From: Acidobacteriota bacterium
GTDB lineage: Bacteria > Acidobacteriota > Thermoanaerobaculia > Multivoradales > Multivoraceae
NCBI GenBank assembly: GCA_029263415.1
Contig: JAJCXN010000016.1
Coordinates: 1-52,989, forward strand
DNA: 52,989 nucleotides
Direction: 5' to 3'
Position numbers and translations under genes: made by a program. Of the stretch, positions 1 to 52,989 are shown piece after piece. Each line of letters opens with the position of its first letter. Position 1 is the stretch's first letter. The notes beneath the pieces are model-generated. The model ran no database searches. It was given only the letters and a program-made list of their open reading frames with translations, and was not told the origin of the DNA.

Positions 1-134
1 GCGTGAAGCCACTGCTATTCCAGCCATCCCTTGGAACAATTGACCTAGTGCGCGCCAAGAAACGCACGAAGTACCACCGAAGAGAGAATCGACCACCGTA
101 CGGAACTCCCAGAAGCGCCATTTCCGGACAGGAT

Positions 135-545
135 CTAGCTAGCCGGTTCCTCAACGAACCGACACAAGTACACCATCGCCAGTCCAATCACGATGATGCC
201 TGGGCCCTCGCCTAGCACCCAGTACAAAGGCATACCGGCATAAAGATCGATACCGATCAGCAGAGCGCCGAGCAGAGCATTGCTCCAGCCCATGAGCAGC
301 ACCATCGGCCGGTAGCGCTCCACGTCCACGCTTGCGAGCCATCCAAACAGCCCGCGCGCCCCATACATAGCGGCCAATGATCGCGTGAGGTAGTCCACGA
401 TCGGGATCGCGGGCAGAACGTCCAGGCCAAGCATCTCGTTGCTTGATGCCATGACACTGCGCGGCAGAAACACCGCTATCCAGGCGAGGGTCAAGAAGGC
501 TGCATCAAATCGCAGCAGGTAGACCAGTAGCTTTCGTCCTGTCAT
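135..545 (-). CDS. Small four-helix membrane protein, unknown function
   Basis: Reads as a 136-residue protein dominated by hydrophobic stretches (about residues 10-30, 45-62, 80-105, 110-130), consistent with four transmembrane helices and a short acidic tail (FVEEPAS). I recognise no family. It starts with ATG at 545, with a short gap to the ThuA-like gene upstream, and reads in the same direction. Function cannot be inferred; an inner-membrane location is likely. Codon use matches the neighbours, which supports a real gene. Confidence 0.6.
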   Translation of the reverse strand: MTGRKLLVYLLRFDAAFLTLAWIAVFLPRSVMASSNEMLGLDVLPAIPIVDYLTRSLAAMYGARGLFGWLASVDVERYRPMVLLMGWSNALLGALLIGIDLYAGMPLYWVLGEGPGIIVIGLAMVYLCRFVEEPAS

Positions 546-602
546 CGGTGAGTCTTTCCTGTAAGTGGTGATCTAGGCAGCGCGCATTCTACGCTTCGAG
601 CG

Positions 603-1532
603 TCATGGATGAGCAACACTCAAGTTGGGAGACGACTGAGTCGCTCCTTCACCGCCCGCCCACAGAATCGCATCGACCACCAGGCCCTGGAAGAGTGGAT
701 TCGTCCAGACATCTTCCCGGTGGCCCATGGCGTTGTAGTACACCCGACCCTCGCCGCGCTCCATCGTCCAGATCACGGGGTACGGATCTCCCCCGTAGAC
801 CTTGGGTAACGCATCTTTCTCCGCGCCCGCATCCAAGAGTGCGACTGCATGAATTCGGTCAGTGGCCAACTGCGAAAAGGCGTACCACTCGTCAACGACT
901 GCGGCGCCATCCTTCAAGCCCGCAGCAACCGGGTGGTCCGGATCGATCACCATCAGTTGACCAGCGAAGTTCCTCGGCCCATGCGCTCGAAACTGGGCAC
1001 CTAGCATTTCGACATAGGGGGTGACTGCATCGTCAGCCAGGCCAAGGTCGGTGTTCTTGAATGTGTCACTTGCCGAGTGGAAGGCAACAAACCCGCCACC
1101 CGCCTCGACCCACTTGATCAGATCGGTGACGCCATCTTTGCCCATCGCCCCCTCTCCATCGCCTCGAAAGATCCCTGCACCGGTCCCGCCTGACTTGGTC
1201 AGGTCGCCGGTGGTGTAGAAGATCACCACATCGACATCTTGGAGATCAGCGGCGTTGATCGATCCCGCATCTTTGGTAGCGCTGAGTCCAAACCCGTGCT
1301 GCTCGGCTAACTCTCCAAGTACCATTTCAACGCGACTAGGATCGCCCTCTGAACGCTTGATTACCGCATGCTCGTAGCCACTGGACTTGCTCAAGAAGAG
1401 CACGTCGAGTTGTTCTTCGGCCCTCGCCTCCGGCGCGAACACGCTGACTGAGCACAGCACCAGGAGTTTGCTGAGAAAGCCCCGCGGTACTCGTGCGGGG
1501 ATCTGAAGCTTCAGCCAAGGTGTCGCTGGCAT
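603..1532 (-). CDS. Exported ThuA-like domain protein
   Basis: The mature region matches the ThuA (trehalose-utilisation) glutamine-amidotransferase-like fold: an early beta strand (DVLFLSKSSGYEH), VVIFYTTGDL, the GGGFVAFHSASDT turn, a DPDHPVAAGL segment, DEWYAF, and a C-terminal YPVIWTMERGEGRVYYNAMGH block. Family members include sugar dehydrogenase/isomerase partners and many exported proteins of unknown role. I chose ATG 1532 because it gives a conventional signal peptide (basic start, hydrophobic core, cleavage near PEARAEE); an in-frame start at 1586 adds 18 residues before it. Probably periplasmic; substrate unknown. Confidence 0.8.
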   Translation of the reverse strand: MPATPWLKLQIPARVPRGFLSKLLVLCSVSVFAPEARAEEQLDVLFLSKSSGYEHAVIKRSEGDPSRVEMVLGELAEQHGFGLSATKDAGSINAADLQDVDVVIFYTTGDLTKSGGTGAGIFRGDGEGAMGKDGVTDLIKWVEAGGGFVAFHSASDTFKNTDLGLADDAVTPYVEMLGAQFRAHGPRNFAGQLMVIDPDHPVAAGLKDGAAVVDEWYAFSQLATDRIHAVALLDAGAEKDALPKVYGGDPYPVIWTMERGEGRVYYNAMGHREDVWTNPLFQGLVVDAILWAGGEGATQSSPNLSVAHP

Positions 1533-1790
1533 CGGCACTTCGCGCGAACAGGCTCTTAGGCAAGGTATCCAATTTCTCATCTGCATCGGTCCCCAATCGT
1601 CTCGAACTGCTCCTCAGTTGGCCCGCCAAACCTGGCACGCCCATACCCGCCACGCCAAACCCGGCGCGCCAACTCTATCGAGACCCTCAGAAGCCCCCTC
1701 TGGTCTTGGGGCCAGTCTGCTTTGCTACGCTGGAGCACCCCCCATCTTTCAGTGAATCGACGCTCACAACACCACCGAGGCAACCCTCCC

Positions 1791-2612
1791 GTGTACAGAA
1801 AGCAACTGGCCTTGGTCGGCTTGGCCCTGGTCCTGGTCCTGGTCGGTCTAGCAAGCCTCGCTTGTGAACCAGGGCGCCCCGACGCGAATCCCGAAGTCGC
1901 TGGCTCGCCCGAGAGCGATTACCCGAGCGCGGACCTGACCGAAGTCGAGAGCGACCTCAGCGTCACCTTCACCTACTCCATCCTCAACGTGGATGATGTC
2001 CCCGCTGTGGCGACCGCTCTCGAACAGTTCTCAGTGCCTGAAACCACCACCTACGCCCTATGGACCCCACGCGACCTCGCAGACGCAACACCCTTCGCTG
2101 GTCTGCTACCGAACCAATTGGCGTTCATGCTTGCCTGGCAGGACGACACCGACGCTGAAGCCGTGCTCAGCGAACGGCTCTCAGCGATCGACGGAATTCG
2201 GGACTTCGACACCACAACCTATGAATCCGTATACCTCTCCGACGAACTCAGGGTGCCCACAGCGGAGGGTTTCTACGTGCACCGAGACGAGTGGTATCGA
2301 CCAGAAGACGTGGCTCGAGCCGTGCAACTCAGCAAGGAAGCGTGGACTACTTTCGAGCCGACCTTCGGCGTGCGCATCACCGGGCTCTTCCGTGAGCGCC
2401 CGGACGCTCCTCGCGCTGGCCCGGCCATCGTTGCAAGCTTGTTGCGCATCGTCTGGTACCCAAGCGAAGCGGCTTGGCTCGACTCCCGCAACTTTCAGCG
2501 TGACCCGGCCTCACAGCGCCGCTTCGCCGAGCGCAGGACGATTCAAGTCGAAGGTTCAGGCATCGCGCTTGCCACCAATCGAGCTATGCCTGTCCCCGGG
2601 CCTGGTAACTAG
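1791..2612 (+). CDS. Lipoprotein with NIPSNAP-like segment, function unknown
   Basis: GTG at 1791 gives a clean lipoprotein signal: basic VYRKQ, a very hydrophobic LALVGLALVLVLVGL core, then lipobox LASLAC with the lipidated Cys about residue 24. An in-frame start at 1722 would bury this signal and is less likely. The C-terminal region (IVWYPSEAAWLDSRNF ... RFAERRTIQ ... GIALAT) resembles the tryptophan/arginine pattern of NIPSNAP-type dimeric alpha-beta barrels, but this is a pattern match only. It ends 6 bases before the peptidase gene start, so the two are probably cotranscribed and both membrane-anchored. Confidence 0.7.
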   Translation: MYRKQLALVGLALVLVLVGLASLACEPGRPDANPEVAGSPESDYPSADLTEVESDLSVTFTYSILNVDDVPAVATALEQFSVPETTTYALWTPRDLADATPFAGLLPNQLAFMLAWQDDTDAEAVLSERLSAIDGIRDFDTTTYESVYLSDELRVPTAEGFYVHRDEWYRPEDVARAVQLSKEAWTTFEPTFGVRITGLFRERPDAPRAGPAIVASLLRIVWYPSEAAWLDSRNFQRDPASQRRFAERRTIQVEGSGIALATNRAMPVPGPGN

Positions 2613-2618
2613 CAGCCT

Positions 2619-5222
2619 GTGGTGCGTCAACTCGCCCTTTTCTTGGTATTCGCAATCTTGACCCTCTCTTGTTCAGGTGAGCCGCCAGGTGACTTTGCGG
2701 GCACAGACGCGCTAGATGCGGGAGTCACCAGGACTCTGGCAGTGGCGCGGGCACACAGCATCACTGACGTGCACTACGACTATTCCCTTTCGATCCCGGC
2801 TGCACGAACCGCTGCGATCACCGGCCGCTTGAAGGCAAGCTTCGAACTGTCCAACACCAGCCAACCCCTGGTATTCGATTTCGCGCAACCGGAAGACCAC
2901 GTCAAGAGCGTCGCGGTCGCGGGCGAACCAACAGGGTTCGAGGTGATCAACCAACACATCGTGATCCCGCCGAGTTCTCTTCATGAGGGCGCCAACGTGG
3001 TTGAGATCGAGTTCATCGCCGGCGACGGATCACTGAACCGCAGCGATGACTATCTCTACACCCTGTTCGTGCCCGATCGAGCTCGCGTCGCTTTGCCTAT
3101 CTTTGACCAACCCGACTTGAAAGCACGTAACGACCTACACCTGGAAGTTCCAATCGATTGGCAGGCGGTCGCGGACGGCGCCCTGGTCGAACACAAAGCG
3201 AACGACGACAGTCACACTTTCCACTTTCGACAACGCGATCCGATCCCCACCTATCTGTTGGCGTTCGCCGCTGGCAAGTTCGAAGTAGAAACTGCACAAC
3301 GCGGTACTCGGCTCTATCGAATGCTGCACCGCGAGACTGACGCCGCGAAAGTCGCACGCAACCTCGACGCGATTTTTGATCTTCATCACGCCGCTCTGCA
3401 GTGGCTAGAGGACTACACCGGCATCGACTATCCGTTCGAGAAGTTCGACTTCGCCCTGATCCCGGACTTCCAGTACGGCGGCATGGAACACCCAGGGGCC
3501 ATCTTCTACCGAGACCGAAGCCTCTTCCTCGATGAACCGGCCAAGCAAAGCCAACTACTAGGACGCGCCAGCCTGATCGCACACGAGACCGCCCACATGT
3601 GGTTCGGCAACCTGGTCACCATGGAGTGGTTCAACGACGTTTGGATGAAGGAGGTCATGGCGAACTTCATGGCTGCCAAGATCGTCAACCCGACGTTTCC
3701 GAAGGTCAATCACGAGCTGCGTTTCTTACTTGCGCACTACCCCAGCGCCTACCGAGTCGATCGAACGCCAGGAGCCAACCCGATTCGGCAAGAGCTCTTG
3801 AACCTCAACGAGGCCGGTTCGCTCTATGGCGCGATCATCTACCAGAAGGCGCCGATCGTCATGCAGCACCTCGAGTTGTTGCTCGGCAAAGACCTCTTCC
3901 AGCAAGGGATTCGCGAGTACCTCGACGCCAACCGCTACGGCAACGCAACCTGGACCGACCTCATCACGGTGATGGACGCGAAGACCAAGGTCAATCTCGA
4001 AGCGTGGAGTGAGACCTGGGTCAACGAGGCTGGGCGTCCGACTGTCAAGCCTCGAATAGAGGTCAAGGACGGCGTCATCGTCGCGCTCAACATCGAACAG
4101 TCGGATCCCCAAGACCAAGGTCGACTCTGGACACAACCGCTACAGCTCCTGCTCGGAAACTCTGGATCTGCTGATCGTTGGTTGAGCATCGATTTGGACC
4201 GCGAGACTGTCGCGGTGGGTGAAGCAGTGGCACAACCCGCGCCAGACTTCCTTCTACTCAACGGCAAGGGCATCGGCTACGGCAATTTCGCGCTGGACCC
4301 GGCAAGCCGCGACTACCTGCTGCAAAACCTACCGACCATCCCCGACGCTCGCACTCGAGCGATCGCCTGGTTGGCACTGCAAGACGCAATGCTGTCGAAC
4401 CAGGTCACACCCTCCAACATGCTTGACCTAGCGATGCGGGCCCTGACAACGGAAAGTGACGAACTCAACAGCCAGCTTCTCCTCGACAGCACCAGCGACA
4501 TTTTCTGGCGCTACCTAACAGAGGAACAACGTATCGCACGGGCGCCTCAGGTCGAAGGCCAACTCTGGTCACTGGTGGAATCGGCAACCAAGGCCAGCCT
4601 CAAGTCGTCGCTTTTCAGCGCCTACCGAAACGTCGCTTTGAGCACCGACGCACTAGACCGGCTACACCGGCTTTGGCAACAAACAGACACGATTCCCGAC
4701 CTCCCGCTTTCAGAAACAGACATGACCGACCTCGCCCAAAGCTTGGCCTTGCGCGGAATCGCGAGCGCCGAAGACGTGCTCGACCAACAGTTCGGCCGCA
4801 TCACCAACGCCGACCGACAGGCGCGATTCACATTCGCCCGCCCTGCGCTATCCGCTGACCCTCTCGTTCGCGAGCGCTTCTTCAACAGCCTGAAAGAGGC
4901 CAAAGAGCGCGAACAAGAACGCTGGGTGCTCCAGGCGCTTCGCTTCTTGCATCACCCACTGCGAGCCGAGAGTTCGCGACACCTGATCCTGCCCAGCCTC
5001 AAGATGCTCGAAGAGGTTCAACGCACTGGCGACATCTTCTTTCCCTTAGGTTGGCTCGCAGCCACGCTCAGCGGTCATAGCTCCGTCGACGCGGCGCGTA
5101 TCGTCCGCGACTTTCTCGACCAAGCGACCGAGCTGCCGCCGAGGCTACGCGGCAAGTTGCTGCAAGCAGCGGATCCACTGCTTCGGGCGGCCGAGCTTAG
5201 AAGCGGCAGCGTAGCGCGCTAG
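2619..5222 (+). CDS. M1-family zinc aminopeptidase, lipoprotein
   Basis: An 867-residue M1 metallopeptidase (aminopeptidase N/LTA4 hydrolase family) that removes N-terminal residues from peptides. It shows the exopeptidase motif as GGMEH (residues 287-291, replacing the usual GxMEN) and the zinc site HETAH (322-326) followed 18 residues later by the third ligand E345 in WFNDVWMKE. The C-terminal half is the expected helical domain. The start is GTG 2619, immediately followed by a second GTG; the N-terminus LALFLVFAILTLSC is a lipoprotein signal, so the enzyme is probably periplasmic and anchored, unlike cytosolic PepN. It follows the preceding lipoprotein gene by 6 bases. Confidence 0.93.
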   Translation: MVRQLALFLVFAILTLSCSGEPPGDFAGTDALDAGVTRTLAVARAHSITDVHYDYSLSIPAARTAAITGRLKASFELSNTSQPLVFDFAQPEDHVKSVAVAGEPTGFEVINQHIVIPPSSLHEGANVVEIEFIAGDGSLNRSDDYLYTLFVPDRARVALPIFDQPDLKARNDLHLEVPIDWQAVADGALVEHKANDDSHTFHFRQRDPIPTYLLAFAAGKFEVETAQRGTRLYRMLHRETDAAKVARNLDAIFDLHHAALQWLEDYTGIDYPFEKFDFALIPDFQYGGMEHPGAIFYRDRSLFLDEPAKQSQLLGRASLIAHETAHMWFGNLVTMEWFNDVWMKEVMANFMAAKIVNPTFPKVNHELRFLLAHYPSAYRVDRTPGANPIRQELLNLNEAGSLYGAIIYQKAPIVMQHLELLLGKDLFQQGIREYLDANRYGNATWTDLITVMDAKTKVNLEAWSETWVNEAGRPTVKPRIEVKDGVIVALNIEQSDPQDQGRLWTQPLQLLLGNSGSADRWLSIDLDRETVAVGEAVAQPAPDFLLLNGKGIGYGNFALDPASRDYLLQNLPTIPDARTRAIAWLALQDAMLSNQVTPSNMLDLAMRALTTESDELNSQLLLDSTSDIFWRYLTEEQRIARAPQVEGQLWSLVESATKASLKSSLFSAYRNVALSTDALDRLHRLWQQTDTIPDLPLSETDMTDLAQSLALRGIASAEDVLDQQFGRITNADRQARFTFARPALSADPLVRERFFNSLKEAKEREQERWVLQALRFLHHPLRAESSRHLILPSLKMLEEVQRTGDIFFPLGWLAATLSGHSSVDAARIVRDFLDQATELPPRLRGKLLQAADPLLRAAELRSGSVAR

Positions 5223-5303
5223 GTCGAAAGCGAAGCGCTTCCCTGTACCCTTAGTTCCTTGTTCCAGAGCATGCGGCGACTGCCGAGGTGCTCAGGAGAT
5301 CTT

Positions 5304-5894
5304 CTAGTCCTCGACAAAGCTGTAGCGGCTTTGCCGGATGTGAACCCCCTGTGCCTCGCGTTCGCCAGCAATGCGGCAGCCGTACGTCGCAGAGCAATGG
5401 CGACAGGCGATTGAGAGAACGTGTTCATCGTAGTGGCGTTCAAGCTCCTCAAAATCGATGTACGCGGTCAGTTGCAGGCGACCTTCTTCCTCAAGGCGTT
5501 CAAGCTTGGGCAGGAGTTCAAGAAAGCTCTGCTCCGTTTCTACAGTGTGCCGCCGATCGCCGCGGCTCGTTCGGTGTCGTAGCAAGAAGCAACAGACATC
5601 ACAGTCCTGGTATGTGGCATTCGGATCCAGCGAAACCTGAACGGCAAATAGAGTGCCGTCGATCATCGTGGCTTCAACTAGTACTTTGGTGCCGATGTAC
5701 GAACCGGGTGCTCTATTCGTCGCAAACCGCGTCGCAGGAGCTGACTGTTCCGAATCGTTCAGATCGACGCCAAAAACGTACTTGCCCGAAACGGTCTTGA
5801 ACCGATACTCCCACGCTTGGCCATTCGCCAGTTTGGTTTCGTCAACATTGCGACCCAGATAGACGGCCTCTTCCACATCCTTCTCCTCGGTCAT
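5304..5894 (-). CDS. Uncharacterised protein with paired CxxC motifs
   Basis: A 196-residue soluble protein starting with ATG 5894. The first half is beta-rich (YLGRNVDETKLANGQAWEYRF...GKYVFGVDLND). The second half carries CDVCC near residue 117 and CRHC near 165, a spacing that could form a zinc ribbon or metal site. I recognise no family. It is convergent with the M1 peptidase gene and stands alone. A cytoplasmic nucleic-acid- or protein-binding role is possible but is not shown by the sequence. Confidence 0.6.
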   Translation of the reverse strand: MTEEKDVEEAVYLGRNVDETKLANGQAWEYRFKTVSGKYVFGVDLNDSEQSAPATRFATNRAPGSYIGTKVLVEATMIDGTLFAVQVSLDPNATYQDCDVCCFLLRHRTSRGDRRHTVETEQSFLELLPKLERLEEEGRLQLTAYIDFEELERHYDEHVLSIACRHCSATYGCRIAGEREAQGVHIRQSRYSFVED

Positions 5895-6026
5895 CGACAG
5901 TAGCGCACCGGATGCTGAACCAGCGGTGCCGCGATTTCGGGTTTGTCGTAGTCAAGACTAAGCCTTCTTTGGTGCCCGTGCCTCAAGATGTAGCCAAAGC
6001 GAGAACCTGGGCACCTCTAACTGACG

Positions 6027-6055
6027 CACGTCGATCTGAGACACGTCGATCTGAG
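6027..6055. repeat. Two 14-bp direct repeats in intergenic space
   Basis: CACGTCGATCTGAG occurs at 6027-6040 and again at 6042-6055, separated by a single A, so the period is 15 bp. It lies in the 254-bp gap between the CxxC protein gene and the first PPK2 gene. It could be a slippage duplication or two binding half-sites; nothing decides between these. Confidence 0.6.
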
Positions 6056-6149
6056 GCGATCGTATTGGGTTTGTGATCGGTGTCTTCGAGGGTAGACCGG
6101 GTGTTCCCACCTTTCTACAGAGCTGCGCGGCTCGGACACCAGTCGGCAA

Positions 6150-7055
6150 CTAGGACGATCTGAGCGTCGACATGAGGCTGTCTTCCATCAACTTCAGCTC
6201 ATCGATTCCTGAAACGACGATTTCCGGATCGACCTCAAACATCTCACTCGGACCTTTGCCTTCATAGTCGATGTTGGCCAGCACATGCTTGACGCAATTG
6301 AGGCGTGCCAACCTCTTGGTGTCGGATCGCACAACGGTCCAAGGTGCAATCGTTCGATTGGTCTCGGACAGCATCTGGAACTTCTTCACGGTGTACTGGT
6401 CCCACAACTCTTGGGCGCGCTCGTCCACCGGCGATGTCTTGTACTGCTTCAAGAGGTCGGTCTTGCGTGACACAAAGCGGCTTTGCTGTTCCTTCTTCGA
6501 CACTGAAAAGTAGAACTTGAAGAGCTTGATGCCATCCTTCACCAGCATCTGCTCGAACAGCGGCACGTCCTTAATGAATCGTTTGTTCTCCTCGTCTGTA
6601 CAGAAGCCCATGACCGGTTCGACCATGGCCCGGTTGTACCAGCTGCGATCGAAGAACACGATCTCGCCGGCCGCGGGAAGGTGAGCGATGTAGCGCTGGA
6701 AGAACCACTGTGTGCGTTCTCTATCGCTCGGTTTCTCAAGTGCTACGACCCGCGCCCCACGGGGATTCAAGCGTTCGGTAAATCGCTTGATGGTGCCTCC
6801 CTTACCTGCTGCATCTCGACCTTCGAACAACAGCACCATTCGCGAGCCGTTCTGGCGCACTTGGGACTGCATCTTTGCCAGCTCGATCTGGAGGTCGTGC
6901 AGCTGTTGCTCGTAGTCAAGAGTGGCCGATTTGACCCAGACTTGGCGGCGGCCTTTGCCTTTCGTCTTGCCAGCACTCTTGCGAGCCCTATGTTCCTTGA
7001 GCTTGGGCCGCTTGGCCGTTTCTGCAGACTGCTTCGAAGTCTTCACACTGGTCAC
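6150..7055 (-). CDS. Polyphosphate kinase 2 family protein (copy A)
   Basis: PPK2 uses inorganic polyphosphate to phosphorylate nucleotides (or the reverse). Walker A is EGRDAAGKGG (about residues 78-87) and the Walker B/lid region is EIVFFDRSWYNRA (about 131-143, Asp136), both diagnostic of PPK2. At 301 residues it has a one-domain (class I-like) length. The first 45 residues are highly basic (KRPKLKEHRARKSAGKTKGKGRRQ), which could bind polyphosphate. The start is GTG 7055. The gene lies 35 bases downstream of a paralogue in the same orientation, implying a two-gene operon. Whether it favours ADP, GDP or AMP cannot be read from sequence alone. Confidence 0.92.
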   Translation of the reverse strand: MTSVKTSKQSAETAKRPKLKEHRARKSAGKTKGKGRRQVWVKSATLDYEQQLHDLQIELAKMQSQVRQNGSRMVLLFEGRDAAGKGGTIKRFTERLNPRGARVVALEKPSDRERTQWFFQRYIAHLPAAGEIVFFDRSWYNRAMVEPVMGFCTDEENKRFIKDVPLFEQMLVKDGIKLFKFYFSVSKKEQQSRFVSRKTDLLKQYKTSPVDERAQELWDQYTVKKFQMLSETNRTIAPWTVVRSDTKRLARLNCVKHVLANIDYEGKGPSEMFEVDPEIVVSGIDELKLMEDSLMSTLRSS

Positions 7056-7090
7056 TTCTGCACTGTCATGTTCGTGACTCCGAGGCGGGC

Positions 7091-8062
7091 TCAGCTGGTA
7101 AATTTTCCATACTTGCGCTTTTGCTTCTTCATTAGTTCGAGCTCGACATCACCTGGAATGACCACCTCCGGATCTGGCGAGAAATCCAGCGACCGACTCC
7201 GTCCGGTGTACTTGATCTGACGAAGGATCAGTTTGATGGTCTCGAGGCGAGCCCTGTGTTTGTTGTCTGAGCGGATCACGAACCAAGGGGTCTCAGGGGT
7301 ATGGGTCTTCTTGAGCAGCTGATACTTCATCTTGGTGAATTCGTCCCACAGCTCTTGCGCTTGCAGATCCACCTCACTCAGTTTCCACTGGCGCAATGGA
7401 TCATTCTTGCGCCGCTCAAAGCGACGTTCTTGCTCATTCTTCGAGACCGAGAAATAGAGCTTGATCAAAGAGGTCTTGCCGTCGGAAATGATGCGGTCCT
7501 CGTATCCCACGACTTGCTTCATGAAGCGTTTGTACTGCGAGGGTGTACAGAAGCCCATCGCCGGCTCAACCATTGCTCGGTTGTACCAGCTGCGGTCGAA
7601 GAGAACGATCTCGCCAGCGTGCGGAAACTGTTCAATGTAACGCTTCATGTGGAGTTCGGTGCGCTGCTCATCGGTCGGCTTGCCGAGCGCGACCACACGG
7701 TAGTGCTTCTCGTTCATGTAGCGCGTCACGCGTCGGATGGTGCCGCCCTTGCCTGACGCATCTCGACCATCGAAAAGGACGATCGCCTTCTTCTTAGTAC
7801 GCTCATTGTGCTGCTGAAGCTTGATCAACTCCGCCTGAAAGGGCTTAAGGCTCGCGGACTCGAAGTACTTGCCAAGCGCTGCCTCAACGAGTTCTTTTCG
7901 CTCCTTCTTTTTGATGCCGCGTCGTGCGGTATTGATCTGCTCAAGCAGCGTCGCTGTCTCATCGCTCTGTTCCAGCCGCTCGACCACAGCCCGGATTCGC
8001 GACGAGGCGCCTTTCGCCTTGCCTTCTCCAGCTTGGTTCAAAACTGCTTCATTGGCACTCAA
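7091..8062 (-). CDS. Polyphosphate kinase 2 family protein (copy B)
   Basis: Paralogue of the downstream PPK2 gene, with the same diagnostic motifs: DGRDASGKGGTI (Walker A, about residue 98 onward) and EIVLFDRSWYNRA (Asp about 156). It carries an extra helical N-terminal segment (RIRAVVERLEQSDETATLLEQINTA...). I prefer TTG 8062, which follows GAGG at good spacing; an in-frame GTG at 8137 would add 25 poorly charged residues without a clear ribosome site. The pair probably arose by duplication and has diverged considerably outside the motifs, so the two may differ in nucleotide preference. Confidence 0.88.
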   Translation of the reverse strand: MSANEAVLNQAGEGKAKGASSRIRAVVERLEQSDETATLLEQINTARRGIKKKERKELVEAALGKYFESASLKPFQAELIKLQQHNERTKKKAIVLFDGRDASGKGGTIRRVTRYMNEKHYRVVALGKPTDEQRTELHMKRYIEQFPHAGEIVLFDRSWYNRAMVEPAMGFCTPSQYKRFMKQVVGYEDRIISDGKTSLIKLYFSVSKNEQERRFERRKNDPLRQWKLSEVDLQAQELWDEFTKMKYQLLKKTHTPETPWFVIRSDNKHRARLETIKLILRQIKYTGRSRSLDFSPDPEVVIPGDVELELMKKQKRKYGKFTS

Positions 8063-8137
8063 TGTACGGACCTCACAGATCGAACGTAGGGATACGGGAA
8101 CGCTGATGACGATACTTAGCGGGCGCTCGGCGAGCAC

Positions 8138-8795
8138 GTCGAAGGGGCAGCATCAAAACGGGTTGAAGTTCATAGCTGGAGTGCGCTCCTTAGGTGTCGA
8201 GTAGCTACCGCCAAGCAGGACCGCAGGGGAGTTTCCAGTCGGCAAGCCTCGAAGGATATCTTCGGGCTGCAGTTTCTCTACCCTAGGAGATACCGAAGTG
8301 GAATCGCGCATTTCCACATGTGCAACCCTTGGCCATGGTGGGTGGAGCGCTTGGTGCCTCACAGGAGAAGGTGTCGAGGGCGTGTTTGGATAATGCGGGA
8401 CAGACACCCCGCGGTCGCAGAAACCGCTCGGCCGGTTCTCTACTGCTGGCTAGTTTGCTTCTTGTCTTGTTCTTCATCTCTGACGATGCAGCCGAACTGC
8501 CCGTAGCTCCGCGCATGATCGGCCACCTAGAGCACTAGCCGGAACGATGAGGGCCTTCACTTGCAACTCGTAGACGGGCTTCACGAGGTCCGGCTCCGGA
8601 CCCCAGTTCTGTTGCTGTTCGCCATGTTGCCGATCGGGGCGATAGCCCTTCGCTATGGCACATTGGGTACGATCCAGGTCGATCATCGACCAAGTGAAAT
8701 CAGGTGCCATAGCTAGCCCTTGCAACTGCGCTGACCTCAGCATTCGGTTGCATTGTCGGCAGCGTCCTCGGCGATCGATTCGGAGTGTTCCGTGG
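8138..8795. other. Gene-poor gap, possible gene remnants
   Basis: About 650 bp with no convincing gene. A plus-strand frame ending at 8538 contains a hydrophobic run (SLLLASLLLVLFFIS, then DDAAELP), and a minus-strand frame at 8474-8743 encodes 89 residues, but neither has a recognisable domain or ribosome site. It may be decayed coding sequence. It also holds the upstream region of the PPK2 operon. Confidence 0.4.
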
Positions 8796-10403
8796 TCAGT
8801 TCACCACATACCCAAGAGCCCGCAACCTCTCCCGTTCTTCGTCCGACAACTGAATCCGCGCCCTTCCCTCTTCGCCCGTCGCCTCCGCTAGATGTGCGGG
8901 CGACAGGTCTTCTCCGTTCAAGACGACCCACCGTTGCTCGAGCTGGCGGGATGCTTGTGCCAGGGCACCTGAGACCACCGGCGTCGAACGAGTCGCGCCA
9001 CTCCACGATCGGATCTCCACGGCAGGACGTTCGAGAGCACCAGCAAGCGGCGGAGCTTGAAGAAACGCTAGTGCCTGTCGACCGAAGATCTCTTCTGGTG
9101 CTTCTCCCGACGGCAGCAATCCTGCCTTCAACGCCGCCTTTCGAGCAGAAAAGTACTCAGGCTCGGAGGGGCCGAATTGGGACTGCCAGTGGATCTGCTC
9201 GAGCGCACCGTCCGGCGCCGCCCGAACCAACGAGAAGCGATTGACCCCGTTACCCAAATAGAGCTCCGAGAGAGCCGCGGGCTCTCGATCAACGAACAGT
9301 GAATCAAGCGTATGCGCACCCGGTTCCGCGCCGATCGCCTCAAGTACCGTGGCAAACAAGCGCGCGTTGGACACCCCAGCACGCGGCACAAACGAGCGCG
9401 CGGGATGCGCTTGTTCCCTTAAGGTCTTGGGCAGCTTGACCAGCAATGGCACTTCGATCAGGGCTCGGTGAAGATTGCCGCCGTGAGTGATCTGATCCGC
9501 CTCGCCGAATTCTTCCCCGTGGTCTGAGGTGATCGCAACTAGCGAATCTTCCCAGCCATCACTGCGACGCAACGCGTCCAGCAACTCGCCCACGACTTGG
9601 TCCGCGTGGGACACATGCAACCGATAGAGCGCCCAGTACTGAGCCAGGAGTTCGGGAGCCGGTGTGCGACCAGGATCCAAGTATTGCTCCAACTCGCCGG
9701 TGTTCACCCTGTTCGGCAAAGCGTCCCAATTTCCACCCTCAACATTGGGCCCCGCATCGCCAAGGCGATCGAGATACTTCCGGTGAAGCTGATATGGAGC
9801 GTGCGGCGGCAAGATGTGAATCCACACAAAGTTCGGGGCATCGTCACCGTTGGCTTCTGCCTGCTCGGCTGCAAGCGACTCGAGCAGACTGGCCGCACGC
9901 TTACCTCCTCTGAGACCTTTGAACTGATCAAACCCCTGCGCATAGCCAAAGCTCCCGCGCAGCCAAGTGTTCGATCTGAAACCTGCAGTTTGATAGCCGC
10001 CTTCCTTCAGAGCCTCAGCCAAGGTTCGATGTGACTCTTGCAACGCCGCGCGCTCGCCATGCCAGTTGCCGTGTCTCCACGGTTGCTGCCCAGTCATCAA
10101 CGACGCCATCGATGGCACTGTCCAGCTTGAGGTGGACACCGCTCTTGTCGCCCAATCAGACTCTGCTGCAAATCGATCGAGGTTCGGCGTGAGGCGGGTC
10201 TGATCGAGCGGGGTCGCAGGACCAGCCAGCGCCCCAACCACATCCGCTCGCAGCGTGTCGATGGTGATCAGTACGATCGGCCCGCGATGAGGCACCACGG
10301 GCGGCGGCTGGCAGCCAACCAAGAGACCGATCGCAACAATCAGCATGAGCATCAGCGGTTGCGTAGTGGCCGGCGCGGACGACGGTTTGAGAAAGCCGTT
10401 CAT
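8796..10403 (-). CDS. Sulfatase-fold (alkaline phosphatase superfamily) lipoprotein
   Basis: ATG 10403 gives a lipoprotein signal with lipobox LLVGC (Cys31). The domain starts at IVLITIDTLRADVVGAL (metal Asp49). The active-site segment STSSWTVPSMASLMTG (90-105) puts Thr95 where classical sulfatases have the Cys that matures to formylglycine, as in sulfatase-like hydrolases/transferases with a Thr nucleophile. SDHGEEFGEADQITHG supplies the C-terminal metal site. The last residues are RLRALGYVVN, a tail seen in many sulfatases of this type. Likely a periplasmic membrane-anchored hydrolase or transferase; true aryl-sulfatase activity is doubtful. Confidence 0.88.
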   Translation of the reverse strand: MNGFLKPSSAPATTQPLMLMLIVAIGLLVGCQPPPVVPHRGPIVLITIDTLRADVVGALAGPATPLDQTRLTPNLDRFAAESDWATRAVSTSSWTVPSMASLMTGQQPWRHGNWHGERAALQESHRTLAEALKEGGYQTAGFRSNTWLRGSFGYAQGFDQFKGLRGGKRAASLLESLAAEQAEANGDDAPNFVWIHILPPHAPYQLHRKYLDRLGDAGPNVEGGNWDALPNRVNTGELEQYLDPGRTPAPELLAQYWALYRLHVSHADQVVGELLDALRRSDGWEDSLVAITSDHGEEFGEADQITHGGNLHRALIEVPLLVKLPKTLREQAHPARSFVPRAGVSNARLFATVLEAIGAEPGAHTLDSLFVDREPAALSELYLGNGVNRFSLVRAAPDGALEQIHWQSQFGPSEPEYFSARKAALKAGLLPSGEAPEEIFGRQALAFLQAPPLAGALERPAVEIRSWSGATRSTPVVSGALAQASRQLEQRWVVLNGEDLSPAHLAEATGEEGRARIQLSDEERERLRALGYVVN

Positions 10404-10758
10404 GCGCGCAACTTTATCCGCACCTCGCGTGCTCACACAGGCATAGTTTGCCGTCACCATCTCGATCGTCTTCGCTCGGCGCCAACACCATCCGGAGCGC
10501 CCCTCAAGTAGGCTGTCGCGCACTAGGTGTCGTCCCTCCAGGATTGGCACCGAAACGCGAAACACGAAGCGCGCGGAGCCTGGGCTTGTAGCCCTAAGAT
10601 GTGCAGCCTCATGACGCGCGGTGTCGCAGTTCAAGCTCCCTCGGCAACTTTGGACGGCTCACCTGCCGATCTGCTCCCAGCCCCTCCGCTCATCTGCTCT
10701 CTGTTCTCTTGTTCTCTGTTCTCTGTTCTCCTCCGCAGCGAAAGGCCACCTAGGCACT
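10404..10758. promoter_or_regulatory. Divergent intergenic region with CT-rich repeats
   Basis: 355 bp separating the divergent sulfatase-fold and aldo/keto reductase genes, so promoters for both should lie here. At 10696-10731 it contains a CT-rich run built from repeated TCTCTGTTC-like units (CTCTGTTCTCTTGTTCTCTG and onward). No coding sequence is evident, although the reductase frame stays open back to 10621. Confidence 0.5.
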
Positions 10759-11766
10759 ATGCAGCAACGACAACTTGGCGATCTTTATCAGACCAGTGCG
10801 CTCACTCTCGGAGGCGGCGGCATCGGCCAGGTGTGGGGCACCACCACTCAAGATGAGGCCATCGCAACCGTGCATGCCGCTTATGACGGCGGGATCAGAC
10901 TGTTCGATTTGGCGCCGCTCTACGGTCGAGGCGAAGCCGAATCGGTCATGGGCCTCGCGTACGCCGACGGCTATCCAGGAGACCTTAAGGTGACAACCAA
11001 GTGTCTACTCGGCACGGTTCCAGAATCTGAAGTGCTGGATCGTCTCTCGACCTCGATTGCGAAGAGCTGCCAACGGCTCAAGCGAGACTTCATCGATCTG
11101 TTCATCCTTCACGGAGCCGTCGTACCAGACGGATTCAACGGCGGACCGCGTGCGGACCTCCTGCCGCGCATCGCCGTCCCGCTCGCATTATTCGATGCAG
11201 CGGTGGTGCCTGCGATGCAGGCTCTCAAGGAGCAAGGCGTAATCGGAGCCTGGGGCATCACCGCCGCCGGACCCTATTCAGTCAATCGAGACGTGATCGA
11301 TAGGGCCGGTTCCTCTTCTGCTGTTGCGCCACAGGTGATCCAATGCATCACCAACCCGCTGGATTCACCCGGAGGTATGGCGCTCAGCGACGAGGTACCG
11401 CAGCCACGTGAATTGATCGCAGCGGCCGAGCGACACAGCGTCGGCGTCATGGGCATTCGTGCAGTAGCGGCGGGGGCGCTGACTGATGCCTTGGATCGTG
11501 AACTCGACCCGGCCAGCCCCGAGGCAAACGACTTCGTGCGCGCCGCGCCCTTCAGGAGGCTAGCGCAGGAGCTGGGAACGTCCGCGGCTTTCTTGGCACA
11601 CCGCTACGCGCTCACCATGAAGGGGGTGAGCACCGTTGTTCTCGGGGTCAAGAACCGAGAGGAACTAGAAGAGTGCCTGGCTGCGGAGGCGGCTGGCCCA
11701 CTAGGAACCTCGGTGATCGACACCATCGACGCCCTGCTCTCGGATGCCCAATCCGATGAACAGTAA
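10759..11766 (+). CDS. Aldo/keto reductase family oxidoreductase
   Basis: A 335-residue NADPH-dependent aldo/keto reductase barrel. The catalytic tetrad is visible: Asp50 and Tyr55 in LFDLAPLYGRGEAESVMG, Lys81 in KVTTK, His118 in DLFILHG. This resembles the D-threo-aldose 1-dehydrogenase / L-fucose dehydrogenase branch more than the short AKR1 type, but the substrate is uncertain. ATG 10759 is chosen because it begins the conserved strand QLGDLYQTSALTLGGGGIG; longer in-frame starts encode low-complexity sequence. It overlaps the RNA methyltransferase gene by 23 bases. Confidence 0.88.
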   Translation: MQQRQLGDLYQTSALTLGGGGIGQVWGTTTQDEAIATVHAAYDGGIRLFDLAPLYGRGEAESVMGLAYADGYPGDLKVTTKCLLGTVPESEVLDRLSTSIAKSCQRLKRDFIDLFILHGAVVPDGFNGGPRADLLPRIAVPLALFDAAVVPAMQALKEQGVIGAWGITAAGPYSVNRDVIDRAGSSSAVAPQVIQCITNPLDSPGGMALSDEVPQPRELIAAAERHSVGVMGIRAVAAGALTDALDRELDPASPEANDFVRAAPFRRLAQELGTSAAFLAHRYALTMKGVSTVVLGVKNREELEECLAAEAAGPLGTSVIDTIDALLSDAQSDEQ

Positions 11767-12262
11767 GACTGCTGGATCAGCCCAAGACGGCCCCAGCGAA
11801 AGCGTGAAGACTGCCACGGGCTTCTTCTCGATCGGCATTTGCGGTGGCACCAACGAGACCAACATGGGCACCTTGTGGCGGTCGGCATTCATCTATGGCG
11901 CCACTCAAGTCTTCACCGTCGGCGCGCGCTACAAACCCCAAAGCACAGACACCGCAAAGACATGGCGACATATCCCTTTGGTCCACTACCGAGATATCGA
12001 CGACCTCGTTGCACACCTGCCGCGGTCGTGCCCACTGGTCGGCATCGAGCTCGACGAGCGCTCCGAGTGCATCTCACAGCACCGCCACTTCGATCGCTCT
12101 TGTTACCTTCTCGGAGCGGAAGATCGCGGTCTGACCAATCGCCAGCGCGAGCGCTGCCATGCGTTGGTTCAGCTCCCCGGCGAACACTCGCTGAACGTCG
12201 CTGCGGCGGGCACCGTCGTCATGCATGATCGGTGGTCGAAGCAGCAGTCGTTGGACAGTTGA
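11744..12262 (+). CDS. SpoU/TrmH-family RNA 2'-O-methyltransferase
   Basis: A SPOUT-class SAM-dependent RNA ribose methyltransferase of 172 residues. All three family motifs are present: motif 1 as TNETNMGTLWRSAF, motif 2 as CYLLGAEDRGL, and motif 3 as QLPGEHSLNVAAAGTVVMHDR. No N-terminal RNA-binding extension is present, so the RNA target is unknown. ATG 11744 and ATG 11756 are both possible; either overlaps the end of the aldo/keto reductase gene, indicating translational coupling. Confidence 0.9.
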   Translation: MPNPMNSKTAGSAQDGPSESVKTATGFFSIGICGGTNETNMGTLWRSAFIYGATQVFTVGARYKPQSTDTAKTWRHIPLVHYRDIDDLVAHLPRSCPLVGIELDERSECISQHRHFDRSCYLLGAEDRGLTNRQRERCHALVQLPGEHSLNVAAAGTVVMHDRWSKQQSLDS

Positions 12263-12266
12263 GGGA

Positions 12267-12434
12267 TCAGCTCAGCGGCGCGGTCGCCTCGACATAGACC
12301 GTCGGGATGGACAGCGCCAACTCGCCGCGAGCTACAGCAGCTCGATTGAGCGCCTCTTCTAGAGCCACGAACACGACTGCCTGCGACTGCACGTACAAGA
12401 TGCGCTTTCGATTGTTCCTGTTCTTGGTGCTTCA
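12267..12434 (-). pseudogene. Possible C-terminal gene remnant
   Basis: A minus-strand frame open from a TGA at about 12437 to the TGA at 12267-12269 reads like real protein (ILYVQSQAVVFVALEEAL, then NRAAVARGELALSIPTVYVE). There is no good start codon or ribosome site, and it abuts another fragment on the other strand. It looks like the 3' end of a gene whose front was deleted. The family is not recognised. Confidence 0.3.
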
Positions 12435-12451
12435 AGAGTCGGGGCCGCTGC

Positions 12452-12637
12452 GGGTGGGACGCCGACAGCCTGGTCTTTGGCCGAGTGCAGGGAAAGGACC
12501 GTACGAGCTACTTCGAGACCGAGTATCCCTTCTCCTTGGATGGCCCGACCCTGGTACTCGATGAGGGAAGCGATCGGGCTCCCACCCGCTACCAGCGGGC
12601 TAGAGGCGGTGAGGTCTGTGCGGAAGTGAAGGGCTAG
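12452..12637 (+). pseudogene. Possible C-terminal remnant of a beta-rich protein
   Basis: The plus-strand frame ending at TAG 12635-12637 reads GWDADSLVFGRVQGKDRTSY, then FETEYPFSLDGPTLVLDEGS, a plausible beta-barrel C-terminus. The frame has no start nearby and runs into non-coding sequence upstream. Together with 12267-12434 on the other strand, it suggests that two genes lost their 5' ends at a deletion junction between about 12434 and 12452. Confidence 0.3.
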
Positions 12638-12752
12638 TCCGCAGCCCGAGTTCTAGCGTTGCGGGGAGCCCGCTTCATTTGACTTCTTTGGCCGTCCCCC
12701 AGAGGTCTCTAACACGGAGCAATACGTGCGGGGCAGCTTTGCAGCCGCTTGC

Positions 12753-13619
12753 TCACTCCGATACCGAGCGCAGCGTTCGCTTGATCTTCGCAAAGCATTT
12801 GCGCAGACCAACGTCCGGCGGCTCACCCAGGTTAGCGACCGCGGTGGTGATCGGAACACGGCTGCCGAGTAGGCCGATCACGTCGTCGAAGACGGGTCGA
12901 TCCTTTCGAAGTCGGGCAATCTCTGCGCAGAGGTCTTGCGCTCTTTGAGGGTCGTCTTCCGGCCGGAGGTTGATCACCACGATTTGGGCTCGTTCGAGGC
13001 CTCGATAGCGCTCGCTCAGCGCCCAGCGTTTCGACCCAGTCGGGCGTCGGCCGCCGCGGGACTTGCCAGGCTTCTTCTTCTTGCCGAACAGCATTTCTTC
13101 GATTGGATCAGGTCTGTCGAAAGCGCTCGGTCCGGCGGTTGACCCGAGTTGCTTTGCCAGAAAGCGCGCCAGTGTTTCTTCACCATCCGCGAAGCCCAAC
13201 AGTTGCTCGACCGGGGAGCCCCCTCTTGAAACCCGATCTACGGACACCCGCTGCAGCAGCGACTCGTCGGCGCGCGGGGCCGGTGCCACAAAGATAGTCA
13301 GGTCAACACCATCGACCGGGCAGTCACCCTCGAAGACGACCGCTTCTGAATAGTTCGTCATCACATTGCTGACGTAGAACGCGTCGGTGGATGGGCGCGG
13401 GAAGCGGTACAAGACGGCCTCGGAAGCCCCCGACTCGCGGTAACGACGAAGCTCGAGCTGCCGCTGCGGCGTGGTCTCCGTCTCGCTCTTCAGCTCCGCG
13501 ACCTGCTGTGCACGAACACAGATCGCCAAAGCCATTTCGGTGTCCAAGAAGCGTTCGATGAAGGTCGTCTTCCCGCTCTGAGGAGGTCCTGCAACGTGCA
13601 ATAGCGGTCGGTAGATCAC
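12753..13619 (-). CDS. P-loop NTPase of unknown function, coupled to upstream gene
   Basis: A 288-residue protein opening directly with a nucleotide-binding loop: LLHVAGPPQSGKTTFIERFL (Walker A GPPQSGKT, about residues 9-16), reminiscent of MobB/UreG-type SIMIBI GTPases. A later VVFEGDCPVDGVDLTIFVAP could be the Walker B region, and there is a basic insert KKKKPGKSRGGRRPTGSKR near 190. GTG 13619 overlaps the TGA of the upstream gene as GTGA, so translation is coupled. A longer in-frame start at 13961 lies inside that gene and is rejected. Metal insertion or chaperone GTPase activity is conceivable but not shown. Confidence 0.8.
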   Translation of the reverse strand: MIYRPLLHVAGPPQSGKTTFIERFLDTEMALAICVRAQQVAELKSETETTPQRQLELRRYRESGASEAVLYRFPRPSTDAFYVSNVMTNYSEAVVFEGDCPVDGVDLTIFVAPAPRADESLLQRVSVDRVSRGGSPVEQLLGFADGEETLARFLAKQLGSTAGPSAFDRPDPIEEMLFGKKKKPGKSRGGRRPTGSKRWALSERYRGLERAQIVVINLRPEDDPQRAQDLCAEIARLRKDRPVFDDVIGLLGSRVPITTAVANLGEPPDVGLRKCFAKIKRTLRSVSE

Positions 13620-14830
13620 GGCGTTCCTAGACTCCGGCGGAGAGCCTGGGCAACGAAGCTGTTGTGAGATTCCGCTACCAGGCTCCGAATACGATCGGCA
13701 ACGGCCTCTTCCTCGCCCAGTTGGACTGCGGCGGCGACAGTCGCGTGGTGGGCGGCATTCACGTCCGCAGATGTTACCTCGTAGCCATATCCTGCGGCGA
13801 GCCAGCGGAGGGCTTGAAGGCCGGCCTCCATTGCGAACCGAGGTTGCTTCATGGCGAAGTCTCGACTCGCCCGTGTGAGGGTTCTCGGGTCGCACGGCGA
13901 ACGGCGCGCGAGGTCCAGTGCTTGATCGAACAACCCGACACTCTTCGCTGCTGCGAACCACTTCCCCTCCTCGCCAGGAGTGGTGAGGACGAGGTCGCGC
14001 AGGATGGTCTCAGGAGCCTGCGACGGATAGCGTTTGGCCACGGCACGGAAGCTCGCAAGGTAGGTGCCCGCGCGGTTCGCGGCGAGACCGTAGCGCTGAT
14101 ACGCCTCCTCAACCATGCCGGAGGACAGAAGGATCTCCTCGCCCAACCTGTCGATCTGGTGATTGGCTGAACCAGCGCCGCGGCTCGACTCAGCCACGCG
14201 TAGAGCGTCGGCCTTGCGTCCGAGCGCTGCAAGGGCGCGAATGGCAAAGGTCCTGTAAGGCCAGAAGACGTGTTCTCCGCTCGCGATCTCGACCAACTCC
14301 TCGAAGCGCTCTGCCTTGTAAAGAGCACTCAGACAGGCCGACGTGCCGGAGAAGAACTCACCCGGCCTGCGCTCCGGCGCGAGGGCACGGCGGGTAAGAG
14401 AAAGCAGCTCGTCGGCCTGCCCGGAAGCGACCTCCCGAGTGCCGCAGAGTTCTCCCCAGCGATCCCCGAGGCGCTCGATGTAGGGGATCTGGTCGTTCTG
14501 AAGCGCCTCGAACAGCCGCTCGATCCAGGCCCGTCGTTGCGCGTCGTCGACCGGCGCCTCCGCGATCACTGGAACGAGCTGATCGATCGCCCGGTTGACA
14601 GCTGTGCCGATCGCACCAGAGGAACTGTCTACCCGCTCGAGTGCGGGCGAGACACGCTCGAGAAAAGCGATGGCGCCTTCTGCTGCGAGGACCGGGTTCT
14701 TCCGCCGGACCAGCTTGATCTCGGAGACAGCTTCCTTGACCCGCTGGGCGGCTGGCTGCGTTCTCCAGCCGAAGCTGTGGCGGCGAAACCGAGCCTTGAA
14801 GACCCATTTGTGCTTCTTACTCGTAGGCAT
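13616..14830 (-). CDS. Conserved helical-repeat protein of unknown function
   Basis: A 404-residue, almost entirely alpha-helical, soluble protein. It begins with an unusually basic and aromatic segment (KKHKWVFKARFRRHSFGW) and continues as TPR/HEAT-like helix pairs (for example YRTFAIRALAALGRKADALR and VEEAYQRYGLAANRAGTYLA). It recalls a widely distributed but uncharacterised proteobacterial family; no catalytic motif is visible. ATG 14830 is chosen because it precedes the conserved basic start; upstream in-frame sequence to 15118 is non-conserved in character. It is coupled to the P-loop gene by GTGA overlap, so the two products likely work together, perhaps as scaffold and NTPase. Confidence 0.8.
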   Translation of the reverse strand: MPTSKKHKWVFKARFRRHSFGWRTQPAAQRVKEAVSEIKLVRRKNPVLAAEGAIAFLERVSPALERVDSSSGAIGTAVNRAIDQLVPVIAEAPVDDAQRRAWIERLFEALQNDQIPYIERLGDRWGELCGTREVASGQADELLSLTRRALAPERRPGEFFSGTSACLSALYKAERFEELVEIASGEHVFWPYRTFAIRALAALGRKADALRVAESSRGAGSANHQIDRLGEEILLSSGMVEEAYQRYGLAANRAGTYLASFRAVAKRYPSQAPETILRDLVLTTPGEEGKWFAAAKSVGLFDQALDLARRSPCDPRTLTRASRDFAMKQPRFAMEAGLQALRWLAAGYGYEVTSADVNAAHHATVAAAVQLGEEEAVADRIRSLVAESHNSFVAQALRRSLGTP

Positions 14831-15059
14831 GGTTGCCTCTAGCCGCTCCCTTCTGGCTCTGCTCTCAAATTGGTGCGATCTCGTTGGACGGCCCACTCTA
14901 TCGCCGCGTCCGTATCCCTTGTTCTCCCGCCTCCTTCCCCTCTCTTTTCCGCGGCCATCACGCCTAGACGCGGCGTCGCCTGGGAGGTTGCGGTCCGGGT
15001 CGGCTCGCGGTAGCTTTGCCGTCGCGTAGAACTTCGTGCAAACTACTCGGAGGCAACCA

Positions 15060-15395
15060 ATGGCCACGCATCCCCGCTTCGAGATCTCTAAGGACCACGC
15101 CGGCAAGTTCCGGTTCACACTTACCGCCAGGAACGGCCAGGTTGTACTAACGAGTCAAGGCTACTCGGCTAAGTCTGGCTGCAAGAACGGCATCGCCTCG
15201 GTGAAGACCAACTCCAAGAACGACGGTGCGTTCGCCCGTGCGGAGGCCAAGAACGGAAAGCACTACTTCAATCTGGTGGCCAAGAACAAGCAGGTAATCG
15301 GTACCAGTCAGATGTACGCGTCGAAGGCGTCGGTGGAGAAAGGCATCCAGTCTGTCCGGGCCAACTCTGCATCCGCCGAGTTGCACGAGGCGTAG
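15060..15395 (+). CDS. YegP-type DUF1508 tandem-repeat protein
   Basis: A 111-residue protein made of two copies of the DUF1508 module: FEISKDHAGKFRFTLTARNG...VLTSQGYSAKSGCKNGIASV, then KNGKHYFNLVAKNKQVIGTSQMYASKASVEKGIQSV. This is the YegP arrangement, a small cytoplasmic protein of unclear biochemical role. ATG 15060 follows CGGAGG at ideal spacing. It is divergent from the helical-repeat/P-loop pair across a 229-bp gap, which must hold promoters for both directions. Confidence 0.92.
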   Translation: MATHPRFEISKDHAGKFRFTLTARNGQVVLTSQGYSAKSGCKNGIASVKTNSKNDGAFARAEAKNGKHYFNLVAKNKQVIGTSQMYASKASVEKGIQSVRANSASAELHEA

Positions 15396-15510
15396 CTTCT
15401 AGTGCGTCGACCGCACGTAGGTAGTTGCTACCTGGTCGAGCGTTAGGGTCGTGGCCGCAGCGGCGTTCCTAAGGGGCGATGACGCTAGGAGAGCGAGCAC
15501 CTCGGACGCC

Positions 15511-15538
15511 TTCAAATCGCGTCGTTCAAATCGCGTCG
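15511..15538. repeat. 14-bp perfect tandem duplication
   Basis: TTCAAATCGCGTCG occurs at 15511-15524 and immediately again at 15525-15538. It lies in the 250-bp gap between the convergent YegP and lipocalin-like genes. Probably a replication-slippage event. Confidence 0.75.
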
Positions 15539-15645
15539 TCCGGGGTTGCGTGCGGCTGCGGGGCAATGCGTGTGCAGTGCCTTAGCGTCGCTGCGATCGG
15601 AGTCTTAAGGCTCGACAATGGCGAGAGCTGCAGCCGGCAGCCTAC

Positions 15646-16179
15646 TCATCTCGTCGTCTCGCCGCGCTTGACCGCTTGCAAATGCGCGAACGGTCGCCAG
15701 GTCTTGCCGTCGTCGTAACTGCGCTCGCCCTGGAACGAGTAGGTCGTCTCGCTGATGTTGAAGTAGCGATAGCGCTCCTGGAATTCGCCCTGCGCATCGA
15801 CACCGTGGCCCTCCGCGTGTAGCTCGCCGTCCACCACCTTTTCTTCGAGGTAGGTGTACCCAGGCAGTCCCGCCATGGCCCAGTGCACAATGAACTGGCC
15901 TCGCTGCGGCGACCAGGTGCGGATGGTGGTGCCACGGAACGCGGGGTTGCCGTCCGGGCCAAGACCGTAGTAGTCCGCTTGCATGGCGGTACCGTCCAAG
16001 ATACGACGGACCTCGGTGCGCGCACGACCGATCACCTGGCTGTCCTCCGCCAGTACCTTTACGTCCCATTCACCAAGGAAGAAGTCGACTGCTGCGTTGG
16101 CTTTGGCGTGCGCGCCTTGGCCCTGCGCCGCCACCGCGCAACAGAGGAGGAACGGGAGGGTGATGCAAGAGAAGCGCAT
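15646..16179 (-). CDS. Secreted lipocalin-like (DUF1579-type) protein
   Basis: ATG 16179 gives a signal peptide (MRFSCITLPFLLCCAVAAQG, cleavage near AQGQGA). The mature part has the beta-barrel pattern of DUF1579-like proteins: FFLGEWDVKVLAED near the start, RTEVRRILDGTAMQADYYG, TIRTWSPQRGQFIVHW, and a late RYRYFNISETTYSFQGERSYDDGKTW. Such proteins are thought to be small ligand-binding barrels, and the ligand is unknown. In-frame sequence upstream to 16323 lacks signal-peptide character and is excluded. Likely periplasmic or secreted. Confidence 0.8.
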   Translation of the reverse strand: MRFSCITLPFLLCCAVAAQGQGAHAKANAAVDFFLGEWDVKVLAEDSQVIGRARTEVRRILDGTAMQADYYGLGPDGNPAFRGTTIRTWSPQRGQFIVHWAMAGLPGYTYLEEKVVDGELHAEGHGVDAQGEFQERYRYFNISETTYSFQGERSYDDGKTWRPFAHLQAVKRGETTR

Positions 16180-16326
16180 GATCGTTGGGTCTCCGTGGCC
16201 GTTCGGCCTAAGTGGGTTCCCATGAGATACGCGGACACCGACTTTGAGTTCTGGAGGGCTGAGAAGGACTTGCGGGACGCTGGACCTGGCACTGCCTACT
16301 CGAGACGACCCACTTGAACCCAAGGA

Positions 16327-16524
16327 CTAGCTTTCGATCTTAAGGGTGGACTCTACGATGTTCAGCTTGAGCGGCTCGCTGGCCTCTGCGACCTGTCGGC
16401 AGGCGTCGAGTTGAGCCTCGTCGGCGATCAGACCGGCACAGTCCGACTCGCGCCACGGATGTTCGCCGACGACAACCACCGGACACCTCCGCGCGGGTCG
16501 TCCGCCCCTCGAATCGCCGTTCAT
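16327..16524 (-). CDS. Small hypothetical protein
   Basis: A 65-residue frame starting ATG 16524, preceded by GGTGGAG at suitable spacing. The product contains CPVVVVGEHPWRESDCAGLI and DACRQVAEAS, with three cysteines. I recognise no family. The ribosome site favours a real gene but the short length leaves doubt. Confidence 0.4.
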   Translation of the reverse strand: MNGDSRGGRPARRCPVVVVGEHPWRESDCAGLIADEAQLDACRQVAEASEPLKLNIVESTLKIES

Positions 16525-16660
16525 CGCTCCACCTCGAGAGCACGTCGTTGGCTCCGAGAAAAGACTCTTCTGCACAGGGACCCCACAGTCCCGACTTCCG
16601 GTTGAGAGAACATTCCCATGAACCACCGGCCTCAACTTGCTACCCGTTCCACCAGACCAC

Positions 16661-16806
16661 TCATACCCCGCCTCTACATCGGCAAATCCCCCAACCAAGG
16701 CCGGTGGCGGGATTGACGACAGTCGCGATCCGCAACGCGTGTCCTGAGGGGTCGAGTAGCTGTCGTCGCGATCGCTTCGACGTGTCCATTGGGACGGTCA
16801 GCGCCC
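16661..16806 (-). pseudogene. Possible remnant of a VOC/glyoxalase-like gene
   Basis: In the minus strand, the frame ending at TGA 16661-16663 contains ALTVPMDTSKRSRRQLLDPS followed by GHALRIATVV. The DPSGHALRIAT pattern resembles the last strand of glyoxalase/VOC proteins (DPDGHxLEIAT). No start or upstream half is present in this 400-bp gap (16525-16924), so at best it is a fossil. I see nothing else in the gap apart from the likely promoter of the MFS gene. Confidence 0.25.
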
Positions 16807-16924
16807 CAGGACGATGCGCCCAGCTGCCGCAGTATCACGTGCCTGTTCCAGGTCCAGACACTGGAGGCTCAAGCGGTTCTGGCGAAGACAAACGCTGCAC
16901 CAGCACCTTAGACTCCTGCACCTG

Positions 16925-18220
16925 ATGAACCGTCGCTCGAACTCAAACTCCGTAACACCGGAGTCGACACCTCTCGCCAAACGTAGCCTGGCGCTGCTTG
17001 GCTCGCTATACATCGCGCAGGCCATTCCCCTCGGCTTTTTCATTGTGGCGCTTCCCGCAATCGCTCGTAGTGAAGGCCTGAGCCTCGAACGCGTTGGTCT
17101 GCTGGGCACCCTGGCATTCCCCTATCTACTCAAGTTCCTTTGGGCACCCTTGGTGGATCGCCACGGCAGCAGCAAGCATGGGCACTACCGATCGTGGATC
17201 GTGCCACTGTCGATCGGCTCGGTAACCTCGGTCCTGGCCCTCGCGATCTTCGAACCAGCGCGCGCGTTTGCAACTGACTCGAGCGGAGTACTGATCGCGG
17301 GCGTGATCGTTCTGACTGCGCTCTTCATGCTGTGCTCGGCGACCCAAGATGCAGCCACTGATGGACTTGCAGTGCGGCTGGTAAGGCCTGATCAACGCGG
17401 TACCGCGAACGGCATCCAAGTAGGCGGCTACTACCTTGGCCAAGTGCTCGGCGGTGGGCTCATGCTGGTGCTCTTCGGGCAGCTGGGCTGGACCGGCGCT
17501 CTTCTCATCATGGCCCTGATCCTGGCGCTTCCCCTGCTGCCCCTACGAGGCTTCCGCGAACCAGCAACAAACCACGAGGGCCAAGGACTCTCGTCCGGCT
17601 TCAGCAGCCTCGCAATCTTCTTCCGGCGCCCCGGCGTCCTGCTTTGGGTCGCGGTCTTGGTCACTTTTCGGGCCGGTGAAACCATGGCTTTGGCGATGCT
17701 CAACCCAATGCTCATCGACCAAGGCTACTCCTTGGAAAGCGTTGGACTCGCCGTCGGGCTTGCCGGCTCCTTGGCCTCCATGGTGGGCGCTGTGGCGGGC
17801 GGCGCAATCACCCAACGGCTCGGACACCGGCGATCGATCATCCTCTTAGGCTTCGTTCAGACTGCGGCAATCATGCTCTATGTGATTCCCGCCAGCACTG
17901 GCTCCTGGACATCCGTACTGGTAGCGGTGGTGGTCGCTTCGGCTGCCGGCGGCGCTGCTACTGCCGCTCTGTACACCTGGATGATGGATCGCTGCGCACC
18001 CCACTCTGCGGCCTCCGACTTCACCGTCCAGCAGTCGCTGTGTGCCCTTGGCCCGTTGCTCGCTGTTGGTCTCAGCGGAGTTTCCGCCTCCTCCTTGGGG
18101 TACGCCAACCATTTCGTTCTCAGTGCCGGCCTAGCGCTGACCGCGACCATGATGGTGGCCTTGTTCGTTGGTGCGCGGCACGCTGCAGTAGCGGCTCCTC
18201 GAGACGCTTCAGCCTCCTAG
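16925..18220 (+). CDS. MFS transporter, AmpG/RhtX-like
   Basis: A 431-residue twelve-helix major facilitator. The first helix and loop (SLYIAQAIPLGFFIVALPAI), the LKFLWAPLVDRHG motif after helix 2, and CSATQDAATDGLAVRLVRPDQRGTANGIQVGGYYLGQ match the AmpG/RhtX branch, whose members import muropeptides, siderophores or acyl-CoA. The substrate here cannot be assigned, as no murein-recycling or siderophore genes are nearby. The ATG at 16925 precedes a hydrophilic start that leads into helix 1. It is followed 83 bases later by the PadR gene. Confidence 0.85.
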   Translation: MNRRSNSNSVTPESTPLAKRSLALLGSLYIAQAIPLGFFIVALPAIARSEGLSLERVGLLGTLAFPYLLKFLWAPLVDRHGSSKHGHYRSWIVPLSIGSVTSVLALAIFEPARAFATDSSGVLIAGVIVLTALFMLCSATQDAATDGLAVRLVRPDQRGTANGIQVGGYYLGQVLGGGLMLVLFGQLGWTGALLIMALILALPLLPLRGFREPATNHEGQGLSSGFSSLAIFFRRPGVLLWVAVLVTFRAGETMALAMLNPMLIDQGYSLESVGLAVGLAGSLASMVGAVAGGAITQRLGHRRSIILLGFVQTAAIMLYVIPASTGSWTSVLVAVVVASAAGGAATAALYTWMMDRCAPHSAASDFTVQQSLCALGPLLAVGLSGVSASSLGYANHFVLSAGLALTATMMVALFVGARHAAVAAPRDASAS

Positions 18221-18269
18221 AGCGTCGGTGTCGCGGCGCTCAGCCAGAGGCTGCATAATTCTACTTTCG

Positions 18270-18279
18270 GCATATATGC
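18270..18279. promoter_or_regulatory. Palindrome, candidate PadR operator
   Basis: GCATATATGC is a perfect 10-bp palindrome 24 bases before the padR-like start codon, inside an AT-rich island (ATAATTCTACTTTCGGCATA). PadR repressors typically bind AT-rich dyads over their own promoter. Autoregulation is therefore likely, but this is inferred from position and symmetry only. Confidence 0.45.
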
Positions 18280-18303
18280 AACTAGTAGTGTTGGCTCGCG
18301 TAG

Positions 18304-18654
18304 ATGAGCAGCATGAAGTCGACACCACAGAAAGGTCTGAGCAACCTCGAGTATCACGTGCTCCTCGCCATGGCCACCGAGCCCCTTCATGGATACGCGG
18401 TCAAGAGCGCGATCGAAGCGGAGTCCGAAGGCGCCCTAAATCCGGGAGCCGGATCCTTGTACCGAGTCTTCGGCCGGCTGATGACGCGCAGCCTGATCGA
18501 CGAGGTCGCAGCTCCCAACGATGAGCAGCACCCGGGCCTAGCAAGGAAGTACTACGGCCTCACCGCGCTCGGCGAGCAGACCCTGGCATCCGAAGCACGG
18601 CGCCTAGGTGCCGTCGCCGCGCTTGCTGCCAAACGCCTCGGAATCACTGAGTAG
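18304..18654 (+). CDS. PadR-family transcriptional regulator
   Basis: A 116-residue winged-helix PadR protein: LSNLEYHVLLAMATEPLHGYAV in the first helices, GSLYRVFGRLMTRSLI as the recognition helix/wing, and KYYGLTALGEQTLASEARRL leading into the C-terminal dimerisation helix. ATG 18304 (MSSMK) is used; ATG 18313 is also possible. It lies 12 bases before the ADOP permease gene, the usual genomic partner of PadR regulators in lineages with ADOP proteins, so it probably represses that operon. Confidence 0.92.
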   Translation: MSSMKSTPQKGLSNLEYHVLLAMATEPLHGYAVKSAIEAESEGALNPGAGSLYRVFGRLMTRSLIDEVAAPNDEQHPGLARKYYGLTALGEQTLASEARRLGAVAALAAKRLGITE

Positions 18655-18666
18655 GGCTGATAGGCG

Positions 18667-21342
18667 ATGAGGCTGCTACTCACCAAAGTCCTCCGGCTGT
18701 TCCCGCACCCGTTTCGTCAACAGTTCGGCGACGACCTGATCGAAGACATGCTCGCCGAGTACCAGCGGGCTGCCAGTGGTGGTCGTGGGCCCAAGCTCTG
18801 GTTCATCGGCACCTGCACCCTTTCCCTACTGCGCTCCGCGCTAGCTGAACACTGGTCACCAAGCTGGACCGGCGTCAAACGCACACTCACACCACGAAGG
18901 ATTGAAGCAACGATGTTGGAAAACTGGACAAGAGACCTCAAGAACGCGGCACGAACCATTCGCCGAGCACCGGGATTCGCGTTGGTAACCATCGTCACGC
19001 TCGGGCTTGCTCTTGGCGCCAACGCTGGCATCTTCAGCGTAGTAAAGACCGTGCTACTTGATCCGCTGCCCTTTCAAGATACGGATCGCTTGGTCCAGAT
19101 CGCAGCCTCGGCGCCCGGCAGCGACTTTCCAGATGAGTTCGGTGTCTCGGCCGAGTTCTACGTGCACTATAAGGAGCACTCGAAACTTCTCGAAGACGTC
19201 TCAACAACAAATTCGTACACCAACACCCTACGCCTCGGTGACCGAGCGGAGCGGGTCCGGATGTCATCGCCAACACCGTCGTTGTTCAGTACTTTGGGTG
19301 TGGTCCCATTGATGGGTCGCTTGCCAGTCTCAGAAGACGAGAACGTGGTCATCATTAGCCACGCACTGTGGTCCACTTGGTTCGGCAACGATCCCGAAGT
19401 CCTCGAGAAGACCGTCTGGGTCAATGGGCGTGACCAGTCGATTATCGCCGTGATGAAGTCAAACTTCTGGTTTCCGAGCGACGACACCCTGCTTTGGTTG
19501 CCCGATGAACTCCGTGCTGAGGAGATCAGGGTGGGCCGGTTTGGTAGTCGGCTGGTCGCAAGAGTCGCGCCCGGCGTTTCAAACGAAGCTCTGGCCCTAG
19601 AACTCACCACGCTGGCAAAGCAGCTACCTGAGCGCTTCGGCACCTCAGAGAACTACGCACGTCTAATGGAACAACACCAAGCCGTGGTCCATCCGCTGGA
19701 AGAGCAGCTGCTGGGCAACATCAAAGGGCTGCTCTGGGCTCTATTGGGCGCCGTTGGAATTGTGCTGCTGATCGCCTGCGCCAACGTCGCGAACCTCCTC
19801 ACGGTTAGGGCTGAACAGAAGCGCCGAGATGTTGCCGTACAAATGGCGATGGGAGCAAGTCGGGCTCAGTTGATCCGAGCAATGCTCGCGGAGGCTCTCG
19901 TGCTGTCAGCTCTCGCCGGTGGATTGGCGATGGCGATCGCATGGACAACGGTCCCCCTGCTCGTGCGGGCAGCTCCCGGCGGGATTCCCCGTCTCGACGA
20001 CGTCGGCATCTCTATCGCCACCTTGGGCTTCACTTTCGGCGTCTCGGTCTTTACCGCGATCCTTTGCGGGGTGATCCCGGCCGTGCGAGCTTCAAAAATC
20101 GAGCTGTCACGTCTGCGCGAGGCCGGACGAGGCAACACCAGCCGAGGGCATTGGGGGCGCAACGGCCTAGTGGTCGCACAAACCGCGCTGGCCCTGGTGC
20201 TCTTGATCGGATCGGGCCTACTCACTCGTAGTTTCTTGCAACTCCGGAACGTCGACCCTGGCTACAACGTCGAGGACGTCTTCACATTTCAGATCGCACC
20301 CGAAAGCGCACACCTCACGGACGCTGCAACGTACGCCCGATTCCACACAGATTTCATGGACAGTATTCGCGCCCTAGCGGGGGTTGAATCAGTAGGTTTG
20401 ATCGAGAACCTCCCACTCAACGAAGGTACGAGGGGGGCGCGCTACCGTACCGAAGAAACCGGAGACGATGAGGGTGCTGGGACTCAGCTACAGGTTACCT
20501 GGGCAGGCCCAGGCTATTTCGAGACCATGGAGATTCGCGTGCTTGAGGGGCGAACGTTTCAACAGAGCGACCACACCAGCAGCCTCGGCAACGCCCTGAT
20601 CAGCAGGACGACTGCGAACCTGATGTGGCCCGGGGAGAGTGCGATTGGACGACGCTTCACACCCGAAGGCACTGAGGCTGACGCCGAGACCTGGACCACG
20701 GTCGTGGGCGTGGTGGATGACGTCCTTCAGAACGACTTCCGACAAACCGCAAACCCAACCATCTACCATCCACTCGTTCAGCCGGAACCAAGTCCCTACA
20801 TCGCCTCAAGCCCCGCCTACGTGGTGAAAACGCGGCGAGCAGAGACCATCGGACCCGAGATTCGCGCACTGGTCAAGGAAGCGGCACCGGGCGCGCCGAT
20901 GTATCGCATGTTCACTCTCGAAGGCCTAGCCGCCAACTCGATGCTCCAACTCAAGTTCACCATGCTGACTCTAGGCATTGCCGCAGCCCTAGCGATGATT
21001 CTGGGAATCATGGGCCTCTACGGCGTACTGTCTTATGTCGTCGCAAACCGCAAACGAGAAATCGGCGTGCGCATGGCAGTGGGCGCCGCACCTGGCCGAG
21101 TGCAGCTGATGGTCGTCGGGCAGGGCGCGAAAGTTATTCTCGCCGGCGTGGTTCTCGGCGTCGCAGCAGCAACCGTAGCTACGCGATCACTCTCGAGCTT
21201 GTTGTACCAAGTCGAGAACATCGACGTCGCCACCTTCGCTTGGACATCGGCCATCATGACCGCTGTCGGTCTATTGGCTACGTACATCCCAGCGCGACGC
21301 GCCTCCAAGGTGGACCCGATCGAGTCCTTGAGAAGCGACTGA
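18667..21342 (+). CDS. ADOP-type duplicated ABC permease (MacB/FtsX-like)
   Basis: An 891-residue permease of the acidobacterial duplicated orphan permease (ADOP) type. A short N-terminal prefix domain (LRLFPHPFRQQFGDDLIEDM) precedes two MacB-periplasmic-core/FtsX modules. The first helix is at RAPGFALVTIVTLGLALGAN (about 97-116), the first FtsX domain starts near LLWALLGAVGIVLLIACANVANLL (about 353), and the second near MLTLGIAAALAMILGIMGLYGVL (about 765). No ATPase gene adjoins, as is typical of ADOP. Its role (mechanotransmission or export) is unknown. It is cotranscribed with the PadR gene. Confidence 0.93.
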   Translation: MRLLLTKVLRLFPHPFRQQFGDDLIEDMLAEYQRAASGGRGPKLWFIGTCTLSLLRSALAEHWSPSWTGVKRTLTPRRIEATMLENWTRDLKNAARTIRRAPGFALVTIVTLGLALGANAGIFSVVKTVLLDPLPFQDTDRLVQIAASAPGSDFPDEFGVSAEFYVHYKEHSKLLEDVSTTNSYTNTLRLGDRAERVRMSSPTPSLFSTLGVVPLMGRLPVSEDENVVIISHALWSTWFGNDPEVLEKTVWVNGRDQSIIAVMKSNFWFPSDDTLLWLPDELRAEEIRVGRFGSRLVARVAPGVSNEALALELTTLAKQLPERFGTSENYARLMEQHQAVVHPLEEQLLGNIKGLLWALLGAVGIVLLIACANVANLLTVRAEQKRRDVAVQMAMGASRAQLIRAMLAEALVLSALAGGLAMAIAWTTVPLLVRAAPGGIPRLDDVGISIATLGFTFGVSVFTAILCGVIPAVRASKIELSRLREAGRGNTSRGHWGRNGLVVAQTALALVLLIGSGLLTRSFLQLRNVDPGYNVEDVFTFQIAPESAHLTDAATYARFHTDFMDSIRALAGVESVGLIENLPLNEGTRGARYRTEETGDDEGAGTQLQVTWAGPGYFETMEIRVLEGRTFQQSDHTSSLGNALISRTTANLMWPGESAIGRRFTPEGTEADAETWTTVVGVVDDVLQNDFRQTANPTIYHPLVQPEPSPYIASSPAYVVKTRRAETIGPEIRALVKEAAPGAPMYRMFTLEGLAANSMLQLKFTMLTLGIAAALAMILGIMGLYGVLSYVVANRKREIGVRMAVGAAPGRVQLMVVGQGAKVILAGVVLGVAAATVATRSLSSLLYQVENIDVATFAWTSAIMTAVGLLATYIPARRASKVDPIESLRSD

Positions 21343-21655
21343 CGCTCGGAAGCGGGATGTCGGCTCACACCGAACGAGGCAAGTTCTCGTAGGACGGCGC
21401 GTACCCCATTACGCCGTCGCCAGTCATTCAACTCGTCAGCACGGATCGAACCAGCAGTACGGGTGAAGGTTGAACTCCTATTCGAGGCCCAACAAGGCTC
21501 TCTCGAGAACTGTGGACAAAACCGAGCAACGACGCTATGAGTCGAACTCCTGAATCAAGGATCAGCCCTAGGCGCAATCACTTAGACTAGAGCGGCTACA
21601 AGCGCCGTAAGTGCACCCCCAGGAACGGATCCCCAGAAAGGTCCCTCTACGACTC
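21343..21655. other. Intergenic gap without recognised features
   Basis: 313 bp between the ADOP permease and a secreted-protein gene in the same orientation. I see no coding sequence, strong hairpin or repeat. It should contain the promoter of the downstream gene. Confidence 0.5.
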
Positions 21656-22165
21656 ATGAAGACCAACTCGAGCATCCTCCTTCTCGCCGGGGGCGTCCTG
21701 GTCCTGATTGCGGCCTCGGCCAACGCGCAGTACCCAACTCCGCCCGAACCTAACTTCGGTCCGGCCAAAGGGTCATTGCAGTTCAAGGATACGGATCCCA
21801 CAGCGGCCGTCGCAGGAACCCTGATCATGGGCCGCGCCGTTGATCAAGATGGTCAGCGCATCAACGAGAAGGAAGCTGGCCTCACCACTTACATGATCCA
21901 CTGGGGCCTGGAGGTCGGCGAGCCCGGTACTGCCGACGATGCCGGCAACGGCGATCTTGGGGGAGACTGCAAGGGCTTTCGCGACACGTCGAATATCGGG
22001 ATGGTGTCGGCGAGTGATTCAGCCGAGGTACTACAAATGGAGATCCCCGCAGGAACGGTGATCCCGCCAAAAGCAAAGTACTTCGTCGGCCACTCCATTT
22101 ACGGAAAGATTCACAATCTCAAAAAGTGCATCCAGATACCGATCGTCAACTGGATCGAACGCTGA
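21656..22165 (+). CDS. Small secreted protein, function unknown
   Basis: A 169-residue protein with a clear signal peptide (MKTNSSILLLAGGVLVLIAA, cleavage after SANA). The mature part is beta-rich and acidic: LIMGRAVDQDGQRINEK, MIHWGLEVGEPG, MEIPAGTVIPPKAKYFVGHS, and two Cys (DCKGF, KKCIQ) that could form a disulfide. I recognise no family. ATG 21656 is chosen because it starts the signal peptide. Periplasmic or secreted. Confidence 0.7.
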   Translation: MKTNSSILLLAGGVLVLIAASANAQYPTPPEPNFGPAKGSLQFKDTDPTAAVAGTLIMGRAVDQDGQRINEKEAGLTTYMIHWGLEVGEPGTADDAGNGDLGGDCKGFRDTSNIGMVSASDSAEVLQMEIPAGTVIPPKAKYFVGHSIYGKIHNLKKCIQIPIVNWIER

Positions 22166-22202
22166 TGACCCCTCAGTCTCTTACTTGATCTGCTAGTACG
22201 TC

Positions 22203-22997
22203 GTGGCTCAAAACACCCACACACTTCGTTTCAACCGAGCGATCGTCCGGCGTCCTGGGCACTCCGTTACCAGTGGCTTGCGTGCGACTGACCAGGGCGA
22301 CCCGACCTACAGCCAAGTTTCCGCTGAACACGACGCTTACGTTGCTGCTCTCCGTGACGCAAGGGTCGAGGTCACAATCCTCCCGGCCTTAGAAGAGTTT
22401 CCTGACTCCATCTTTGTTGAAGATCCTGCCCTAGTGTATTCGAAGGGCGCAGTTCTTCTGCGACCAGGAGCTGAGAGCCGAGCCGGCGAAGTCAGCCACT
22501 TGCGCGCGGCGCTCGAAGCTGACTTCGAGACCGTCTTGGAGCTCGGTTTAGGATTCGCCGATGGCGGTGACATCTTGACCACGCCCAACAAGGTGATGAT
22601 CGGCCTCTCCAACCGTACAGATCAAGCCGGTGCCACCGCACTCCAAACGCGGTTAGAACGACTGGGAATCACCAGCGAGATCGTCACCACACCGGATGGA
22701 GTTCTTCACTTCAAGAGCGACTGTTCACTGCTCGATGACGAAACTGTTCTCGCGACGGAGCGCTTGGCTGCGTCCGGAGTGTTTGCTGGCTTCGATGTAG
22801 TCAACGTGCCAGCTGGCGAGGAAGGAGCGGCCAACGCACTGAGGGTCAACGATGTGCTCTTGGTCAGCTCTGAGTACCCGCGAACCATCGACCTCCTAGA
22901 GCAACGCGACTACCAGGTTGTTGCGCTTTCAACCAAAGCCATCGGCAAGATCGACGCAGGTCTGTCCTGCATGTCGCTCCGATGGACCGAGGCGTGA
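22203..22997 (+). CDS. Dimethylarginine dimethylaminohydrolase-like amidinotransferase
   Basis: A 264-residue guanidino-group-modifying enzyme that hydrolyses methylated arginine to citrulline plus methylamine. Family residues are present: PDSIFVEDPALV (Glu73/Asp74), GGDIL (121-125), the catalytic His169 in VLHFKSDCS and the nucleophilic Cys256 in GLSCMSLRW. The length fits DDAH rather than the 400-residue arginine deiminases. The start is GTG 22203. It overlaps an amino-acid permease gene by 16 bases, suggesting uptake and breakdown of methylarginines, or export of citrulline, as one unit. Confidence 0.9.
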   Translation: MAQNTHTLRFNRAIVRRPGHSVTSGLRATDQGDPTYSQVSAEHDAYVAALRDARVEVTILPALEEFPDSIFVEDPALVYSKGAVLLRPGAESRAGEVSHLRAALEADFETVLELGLGFADGGDILTTPNKVMIGLSNRTDQAGATALQTRLERLGITSEIVTTPDGVLHFKSDCSLLDDETVLATERLAASGVFAGFDVVNVPAGEEGAANALRVNDVLLVSSEYPRTIDLLEQRDYQVVALSTKAIGKIDAGLSCMSLRWTEA

Positions 22998-24319
22998 CCG
23001 CCTCCACTCAACAGCCCGATCACGCGCACCCGTCGCCAGCTCCTGCCGCCCCCGCGATGGGGTTCTGGAAGTGTTGGTCGATGAGCGTCGGAGTCATGAT
23101 CGGCTCAGGGGTCTTCCTGCTGCCGGCCGTGCTCGCGCCGTACGGCGGCATCAGCTTCCTCGGCTGGTTGACCAGCAGCGTCGGCGCAGTGTTGATCGCG
23201 CTGGTTTTGGGCCGCCTCGCCAGCCGCACCCAGCGGAGTGGCGGCTTCTACCTTTATGCACGAGGCGCATTCGGTGACCTCGCAGGCTTCGTGGTGGGCT
23301 GGAGCTACTGGGTCAGCCTGGTCTTTGCAGTCGCAGCAATCAGCATCGCGTTCGCTGGGTACGCAGGTGCTTTCATTCCGGGATTGAGCGCCAGCAGGAC
23401 AGCCCAAGCTGCGGTCGCAGCGGTCGCGATCTGGGCACTGACCTCAGTGAATCTTCGAGGTGTCGCACAAGCAGCTTCGTTTCAGCTAGCAACGACGCTG
23501 CTTAAGATCGCGCCCCTTCTTGTGATCATCGCTGCAGGCTTACTGTACGGTGACACAAGCCATCTCCCTCCATTCAACCCTCAAGATCTTTCTCCGATCA
23601 AGGCACTCGCGACCACCGCTCTACTCACCATGTGGGCCTTCATTGGCCTCGAGGCCGCCGCCGTCCCTGCCGGTGATGTCATCGACCCCCAGAGCACCAT
23701 TCCGCGCGCGGTGGTCGCTGCCACCGTATCGGTGGCAGCGATCTATGTCGCGGCAACAGGCGCAGTCATGTTGCTGGTCCCACAGGCGACACTCGCCACT
23801 TCGCAGGCTCCCTTCGCGGACGCAGCACACGTTCTCGGCAGCTTCGGTGCGCCGATGATCGCGCTTGGCGCGCTGATCTCCACTGCCGGCTCGTTGAACG
23901 GCAACATTCTTCTCAGCGGGCAAATGCCGGCAGCCATCGCCCGAGACGGCTTGGCTCCCAAGCAGCTGGCGAACACAAACAAGGGCCGGGCACCTGCAAT
24001 CGCCCTTGGGCTCTCTTCGGTGCTCGCCAGCTCATTGCTGTTGCTCAACACCAGCGCGGGGCTGGTCTCCGCGTTCACCGTCTTGATCTCAATTTCGACG
24101 CTTGCAGTGCTGATGCCCTACGCCATCTCTGCGCTCGCTGAGTTCCGCCAACCCATCCGATCTAGCCCTGGCTGGACGCTCATTACTGTTCTAGCCTTGC
24201 TCTTCGCGCTGATCGCGATCGCCGGTGCCGGAGCCACTACGCTGCTTTTGGGGGTCGTCCTATTGGCCTCGGGCCTGCCGGTGTTCTTCTGGTCAAGAAG
24301 GAACCGCGCACAGCGCTGA
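22982..24319 (+). CDS. APC-family amino acid permease
   Basis: A 445-residue amino acid/polyamine/organocation transporter with about 12 helices. The first unwound helix is visible as MSVGVMIGSGVFLLPAVLAPYGG (the G-S-G turn that binds the substrate's amino and carboxyl groups), and TALLTMWAFIGLEAAAVPAGDV corresponds to helix 6. The first 25 residues are Pro/His/Ala-rich and cytosolic. The overlap with the DDAH-like gene suggests arginine-derivative, ornithine or citrulline transport; the exact substrate is inference. Confidence 0.9.
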   Translation: MDRGVTASTQQPDHAHPSPAPAAPAMGFWKCWSMSVGVMIGSGVFLLPAVLAPYGGISFLGWLTSSVGAVLIALVLGRLASRTQRSGGFYLYARGAFGDLAGFVVGWSYWVSLVFAVAAISIAFAGYAGAFIPGLSASRTAQAAVAAVAIWALTSVNLRGVAQAASFQLATTLLKIAPLLVIIAAGLLYGDTSHLPPFNPQDLSPIKALATTALLTMWAFIGLEAAAVPAGDVIDPQSTIPRAVVAATVSVAAIYVAATGAVMLLVPQATLATSQAPFADAAHVLGSFGAPMIALGALISTAGSLNGNILLSGQMPAAIARDGLAPKQLANTNKGRAPAIALGLSSVLASSLLLLNTSAGLVSAFTVLISISTLAVLMPYAISALAEFRQPIRSSPGWTLITVLALLFALIAIAGAGATTLLLGVVLLASGLPVFFWSRRNRAQR

Positions 24320-24399
24320 GTCCCAAAAGAGGCGCCCAGCAGAAGGCCCCGCCTGAGAGTCGCCAAGCCGAGACGGCTTCGAGCCTCGTACATCCACGG

Positions 24400-25488
24400 T
24401 CAACCGAGGCGGGGTGTGAGGCGGGCGAGCTGCTCAACGACCTGCTCAGCCGCTTCGAGCGCGCCCTCGAGGTAGCCACCGAACCGAGCAGCGACCTCGG
24501 TCGATCCGAACAGAAGACGGCCATCCCAAAGGTTGCGCAGGGCATGAGGGAGACCATAGGTCGGATGGCCTGCGGCCGGCACTGCGTCGAGTTCGGTCGC
24601 AGTCCGGTGCTCCGTTGCCCAGTCTTGAAAAAAGACGGTGATCGGGATCAACGCCTGCTCACCGAAGATGCGAGCAAGTTGCTCTATCGCTGCTGCTTGT
24701 ATCGCCCGAGCGTGCTCAGCCCGAGCCGTTGCAGCCTCGCCGAGGAATCCGAACAAGGCCCCCTTGCCGGTTCGATGATCAGACGCATCGTGAATCTCAA
24801 CCATCGGTCCGAACCGGCTCATCGCATCGCCGGACAAACCCATTTCCTGCCAGAACGGGGTCTCGTACACTGCGACGCACTTCGCCTGGCCCGCCATCCA
24901 AGTCGAGATCCCCGCAGCGGCATCCATTGCTTCTACTGGTAGCGACGGCTCAAACGAGAGCTTGGCGGCCACCCGCGGCGGCAACGCCAGGATCACCCGC
25001 GACCCGCTAGCGATCGGTTGACCGTCATCGTCCAGTAGCTCGATATGACCCCGATCGCGCAAGGCGCGGACCGCCATCCCTTGGTGCACTCGATCTGAGT
25101 CCATCTGCGACGCAAGTCCGTCGATCAAGGTCGACATGCCACCGGCAAGCCGATAAGAGCCTTCCATCGAGGCGTACCCTCGCCCTCGCGATACTGCGGC
25201 GGTCTCGTCCTCGAAGCTCAACGCGCCGTGCGAATACTGATCGATCACCTCAAGGCCCAATCGCTCCACCAAAGCTTGCACCCTGGGCTGTCCAGGCCAG
25301 AACCACGACGGCCCAAGATCAAACGCAGCTCGTCCCGCCTCAGTCTCAACGAACCCGGTCTTGATCCGGCCACCGAGCCGAGGCCGGGCCTCAAGCAACT
25401 GGTAGTCAACGCCAGCGCGCTCGAGTGCATCACCGAGAGCTAGCCCCGCTAGGCCCCCGCCTACAATCACCACATCCGTACGAAGCAA
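24400..25488 (-). CDS. FAD-dependent flavin amine oxidase family protein
   Basis: A 362-residue flavoprotein of the monoamine oxidase type. The Rossmann motif DVVIVGGGLAGLALGDALERAG opens the protein and is followed by LLEARPRLGGRIKT, the family's ADP-binding and GGR(I/V) signatures; the C-terminus FGSTEVAARFGGYLEGALEAAE is the second FAD-binding block. TTG 25488 is the most natural start because it lies 4 bases after the SDR stop codon and just before the first strand; frames running back to 25584 overlap the SDR gene. The substrate is unknown. Likely cotranscribed with the SDR gene. Confidence 0.87.
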   Translation of the reverse strand: MLRTDVVIVGGGLAGLALGDALERAGVDYQLLEARPRLGGRIKTGFVETEAGRAAFDLGPSWFWPGQPRVQALVERLGLEVIDQYSHGALSFEDETAAVSRGRGYASMEGSYRLAGGMSTLIDGLASQMDSDRVHQGMAVRALRDRGHIELLDDDGQPIASGSRVILALPPRVAAKLSFEPSLPVEAMDAAAGISTWMAGQAKCVAVYETPFWQEMGLSGDAMSRFGPMVEIHDASDHRTGKGALFGFLGEAATARAEHARAIQAAAIEQLARIFGEQALIPITVFFQDWATEHRTATELDAVPAAGHPTYGLPHALRNLWDGRLLFGSTEVAARFGGYLEGALEAAEQVVEQLARLTPRLG

Positions 25489-25492
25489 TGGT

Positions 25493-26209
25493 TCAGAAGC
25501 TCTCGGTTTGAGGACGCAGGTCAACCTCGTGGGACCAAGCCGAGGCAGGCTGACGAGCGAGCTGCCAATACGCCTCAGCCACATCCGTCACCTTCATCAT
25601 CCTTGAAGGATCGAGGCTGTGAAGCTCGCGACTGCGCTCCGTATCAAGGATGCCATCAAGGATGGCGTGCACGACGTGGATTCCCGACGGTTGAAACTCG
25701 CGCGCCAAGGATTGCGCTAGGCCGCGCAATGCAAACTTCGCCGACGCAAAAGCAGCAAACCGTGCGCCTCCTCGCAAACTAGCGGTCGCGCCTGAAACCA
25801 CAAATGCTCCACCACCGCCCCGCACCATTGGCTGAAGAGTGCATTGCGCCAACACAACAGCGCTCAGCACCATTGATTGCCAGCAGTGTTCGAACTCTTC
25901 TTGGGTTGTCTCTAGGAACGGCTGGATCACCAACGTCGCGGTGTTGTGAACAACCAGCTGTGGCGGGCCGTGCTTTTGAATCAGTTCCTGGATGACCGCG
26001 TTGGCCTGAGTGGCATCGCCAACGTCACACGCCCGAAGCTCAAGACCAGACGAGCCGCCCGATCCCCTCGCCGCCGCAGCCTGAGGAGCATCCGGCAGCG
26101 TACGCACTAACCCCACCGCCTTCATTCCACCCTGCTCGAAACGGCGCAACAGCGCGTGTCCTAGGCCTGGCCCTGCGCCTGCAACGAGGGCAAGTCTTGG
26201 CTCGCTCAT
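25493..26209 (-). CDS. Short-chain dehydrogenase lacking the catalytic Tyr
   Basis: A 238-residue Rossmann protein with cofactor loop GAGPGLG (11-17), NT/A at the NNAG position (HNTA), and the active-site helix SGATASLRGGARFAAFASAK. The usual YxxxK is FxxxK (Phe154, Lys158), with Ser139 retained, so the standard proton relay is missing its tyrosine. The same change occurs in a branch of SDRs that ends its core with a VVIDG-like strand (here HAILDG). It may still bind NAD(P) or have altered chemistry. ATG 26209 has AGGAG upstream; see the duplicated start region. Confidence 0.85.
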   Translation of the reverse strand: MSEPRLALVAGAGPGLGHALLRRFEQGGMKAVGLVRTLPDAPQAAAARGSGGSSGLELRACDVGDATQANAVIQELIQKHGPPQLVVHNTATLVIQPFLETTQEEFEHCWQSMVLSAVVLAQCTLQPMVRGGGGAFVVSGATASLRGGARFAAFASAKFALRGLAQSLAREFQPSGIHVVHAILDGILDTERSRELHSLDPSRMMKVTDVAEAYWQLARQPASAWSHEVDLRPQTESF

Positions 26210-26237
26210 TGATGACTCCTGCTCATTGATGACTCCT
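26204..26237 (-). repeat. 17-bp tandem duplication of ribosome site and start codon
   Basis: GCTCATTGATGACTCCT occurs at 26204-26220 and again at 26221-26237. On the minus strand each copy reads AGGAGTCATCAATGAGC, so the Shine-Dalgarno and ATG of the SDR gene are both duplicated. The upstream copy makes a six-codon ORF (MSRSHQ) whose TGA overlaps the genuine ATG as ATGA. Confidence 0.9.
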
Positions 26238-26600
26238 GAAGGTCTAGGCAATGGCAGCGACCGCCGCCTTTACCGGCGAGTATAGAAGTCATCATAGGGG
26301 GTACACCCCACTTACCAACCCTGCTGCGGAGCAACTATTCGCCGCGTAACCCCTGTGCTGCGCTCATCCGCACAGCGAGCGCAAGAGACGCCGCCAACGC
26401 AAGCACCAGGATGGATAGCGCGATGTACACCATGCACGGCGACGGTTTCGGTGTCCCGTCGCACGCTCAAGCCGTCGTCGAGCAACAGTGACCGCTGACC
26501 GCCAGCAGTCCGAACCGAGTGAGCTCGTGGTTAACGCAGGCGGATCCGCGGCCGCGCGTGCTGCCACTGGATCGCCCTTTGCGCATCAACGCGCTAGTGA
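26238..26600. other. Intergenic gap upstream of the SDR gene
   Basis: About 360 bp between the SDR gene and the hflC terminator. No gene is convincing: a 67-residue minus-strand frame at 26364-26567 has no recognisable content. The region near 26290-26310 (ATCATAGGGGGTACACCCC) contains a short dyad GGGGGTACACCCC that may be part of the SDR promoter. Confidence 0.4.
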
Positions 26601-26608
26601 GAAACGAA

Positions 26609-26660
26609 AACGCTGACGCAGGCTCAATCCCGCCGCGGGATTGAGCTCTGAGCCAGCGTT
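26609..26660 (-). terminator. Rho-independent terminator of hflK-hflC
   Basis: A strong inverted repeat: GCTCAATCCCG (26622-26632), loop CCG, CGGGATTGAGC (26636-26646), an 11-bp perfect stem. A second outer stem pairs AACGCTG (26609-26615) with CAGCGTT (26654-26660). Reading leftward, the hairpin is followed by TTTTCGTTTC. It begins 8 bases after the hflC stop codon, so it terminates that operon. Confidence 0.9.
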
Positions 26661-26667
26661 TGGGAGA

Positions 26668-27621
26668 TCACATTTCCTTCAGGAACTTAAACAGATCGCT
26701 GTCGGTAGTGAGGACCATTGTGGTGTTCTCCGAGATGATGGTCCGGTACGCCTCCATGGTTCGAGTGAACTCATAGAGCGAGACCGCTTGCCTGCTCTGG
26801 TTGTAGGCCCCGGCATAGATGGCAGTTGCCATAGCGTCGGCAACGCCGCGAATCTCCTCAACCTCACGGTACGCCTCAGACTGGATCTTGTCCAGATCGC
26901 GCACACGGTTGCCACGGATTCTCGCCGCCTCACCGTTGCCCTCAGACAGAAAGCGCTCAGCAATCTGGCGACGCTCGCTGATCATACGATCGTAGATCTT
27001 CGGCCGCACGCTCTCGTTGTAGTTGATCCGCTTAAAGCGAATGTCCAACAACTCAATACCGAAGACACTGACCTTGCTGGCGGCGGCATCAAAGATCTCT
27101 TGTTCGACCAGCTTGCGGCCCTTGGTGATCGGCACCAAGGCGCCAACATCGATCTCCACCTCACCGGCCAACAGCGCGTCTCGCAGTGGCACCCGATCCT
27201 TGGTGGTGCGAATCAATTCGATCAGCTCGTGCTTCGCAACGGCGTTGCGGGTCTCAGATCCTAGGATGTCATCCAATCGAGACTGTGCACTGCGCTCGTC
27301 GCGCAGGCGCAAGAAGTACTGCAGTGGATCGGTCACCTTCCACCGCGCGAACAAGTCGACTGAGATGTAGAGCTTGTCCTTGGTCGGCATGTCAGACGGT
27401 GCGCCATCCCATTCCAGAATACGCTTGTCTATAGGGTTGATGTGCTGAATGAACGGGAGCTTGAGCTTGAGCCCAGCGTTGGTGACGGGCTCGCCAACCG
27501 GCTTACCGAACTGCGTCACGATGACTTGTTCGACTTCGCTGACCGTGTAGATGGAACTACCGCCGACGTACAGGCCGCCTGCGACGAGCAGCAAGAGGAG
27601 CATGCGTGTTGCTTGGTTCAT
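26668..27621 (-). CDS. hflC: HflC, SPFH-domain modulator of FtsH
   Basis: A 317-residue SPFH/band-7 protein that with HflK forms the large periplasm-facing cage around the FtsH protease. An N-terminal membrane anchor (MLLLLLVAGGLYVGGSSIYTV) precedes EVEQVIVTQFGKPVGEPV, the SPFH start; the coiled-coil region carries ERRQIAERFLSEGNGEAARIRG, and the C-terminus AMEAYRTIISENTTMVLTTD matches HflC (SLxAY / SDFFRYM-like tail). Its ATG overlaps the hflK stop by one base (TGATG), giving coupled synthesis at a fixed ratio. Confidence 0.96.
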   Translation of the reverse strand: MNQATRMLLLLLVAGGLYVGGSSIYTVSEVEQVIVTQFGKPVGEPVTNAGLKLKLPFIQHINPIDKRILEWDGAPSDMPTKDKLYISVDLFARWKVTDPLQYFLRLRDERSAQSRLDDILGSETRNAVAKHELIELIRTTKDRVPLRDALLAGEVEIDVGALVPITKGRKLVEQEIFDAAASKVSVFGIELLDIRFKRINYNESVRPKIYDRMISERRQIAERFLSEGNGEAARIRGNRVRDLDKIQSEAYREVEEIRGVADAMATAIYAGAYNQSRQAVSLYEFTRTMEAYRTIISENTTMVLTTDSDLFKFLKEM

Positions 27622-28670
27622 CAGTTGCCTCCCTTGACCTGCGGTGGTTGGGTACCGAGATTCAGCAGCGGCAGAATGCTGCGCGCGTCATCGTCAACGA
27701 TGACCTTGTTCTCAATCTTTGGCATGACCTCTTGCATGGTCTCGATATAGAGCCTGCGACGGGTGACCTCCGGAGCCTTGCTGTACTCCGCTAGCAAAGC
27801 AGTGAAACGGGCAACATCACCCTCGGCTTCGTTGATCCTCTTCAGACGGTAACCGTCAGCCTCACGAATGCGCTGATCCTTCTCACCCTCGGCCAACGGA
27901 ATCACCTTGTTGTAGTCGCGCCGAGCTTCGTTGATCAACTTCTCTTTCTCTTGTTGTGCCTGGTTGACCTCGTTGAACGACTCTTGAACTGGTCCCGGAG
28001 GGTTGATGTTCTTGAGCTGCACTTGGTCAATACTGATGCCCATGGCGTACTTCGAGGTCAGTTCCTGCATCTTGGTCAGCGCCTCGGCCTCGATTTCTTG
28101 ACGGCCAATGGTGATGACCTCGTCAACCGTGCGATCGCCGACCACCTCGCGCATCACGGATTCTGAAACGTGACGCAGAGTCATGCTTGGATCGCGCACC
28201 TCGAACAGGAACTTGACCGGTTCGGCGACGCGATACTGAATCACCCACTCGACCAGTGCGGCGTTCAGGTCACCTGTAACCATTTGGGTTTCCTGGCGAC
28301 CACTAGTTGTGCGTGAGCCCTGAAAGGGGTCGGTGGCACCGGGTGTGGTGAAACCGAACTCCTGTTTCAGCTGGCGCTTCACCGGCACAATGGTCTGCCG
28401 ATCGATGCCCAAAGGCAGCTTCAAGTGCAGCCCTGGCGGCACTTCCTTCGCGTACTTGCCAAAGCGCTGAATGACTGCAACCGAGTCACTAGGAACTGTG
28501 TAGAAAGCGGACCACAGAGCGAGCACGCCCGCGACCGCAAGAGCAATGAAGATGAAGGTGTTCGGAGAGCCGCCCTCTGCGCCTCTACGCTTCATCCATT
28601 CGGGGATATTCAAGTCTTCTATGTCGAAGCTCGGGGGCTTGCGCCCGCCGCCGTCGTTCTCAGGTGCCAT
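27621..28670 (-). CDS. hflK: HflK, SPFH-domain modulator of FtsH
   Basis: A 349-residue partner of HflC. It has the typical glycine/proline-rich cytosolic head (ENDGGGRKPPSFDIEDL), a single helix (FIFIALAVAGVLALWSAFYTV), then the SPFH domain (DSVAVIQRFGKYAKEVPPGLHLKLP) and the long helix with IDQVQLKNINPPGPVQESFNEVN, a block highly conserved in HflK. It is the first gene of the hflK-hflC operon; the promoter should lie in 28671-28998. Confidence 0.96.
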   Translation of the reverse strand: MAPENDGGGRKPPSFDIEDLNIPEWMKRRGAEGGSPNTFIFIALAVAGVLALWSAFYTVPSDSVAVIQRFGKYAKEVPPGLHLKLPLGIDRQTIVPVKRQLKQEFGFTTPGATDPFQGSRTTSGRQETQMVTGDLNAALVEWVIQYRVAEPVKFLFEVRDPSMTLRHVSESVMREVVGDRTVDEVITIGRQEIEAEALTKMQELTSKYAMGISIDQVQLKNINPPGPVQESFNEVNQAQQEKEKLINEARRDYNKVIPLAEGEKDQRIREADGYRLKRINEAEGDVARFTALLAEYSKAPEVTRRRLYIETMQEVMPKIENKVIVDDDARSILPLLNLGTQPPQVKGGN

Positions 28671-28998
28671 ACGATTCCTTTCGGGGGGAGATGCTCTTAC
28701 GGGTCACTGCCCGTTCAACGGAGCACCGTTGGTTCGGTAGATCTACGATAGACCTTATGTCAGATCGGGGACAACTGCCCACCATACGTCCGAGGCTCGG
28801 AAGCAATTCGCTTGCTCACAGAAGTCGGGCACGCATCCTGAGAGCGAGGCTTTCCGGAGCTGTGTCGGCAAACCCTTGGACACTTATGGCGACCACTCCT
28901 CAGTGGTCCTCGACTCGAAGCCATCACCGAAGCACCGGGATAAGGTCTTGGTTAGGAAGATCTGGTCTCGCTGAAGAGGACCGCGGCCGGCCAGTTGG
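28671..28998. promoter_or_regulatory. Upstream region of hflK
   Basis: 328 bp between hflK and the 3' end of the PLP-enzyme gene, both on the minus strand. It must contain the hflK promoter. I see no gene and no clear terminator for the upstream operon. Confidence 0.45.
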
Positions 28999-30354
28999 CT
29001 AAGCCTGCTGTCCTTTCATCTCGGCCACTTTCTTTAGCGCCTGTTCCACATCCGCTTCCGTGTTGGTGACCGCCGGGGTCAAGCGAGCCAAGGTTGGGTT
29101 GTAGGGCGTGTTGCTGCCGATCACACCCTGGTCGAGCAAGTGACGGATGGTCTCGGTGTTCGAGAAACCCTCGACCTCGAAGCAAGCGAGACCGCTCTGC
29201 AAGCTCTCATCCAACGGCGTATGCAGCGTGACGTGCGGCATCTTGTCGAGCTCTTGGACCATGTGTCGGGTGAACTCATGGATGCGATCCGCGATGCGCT
29301 GGCGACCGATCTGCTGATGCATCTCAAACGCTTTGGGTAACGCCCACCGATTTTCAAAGCTGTGAAACCCACCGGGGGTAATCCGCCATGCCATGGGTAC
29401 GTCGTCGGGGGTGCCGCCATAAAGAAACGCGTCTTGTACTCCAGACTCGAAGGCCGTGATCGTCGGCTGCACCAGTTCCCACGCGTTGTCGTTGCCCCAG
29501 GCGAGACCGGTGCCCCGCGGTCCCCAAATCCACTTGTGGCAGCCGGCCATGAAGGCATCGCAGCCGAGATCGGCGATCTCGAAATTCTCGACCCCGAAGC
29601 CGTGCACACCATCGATGAACAAACGAGCAGGTTGGGCCCGTCTCTGGTTGGCAACCGCCAAAGCGTCCGCGATCGCCCGCACCGGCAGCTTGGCGCCACT
29701 CGAGGAATGAACCCAGGTCAAAGCAACCACCTTGGTATTGGGTTCGAGCGCCTTGATCACACGATCAACGATGTCCTTGGTTGAGGTGTTGCGCCCCGTT
29801 TCATAGAGCGGGATCCGTCGATAACTCGCTCCGGTGCGCAAGCCCGCTAGGCGCAAGGCCTCATAGGTGGCGTTGTGATCGTGAGTCGAGCTCAAGATGT
29901 CGTCGTCAGCCGACAGCTGTAACCCGCCGTAGATCACACCGATACTCATGGTGGTGCTGTCGGTGAGTGCCACATCCTCTGGCCGAGCTCCTAAGAACGC
30001 GGCGCAGGCTTCACGGGTCGCGGCGTGGGCACTGCGATAGTGCTCGCGGAGATAGAGCGCTGGGTTCTCATTCATCGCCCGAGAGATTCGATCGATCTCG
30101 TCTTGCACCGGTTTCGGGTGAGACGCCAGTAGCAAGCTGACCATGTAGACGTAGTCGCGGGTCAACGGAAACAGGTCCCCAATCTGCTCCCAGGAGGCGC
30201 TCGCGAGATCGAGGGTCGAGAGATCGGCAGTGTCGCTCGTGCCTTCAGCGGCCGAAGGCTGTCCGCAACCGGACAGCGCGACTGCCAGCGTGCTCGCTCC
30301 GGTCCCTGCAAGGAAGGATCGGCGATTGAAGCCGGGGTTTGAATGGGCCGTCAT
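28999..30354 (-). CDS. Tat-exported lipoprotein, class V aminotransferase fold
   Basis: A 451-residue PLP enzyme of the class V (NifS/isopenicillin-N epimerase/kynureninase-like) group. The PLP lysine is Lys274 in AGCHKWIWGPRGTG and the ring-binding Asp is Asp248 in FIDGVHG. Unusually, it begins with a twin-arginine signal (RRSFLAGTGASTLAVALSGC), so it should be folded with PLP in the cytoplasm, exported by Tat and lipidated at Cys30. The chemistry (epimerase, desulfurase or lyase) is not determinable. It lies 53 bases after the uncharacterised 400-residue protein gene, on the same strand. Confidence 0.88.
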   Translation of the reverse strand: MTAHSNPGFNRRSFLAGTGASTLAVALSGCGQPSAAEGTSDTADLSTLDLASASWEQIGDLFPLTRDYVYMVSLLLASHPKPVQDEIDRISRAMNENPALYLREHYRSAHAATREACAAFLGARPEDVALTDSTTMSIGVIYGGLQLSADDDILSSTHDHNATYEALRLAGLRTGASYRRIPLYETGRNTSTKDIVDRVIKALEPNTKVVALTWVHSSSGAKLPVRAIADALAVANQRRAQPARLFIDGVHGFGVENFEIADLGCDAFMAGCHKWIWGPRGTGLAWGNDNAWELVQPTITAFESGVQDAFLYGGTPDDVPMAWRITPGGFHSFENRWALPKAFEMHQQIGRQRIADRIHEFTRHMVQELDKMPHVTLHTPLDESLQSGLACFEVEGFSNTETIRHLLDQGVIGSNTPYNPTLARLTPAVTNTEADVEQALKKVAEMKGQQA

Positions 30355-30407
30355 GAATGCCTCCGAATTTGTGGGTATACCTCAGCATACCCCTCTGCCG
30401 CCACCGC

Positions 30408-31610
30408 CTAGTTGAAGCCGTCGATCGGCGGAGCAAGCTTGCCTGACAGCAAGAGCTTTCGCTCCTGCTCAGTGAATGGTTGCGCCAGCAAGCCGGGCGT
30501 CTCCTGGCGCGACCGGAACAAAGCAAATATGAACCGCATGCGATCCTCCAACTTCTTCCAGTTGCGAGCACCAGAGTTCGCACCAGTCGACATCGAGCCG
30601 CCCCATCGCTCAATGAGCTCGGCCAGCTGCGGCAACACCACGGGCTCTAGATCGGGCGGAAACATGGTGCCATCGGGGTTGGGCGGCACGTCCTCGCTCA
30701 ACGGCAAAGTCATTGTGTGCAACTTGATCGACATCATGAGCTTGGTCCCTAGCACTTCAGCCAATCGTTCCACTTCAGGCAGAAGGGAGCAGAAAGCACG
30801 ATCGAATTGCTGGAGCAGCCACCCCAGAACCGGCACTTTGAGTAGCAGCCTAGTCAACCACCAGTATCGCAGTTTGAGCAGGCCTTCCTTCACCGGCGCA
30901 TCGAGCGCCGAGGCAATCGGTCCTTGCAATCGCTGTTGCTCGTGAAGCCCGGCCTGGAGGTTAGCGAGGCACACCAGCTGCGCCCGCTCAACTTGTCCCC
31001 GCGTGTCCATGGCAAGGAAGTAGTTACGAATCGCGTCTTCGAAGATCGCGATGCTCTCCGGTTCGCCTTCGAGCTTCTGCTCACGGATGAACTGCTCAAG
31101 CGCCTCTCCTTGAAGGATCTCTCCAGCATCAAACTTGGCGATCATGTTGGCGTAGACCGGCGCTAGTTCAGCAAAGACGATGCCGTTCCCCTCCGCCACA
31201 TGCCCACTAATCCTGCTGAGTTCATTCTCGAAGATGCCCATTAGGGTGTCGTTCTCCATGAAACGAACAAGACCCAACCTGCGTAGCCACGAGTGTTTGC
31301 CGACGCGGTCCAGAGCCTCGCGGAAAGCGTGATCTGCATTGTAGGCATCGCGGATCTCCGCCGGCAGTTCCTGGTTGCGCATGGTGCTGCCGGCCGTCCT
31401 CGAAGCCCACGTCCCGTACGATGCCCAACTTCCTTCCGAATTCCCTTGCTCACCAGTGAGGTGCGCGCACATGCGCACACCGAGGTCGTGGTAGGCCTGA
31501 GTGATCCAGAGGTTGCGCACTATTCGGTCTGGCATCTCGATGATGGTGGCTACATCGCCCAATTCGATTGGGATCTGAGACGGTGCCCCGGCACCTGTTT
31601 GTTCGGTCAT
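30408..31610 (-). CDS. Conserved protein of unknown function (TWASRTAG motif)
   Basis: A 400-residue, largely helical protein. Its most distinctive stretch is SWASYGTWASRTAGSTMRNQ (about 60-80), a pattern I associate with an uncharacterised bacterial family. The middle has FAELAPVYANMIAKFDAGEIL; one hydrophobic helix pair (LLKVPVLGWLLQQFDRAFCSLLP) may touch membrane. The C-terminus ends with PFTEQERKLLLSGKLAPPID. There is no metal or nucleotide motif. ATG 31610 overlaps the stop of the lycopene-cyclase-like gene by one base (TGATG), so the two are translated as a unit. Confidence 0.75.
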   Translation of the reverse strand: MTEQTGAGAPSQIPIELGDVATIIEMPDRIVRNLWITQAYHDLGVRMCAHLTGEQGNSEGSWASYGTWASRTAGSTMRNQELPAEIRDAYNADHAFREALDRVGKHSWLRRLGLVRFMENDTLMGIFENELSRISGHVAEGNGIVFAELAPVYANMIAKFDAGEILQGEALEQFIREQKLEGEPESIAIFEDAIRNYFLAMDTRGQVERAQLVCLANLQAGLHEQQRLQGPIASALDAPVKEGLLKLRYWWLTRLLLKVPVLGWLLQQFDRAFCSLLPEVERLAEVLGTKLMMSIKLHTMTLPLSEDVPPNPDGTMFPPDLEPVVLPQLAELIERWGGSMSTGANSGARNWKKLEDRMRFIFALFRSRQETPGLLAQPFTEQERKLLLSGKLAPPIDGFN

Positions 31611-32596
31611 CAAGCGTCTTTGCCGGTCGCTGCAGGCACGCCAAAGAGCAGTTGCCCAACCGGAATCTTCCACAAGAAATAGAGCCTGAAGCACTCATAG
31701 GAAACGACGGCACCCCAAGACGCCACCAGCCAAAGCAGGATGGCCTCCACCGGTAGGTTGCCCCAGGGTCCAACGTACATCCCAGTCATCAGTTCAGGTT
31801 TGTACTTCCACCAACCATAAGGAACGCCAAGCGTGGCTTCCCACATGATGCTGACTAGCACCAGCACTGAGAACGAAAGCGCGAAGGCACGCCAGTTGAT
31901 TCGCGCTTGAACGCCACGGAAAAACAGGAGGGTGGGCAGTACGGCCAGCACGACGAGAAAGATCAAATAGCCAGGGATCCCATCCGGAGCAATAGCATCG
32001 TGGTTCTTCTTCCAATAGAAGCCCAGCGCAACAACCGCGGCCCCAACCAGCAGCGCTCGCAGATCCAGACGAAACAGCGGATGAGGCTTTGCTTCCGTGT
32101 CGTGAGGTGGGGAGTAGAGCTTCAACCAGTCATTCGACGTGAAGACATACATCAGCAGCATGAACAGGCCACCCAGAAGGTAGAAACCAAATTCCTCGAT
32201 TGGGAGATAGTCACCCACCCACTGAAACTCGGCCCAATGGAAAGCGGGCAGTCGAACACCAATAGTGGCGTCAGGATTCGGGAAGTGGAAGAAACCAAAG
32301 CCAAAGAAGAAGTCGAGCACTGCTCCTAAGAGGAAGATAACTGCCGTAGAACACCACACCGCGTTCCAGCACACGGAGTGCCGCACGTGCTTGTAGTGCC
32401 AACCCAAGAGGTAGACACAAGGCAAGACAAACAGAGTCAGGCTCCAGGTGTAGCCATGAGGCGTCGGGTCAAGGGCCGAGATCACCAGTTCGCCCGAATC
32501 CTCGATGCGCCAGATCGTGAGCACAGCCGGCACCACTAAGGCGATCAAGAAACCGATGACGGTTCCATGGCCTTCCGACTTATCAGAATCAGACAT
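31610..32596 (-). CDS. Lycopene-cyclase-like (CrtYcd-type) membrane protein
   Basis: A 328-residue protein with about eight helices. Two related segments fit the duplicated CrtYc/CrtYd lycopene cyclase pattern: TWSLTLFVLPCVYLLGW (50-66) followed by YLPIEEFGFYLLGGLF (130-145), and later GVPYGWWKYKPE (257-268) followed by NLPVEAILLWLVASWG (280-295). The PxEE motif is complete in the first half; the second has PVEA. True cyclases make beta- or epsilon-rings on lycopene; no crtB or crtI is visible, so another isoprenoid or lipid substrate is possible. ATG 32596 has GGGAGG upstream. It follows the nucleotide-cyclase gene by 31 bases. Confidence 0.75.
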   Translation of the reverse strand: MSDSDKSEGHGTVIGFLIALVVPAVLTIWRIEDSGELVISALDPTPHGYTWSLTLFVLPCVYLLGWHYKHVRHSVCWNAVWCSTAVIFLLGAVLDFFFGFGFFHFPNPDATIGVRLPAFHWAEFQWVGDYLPIEEFGFYLLGGLFMLLMYVFTSNDWLKLYSPPHDTEAKPHPLFRLDLRALLVGAAVVALGFYWKKNHDAIAPDGIPGYLIFLVVLAVLPTLLFFRGVQARINWRAFALSFSVLVLVSIMWEATLGVPYGWWKYKPELMTGMYVGPWGNLPVEAILLWLVASWGAVVSYECFRLYFLWKIPVGQLLFGVPAATGKDA

Positions 32597-32627
32597 GACG
32601 TTCCTCCCTTTTCTCGTTTCAGTCTCT

Positions 32628-34985
32628 CTAGACACTAGGACCTAGTGGCAACGACCACAAGTCCCTCGGTTCGCTCCGCCCGCGCACCCGCACCCCGCGA
32701 TGCTGCGCGAAGGGCAAGTGCTGATGCCGACCCTTACTCCAGGTCTCAGCATCCACCACCACACTGGCCGACAATTCGCGGGTCATACTTTGCAGTCGTG
32801 CGGCCAGATTGGTGGTGTTGCCGATCGCGCTCCAAATGTCACGATCGACCGCACGAATATTGCCGACGAAGGCTGCGCCGGTCGCGACACCCACTCCAAC
32901 CTGGAGGGTGACTCCAGGTTCGAGGTCGAGTTCGGGCATTTCTCCAACAATGGCCAGTGCACAGCTGATCGCTGCTTTCTCTTTGTGCTCAAGTGCCACG
33001 GGAGCACCGAAGACCACCATCATGCCGTCGCCGTTGAACTCGACCACCGCTCCGCCAGCCTTCGAGACTTGATCGGAGACCATGCCGGTGTACTCGTTCA
33101 CGGTCGAGAAGATCTCCGACGCGCCACGACCCTCGGAGTATTGGGTGTAGCCGCGAATGTCAACAAACAGGACCGTGACATCACGCTCGCCGGGTTCGAG
33201 GTCGGCGCCCTTCTCGATCTGCGCTGCGATTGCGCCGGGGACATATCGCTTCAGCGCGGCGTGCATCGTGCGCGCTTCCTCGAGAACCTGTTCACGACCG
33301 AACCGCTCGAGCTCGGTAGCGAGGTTGGCACCGACGGCGCTCAGCAAGGCAAGATCGGTAGGGGTGTAGACGTCACCCGACTGCTTCTCGCCCATTGCGA
33401 GCAGCGCTTGCCCGTGGCCGCCACGCGCGACCGGCACCAGAATGTGCGCCTCTAAGGTGTCTAGAGCTGCGCGATCGGCCGCTTCTAGTTGGTCGCCGCT
33501 TTGCGCCAACCAGGCTTGCACCCGCACCGGTCCGCCATCGAGGAGGTCTGAGATCGGCGAGCGACAACTGAGAGCTGGAGGAATCGCTGCCCCGCGGGCG
33601 GCCAGCATCCGGAAGTCTTCTCCATCTCGCAAGTAGATGGCCAGGACCCGGGGCCTAAACAAGCGTTCGAGATCGTCGGCGACTTGGCTAAGCAGCGCCT
33701 GCGGATCGGTAGCTTGGGATAGCGATGAAACCAGTTCGCCCATACCGAGCTCGACCATGTGTCGCTCTGCAAAAAACACCTTGTCGATCTTAGGGCGCAG
33801 TCGGCGCCAGGTAGGCGCAATCGCTAGAGCAGCACCCACTGCCACCAACGCTTGGCCTGGCGCTTCACCCAGCCCGATGGTTTGCCCGAGCGCCGCACCC
33901 GCCCGCGGTAGCAAGACAAAACCAACCACAGCAGCCACAGCAGCCACAAGGTTAAGAGTCGCGGCGGCACCGATCAGCCGATCGATGTCTAGGAAATCAT
34001 CCAGCAATATCGCCGCCATCACGGTGACGGGAAAGATCGCCATCGATGCTGCAATCAGTACGCTGAAGTAGACGATCTTCAACTCAACATTCAAAGCGAT
34101 TGCAGCCCAAGCAATCAAAGCAGGAACCGTGGCCGCGTAGACTCCAAAGGCAACCCAACGTAGCTGGCGACGCCCTGCCAGCGAGCTTCGGCGGTAGTTG
34201 CGCGTGAAGATCACGATGATCACAGCGATCAGCGCCAGCGTCGAGGGCCCAGCCCATCGGCTCGCAAACTCTACGTCGAGCGGAATTCCAATCGTGGAAC
34301 TCATGGTGAGCGGGCCCCGAATCGCGAACAACCACGGCCAAACTAGATGCCACCGCGAGGACAGTCGTGCTTCGTCAGGGAGGTGCAAGAAGGCAAGGAT
34401 CGTCAGCGGCGTCCATAGAAGACCTGCCGCCGAGAGGACGCACCAGCTGGCAATGGTCAGCGCAGGCAAGCCCGGATAGAACGTGCTCACCTGCAGGGCG
34501 CCAGCCAGCAAGGAGGCCGCCAGAAACCGGACGCCTGAGGTGGGAGGCCCACGCAGCAACAGAACAATGGCGACCAGAAATAGGATCGGCGATGCGATCA
34601 AGAACGGCCAATAGATCGGCTGACTGCGCACCGGAACAACTAGCTCTTGACGCGTACCGGCTCGCTCGATCACAACTCGAGCTTCACGATTCGATCGATC
34701 AGCCTCCATCAGCGCGAGATACTGGAACTCCGCTGCGCCAACACCGGTAAGCGAGCTATCGCCGAACTGAATCAGTCGATCGCCAATCACCAGCCCGGTT
34801 GCGTCGGCGTCGATCTCGCGCCAAATACCGGCTAACGTTGGATAGTCGTCATCGGTCGCTGCAGCGGTCACCCAACCAGGCGACCGATTCACGCTGTTGA
34901 CCCGCGCCACGCTCAGAACGAAGCTGGCCGCCCACAACAGCCCAACGGCAACAACGGCCGCTGTGATTTGATGTCGTCTCGCCAT
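32628..34985 (-). CDS. Class III nucleotide cyclase with PDZ-like, membrane and GAF domains
   Basis: A 785-residue sensor enzyme. Order: one N-terminal helix, an external PDZ-like domain (TGLVIGDRLIQFGDSSLTGV, about 60-125), some eight helices (about 125-370), a GAF-like cytosolic domain (about 400-560), and a class III cyclase catalytic domain. Metal aspartates are Asp609 in FVDIRGYTQYSE and Asp653 in EFNGDGMMVVFGAP; the transition-state Asn and Arg are in TTNLAARL (726, 730). The substrate-selecting Lys is Glu649 and the Asp is Asn723, so ATP versus GTP specificity cannot be called. It heads the leftward operon with the lycopene-cyclase-like gene. Confidence 0.92.
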   Translation of the reverse strand: MARRHQITAAVVAVGLLWAASFVLSVARVNSVNRSPGWVTAAATDDDYPTLAGIWREIDADATGLVIGDRLIQFGDSSLTGVGAAEFQYLALMEADRSNREARVVIERAGTRQELVVPVRSQPIYWPFLIASPILFLVAIVLLLRGPPTSGVRFLAASLLAGALQVSTFYPGLPALTIASWCVLSAAGLLWTPLTILAFLHLPDEARLSSRWHLVWPWLFAIRGPLTMSSTIGIPLDVEFASRWAGPSTLALIAVIIVIFTRNYRRSSLAGRRQLRWVAFGVYAATVPALIAWAAIALNVELKIVYFSVLIAASMAIFPVTVMAAILLDDFLDIDRLIGAAATLNLVAAVAAVVGFVLLPRAGAALGQTIGLGEAPGQALVAVGAALAIAPTWRRLRPKIDKVFFAERHMVELGMGELVSSLSQATDPQALLSQVADDLERLFRPRVLAIYLRDGEDFRMLAARGAAIPPALSCRSPISDLLDGGPVRVQAWLAQSGDQLEAADRAALDTLEAHILVPVARGGHGQALLAMGEKQSGDVYTPTDLALLSAVGANLATELERFGREQVLEEARTMHAALKRYVPGAIAAQIEKGADLEPGERDVTVLFVDIRGYTQYSEGRGASEIFSTVNEYTGMVSDQVSKAGGAVVEFNGDGMMVVFGAPVALEHKEKAAISCALAIVGEMPELDLEPGVTLQVGVGVATGAAFVGNIRAVDRDIWSAIGNTTNLAARLQSMTRELSASVVVDAETWSKGRHQHLPFAQHRGVRVRGRSEPRDLWSLPLGPSV

Positions 34986-35096
34986 CAGTTCCAGAACTTC
35001 TTCGCAGAGTGAAAGCCCGCACCCGCGCGGCAGCTATTCGTGTATCTTCAGCACACTACCGGCAATTATTTGGATTCAGGGTCAAAGGTATCAACA
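34986..35096. promoter_or_regulatory. Short divergent promoter region
   Basis: Only 111 bp separate the divergent nucleotide-cyclase and CruF-like genes, so their promoters must overlap or adjoin. I cannot pick a confident -35/-10 pair by eye. If the CruF-like protein starts at GTG 35040 the region shrinks to 54 bp. Confidence 0.5.
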
Positions 35097-36083
35097 ATGG
35101 ACTTCCCACCGCTGTTCGTTTTCACCACTGTTTCGGGCATCACTTTCGGTGCGATCTATCTCTGGAAGGCCACTAAGCTAGGGCGCCTGAGCGCCCTCGT
35201 GCTCTTAGTGGCGATGGTCTACGGCTTAGCGATCGAGATCCTCGACCTGCGCATGACCCATGAGTACTTCTACGCCCACCTGCCCCTCATGGTCGGCAAG
35301 TTCCCCAACTGGGTTCCGATCTGCATCCCGCTCACCTGGGGCGCCATCGTGTTCACCACCATGCACACCAGCAACCAGCTGCCACTCCGTTGGTTTGAGA
35401 AACCCGTTCTTGACGGGCTATTGGCCTTGTTCCTCGACCTGGCGATTGACCCGGTGTCGGCCTCCAGCTTGGTCGTCAACAAGCTCATGCAACCGTGTTC
35501 GAGCGGAAACTTCGAGGCAGGCGCCGCCAACGGTGCAGGCGCTTGGGTGTGGTGCGTTGCTCCTGAACAAGGCGCCAAGTATTTCGGCATACCGATGGCC
35601 AACTTCTTCGGTTGGTTCTGCGTGGTCGCCGCGTTCTCGTTCAGCTTCCGCTTCGTCATTTACCGTTTCAAGCTTGCCGAACGGTCTTGGCCTTCGCAGA
35701 TCGGTTTCCTGCTTGGCGCATCAGTCCTTGCGACTATTCTGATGGCACTGCCCCAGCTCGCGTTCGATCGCTTTGCACGTTCTGGATTGTTGCCCTGGAT
35801 GATCATGGGCACCTTGATCCTCGCGTCGATCGCGTACTTGGCACGCGCCCTGCGCAGGTCGGTGTTACCCAGCGGGCCACGGGTCACGGGACTCATGCTG
35901 TTACCCGCGTTCACCTACGCCGTCGCGATCACCACATCTTGGCGGCGCGGTCAGCTAGGCGAGACGCCCTTGCTCTTCTGGGCGTTGCTGGTCGTAGCCG
36001 TGGTTGGCATGTCGTTGTTCAGCGCGCCGTCTATCCATCGTCGGATGCATCCGGGATTGGGTGGTGGTTCGGGTTCAGACTGA
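35097..36083 (+). CDS. CruF-like (DUF422) membrane protein
   Basis: A 328-residue protein with about eight helices. The DUF422/CruF signature is clear: LFLDLAIDPVSAS (112-123, acidic Asp114/Asp118), then AWVW (149-152), then KYFGIPMANFFGWFCV (161-176). CruF enzymes hydrate the psi-end of carotenoids, and relatives include bisanhydrobacterioruberin hydratase. This fold is related to CrtYcd cyclases, so it and the 328-residue protein at 31610-32596 may be distant relatives. ATG 35097 follows AAAGG; GTG 35040 is an alternative. It is divergent from the nucleotide cyclase. No other carotenoid gene is in the window. Confidence 0.82.
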   Translation: MDFPPLFVFTTVSGITFGAIYLWKATKLGRLSALVLLVAMVYGLAIEILDLRMTHEYFYAHLPLMVGKFPNWVPICIPLTWGAIVFTTMHTSNQLPLRWFEKPVLDGLLALFLDLAIDPVSASSLVVNKLMQPCSSGNFEAGAANGAGAWVWCVAPEQGAKYFGIPMANFFGWFCVVAAFSFSFRFVIYRFKLAERSWPSQIGFLLGASVLATILMALPQLAFDRFARSGLLPWMIMGTLILASIAYLARALRRSVLPSGPRVTGLMLLPAFTYAVAITTSWRRGQLGETPLLFWALLVVAVVGMSLFSAPSIHRRMHPGLGGGSGSD

Positions 36084-36466
36084 GATCAACCTAGTCCCGC
36101 TAGAGGCACGTTCGAGACAGGCCCAGTCCACTCCCACCGCTCGAGTGGATGCACCCTCTCGAACGAGATCTGCGGGAGCCTGAGTCACGGTGTGAGCACC
36201 ACCGTTCGAGAGTCAACTACCATTAGCAGTGGCCACATCACCAAGAGCCTAGCGTGACCCGCATCACGCTGCTGACTCGCTGTGCATGGACCAACCTGCT
36301 GGAGGCCGAGCTAGGCTCCGACTCGATCAACTGTTCGTATGCGAAGCTACACCGCGATCGGCGGGAATGGCTTTGCTGTCGCGCAACCAACGACCCCGCG
36401 ACGGTGCGGGCCACCAAGGTCTCAAACGACCTCGATCTCTTGTTAAGCGGGAAGAGTGCGACACAG
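36084..36466. other. Gap before the glycan locus
   Basis: 383 bp. The GT2 frame is open from GTG 36254, but residues encoded before ATG 36467 (cysteine- and arginine-rich) do not resemble a glycosyltransferase N-terminus, so I treat this as non-coding and the likely promoter region of the glycan locus. No hairpin or repeat of note. Confidence 0.45.
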
Positions 36467-37459
36467 ATGAGAATCTCTACGACAGGGAATTCACTCGCTC
36501 CAGTCGGAGTCACTGTCGTGGTCGTTGCACACAACGAAGAGTCGAGGATCAGTGACTGCATCGGCTCGCTCGCGCAACAGATTGCGAAGGGCGTAAAAGT
36601 CGAACTCATCCTGATCGACGACGGCTCCACCGACAGGACGGTCGAACTCGCCTACGCCGCGGCGCCTGGCCTAACGGTCATCAGTAATCCATCGCAATCA
36701 ATCAGCTCCAATCGCAACTGTGGACTGCGAGCAGCCTCGCACCCATACGTCGCCTTTATTGACGCCGATTGTGCAGCTCCAACCCACTGGCTGGCGACAC
36801 TAGCGAGAGGAATGTGTGAGCTCAGCAGTCTTGACGGTGAGCCGGTGGCGGCCGTGGGCGGAGCGAATGTCCCGCCCGCCGGTGAGACCCCCTTCTACGA
36901 TGCCTTAGCGCTGATGTTGAACACTCGACTCGGCTCCCGCGGATCCGTTCAGGGCATGGTGTTCGACCAGGCTCGGCAAGTGGCACATCTCCCGGGCCTC
37001 AACGTCCTCTACAACAAGGAAGCACTCGAGAAGGTCGGTGGATGGGACGAGCGTTTCGCCTTGATCGGTGAAGACGAGGACCTATCGCGGCGCTTGGCGC
37101 TAGCCGGATTCAGTCTGTTCTTTGTGCCAGAAGCCGTTGTCGTCCACCGACAACGGTCCAATTTTCGAGCCTGGGCAAAGAACATGTTCACCTACGGCAA
37201 GGGTCGGATGTGGTTGATCCGACATCACCCCACGGCCTTCGAATCTGGGCTTCTGATCCCTCCCCTCTTGCCACTGCTGCTGTGGGCCTACTTGCCTGTG
37301 ATTGCTGTGATCAGCCTCGGACTGGCGTGGCGCTCAAACCGCCTAGACCTATGGCCGCGCCTAGCTCTACTGTACGCAACAACCCACGTCAGCTACGGCC
37401 TAGGACAATGGGCCGGACTCTTCAGTGTGCAAGACGGAGTCCAACGCAATTCAGCCTAG
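36467..37459 (+). CDS. Family 2 glycosyltransferase, membrane-associated
   Basis: A 330-residue GT-A enzyme. It begins with VGVTVVVVAHNEESRISDCI, has the nucleotide-sugar Asp in LILIDDGSTDRT, the metal-binding DxD as FIDADCAAP, the acceptor-side GEDEDLSRRLA and a QRSNFRAW segment like the QxxRW motif. Two C-terminal helices (LLPLLLWAYLPVIAVISLGLA and after) anchor it to the inner membrane. ATG 36467 is preferred. The donor sugar is unknown. It converges with the FkbM gene, overlapping its 3' end by 9 bases. Confidence 0.88.
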   Translation: MRISTTGNSLAPVGVTVVVVAHNEESRISDCIGSLAQQIAKGVKVELILIDDGSTDRTVELAYAAAPGLTVISNPSQSISSNRNCGLRAASHPYVAFIDADCAAPTHWLATLARGMCELSSLDGEPVAAVGGANVPPAGETPFYDALALMLNTRLGSRGSVQGMVFDQARQVAHLPGLNVLYNKEALEKVGGWDERFALIGEDEDLSRRLALAGFSLFFVPEAVVVHRQRSNFRAWAKNMFTYGKGRMWLIRHHPTAFESGLLIPPLLPLLLWAYLPVIAVISLGLAWRSNRLDLWPRLALLYATTHVSYGLGQWAGLFSVQDGVQRNSA

Positions 37460-38383
37460 ACAAGCGTCGATCGGTAGTGGAGTGTTCGAGGCACGACGGG
37501 CATAGAGAGTGCAAGGCAGACTTCGCACCACATCACCATCGGCGGACCCAGACGAGTCGAGCACCGACACCTCGGAAAAGCCCCGTGTCTTGAGCTCCTG
37601 CCGAAGTCGCGGGATCTCAGTAGTGAGATGTGGCGAGACCTCCATCACCAGTTGACGAATCCCGGACCACTGTTCTTCTCTAAGACTCTCCAAGACAAAC
37701 AGCTCGCTGCCTTCAACATCGATCTTCAGCAGATCAATCGTCTCGATGCCTCTCTCATCGAGCACTTCGCTCAAGGGTCTGAGACGACAGCGAAACCGGC
37801 GCGCTTCTCCGAGTTGGCTTCTGATCTTGGCGTTCACGAGATGACGTCGAAATGGGAAGGCCAGCAGCATGCCGAAGAACAGCCACTTGTTTCGACGCCA
37901 AAAGTCACCCATGGTCAGGGCACTTGCGATCAGGCGGCTCTCTTGCCTTTTTGCATCAGGAACAGCCGTCGAATTGCCAGGGGCGGCCGGATACAACACG
38001 AGTTCTGTTTCTACTTGCTTCAGGGCAATGCCCTCGTTGATCAGATCAACCTGATGATCTTCGATCAACGCCCCGCCGATATTGGCCTCGAGCGCTTCAA
38101 AGATTGGGGGAAGCGGCTCCAGGCATACCACTCGCAATCTCTTCCGTCCCAAGAGGACAAACATCGTGAACAGACCAATGTTGGCTCCCACATCAACGAT
38201 GCAGTCGCCGTCCCGAATCTCGATCCCCTCCCGCGTGTACGTGAGTTGCTCGAAGATCTCCCGGTAGATGTAGATCACCTCTGATCGCGACTTCGCAAGA
38301 AGATGTACCTCGAGACCATTGGGCAATGTCATCGTTGCGAGAGCCTCAGAGTCAGACCTCACATCGTGGCCCTCACGACTCAT
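37451..38383 (-). CDS. FkbM-family methyltransferase
   Basis: A 310-residue SAM-dependent methyltransferase. Motif I is CIVDVGANIGLFTMFVLLG, the acidic SAM-ribose residue is in VCLEPLPPIFEALEANI, and the FkbM hallmark IDLLKIDVEGSELFVLESL follows. An insertion with WRRNKWLFFGMLLAFPFRRH (about 165-185) is hydrophobic and may contact membrane. These enzymes often O-methylate sugars of surface glycans, consistent with the glycosyltransferases around it. ATG 38383 overlaps the preceding methyltransferase gene by 11 bases. Confidence 0.9.
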   Translation of the reverse strand: MSREGHDVRSDSEALATMTLPNGLEVHLLAKSRSEVIYIYREIFEQLTYTREGIEIRDGDCIVDVGANIGLFTMFVLLGRKRLRVVCLEPLPPIFEALEANIGGALIEDHQVDLINEGIALKQVETELVLYPAAPGNSTAVPDAKRQESRLIASALTMGDFWRRNKWLFFGMLLAFPFRRHLVNAKIRSQLGEARRFRCRLRPLSEVLDERGIETIDLLKIDVEGSELFVLESLREEQWSGIRQLVMEVSPHLTTEIPRLRQELKTRGFSEVSVLDSSGSADGDVVRSLPCTLYARRASNTPLPIDACLG

Positions 38384-38942
38384 CCGGTCGGCGCGCAAAA
38401 GCCCACACAACAAGCGGCGTTTTGGGGTTGTTCATCAGTGGACACAGAATCGGCACATAAGGAAACCAGAACCAAAGGTTGGCCATCGCCGCGAGACGAT
38501 TGCCCCAAGTCTTGGCTTCTAGGACTTCGAAGCCCGCGCTCTCGAGTAGCCGGCGCAGACCGTCGGCAGAGAACCGCCAATAGTCGCTAGGCTCCGGGTG
38601 GATTCGAATCATGAACGGCACCGAGACTACTGCGTGACCTCCCGGTTCGAGCGAGGCCAGCAAGTTGCGCGCCGCTTGCAGAGGATCCGGCAGATGTTCC
38701 AGAACCTGCTCACAAATCACCACGTCCGCACAGGGTAAAACCTGATCCCTCGTGCATAGATCGAAGTCGGGGAAGCTGGTCGACCTGTAATTTTGCCACG
38801 GTCGCTTCTCGTGAGCCCACCCACTCACCTCCAGCACCCTCGACTCCTCGACGGGGAGCATGTCAAGGAACCGCTCTACATCTCGATTCATCACGACACG
38901 GACCCAATGAGGAACCCGACGCAACAATGTCGTTGTCTCCAT
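38373..38942 (-). CDS. Class I SAM methyltransferase
   Basis: A 189-residue methyltransferase of the Methyltransf_11 type. Motif I is weak (SRVLEVSGWAHEKRPW rather than GxGxG), but VVICEQVLEHLPDPLQAARNL and LASLEPGGHAVVSVPF are the typical later motifs, and HPEPSDYWRFSADGLRRLLESAGF matches enzymes of glycan loci. ATG 38942 gives a natural start. Coupled to the FkbM gene downstream; divergent from the flippase-like gene. A glycan-modifying role is inferred from context. Confidence 0.85.
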   Translation of the reverse strand: METTTLLRRVPHWVRVVMNRDVERFLDMLPVEESRVLEVSGWAHEKRPWQNYRSTSFPDFDLCTRDQVLPCADVVICEQVLEHLPDPLQAARNLLASLEPGGHAVVSVPFMIRIHPEPSDYWRFSADGLRRLLESAGFEVLEAKTWGNRLAAMANLWFWFPYVPILCPLMNNPKTPLVVWAFARRPDES

Positions 38943-39042
38943 TTCAGCATTGTACGGCTCTCGTTGGAGAATGGTCGACGTGTGTGTCGAACTTTCGATA
39001 AGCCCGCACAATCGACCAAAGCCGAAGCAGTAAGCTGTGTCG

Positions 39043-40011
39043 ATGTGGAAACGCTTCGCAGTCAGCGTGCTGGCCGCCCTGTCGGTCATCACGCTGCTCT
39101 TGAGCAGAGTCGATGCCGAGCAGCTTGTTGCTGTACTCCGGCAGGCCCAGTGGCCTCTCCTGCTGTCGTCACTTGCTACGGGCTATTGTACGATCTTCCT
39201 CAAAGCCCATCGATGGTCGACAGCGATCGCGGCAGGAGGCACCGAGCGGCCACGTAGAAAACTGTTCGCTGCCAGCGTCATCGGCACGGCCGGCAATGGC
39301 CTGCTCCCTGCAAGGCTCGGAGACGTCCTACGGGCGTTGGTGCTGCGCAAACATAACGGGACACAACCTGGGCAAGCGCTGCTGGCTGGATGGGGCGTTC
39401 TGGCACTGGATCTGCTAGTGCTCACTGTCCTGCTTTTGGTAGGCGTGGCGTTCGGCAAGCGGCTAGCTTCGGTTCAGGTGCTGTGGCTTGTTCTCGCCGG
39501 AGTAACTACCGGAATCACTCTCGTATCGTTCCTCGCGCGCCACCCGCGAACCGTTGCTGGCTTGGCCAATGCTCTGCCTGGAGCACTCGGCAGTCGAGCT
39601 GCGAGTCAAATCGAGCAAGCGCTGAACGGTCTGGCCTTTCTTCACCGACCGAGAGCATTTGCTTTGATAGTTGCCTACACCACCGCAATCTGGGCTGTGG
39701 AGCTGGCAACGATGTGGCTTGCGCTAGCGGCTTTCAGGATAGAGCCCGGCCTCGCGGCCTGCGGGCTGCTGGTGGCGGCTCTCGGGCTCTCCTTCACACT
39801 CCCGATGACCCCCGGCAACGTAGGCACCTATCAGCTCGTCGTCGTCTTGGTGCTGGGCCACTTCAGCGTGGGCTACGACTCCGCGCTCGCCTTCGGTATC
39901 GGATACCACGCCTTCGCCTTGCTAGCGGTTCTGGTTGGTGGTCTTTGGTTCTTCCATCAAGAAGGATTGTCGCTCAGACAGCTGAATGACGTCAGCACCC
40001 CGCAGACTTGA
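39043..40011 (+). CDS. LPG-synthase transmembrane / flippase-like protein
   Basis: A 322-residue protein with about eight helices of the UPF0104/AglD type, homologous to the membrane half of MprF. Recognisable blocks are FLKAHRWSTAIAAGG, ASVIGTAGNGLLPARLGDVLRALVLRK (the hallmark N-x-x-P-x-R-x-G-E/D pattern) and LGLSFTLPMTPGNVGTYQLVVVLVL. Such proteins accompany polyprenol-linked glycan assembly and may translocate lipid substrates. ATG 39043; GTG 39037 is two codons upstream. It neighbours, convergently, a polyprenol-phosphate glycosyltransferase, its common partner. Confidence 0.88.
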   Translation: MWKRFAVSVLAALSVITLLLSRVDAEQLVAVLRQAQWPLLLSSLATGYCTIFLKAHRWSTAIAAGGTERPRRKLFAASVIGTAGNGLLPARLGDVLRALVLRKHNGTQPGQALLAGWGVLALDLLVLTVLLLVGVAFGKRLASVQVLWLVLAGVTTGITLVSFLARHPRTVAGLANALPGALGSRAASQIEQALNGLAFLHRPRAFALIVAYTTAIWAVELATMWLALAAFRIEPGLAACGLLVAALGLSFTLPMTPGNVGTYQLVVVLVLGHFSVGYDSALAFGIGYHAFALLAVLVGGLWFFHQEGLSLRQLNDVSTPQT

Positions 40012-40091
40012 GACACGACCGTGACCACGGCCATTCGCTGGACGTCAACTAGGGTACAAGGCAGGCACACCAAACCCCTCTACCTCAGCAG

Positions 40092-41273
40092 TCAGCGCCG
40101 CTCAATCTGGGTCAGGCTGAACAGAAACGAAGCGAACACGGTCTGCACACCAACCACCATTGCGGTCAGGCCCAGCGTCATACCCCGTACCGCCATGAGC
40201 TCGCCCCGGCCGGCCTGGATCCAGTCCCACACAATCTTCGCTTCTAGGCCGAATCCTGCAAAGAACGCCACGCTTCCAAGCACCAAACCGCGCTCGAGAC
40301 TGAAAATGCGGTTGCGGCGATCGAGCCACTTGCCAGGTTGCAGGAAGCCCGCCGCGATCGAAAAACGCTTGGCCAGGGTATCGAAGATGACTAAGTTGTA
40401 GCCAAGAATCAGTGCAAGACAACCGAAGAGCAGGACGTGGTAGTCCCATACGCTCGCGAACAGTTCACGAGGTCCACCGCCCAGTAGAAAGACGGTGGCG
40501 ACTCCGAATAGCATCAGCAGCAAGCCCGGCAGCAAGAAGAGATATGACGGCGAAAACAGCAGCATAAAGCGCACGTGGCGCCACGCGTCTCGGACACCCT
40601 CTAGCTTGGAGTCGCCTTCTCGCGGATAGTACGTAATCGGAATTTCATCGATCCGCAATTCTGCTCGCAGTGCGTTCACCACGATCTCCGAAGCGAACTC
40701 CATTCCCGTGGTCTGAAGCCGCATAGTCTCGTACGCGTCGCGAGTGAATGACCGCATGCCGCAGTGACTGTCTGAAATAGACGTACGGAACAACAGCTTC
40801 AACATACCGGAAAGAATGGGGTTACCAATCCAACGGTGCGACCAGGGCATAGCTCCGGGAAGAATTTCCCCCCCGAGACGGGTCCCCATCACCATGTCTG
40901 CCTTGCCTTCATGTAAAGGCGAGATGAAGCGGGAGATGTCCTCGAAGTCGTAGGTCTCGTCGGCGTCGCCCATCACGAAGTACTTCCCGCGGGCTTGTGA
41001 GAAGCCTTGCAGGTAGGCCGAGCCGTAGCCGCGTCTTGGCTCGGAAACAACCCTCGCACCAGCGGCACGCGCGGCTTCGGCGGAGCCGTCAGTGGAACCG
41101 TTGTCCGACACCACGACTTCGCCGGTGAGTCCCGACTTCTCGATCCCCTTCAACGCCTTCTCGACGCATTTCGCTACCGACTGGACCTCGTTGAGGCAAG
41201 GGATCACCACGGAGATCAGGGGTACGCTCTGCTTCTCCGCTGCGCCGGAAGAGGTGTCGTCTGCGCTTGTCAT
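40092..41273 (-). CDS. Dolichol-phosphate-mannose-synthase-like glycosyltransferase
   Basis: A 393-residue GT2 enzyme that transfers a sugar to a polyprenyl phosphate. It starts LISVVIPCLNEVQSVAKCVEKAL, with VVVSDNGSTDGSAEAA, RRGYGSAYLQGF, the catalytic DxD as VMGDADETYDF, GTRLGGEILPGAMPW, and SDSHCGMRSFTRDAY. The C-terminal third has about four helices. It probably loads the donor used by the GT-C-like membrane protein at 46717-48438. ATG 41273. Confidence 0.92.
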   Translation of the reverse strand: MTSADDTSSGAAEKQSVPLISVVIPCLNEVQSVAKCVEKALKGIEKSGLTGEVVVSDNGSTDGSAEAARAAGARVVSEPRRGYGSAYLQGFSQARGKYFVMGDADETYDFEDISRFISPLHEGKADMVMGTRLGGEILPGAMPWSHRWIGNPILSGMLKLLFRTSISDSHCGMRSFTRDAYETMRLQTTGMEFASEIVVNALRAELRIDEIPITYYPREGDSKLEGVRDAWRHVRFMLLFSPSYLFLLPGLLLMLFGVATVFLLGGGPRELFASVWDYHVLLFGCLALILGYNLVIFDTLAKRFSIAAGFLQPGKWLDRRNRIFSLERGLVLGSVAFFAGFGLEAKIVWDWIQAGRGELMAVRGMTLGLTAMVVGVQTVFASFLFSLTQIERR

Positions 41274-41509
41274 TTCAGTGGTGCCTCGCGAAGTGTGGGG
41301 CGTTCAAGACTAACAGCCCCAAATTCAATCCACGCGCAACACGCCTGCCACTTCCTTGTCAAGAAACCCGGCGCCACACGCAAAAACCGGCTCAACGCCC
41401 GCTTGGCATAGGATCGATCCAACTTGCTCAGTTCGTGCGCGCACTAGTCGCTCATCTTCCCAACAAACGGAACCCACAAGCCGCGTGGGCCAAGAGGATT
41501 ATCGCTCGG

Positions 41510-42769
41510 ATGGTTGACCGAAAGGCTCTTCTGCTTCTCGCACTCGCGTTCCTGGGCGGAATTCTCGCGCACCGAACGCTGTCCAGTGAGGGCAAGGTTG
41601 CTCGCCTGAAATCGGCGGTTTCCGGCCGCGCAACGCACCGGTTGCCGGACGAAGGCAAGAAGATACATATCGAATCGGAAACGGAGCGCCTCGGAGCACT
41701 ACGCTCCTTAGGCTACGTAACAGCTTCCTTTGACCCGGACAGTTCCAAAAGAGGGGTCGTTGAGCATGATGCCGAGCGGGCGTTCAAGGGTTACACCTTG
41801 TACGACTCGGTGCTGCGCGGCCGGGCCTACCTATTGGATATGGATGGGAGGCCAGTACACCGCTGGCGGTACGACATTGAGCCCGTGTCACACGTTCATG
41901 TCGAGCTACTAGGCAACGGTGATCTCTTGGTTCAGGTCTACGAGCAGGAACTACTGAGAATCAACCAGCGCTCGGAGGTCCTTTGGCGCTTTCCCGCTCG
42001 CGTTCACCACGATCTCGCCATCGGACCGGGAAACGACATCTTCCTGCTCACGCGCAGGGAGATCGACGACCCTCGATTTCACTCCGTCAGACCGTCTTTG
42101 GAGGACACTGTTACGCGCCTTTCCGCGGACGGTGAAGTCAAGGAAGTGATTTCTCTCTTGGCGATGGTTCGCAACTCGCCCTACTCTTTCCTACTACCTA
42201 GTGTGAACCAGCTTTCCTTCGCACCGACGGAGGGAGGCCTGGACCTGCTCCACACGAACCATATCCACTATCTCGATCACACTGGCATTGTGTTGCCGCA
42301 AGTGTTCTCCGAAGGCCGGTTCATGGTCTCGATGCGCAACATCAGCACCATTGCAGTGTTCGACTGGTCCGAGCAACGCCTCGTCTGGGCCTGGGGACCA
42401 ACCAACATCTCATTCCAGCACCACTCCACGCTGCTAGACAACGGCAACGTTCTCCTGTTTGACAACGGACGGACGAAATCCAGGGTAATCGAGATCGAAC
42501 CCGAGCAGCACCAGATCAGGTGGGACTACGCGCCTGAGAGTGGCTTCTTCTCGAAGACCCGAGGAGGCGCCCAACGGCTGCCCAATGGCAATACCCTGAT
42601 CACCGAGTCCGACAAGGGATACGCCTTTGAGGTGACCGAGCAGGGAGAGGTGGTGTGGAAATTCGCAAATCCCGAGGTCAACAGCCGCGGCGAACGCGGA
42701 ATCATCTGGCGGATGAAGCGCTTCGCCCCCGAAGAACTTCCATTTCTTAGCCAGGCAAATTCGGATTAG
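41510..42769 (+). CDS. Arylsulfotransferase (ASST)-like protein
   Basis: A 419-residue protein with an N-terminal helix (LLLLALAFLGGILAHRTL) and an ASST-type beta propeller: KRGVVEHDAERAFKGYTLYD, RAYLLDMDGRPVHRWRY, FARxH-like VHHDLAIGPGNDIFLL, QHHSTLLDNGNVLLFDNGR and QRLPNGNTLITESDKGYAFE. ASST transfers sulfate from phenolic sulfate esters, using a catalytic His, in the periplasm. Residues 56-70 (SETERLGALRSLGYV) resemble the C-terminal tail of the sulfatase-fold proteins in this window. ATG 41510 is chosen as the start of the anchor; it precedes the sulfatase-fold gene by 148 bp in the same direction. Confidence 0.85.
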   Translation: MVDRKALLLLALAFLGGILAHRTLSSEGKVARLKSAVSGRATHRLPDEGKKIHIESETERLGALRSLGYVTASFDPDSSKRGVVEHDAERAFKGYTLYDSVLRGRAYLLDMDGRPVHRWRYDIEPVSHVHVELLGNGDLLVQVYEQELLRINQRSEVLWRFPARVHHDLAIGPGNDIFLLTRREIDDPRFHSVRPSLEDTVTRLSADGEVKEVISLLAMVRNSPYSFLLPSVNQLSFAPTEGGLDLLHTNHIHYLDHTGIVLPQVFSEGRFMVSMRNISTIAVFDWSEQRLVWAWGPTNISFQHHSTLLDNGNVLLFDNGRTKSRVIEIEPEQHQIRWDYAPESGFFSKTRGGAQRLPNGNTLITESDKGYAFEVTEQGEVVWKFANPEVNSRGERGIIWRMKRFAPEELPFLSQANSD

Positions 42770-42917
42770 TCCAAGCTCTACGGGAGCGCCCCCACCAATC
42801 CCGGCTTTGACTCAGTACCACCTACCGAAAGCGGGAGCGGCTTGAAGTGTAGTATGCGGTCACCACGAGGCTGGCCTCTGCCAACCTCCAAGCAACCTAC
42901 GGCACCACAACGCGACT

Positions 42918-44753
42918 ATGCGAACGCCTACAACAGTTACGCTGGTACTTGTCCTAGTCGCTCTGCCGGCCGTGCTCACCTCATGCAGCGGGCAGGCAGC
43001 GGTCCCAGCTAGGCCGCATCTCGTCATGCTCATGTTGGACGCAGCGCGAGCGGATCTCTTTAGCTCGTACGGTCATCCCCTACCAACGACGCCCAATATG
43101 GACGCGCTGGCGCAATCTGGCCTGCGCTTTGCTCAACACTTCAGCCATTCCAACAACACGCGGCAATCTCTGCCCCAGCTCTTTACGTCCCGGTACGACG
43201 CACCGTCGCTGCTGTTGTACGCCCCACAAGCACAAGATGCTTGGTGGAAACGAGACGAACTGCTGCAAGAAGACGCCGCGTTTCTACCAACGGTGCTGGG
43301 GGAAGCAGGGTATCGAACCGTCATGGTCACCGCGCATCCGTGGACAGTCGGCAGTTCTAAGTTTGGCCAAGCCTTTCAAGAAGTTATCTTCGTGCCACCG
43401 GGCCGAGCTCACTACGCGACGGCCAGCGCCTTGGTACGCCGATCGCGAAGAGTTTTGAAGGACCATCGATCTCAGGCCGAGCGCCCGCTGTTCTTGTACG
43501 TACATTTCCTTGATTCGCATACGCCTCACAATCCGGCTGAAGACGACCTTTTCTCTTTGAGCGCCCTCGGCTGGTCGTCCAAGGAGTGGGCTCAAAAGCA
43601 ACCGGCAAAGCGCGGTCGCAAGTTCATCGCCGACGCATCACCGGAGCTCTTAGAAGCATACTTAGGCGCGGTCCGCTCATCGATGCGCGGTCTGGACAAA
43701 GAAGTAGGCCGACTGCTTCAGTCGCTGAAGTCCTCTTTGGGAGCGAAGACGATAGTCACCGTGACTTCTGATCACGGCGATGCCCTCGGTGAAGGCGGAC
43801 ACTTCGAACACGGTTCCTCCACCTTCGGCATCAAGGCGCTCCATCACATTCCCTGGATACTTTCTGGTCCCGGTGTGCCGGGAGGGGGCGTTGAGGAAGG
43901 GTTTACCGAAAGCGTCGATGTGATGCCAACCCTGCTGGACCTGCTTGGCGTTGCACCTCCTCCGAGTGCGTTGCTCGACGGAACATCGATGGTCCGGCTG
44001 CCGGCGGGGGGAACGATCAAGCGACCGGGGGTTCCGATGACATTTCGAACAGGCTCGCAGCAAACTCGGTTGGGCTATCTCAGCGAGACCGCTACGGTGC
44101 TAGCGACTGAGCAAGACGAAGTCTTCCAGACCAAGGAGGGGGCGCTGCACCGGTTGGGAAACTTGCCCGGCGTAGCAAGTTCTTTGCCGCGGGACTTCTT
44201 GCGCTTCATCAGGACTTATCGGCAACGAGAACAGGGTCGCAAGTTTCGACTCGACTCTCGAGCGCTGCTAGTTCCAGCCGCCGAATTCCTACTCGACGAC
44301 AGCGGTCCGCCCGGGTGCTGGGAAGCGGGGAAACCACTAGACCTTCGAGCGCAGGTCGTGTTCGCCTCCCGCCCGGCATCACTCGATGAGACCAACGGCA
44401 GCAAATGTGGCCCCTTAAGGGTCACGATCTCGATGCCAAGGGGGCGCTATCAAGCTCGTTGGCAGATTCGAGCGATTGGCCCCGAGGCCAAGCCGAGGAT
44501 TCGGTTTCGGCATTCCCAGGGCGAAGTCCTGGTAGAGGACCGGAGCGGCAGCATCACCGTTGATCTGGGTGAGATTCAGCACCCAGGAGGTGCATGGACC
44601 GGTTCTGTCGCGGTGGAGAGCGGAGGCATGGGGCTTAGCCTAAGCCTAGGCGCCATGAACTGGCTGCGGCTGGGAGTAGATGCTGAGGACCTCGAGCAAC
44701 AACCAGACTCTGACCTCATCGAACAGCTGAAGGGCCTGGGATACCTCAACTGA
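42918..44753 (+). CDS. Sulfatase-fold lipoprotein, no formylglycine site
   Basis: A 611-residue alkaline-phosphatase-superfamily protein. Lipobox LTSC (Cys23). The metal-site start is LVMLMLDAARADLFSSYGHP (Asp41); the active-site segment reads NNTRQSLPQLFTSRY (79-93), with Thr81 aligned to the usual Cys/Ser and no CxPSR. The second metal site is TSDHGDALGEGGHFEHG. After about residue 420 a beta-rich C-terminal domain follows, ending EQLKGLGYLN. Hydrolase or transferase (phospho- or sulfo-group) activity is possible; sulfatase activity is doubtful. ATG 42918. Placed after an ASST-like gene in a glycan locus. Confidence 0.87.
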   Translation: MRTPTTVTLVLVLVALPAVLTSCSGQAAVPARPHLVMLMLDAARADLFSSYGHPLPTTPNMDALAQSGLRFAQHFSHSNNTRQSLPQLFTSRYDAPSLLLYAPQAQDAWWKRDELLQEDAAFLPTVLGEAGYRTVMVTAHPWTVGSSKFGQAFQEVIFVPPGRAHYATASALVRRSRRVLKDHRSQAERPLFLYVHFLDSHTPHNPAEDDLFSLSALGWSSKEWAQKQPAKRGRKFIADASPELLEAYLGAVRSSMRGLDKEVGRLLQSLKSSLGAKTIVTVTSDHGDALGEGGHFEHGSSTFGIKALHHIPWILSGPGVPGGGVEEGFTESVDVMPTLLDLLGVAPPPSALLDGTSMVRLPAGGTIKRPGVPMTFRTGSQQTRLGYLSETATVLATEQDEVFQTKEGALHRLGNLPGVASSLPRDFLRFIRTYRQREQGRKFRLDSRALLVPAAEFLLDDSGPPGCWEAGKPLDLRAQVVFASRPASLDETNGSKCGPLRVTISMPRGRYQARWQIRAIGPEAKPRIRFRHSQGEVLVEDRSGSITVDLGEIQHPGGAWTGSVAVESGGMGLSLSLGAMNWLRLGVDAEDLEQQPDSDLIEQLKGLGYLN

Positions 44754-44943
44754 AGGCACGGGGTTCAGCGTGTTGCTCCGGTTCAACGATCAGTTCGCGG
44801 CGCACCTGAGCGCGGCCCATCAGGCACTCTCGACCAACGTCGAGATCACCTCTTTGCGGGTCATATGAACTGGACCTCCAACCCCGGCGAAAGAGAGCGA
44901 AAGCGCTAGAAGCGGAAGCAAAAAAGAGCGACCTCCGGAGCGA

Positions 44944-44951
44944 CCGAAACT
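44944..44951. repeat. Left target-site duplication of the insertion sequence
   Basis: CCGAAACT immediately precedes the left inverted repeat and is repeated exactly after the right one (46236-46243). Eight bases is the standard target duplication of ISL3-family elements. Confidence 0.95.
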
Positions 44952-44992
44952 GGCTCTTCAGGATTTCGTGTGGGTAGGCATATTCTCAGCGG

Positions 44993-46212
44993 ATGCGAGA
45001 TAGAGAGCTATGCAGCCGGCTATTAGGGCTGAGTGATCCATGGCGAGTAGACGACGTTCAGCTGGGCACCAAGACGGTCGAGGTGTCTATTTCTCATTCG
45101 GGCGGCACATTGGAGTGTCCGAACTGTTCGACAAACTGCCCTGGCTACGACAGCCGCGAGCGGCGTTGGCGTCACCTGGACACAATGCAGTATCAGACCA
45201 TCCTGGTGGCTGCAGTGCCGCGAGTTGAGTGTCCAGACCATGGTGTGCATCAGGTGGGCGTTCCGTGGGCCGAGCCGGGTTCACGCTTCACCGCGATGTT
45301 TGAGTGGCTCGCGATCGATTGGCTACTTGCTGCGAATCTGTCGGCGGTAGCGAAGCTTCTGAGCTTGAGCTGGGATGAGGTGGACGGGATCCAAAGCCGA
45401 GCGGTGAAACGCGGGCTGGCTCGGCGAGAGCTGGTGCCGACAGAGCACCTTGGAGTGGACGAGACGTCGTTTCAGAAGCGCCATGAATACGTGACTGGGA
45501 TCGCTGACGCGAGTCGAGGCACGGTGCTGCATGTGGCAGATGGTCACAGCGGGAGACGTTGGCCGATTTCCTGAACGATGCCCCAAAGTCCTGGCTTTTC
45601 AAGGTCAAGACACTGTCGATGGACATGCATCGACCCTACATATCGGCGGCGCTCGCGCACCTGGAGAATGGCCCTGAGCGAGTCGCCTTCGACAAGTACC
45701 ACGTGGCTAGCCTGCTTGGCCGCGCGGTTGATCTGGTCCGTCGCGCGGAGCACCGCAAGCTCTACTCAGAGGGCGACGATCGGCTCAAGCAGACCCGCTA
45801 CCTGTGGCTCACCAATCCAGAGAATCTATCGACCAAGCAGCAAGCGCGGTTTGCCGGCCTTCAAGCGAGCACACTGAAGACAGCACGCGCCTGGGCCATC
45901 AAGGAGCTAGCGATGACGATATGGGAAACGTCTTGCATGCAAGAGGCTGAAGAAGCGTGGGCCAAATGGTACGGCTGGGCCATTCGCTCCCGCCTAGCTC
46001 CGATGAAGAAGGCAGCCAAGACCCTCAAGTACTACCTCTGGGGAATCCTCAACGCGATGAAGCATCGAGTCACCAACGCCATGAGTGAAGGCATCAATAC
46101 AAAGATCCAGTACCTCAAACGAGCTGCTCGTGGCTACCGAAACAGGGACCGCTTTCGCAACGCCATCTACTTCCATCTTGGGGGACTCGATCTCTACCCG
46201 AGACCGGCGTGA
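44993..46212 (+). pseudogene. ISL3-family transposase, frameshifted
   Basis: The 5' part (44993-about 45552) has the ISL3 zinc-finger CPNCSTNCPGYD, RRWRHLDTMQYQTIL and the first DDE Asp in HLGVDETSF. It runs out of frame to a stop at 45574. The 3' part (from about 45553 to 46212) continues with TLADFLNDAPKSW, LSMDMHRPYISAA (second Asp), FDKYHV and NAMSEGINTKIQYLKRAARGYRN (catalytic Glu). Joining them needs one extra G at the GGG at 45551-45553, restoring GHSGETLADFL. So a one-base deletion (or a sequencing error) splits the gene; the site shows no slippery sequence for programmed shifting. Confidence 0.93.
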
Positions 46213-46235
46213 CCCACACGAAATCCTGAAGAGCC
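46213..46235 (-). repeat. Right terminal inverted repeat of the ISL3 element
   Basis: Exact reverse complement of 44952-44974 over 23 bp, with the first base directly following the transposase TGA. Confidence 0.95.
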
Positions 46236-46243
46236 CCGAAACT
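46236..46243. repeat. Right target-site duplication of the insertion sequence
   Basis: CCGAAACT, identical to 44944-44951, directly outside the right inverted repeat. Confidence 0.95.
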
Positions 46244-46716
46244 CCGAGGGAACCGAGCACCGTCACATAGACGGGTTCTCGCACACCAACGCCACTGACG
46301 GTGTCGACAGCGCTACTCCGCCCAGATACTTGGAACGAGGTAGCAGAAGTGCTGCCAGTCAATAGCAAGGTCCAAGCTCTGAGAAAGGAAGAGAGCAGAA
46401 GAGAGCACTAATATGTTCAGCAGCAAATTCAGAAACTGGCATTCCAGAACGCCGAGCGCGCCCACTCGACCTGCCCGTTCTACAAGATGACGAGGGCGTC
46501 ACACGATGGAATGGGACTCCCCTTCCCTTAGGCCCCCGATAGAGGCTTTCGCTCCTTGCAAGATGTGAGGCGCCGAGTGCGGCAGCCGCCAAGAACAGAA
46601 GAGCGGAATCGGCCTAGGACGCTCGCGACCAAAGCTGAGATGAGCTACATCCGTTGAGCTGAGAAGCACGATCAGCAACGGCCCTCCCACCGATCATCGC
46701 CATCTCTTGGCCAGGC
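46244..46716. other. Gene-free gap after the insertion sequence
   Basis: 473 bp between the IS and the 3' end of the GT-C-like membrane gene. Short frames on both strands lack ribosome sites and recognisable content. A purine-rich run lies near 46378-46410 (GAGAAAGGAAGAGAGCAGAA). I see no terminator hairpin. Confidence 0.4.
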
Positions 46717-48438
46717 TCAGGGGGCCCGGGTCCCCCACTGATCGGGGACCTGGTTTCGCCACAGCAGTTGTTCGGGCGTGGGAGTGGTCGTAACCATTCC
46801 CCGCTCGCCGAGCGTCGCGGGTGAAATCAACTCGACCCGAAAACTCGCGTCTAGTATCTGATGTTGGCCCGGCGTCAGTCTTCTCGTGTTCATTACCACG
46901 GGACCCTTGAGGAACAGCGGGTCGCTCCGGACAAGATCCCGTGCGTACCACGATGCCTCGGCATCGATGAGCACTATCTCAGCATCTCTCGAGCGCAGAA
47001 ACGCATCGGCGCTAGCAAAGGGGGCAACAAAGGAACGAACTTGCCGCAATCGGTTAGGTAACTGCACCACTACTGCTCCGATGAGACCGACGGCAACAAA
47101 TGCGACTAGTCGTCTGTGCTCCAGCCTCTCCGCCAAGATCTTCCAGCCAACGGTCGCCAAGAGCATCAGGTTGCCCAGCACCGGAAAGAAGTACCGGTAG
47201 CCCCAACCGTGTCCCTGGCTGTTCAGAAAAAACACGTATAACCCGAACGTCAACAAGCAGCTCAAGAGCAGGTCCTTAACTTCGTCGCTAGCGCGACCTA
47301 TGCTCATTACCGCAACGAGGGCAAGCACGGCAACAACAGGCGCCTGCCACGCCGCGATGCCCACAAGATTGACCATCTGATTGAAGTTCTGTCCCGAGAG
47401 CGGGAAGCCCCAGGATGCGGCGATGTCACTGTTCGACAATCCGGTTCGGGCGATCCGCATCCACAAGTACCAACAGTAGAGCCCTCCGCTGTACACGCTC
47501 GCTAGAAGCGCAGAGAGAATCCACCGACGCCGCAGCACCAACCTCAACAAGAAGGGCGCAGCAAACAGTGGGTGCATAACGAACTGATGGAGTCCCATCG
47601 CCAACACCCCTACCACGGCCACCCCAACCCAACTCCACCGCGTGTCTCGCAGGTAGAGGTGCAGCCAAAGCAGATTCAAGGCGAGATGCGCCGGCATCGT
47701 GTAAAACGACATGCCGTTCACCAACAGTTGACTCGACGACGCGAGAAACAACGCAGCTAGGACAGGTGCCTCGCGGCTCTGCGGCCACAACTGACGGGCA
47801 ACAGACGCGACCAGCAGCACACACCAACCGACCAGCAAAGGGTTCAAGAGGAGACTAGGGTGCACCGAGATGAAAAGTGCACGTATCAAGGCGTACACAG
47901 GTAGATAGAAGGAGATCCACTCACCACTCTCGGTGAGCGTCACAAAGATCGGAGTCATCGCTTTCGAGTAAGGCAGCCATTGTTCGGGCACTGGCGCAGA
48001 CACCAGGCCTGAGGCAAAGATGCGGGCCTGCATCTCAGCACCGTACTCGTCCATACTCAACGGAAAACCAAGGTAGACGAGGTGACAGCCAAGCCACGCG
48101 ACCACGCACGCGCCGGCAGCGAGGCCCCAAACGAAGCCCCTGTGGCCAACATGCCAGCTGGCACAGCGTGTGATCACGTCTAGGTTGCGCCAACGAGCGG
48201 CCACTACTGCCAGGAGCAGCACTGCCACCGACAGCGTCAGACCCAACATCTCGTTGGAGTCGAACAGCACTGCAAAGATGTTGTAGTGCGGGGTAAGCCC
48301 AACATCAATGTCGGGCAAGCGGCGCGCTCGACTCAGAAACAACGCTACGAACCCGAGCACATGGAGTAGCAAGAGTGCGGCCAACGCACGGCTCAGAACA
48401 ACAGGCAACCGTCTTGCCGCTAGTTGGTCGTCAACCAT
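46717..48438 (-). CDS. GT-C-like multi-helix membrane glycosyltransferase (PMT-type candidate)
   Basis: A 573-residue protein with about 12 helices and a C-terminal periplasmic domain. The first external loop carries FPLSMDEYGAEMQARIF, where the Asp-Glu pair resembles the catalytic acid motif of GT-C enzymes (GT39/ArnT-like) that use polyprenyl-phosphate sugars. NGMSFYTMPAHLALNLLWLHLYLRD is another typical block. The dolichol-phosphate-type GT2 at 40092-41273 could supply its donor. ATG 48438 overlaps the preceding GT2 frame by 8 bases. The open frame continues upstream to 48597, overlapping the broken GT2. Confidence 0.75.
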   Translation of the reverse strand: MVDDQLAARRLPVVLSRALAALLLLHVLGFVALFLSRARRLPDIDVGLTPHYNIFAVLFDSNEMLGLTLSVAVLLLAVVAARWRNLDVITRCASWHVGHRGFVWGLAAGACVVAWLGCHLVYLGFPLSMDEYGAEMQARIFASGLVSAPVPEQWLPYSKAMTPIFVTLTESGEWISFYLPVYALIRALFISVHPSLLLNPLLVGWCVLLVASVARQLWPQSREAPVLAALFLASSSQLLVNGMSFYTMPAHLALNLLWLHLYLRDTRWSWVGVAVVGVLAMGLHQFVMHPLFAAPFLLRLVLRRRWILSALLASVYSGGLYCWYLWMRIARTGLSNSDIAASWGFPLSGQNFNQMVNLVGIAAWQAPVVAVLALVAVMSIGRASDEVKDLLLSCLLTFGLYVFFLNSQGHGWGYRYFFPVLGNLMLLATVGWKILAERLEHRRLVAFVAVGLIGAVVVQLPNRLRQVRSFVAPFASADAFLRSRDAEIVLIDAEASWYARDLVRSDPLFLKGPVVMNTRRLTPGQHQILDASFRVELISPATLGERGMVTTTPTPEQLLWRNQVPDQWGTRAP

Positions 48439-48832
48439 CACTGCCCTTTGCGACGGCGAGAGGACACCCCAAGCGTAGGACACATGGACGATGACCAACA
48501 GCAGAGGCGAAGGTTGCACGATCTGAGTCAACCAGTTCAACGCAGGGCACCGCGTCGCCGTCCACGAACGCCAGCAATTGCGCTTCCGCTTGAGCAATCC
48601 CTAGGTTGCGCCCCGCCGCAGCGTTCTCCTCTTGGTTGCGAAGGAGGGTGATCGCGCTGCCATCCTGAGCCGCCTGTAAGATCTCGAACGTGCCATCGTC
48701 ACTCATCCCGTCGACGAAGATCAGCTCGTAGTCGCTCTTGAAATCTTGATCGATCAGCGCCTGGAGGCATTGCTCTACTCGCGACACCTCGTTGCGCACT
48801 GAGACGATCACGGATACCACCGCCTCACTCAT
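48431..48832 (-). pseudogene. Truncated or frameshifted family 2 glycosyltransferase
   Basis: Starting ATG 48832, 133 residues: VVSVIVSVRNEVSRVEQCLQ, LIFVDGMSDDGTFEI, NAAAGRNLGIAQAEAQLLAF and the DxD as VDGDAVP. After about 48545 the frame loses GT2 character (DSDRATFASAVGHRPC), while the next frame continues with NWLTQIVQPSP, which fits the usual GT2 continuation after DxD. Even with the frame repaired, the acceptor half is absent and sequence runs into the membrane protein. Probably a pseudogene; a short functional protein coupled by the ATGGTTGA overlap is less likely. Confidence 0.65.
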
Positions 48833-49109
48833 GAAGGATGTTCCGGCCGCTCTGGATAGTGTCCATATGGCACATATCCTAGAAGACACAGGCGCGATTG
48901 CGGGTGGGAGATTGGGCCCCATCTAACCACCGTTTCATTGATACCCCTCCTTACTAACCCTCTGGCTACCCGACGCGGTCGAAGCGTCGCGACCCATTCA
49001 CCGCGCCCAATGCTCCCCGAGCGGTAGCAACTGACTCCCGCAACCGCCGCTCAAGACTGCTACCCTGCACAAGAACCTCAAGCCTCCCACTAGACCCAAG
49101 GAGTTGACC

Positions 49110-50231
49110 ATGACTCGCACGCGCCTCAAACCAGCTAGCCTCACGATCACGCTGAGCCTCGTCCTCGCGCTCCTCACGCTGCCGGCGTTCGCCGCGGACG
49201 TTGATCTCGGTTCCGGCGCGACCACCGGAGCCCTCGACTTGCAATCGATCGGCCCAATCACCTTTGGCAGCAACGGTGTCTTGTTCGTTGCGGACTCCAC
49301 CCGAGCAGCGGTCTACGCGATCGACACCGGCGATGCCAAGCGCACAGATGCGGCCGATGTATCGATCGATGACATCAACGCCAAGGTCGCCGGACTCTTA
49401 GGCACCACTGCTGACGACATCGTCATCAACGACGTCGCAGTCAACCCGCTATCCAACAACCTCTACCTCTCGATCACTCGAGGACAAGGCGAGAGCGCCG
49501 ACTTTGCCATCGTTACCGCAAGCGCCAGCGGCAAGCTCGCCCTCTTAGACCTCGATTCCATCCGCTACGCCAAAGCCGACCTCCACGACGCACCGACCGA
49601 GGACCAGCAGGATCGTCGCGGCCGGGCCTTGCGCCGCGAAGCACTGACTGATCTTGAATTCCATCAAGGAACCTTGTTGGTCACCGGTCTCTCAAACGAA
49701 GAATTCTCTTCCAAACTACGCAAGTTCTCCTTTCCCTTCAAGGGCGTCGCCGGCGGCACCAACGTCGAGATTTTCCACGGCGCTCACGGGCGCTGGGAGA
49801 CCAACGCACCGGTGCGCACCATGACTGTCTATGACATCGACGGAGAGCCCAACGTGCTCGCGGCCTACACTTGCACCCCGTTGGTCAAGTTCCCCATGAG
49901 CGATCTTGCGAACGGCAAGAAGGTGAACGGCCACACAGTCGCTGAACTGGGCAATCGCAATCGACCGTTGGACATGTTCGTCTACAAACAAGGGAGCACC
50001 GACTACGTCTTGATGGCGAACAGCAGCCGCGGTGTGATGAAGATCGATCTGAATCGCATCGATGAGGTGGACCAGATCACGGATCGCGTCGCTGACAAGG
50101 CCGGTCTCCCCTACGAAACGATTGCCGAACTTGTAGGTGTCGACCAGCTAGCTCGCTACGGCGAGGATCGCGCGGTGGTCCTGTCGCGAACCGACAACGG
50201 CTCGAGCCTGCGGACGATCGCACTACCCTGA
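49110..50231 (+). CDS. Secreted beta-propeller-like protein, unknown function
   Basis: A 373-residue protein with a signal peptide (LTITLSLVLALLTLPAFAAD). The mature part has repeated strand patterns typical of a propeller: GPITFGSNGVLFVADSTRAA, INDVAVNPLSNNLYLSITRG, LTDLEFHQGTLLVTGLSNE, DYVLMANSSRGVMKIDLNRI. CTPLVKFP carries the only obvious mature cysteine. ATG 49110 follows AAGGAG at good spacing. No enzyme motif is seen. The next gene's signal peptide begins at its stop codon, so the two are probably coexpressed periplasmic partners. Confidence 0.75.
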   Translation: MTRTRLKPASLTITLSLVLALLTLPAFAADVDLGSGATTGALDLQSIGPITFGSNGVLFVADSTRAAVYAIDTGDAKRTDAADVSIDDINAKVAGLLGTTADDIVINDVAVNPLSNNLYLSITRGQGESADFAIVTASASGKLALLDLDSIRYAKADLHDAPTEDQQDRRGRALRREALTDLEFHQGTLLVTGLSNEEFSSKLRKFSFPFKGVAGGTNVEIFHGAHGRWETNAPVRTMTVYDIDGEPNVLAAYTCTPLVKFPMSDLANGKKVNGHTVAELGNRNRPLDMFVYKQGSTDYVLMANSSRGVMKIDLNRIDEVDQITDRVADKAGLPYETIAELVGVDQLARYGEDRAVVLSRTDNGSSLRTIALP

Positions 50232-51406
50232 CCCAACAAAGTCGCTCGTTCGGTCCACCGGCCAGAGCACTTCTGACTCCGCTGGCTATCGGAATCGCAC
50301 TCTTGATGGGTTGCGATGGGGGCTCGTGGACCAAGGGAGTGACGCGGTTCGAGGTCATCAGAGGCGGAGTTGAAGTTCGCGGATTCTCGACCGCGGAGAT
50401 GGAGACCTTGCGTGCGGCATCCGTCGATTCGCTCAAAGGTACGTTTCATCTACACGTCGACTCCGAGTCGATGCCGGCGATGGTCGGTATCCACCAAACC
50501 ATGGCAGATGGCCTCCGATTCGAGCCCCGCTTTCCTCTGCGGCCAGGCGTCGACTATGTCGCAATCTTGAGTCTCGAGGGTTTGGACCAAGCGACGTCCG
50601 GACGTCGCGCCCAACAGTTTTCGTTTGTCATACCGATGGAGACCAAGGAGCCATCGACTGTTGTCCTTGCGATTTCTCCCTCAGTACCCAAGCTGCCGGA
50701 GAACCTACTGCGCTTCTACTTACACTTCAGCGCACCCATGGCGAGCGGCAACGCGTATCAATACATCCAGCTGCTCGACGGTTCAGGAGCGCCCGTCGAC
50801 GACGCGTTCTTGAGACTCGAAGAAGAACTCTGGGATGCCGATGCCAAGCGCTTGACGCTCCTGTTCGACCCGGGCCGGATCAAGTCGGGGCTGGTGCCAC
50901 AAAGGGAACTTGGCGCCGCGATCACCACCGGCCGTGACTTCGAACTGACGATCGACCCATCCTGGCCTGACGCGGAGGGCACTCCTTTGGTAAAAGGCTA
51001 CCGTCACCGCTTCACCACCAGCCCGCCCGACCACCAGAGCTCTGATCCCAACCAATGGCGACTGACGCTCCCGAGGGCCGGAACTCGTGAGCTCCTGCTG
51101 GTCGACCTCGACGAACCTCTTGACGCAGCGTTGCTCGAACGGTTGGTCACCGTGCGGAACGCGCAAGGTACCCTTGAAGGCGTTCCTGATGTGACGCGGG
51201 ATGGCACGCGTTGGGAGTTCGAACCGGACCAGGCATGGCAAGCCGGACTGCATCAACTGTCGATCGACGTTCGACTTGAGGATCTGGCCGGCAACCGAAT
51301 TGATCGCTTGTTCGAACGCGAAAACCTACCGGGGGCAGCTAGCTCCAACCCGAACCAACCCGCGGCGTTCGTCCAACTGGCGTTCGCGCTCGAACCGATG
51401 CGATGA
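50228..51406 (+). CDS. Lipoprotein with Ig-like repeats, probable CTG start
   Basis: The frame encodes a lipoprotein signal only if read from upstream of the first ATG: RSFGPPARALLTPLAIGIAL followed by lipobox LMGC. No ATG, GTG or TTG lies in the correct place; a CTG at 50228 overlaps the TGA of the previous gene (CTGA), giving 392 residues. TTG 50303 or ATG 50306 would leave no signal. The mature part is beta-rich with repeated SbsA/Big_5-like strands (LRFEPRFPLRPGVDYVAILS, RFYLHFSAPMASGNAYQYIQ, FELTIDPSWPDAEGTPL). Probably a surface or periplasmic lipoprotein working with the preceding protein. Confidence 0.65.
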   Translation: MTQQSRSFGPPARALLTPLAIGIALLMGCDGGSWTKGVTRFEVIRGGVEVRGFSTAEMETLRAASVDSLKGTFHLHVDSESMPAMVGIHQTMADGLRFEPRFPLRPGVDYVAILSLEGLDQATSGRRAQQFSFVIPMETKEPSTVVLAISPSVPKLPENLLRFYLHFSAPMASGNAYQYIQLLDGSGAPVDDAFLRLEEELWDADAKRLTLLFDPGRIKSGLVPQRELGAAITTGRDFELTIDPSWPDAEGTPLVKGYRHRFTTSPPDHQSSDPNQWRLTLPRAGTRELLLVDLDEPLDAALLERLVTVRNAQGTLEGVPDVTRDGTRWEFEPDQAWQAGLHQLSIDVRLEDLAGNRIDRLFERENLPGAASSNPNQPAAFVQLAFALEPMR

Positions 51407-51515
51407 GCTGCAGGTAAGGGGGTTAGCTTTCACGCGGTCATCGGTCGACGATTTCTTCTGACCGGGCTCGCACACCAGGAACCCTCGCAGCCGCGAGCGG
51501 AACTAGGCTTGCCCT

Positions 51516-52343
51516 CTACCGCAGGTCTTCGAAGGCCGCGTCTCGCTTCTGCAAAGACGCCATCACCGCTTCAATCTGGTTGGGCTTTCCGATCACTTGA
51601 TCCTGCTCCTTCGACTCTTGCAACAGGGCCTCTGCATCGCTGAGATCGGGAAGGCGGTTGTAGATGCGCTTTGCGGATTGGACCGCCGAAGGGCTCTTGC
51701 TCGCGATCTCCTTTGCCAGCGCCAACGCGACCTCACGAGGCGACTCTGCAACTTCCGTTGCAAAGCCGAACGTCAATGCTTCGCTCCCAGAGAAGATACG
51801 CCCTGAGTAGGTCAGGCTGCGGACCACGTCATCGCGGGCAATCGCCCGCATGATGGCGGTGCCGGCCATATCGGGGATCAGCCCCCACTTGATCTCCATA
51901 ATGGACATCCGGGTATCGGGAGCAACGATGCGCACATCGGCGCCCAAGCAAAGTTGAAAGCCGCCTCCAAACGCCACGCCGTGCACCGCAGCGATCACTG
52001 GAACGGGGCATTCGCGCCAAACCCAAACCGCCTGCTGCGGCCGATTCGCGATGCCATGAGTACGCTGCTCCAGCGGAACTCGTTCAGGCGAGCCGCCGGG
52101 TTTGGCCTCAGCCATCTTGCCGAAGTTGCCCATGTCTAGTCCGGCACAAAACGCGCGGCCCGCACCCGAGAGGACAACAACTCGAGCGCTGGCTTCTTGG
52201 GAAACGTAGTCGCCAGCCTCAATCAAGGCCTCGAACATGTCGTTGTCCAAGGCGTTCATCTTGTCTTCCCGAACGAGGACTACGTCAGCGACGCCAGAGG
52301 AAAGGGTCACCTTGACCCGGTTGCGAAAGTTCTTCTCAGTCAT
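51516..52343 (-). CDS. Crotonase-family (enoyl-CoA hydratase-like) protein
   Basis: A 275-residue crotonase. The CoA/oxyanion-hole motifs are RVVVLSGAGRAFCAGLDMGNF and VHGVAFGGGFQLCLGADVRI; MSIMEIKWGLIPDMAGTAIM occupies the site of the second catalytic acid, with Asp in the IPDMAG turn. Standard hydratases have two Glu; here the first Glu position is not obvious, so it may be an isomerase or hydrolase-type member. ATG 52343. It stands alone among neighbours, with no beta-oxidation genes in view. Confidence 0.9.
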   Translation of the reverse strand: MTEKNFRNRVKVTLSSGVADVVLVREDKMNALDNDMFEALIEAGDYVSQEASARVVVLSGAGRAFCAGLDMGNFGKMAEAKPGGSPERVPLEQRTHGIANRPQQAVWVWRECPVPVIAAVHGVAFGGGFQLCLGADVRIVAPDTRMSIMEIKWGLIPDMAGTAIMRAIARDDVVRSLTYSGRIFSGSEALTFGFATEVAESPREVALALAKEIASKSPSAVQSAKRIYNRLPDLSDAEALLQESKEQDQVIGKPNQIEAVMASLQKRDAAFEDLR

Positions 52344-52665
52344 GTCGGATGCGCTCCATGGTGGTCGGTCGAGTCGGATCGAGATGGGTCGGGGTGATCA
52401 GCGTCAGGCTGAGCATCTTGGGTCTAGCGGGGTGCTGAGAACTGCAGGATACAAGTTTGTGCGCGACAGGTTCTTGCAGAGACCACGGCCCGATAGACAA
52501 ATCGTACGGGGTTCCAAACACTCGCCGCCACCCTTATGTGGCGCTGCTACTTGCGGGCTACCGGACAGAGTGAATCGACGCCTGCAGCTCGCGAGGTCCA
52601 TGTCGATCTCTCTTCGTTTGCGCGTGCTCAGCCACCCTTCGCGTCTAAGTACGTGGAGGATAATC
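52344..52665. other. Gap upstream of the crotonase
   Basis: 322 bp between the divergent crotonase gene and the transposase fragment. A frame is open on the plus strand from 52237, but its residues overlap the crotonase on the other strand and show no domain. It must contain the crotonase promoter. Confidence 0.4.
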
Positions 52666-52857
52666 ATGCACCCAGTCCGCTTCCTCAATGGCGCTCAAGA
52701 GAATGGGAAGAGCACCGTCGAGATCACAGCGAAGACGCTTCAAGGCCGATTCCTGCTCAAGCCAGACACGCACGTCACCAGCATCATCGTCGGCGTCATC
52801 GCACGTGCCAAAGACCGCTTCGGTGTCGAAGTGCACGCGCACGTCGCGCTCAGGTAA
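52666..52857 (+). pseudogene. N-terminal fragment of a Y1 (IS200-like) transposase
   Basis: ATG 52666 follows GGAGGA and encodes 63 residues: VEITAKTLQGRFLLKPD, then SIIVGVIARAKDRFGVEVHA. This matches the start of chromosomal Y1/HUH transposase-like proteins (TxQGRxLLRPS...GVLGRAQRLYGV). The frame stops at HVALR, just where the family continues into the SNHYHLL motif that holds the catalytic HUH histidines. So it is a truncated, catalytically dead remnant, or a gene that kept only its first domain. Confidence 0.6.
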
Positions 52858-52861
52858 GAGT

Positions 52862-52989
52862 GGGGACCCTGCCGCCTACCGGACTTTCATCCGACGGTTT
52901 GCAAGGCCCCCTCTTCCAAACCCGGCGTGCGACTTTCGTTCCGCACCGGGCTTTCCATCGATGTTTCCGCGTAGTTGGGAGAGCGAAGC
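52862..52989 (-). ncRNA. Group-II-intron-like structured motif at window edge
   Basis: Read on the minus strand, this stretch contains a hairpin between CGCACCGGG (52942-52950) and CCCGGCGTGCG (52921-52931), with one bulged base, followed by GGAAGAGGGGGCC. This resembles the conserved structured sequence found beside reverse-transcriptase ORFs of bacterial group II introns. No reverse transcriptase is present inside the window; the element may continue past the right edge or be a fragment. Confidence 0.35.

Follow-up and report, generated by a model that had tools for sequence, protein, structure and literature searches.

CrtYcd- and CruF-like membrane proteins around a class III nucleotide cyclase in an Acidobacteriota genome: a possible isoprenoid module coupled to signalling

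A CrtYcd-like integral membrane protein, here called CRT, is encoded beside signalling proteins in unrelated bacteria, and the output protein is exchanged while CRT is kept. In the window, as the whole stretch of 52,989 nucleotides analysed here is called, the CRT gene adjoins a gene for a class III nucleotide cyclase, which is flanked on its other side by a divergent gene for a DUF422/CruF-like membrane protein. The pairing with varied signalling proteins hints at an undescribed form of membrane-lipid sensing or signalling. The explanation preferred here, and held tentatively, is that an isoprenoid-binding or isoprenoid-modifying membrane module may be coupled to a signalling enzyme. The inputs of most bacterial nucleotide cyclases are not established, and a CRT family that stays constant through changes of its signalling partner offers a direct lead to one. 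The features of the region are the following.

28999..30354, - strand: PvdN-like PLP enzyme with a sub-threshold Tat signal (Pfam/NCBIfam profiles)
30408..31610, - strand: 400-residue protein of no assigned family (nothing at E<=1 from Pfam and NCBIfam), overlapping CRT in TGATG
31610..32596, - strand: CRT, CrtYcd-like integral membrane protein, 328 residues, 8 long predicted helices
32628..34985, - strand: TM-rich protein with GAF and class III nucleotide cyclase domains, 785 residues
32670..33185, - strand: catalytic domain of the class III cyclase, whose sequence shows DIRGY, EFNGDG and NLAAR
33303..33707, - strand: GAF domain of the cyclase protein (Pfam)
34986..35096, no strand: divergent region of 111 bases between the cyclase and DUF422 genes, with one weak sigma-70-like match (- strand, 35094-35065)
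35097..36083, + strand: DUF422/CruF-like integral membrane protein, 328 residues (PF04240, 38.7 bits)
36254..37459, + strand: GT2 glycosyltransferase, starting 170 bases past DUF422

This layout agrees with an earlier sequence-only reading of the stretch in the gap of 31 bases between the cyclase gene and CRT, the divergence across about 110 bp (111 bases measured), the equal length of the two membrane proteins and the TGATG coupling of CRT to the 400-residue frame. The complete PIEE motif and the second LPVE segment that it noticed in CRT are both present. Profiles bear out the class III cyclase with GAF domain (PF00211, residues 601-772, 63.5 bits against a cut-off of 21.9; GAF_3, residues 427-561, 34 bits against 27) and the DUF422 identity (cut-off 25 bits). 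The PDZ domain assigned to the cyclase protein is not confirmed and is set aside, as no PDZ match appears at E<=1 with the whole protein or with residues 31-125 alone. The cyclase protein has six or seven hydrophobic stretches, depending on the threshold. It carries DIRGY and NGDG, which we take to provide the metal-binding Asp pair, and NLAAR, presumably the Asn/Arg motif of class III cyclases. Its GAF-cyclase output and catalytic motifs are those of class III cyclases with other sensor modules, from which it differs in that its co-encoded partner is a carotenoid-enzyme relative.

CRT resembles the CrtYcd lycopene cyclases (PF18916/TIGR03462) as a membrane protein with PIEE, a second PxE and an acidic residue before each. 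The window CRT differs from them in lying outside a crt cluster and under both curated cut-offs (PF18916, 20.1 bits, or 23.7 in the genome-wide search, against 27; TIGR03462, 21.6 against 39.4); with only 20.1 bits, it is regarded as a distant relative of PF18916. D95, E134, E135, E253 and E284 do not vary in any of the 59 homologs aligned, and the AF2 model reaches a pLDDT of 92.4 and a pTM of 0.90. The first PIEE is retained, whereas the second PxEE of lycopene cyclases reads LPVEA in the window; position 285 is A (PxEA) in 46 of the 59 homologs, E in 9 and S in 4. The crt-cluster protein of L180 has PIEE in both repeats and the crt cluster of L178 has PLEE in CrtYc and PIED in CrtYd, so that in these crt-cluster proteins the second acid is only E or D by type. 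PF18916 is reached at E<=1 by 49 of the 59 homologs; the CRT of L023 (27.9 bits) and L051 (28.3 bits) exceed its cut-off, and the distance to lycopene cyclases is therefore not equal for all CRT. In the PF18916 genome search, which covered 22 of about 70 CRT genomes, genome G024 contains a further protein over the cut-off (50.4 bits), which is encoded apart from CRT and is not part of any crt cluster seen. These points count against the preferred explanation, as does the fact that CRT was nowhere found fused to a signalling domain.

The DUF422 protein exceeds the PF04240 cut-off, as CruF carotenoid 1,2-hydratases do, and has D-x3-[DE]-P, W-x-W and [IV]P-x2-N in common with the CruF proteins of two crt clusters. 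It is unlike CruF in staying below the equivalog TIGR03460 (12.7 bits against 154.7) and in adjoining a nucleotide cyclase in a genome without a detectable carotenoid pathway. E47, D114 and D118 are invariant in 10 of 10 aligned sequences, and the AF2 model has a pLDDT of 71.4 and a pTM of 0.77. The DUF422 profile was run on 37 of the about 70 CRT genomes known here and is matched in seven, five of them above 130 bits. Three of these five have the gene beside a CRT-linked cyclase; in G169 it directly follows CRT, and in G171 it directly follows the remaining cyclase part on another contig.

The window genome is 99% complete, and no crtI over the cut-off is found in it (best match 78 bits against 238). 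Its single PF00494 (squalene/phytoene synthase) protein lies in a mevalonate/hopanoid cluster, and no dedicated crtB is seen. The absence of crtB, crtI and crtE had been noted for the window; on the genome-wide results for crtI and PF00494, a usual carotenoid pathway encoded outside it is rejected. In-house pigment synthesis is therefore unlikely, as the sequence-only reading had supposed. Matches to crtI, to PF00494 and to an FAD oxidoreductase discussed below were each sought in 37 of the about 70 CRT genomes, and 24 of the 37, the window's included, have no crtI over the cut-off. Two crtI-positive genomes contain a separate crt cluster with CrtYcd-type and CruF-type genes besides CRT.

Lycopene has two open (psi) ends, and these are what the CrtYcd/CruF pair of carotenoid operons acts upon. 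In myxol-type operons the cruF and crtY/crtYcd families stand side by side (L178, L180 and the Nonlabens spongiae cluster), which recalls the window; in the latter, however, crtB and crtI are missing, the cyclase gene splits the pair and one gene is divergent from the cyclase. Because CruF beside CrtYcd is a usual carotenoid-operon arrangement, a point absent from the sequence-only reading, the pair itself is not odd and looks like a non-carotenoid offshoot; what is odd is the presence of the cyclase and the lack of the upstream pathway. Annotations such as "lycopene cyclase" or "carotenoid biosynthesis protein" are unsafe where a genome is without crtB and crtI.

CRT loci were gathered by two peptide patterns, a procedure that misses CRT proteins without them, and many contigs are short. 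The set consists of 70 full-length CRT in 68 loci and of fragments in L082, L083 and L085, giving 73 CRT genes in 71 loci; L065 and L080 have two CRT genes each, and those of L017 and L027 were found by six-frame search. The linkage of CRT, cyclase and DUF422 is conserved. Besides the window, the triad is present in two Thermoanaerobaculia genomes (L049 and L070), and in a third acidobacterial genome, G171, it is split over two contigs (L054 and L208). L196, on the same contig as L054, encodes, divergently from CRT, a protein that joins a protein kinase domain to a cyclic-nucleotide-binding domain (85.7 bits), the only such neighbour among the 71 loci.

A class III cyclase adjoins CRT in 7 of the 73 genes, against about 0.18 expected over 72 genes under random gene order (the mean of 30 of about 70 CRT genomes in which class III cyclase matches were counted, all seven positives included, scaled to 72 genes). 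These cases occupy about four tree positions, namely the window, L045 with L047, L049 with L054 and L070, and L080; leaving the window out, three further positions against 0.18 expected give about 0.0009. The four positions are not firmly separate, which counts against the preferred explanation: three changes are needed on the labelled rows, and well-supported branches force only two. The cyclases have three architectures, TM-GAF-cyclase in the window, kinase-AAA-GAF-cyclase in L045 (L047 by homology) and cyclase-cyclase-AAA in L070 and L080 (L049 and L054+L208 by profile or homology). Partner cyclases outside the window have no hydrophobic stretch (L049, L054, L070, L080) or a single one (L045, L047), so the membrane domain of the cyclase, which according to the sequence-only reading the pair may feed, is not the general contact point.

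In four further cases the gene after CRT, on the same strand, is one for a signalling protein. It encodes a kinase-AAA-GAF-histidine kinase protein in L024 and, by homology, in L029, a kinase-AAA-GAF-PAS-SpoIIE protein in L023 and an HD-GYP protein in L195. L016 bears a kinase-linked label in the tree, but an ADC-like gene lies between kinase and CRT and the case is not counted as adjacent; the ADC-like proteins of L016 (8629-9738) and L047 (16812-17780) are absent from the CRT tree. The gene order also counts against the preferred explanation, the cyclase preceding CRT in the window, whereas elsewhere CRT is the first of the linked genes. A further point against it is that the cyclase profile and the c1 cluster detect no cyclase or related signalling gene next to the majority of CRT genes; none is detected in this way in a clade of 34 CRT (97/91), where CRT accordingly works without a cyclase. 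CRT is present in only 7 of 72 genomes of the window's taxonomic order and in none of 23 other genomes of its family, which weighs in the same direction.

A carotenoid-cyclase fold had been attributed to both membrane proteins. This is not borne out by comparison of the two: no profile similarity exists between CRT and DUF422 (hhalign probability 0.3%), and sequence homology between them is rejected, though both models match the same solved structure. That structure is MvINS (PDB 4xu4), a mycobacterial Insig homolog, with Z 7.5 for the predicted CRT model (next 4.8) and Z 9.0 for that of DUF422 (next 5.0). For helical membrane proteins these matches lie below the safe level and are suggestive only. 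Foldseek with both models gave nothing at E<0.9, and homology to solved structures was likewise rejected at the level of sequence. INSIG is absent among the 24 families listed at E<=1 for 59 CRT sequences and among the 7 listed for 10 DUF422 sequences. Insig is a sterol-sensor family of animals and controls mevalonate metabolism there; the match, if confirmed, would tie carotenoid cyclases and hydratases to that family.

In the preferred explanation, CRT and DUF422 would be non-carotenoid relatives of the CrtYcd/CruF pair. Their ligand is most likely a membrane isoprenoid from outside the carotenoids, which they perhaps still cyclise or hydrate; with mevalonate, squalene-synthase-like and hopanoid genes in the genome, the nearest candidate would be squalene or a lipid derived from it. 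CRT may control the neighbouring cyclase through its occupancy or its product, and the state of the lipid would be read out as cyclic nucleotide. The data show the genes and their recurrent linkage, the change of signalling neighbour with CRT retained, the absence of a detectable carotenoid pathway and the conservation of the acidic residues. We infer the place of CRT as the input, the identity of the lipid, the role as enzyme or as receptor, with or without catalysis, and the direction of signalling. A wider proposal, which must be regarded as quite unlikely, is that an Insig-like family derived from CrtYcd/CruF provides, in several bacterial phyla, the lipid-sensing input of signalling systems whose outputs can replace one another (a nucleotide cyclase, a histidine kinase, a SpoIIE phosphatase or an HD-GYP protein), the window reporting the state of the squalene/hopanoid branch as cyclic nucleotide. 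If true, it would be a bacterial counterpart of the animal Insig control over mevalonate metabolism. To our knowledge, a class III cyclase co-encoded with a carotenoid-enzyme relative has not been described, and we know of no isoprenoid-sensing second-messenger system in bacteria. Titles and abstract openings of the open-access literature gave no described link of lycopene cyclase or CruF relatives with nucleotide cyclases or Insig, and the adenylate cyclase in the accessible portion of PMC9304148 is a two-hybrid reagent only.

The partners of CRT in other loci weigh against the preferred explanation, as FAD oxidoreductases and ADC-like proteins point to metabolism rather than sensing. In 11 loci an FAD oxidoreductase of the amine-oxidase clan is a direct or close neighbour of CRT. 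ADC-like proteins occur in L016-L019, L023, L026 and L047, those scanned all scoring slightly below the PF06314 cut-off; in L024 and L029 CRT itself carries a fused ADC-like part, and G150 has a second ADC-FAD-CRT operon about 1.2 kb from a PF00494 gene. Together with the retained acidic residues of CRT, these genes favour a purely metabolic module, in which CRT and DUF422 would act as enzymes in a terpenoid pathway not yet characterised, and the signalling neighbour would only regulate expression, or lie there since such regulators often adjoin secondary-metabolite genes, with no direct coupling. We consider this somewhat unlikely. The window genome, G024 and G032 lack an FAD oxidoreductase of that kind, which is rejected as a partner in the window; it is therefore the cyclase and DUF422 that recur as partners in these three. 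Among CRT neighbours the closest packing is that of the tight CRT-signalling pairs, which argues in the same direction.

External carotenoids, lycopene- or gamma-carotene-like, might instead enter via TonB-dependent receptors and be altered by the pair, with the cyclase reporting on them. CrtY with CruF converts lycopene to 1'-hydroxy-gamma-carotene, according to PMC11855829. A gene of one TonB-dependent receptor cluster, two members of which were checked with Pfam, is at most a few genes away from CRT in L016, L020, L022, L036, L043, L048, L049, L051, L070 and L084 and, by BLAST, stands after DUF422 in L208. Such receptors are common in many bacteria, the window has none of that cluster, its CRT stays under the lycopene-cyclase cut-offs and PxEA prevails over the second PxEE, all of which make this reading very unlikely. 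Little probability is likewise given to accidental adjacency in the window, with CRT and DUF422 as the unit and the cyclase as an unrelated insertion between them. It would suit L051, where CRT directly adjoins DUF422 with no cyclase, the window gene order, which is unlike that of the other triads, and the lack of CRT in the family members searched. However, with only two class III cyclase matches in the profile search of the window genome, the chance of a cyclase neighbour for a given gene is about 0.0006, and cyclases of other architectures stand beside CRT in the three further tree positions.

Of the remaining genes of the region, that for the 400-residue TWASRTAG protein, which the sequence-only reading would ideally include in a search for co-occurrence, has homologs in 3 other genomes of 72 (G026, G052 and G060), none of them beside CRT, and none among the called genes of CRT loci; it is rejected as a system part and is probably outside the conserved unit. 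The Tat-exported PLP lipoprotein of the sequence-only reading resembles PvdN (339 bits, cut-off 650), and its Tat signal falls just under the cut-off. The single sigma-70-like site in 28500-37600, against 2.0 in shuffles, is no evidence by itself. The GT2 glycosyltransferase was rejected as a CruG-like partner, having only weak local similarity to a carotenoid-cluster GT2, and is probably part of the polysaccharide-like region on its right.

The locus considered here comprises four genes of the window, all of which were found at the positions given for them by the sequence-only reading.

Genes of the window locus
30408-31610, minus strand: 400-residue protein
31610-32596, minus strand: CrtYcd-like integral membrane protein (CRT), a distant PF18916 relative
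32628-34985, minus strand: class III cyclase, Pfam GAF and cyclase domains over cut-off
35097-36083, plus strand: DUF422 protein (CruF-like, membrane), PF04240 38.7 bits, cut-off 25

The cyclase and DUF422 genes are divergently oriented and separated by 111 bases. In profile searches, CRT scores 20.1 bits with PF18916 (cut-off 27) and 21.6 with TIGR03462 (cut-off 39.4), and is thus only a distant relative of PF18916. The architecture of the cyclase is TM-GAF-cyclase, and the PDZ domain formerly claimed for it had no match in the Pfam profile search.

CRT homologs have a patchy distribution. The scan of named genomes yielded 70 CRT loci in at least 10 phyla, as judged by record title, which together with the window gives 71 loci and 73 CRT genes. 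Those loci closest to the window come from Thermoanaerobaculia, which places the window in Acidobacteriota. CRT is found in 12 of 396 Acidobacteriota genomes and in 7 of 147 relatives of the window, every one of them in the window's order, from which 72 genomes were sampled. The triad of CRT, cyclase, and DUF422 genes is also present in L049 and L070 and as a split set in genome G171, where one contig (L054, the same contig as L196) ends with CRT and the start of a cyclase and another (L208) opens with the remainder of such a cyclase and, 34 bases further on, DUF422. In L051, DUF422 lies directly after CRT with no cyclase between them. A profile of the window-type DUF422 finds matches in 7 of the 37 CRT genomes searched; the score exceeds 130 bits in 5, and in each of these the best DUF422 gene is located at the CRT or cyclase locus described above. 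A class III cyclase adjoins 7 of the 73 CRT genes (window, L045, L047, L049, L054, L070, and L080), against an expectation of 0.18 over 72 genes computed from the cyclase counts of 30 CRT genomes. The cyclase-linked CRT genes occupy four places on the CRT tree, whose backbone is weak; the labelled rows need 3 changes, of which well-supported branches force 2 only. The genes are real and their linkage is unlikely to be due to chance. The earlier interpretation, by which the two membrane proteins, rather than making pigment, may modify or sense an isoprenoid or membrane lipid and feed the membrane domain of the cyclase, is supported in part.

The signalling proteins beside CRT are of several kinds. 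The cyclase of L045 is a kinase-AAA-GAF-cyclase protein, as is that of L047 by homology, and the cyclases of L070 and L080 carry two cyclase domains and an AAA domain, an arrangement that profile matches or homology also indicate for L049 and L054+L208. The same-strand neighbour of CRT is a kinase-AAA-GAF protein with a terminal histidine kinase in L024 (L029 by homology) and with a SpoIIE end in L023. In a one-contig Acidobacteriota genome, a DUF4118-HD-GYP protein (L195, 8776-9810) is encoded on the same strand as a divergent member of the CRT family, 36 bases after it. CRT comes first in every CRT-signalling pair but the window's. Where an input stays the same while the outputs next to it change, a sensor or ligand module is usually indicated, and from the outputs swapped beside it we infer such a role for CRT. 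This reading is weakened by a CRT clade of 34 genes (support 97/91) in which no cyclase neighbour, nor any of the neighbour-protein cluster c1, was detected. In G171, the genome that also carries a CRT-cyclase-DUF422 set, a protein encoded divergently from CRT (L196 2381-3673, equal to L054 1921-3213) joins a protein kinase domain to a cyclic-nucleotide-binding domain (85.7 bits against a cut-off of 27.5). No second locus with a cyclic-nucleotide-binding protein beside CRT was found among the 71; a weaker relative of the domain is encoded three genes from CRT in L030.

CruF adjoining a lycopene cyclase is an ordinary carotenoid gene arrangement, found also in Nonlabens spongiae, where both enzymes are described as acting on the ends of lycopene (PMC11855829). 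Two crtI-positive genomes possess, besides CRT, a separate crt cluster in which a CruF-type adjoins a CrtYcd-type gene.

Separate crt clusters in CRT genomes
L178: crt cluster of genome G161, whose CRT is at L038
L180: crt cluster of genome G153, whose CRT is at L023

These clusters and that of N. spongiae have CruF-type and lycopene-cyclase-type genes side by side; in the window the nucleotide cyclase gene separates the two. The CrtYcd-type gene of L180 falls under the PF18916 cut-off (24.1), whereas the CRT of L023 and L051 score slightly over it (27.9 and 28.3); therefore, score alone cannot separate the two kinds. Among the 37 CRT genomes searched, PF00494 (squalene/phytoene synthase family) is present in 31 and crtI (phytoene desaturase) exceeds its cut-off in 13; the cultured Methylobacter luteus (L048) and Edaphobacter aggregans (L044) are among those in which it does not. 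The window's genome (6.9 Mb, 99.2% complete), in which the sequence-only reading had proposed to look for crtB and crtI, has no crtI over cut-off, the best phytoene-desaturase match being 78 bits vs 238. Its one PF00494 protein is best matched by squalene synthase TIGR01559 (74.7 bits, below the cut-off of 286.75). Genes near it encode four proteins that exceed their cut-offs (diphosphomevalonate decarboxylase, type 2 IPP isomerase, HpnA, and HpnH) as well as mevalonate-kinase-like and HMG-CoA-reductase-like proteins that fall slightly short of theirs. A carotenoid pathway is therefore not detectable in this genome, and squalene and hopanoids are to be expected. Two further DUF422 loci of the genome both lie outside any recognisable carotenoid cluster. 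L102 (8918-10564, contig C55 of this genome) encodes a 548-residue protein with a strong PF04240 match (234.9 bits in two stretches), and L179 (9435-10193; G024, C16) a PF18916 protein of about 252 residues over cut-off (50.4 bits), in metal-transport-like surroundings with no crt cluster seen.

CRT also has other partners. An FAD oxidoreductase of about 735 residues is encoded beside or near CRT in 11 loci, and its gene is present in exactly the same 11 of the 37 genomes searched. ADC-like proteins (PF06314 at 28.0, 28.7, and 29.4 in those scanned, cut-off 29.8) accompany it in several CRT loci; CRT is fused to an ADC-like part (16.0 bits) in L024 (4536-6554) and L029 (6072-8123), and G150 has a second ADC-FAD-CRT operon, with a PF00494 gene about 1.2 kb away. 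These features point to small-molecule chemistry in this branch. The window CRT groups with its rows on the tree (97/87), on a long branch, and the genome search found the oxidoreductase absent from the window's genome. The ADC-FAD-CRT module (L024, L029, L017-L019, L023, L026, L047, and L154) occurs in Myxococcales, Gemmatimonadota, Anaerolineae, proteobacteria, and Verrucomicrobia, and looks like an undescribed small-molecule pathway. TonB-dependent receptor genes are situated near CRT in ten loci (L016, L020, L022, L036, L043, L048, L049, L051, L070, and L084; two Pfam-checked) and by DUF422 in L208, which may reflect uptake of a hydrophobic ligand. Members of a DUF6989 (PF22497) cluster also occur beside or near CRT in L036, L041 (Pfam-checked), and L080.

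All 59 aligned CRT homologs keep the acidic residues D95, E134, E135, E253, and E284, and in 46 of the 59 the second PxEE motif reads PxEA; for DUF422, all 10 aligned sequences keep E47, D114, and D118. The predicted models are of high (CRT, pLDDT 92.4) and moderate (DUF422, 71.4) confidence, and Foldseek gave no convincing solved structural relative of either. When the Foldseek candidates were re-aligned, the mycobacterial Insig homolog MvINS ranked first for both, with Z 7.5 for CRT (154 residues, 3.9 Angstrom; next unrelated row 4.8) and Z 9.0 for DUF422 (136/189 residues, 3.0 Angstrom; next 5.0), values of a size which, by the alignment tool's own warning, can come from a common helix arrangement. 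Given this caveat, and since no sequence support for an Insig relationship was found for either protein, the predicted shared fold is a lead and not a result.

That the CRT/DUF422 pair and the cyclase form one functional unit is moderately supported. Most likely, CRT and DUF422 would bind a membrane isoprenoid and may also modify it, and the cyclase would convert the level of this lipid into a cyclic nucleotide. The window cyclase keeps its metal-binding and Asn/Arg motifs and reads EFNGD, with Glu at the position where adenylate cyclases usually have Lys; for this reason, cGMP is a fair guess for its product. A bolder proposal is that an Insig-like lipid input may be joined to interchangeable outputs. 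The families are known, and no description of their combination was found in the open-access literature.

Further genes were recorded around these loci. Three more genomes from the window's order encode homologs of the 400-residue (TWASRTAG-type) protein (L103 8056-9384, L104 8441-9628, and L105 8895-10106), two of these homologs near an ABC-permease-like gene (BLAST only). In two Gemmatimonadota loci, CRT is followed by a protein of about 380-400 residues (L021 1004-2140 and L022 7821-9023), of which the one checked has no Pfam family over cut-off. The window also encodes a PvdN-like PLP enzyme (28999-30354; 339 bits, equivalog cut-off 650) with a sub-threshold Tat signal, and two adjacent PPK2-like polyphosphate kinases (6150-8137), one recognised by Pfam and the other by reading.
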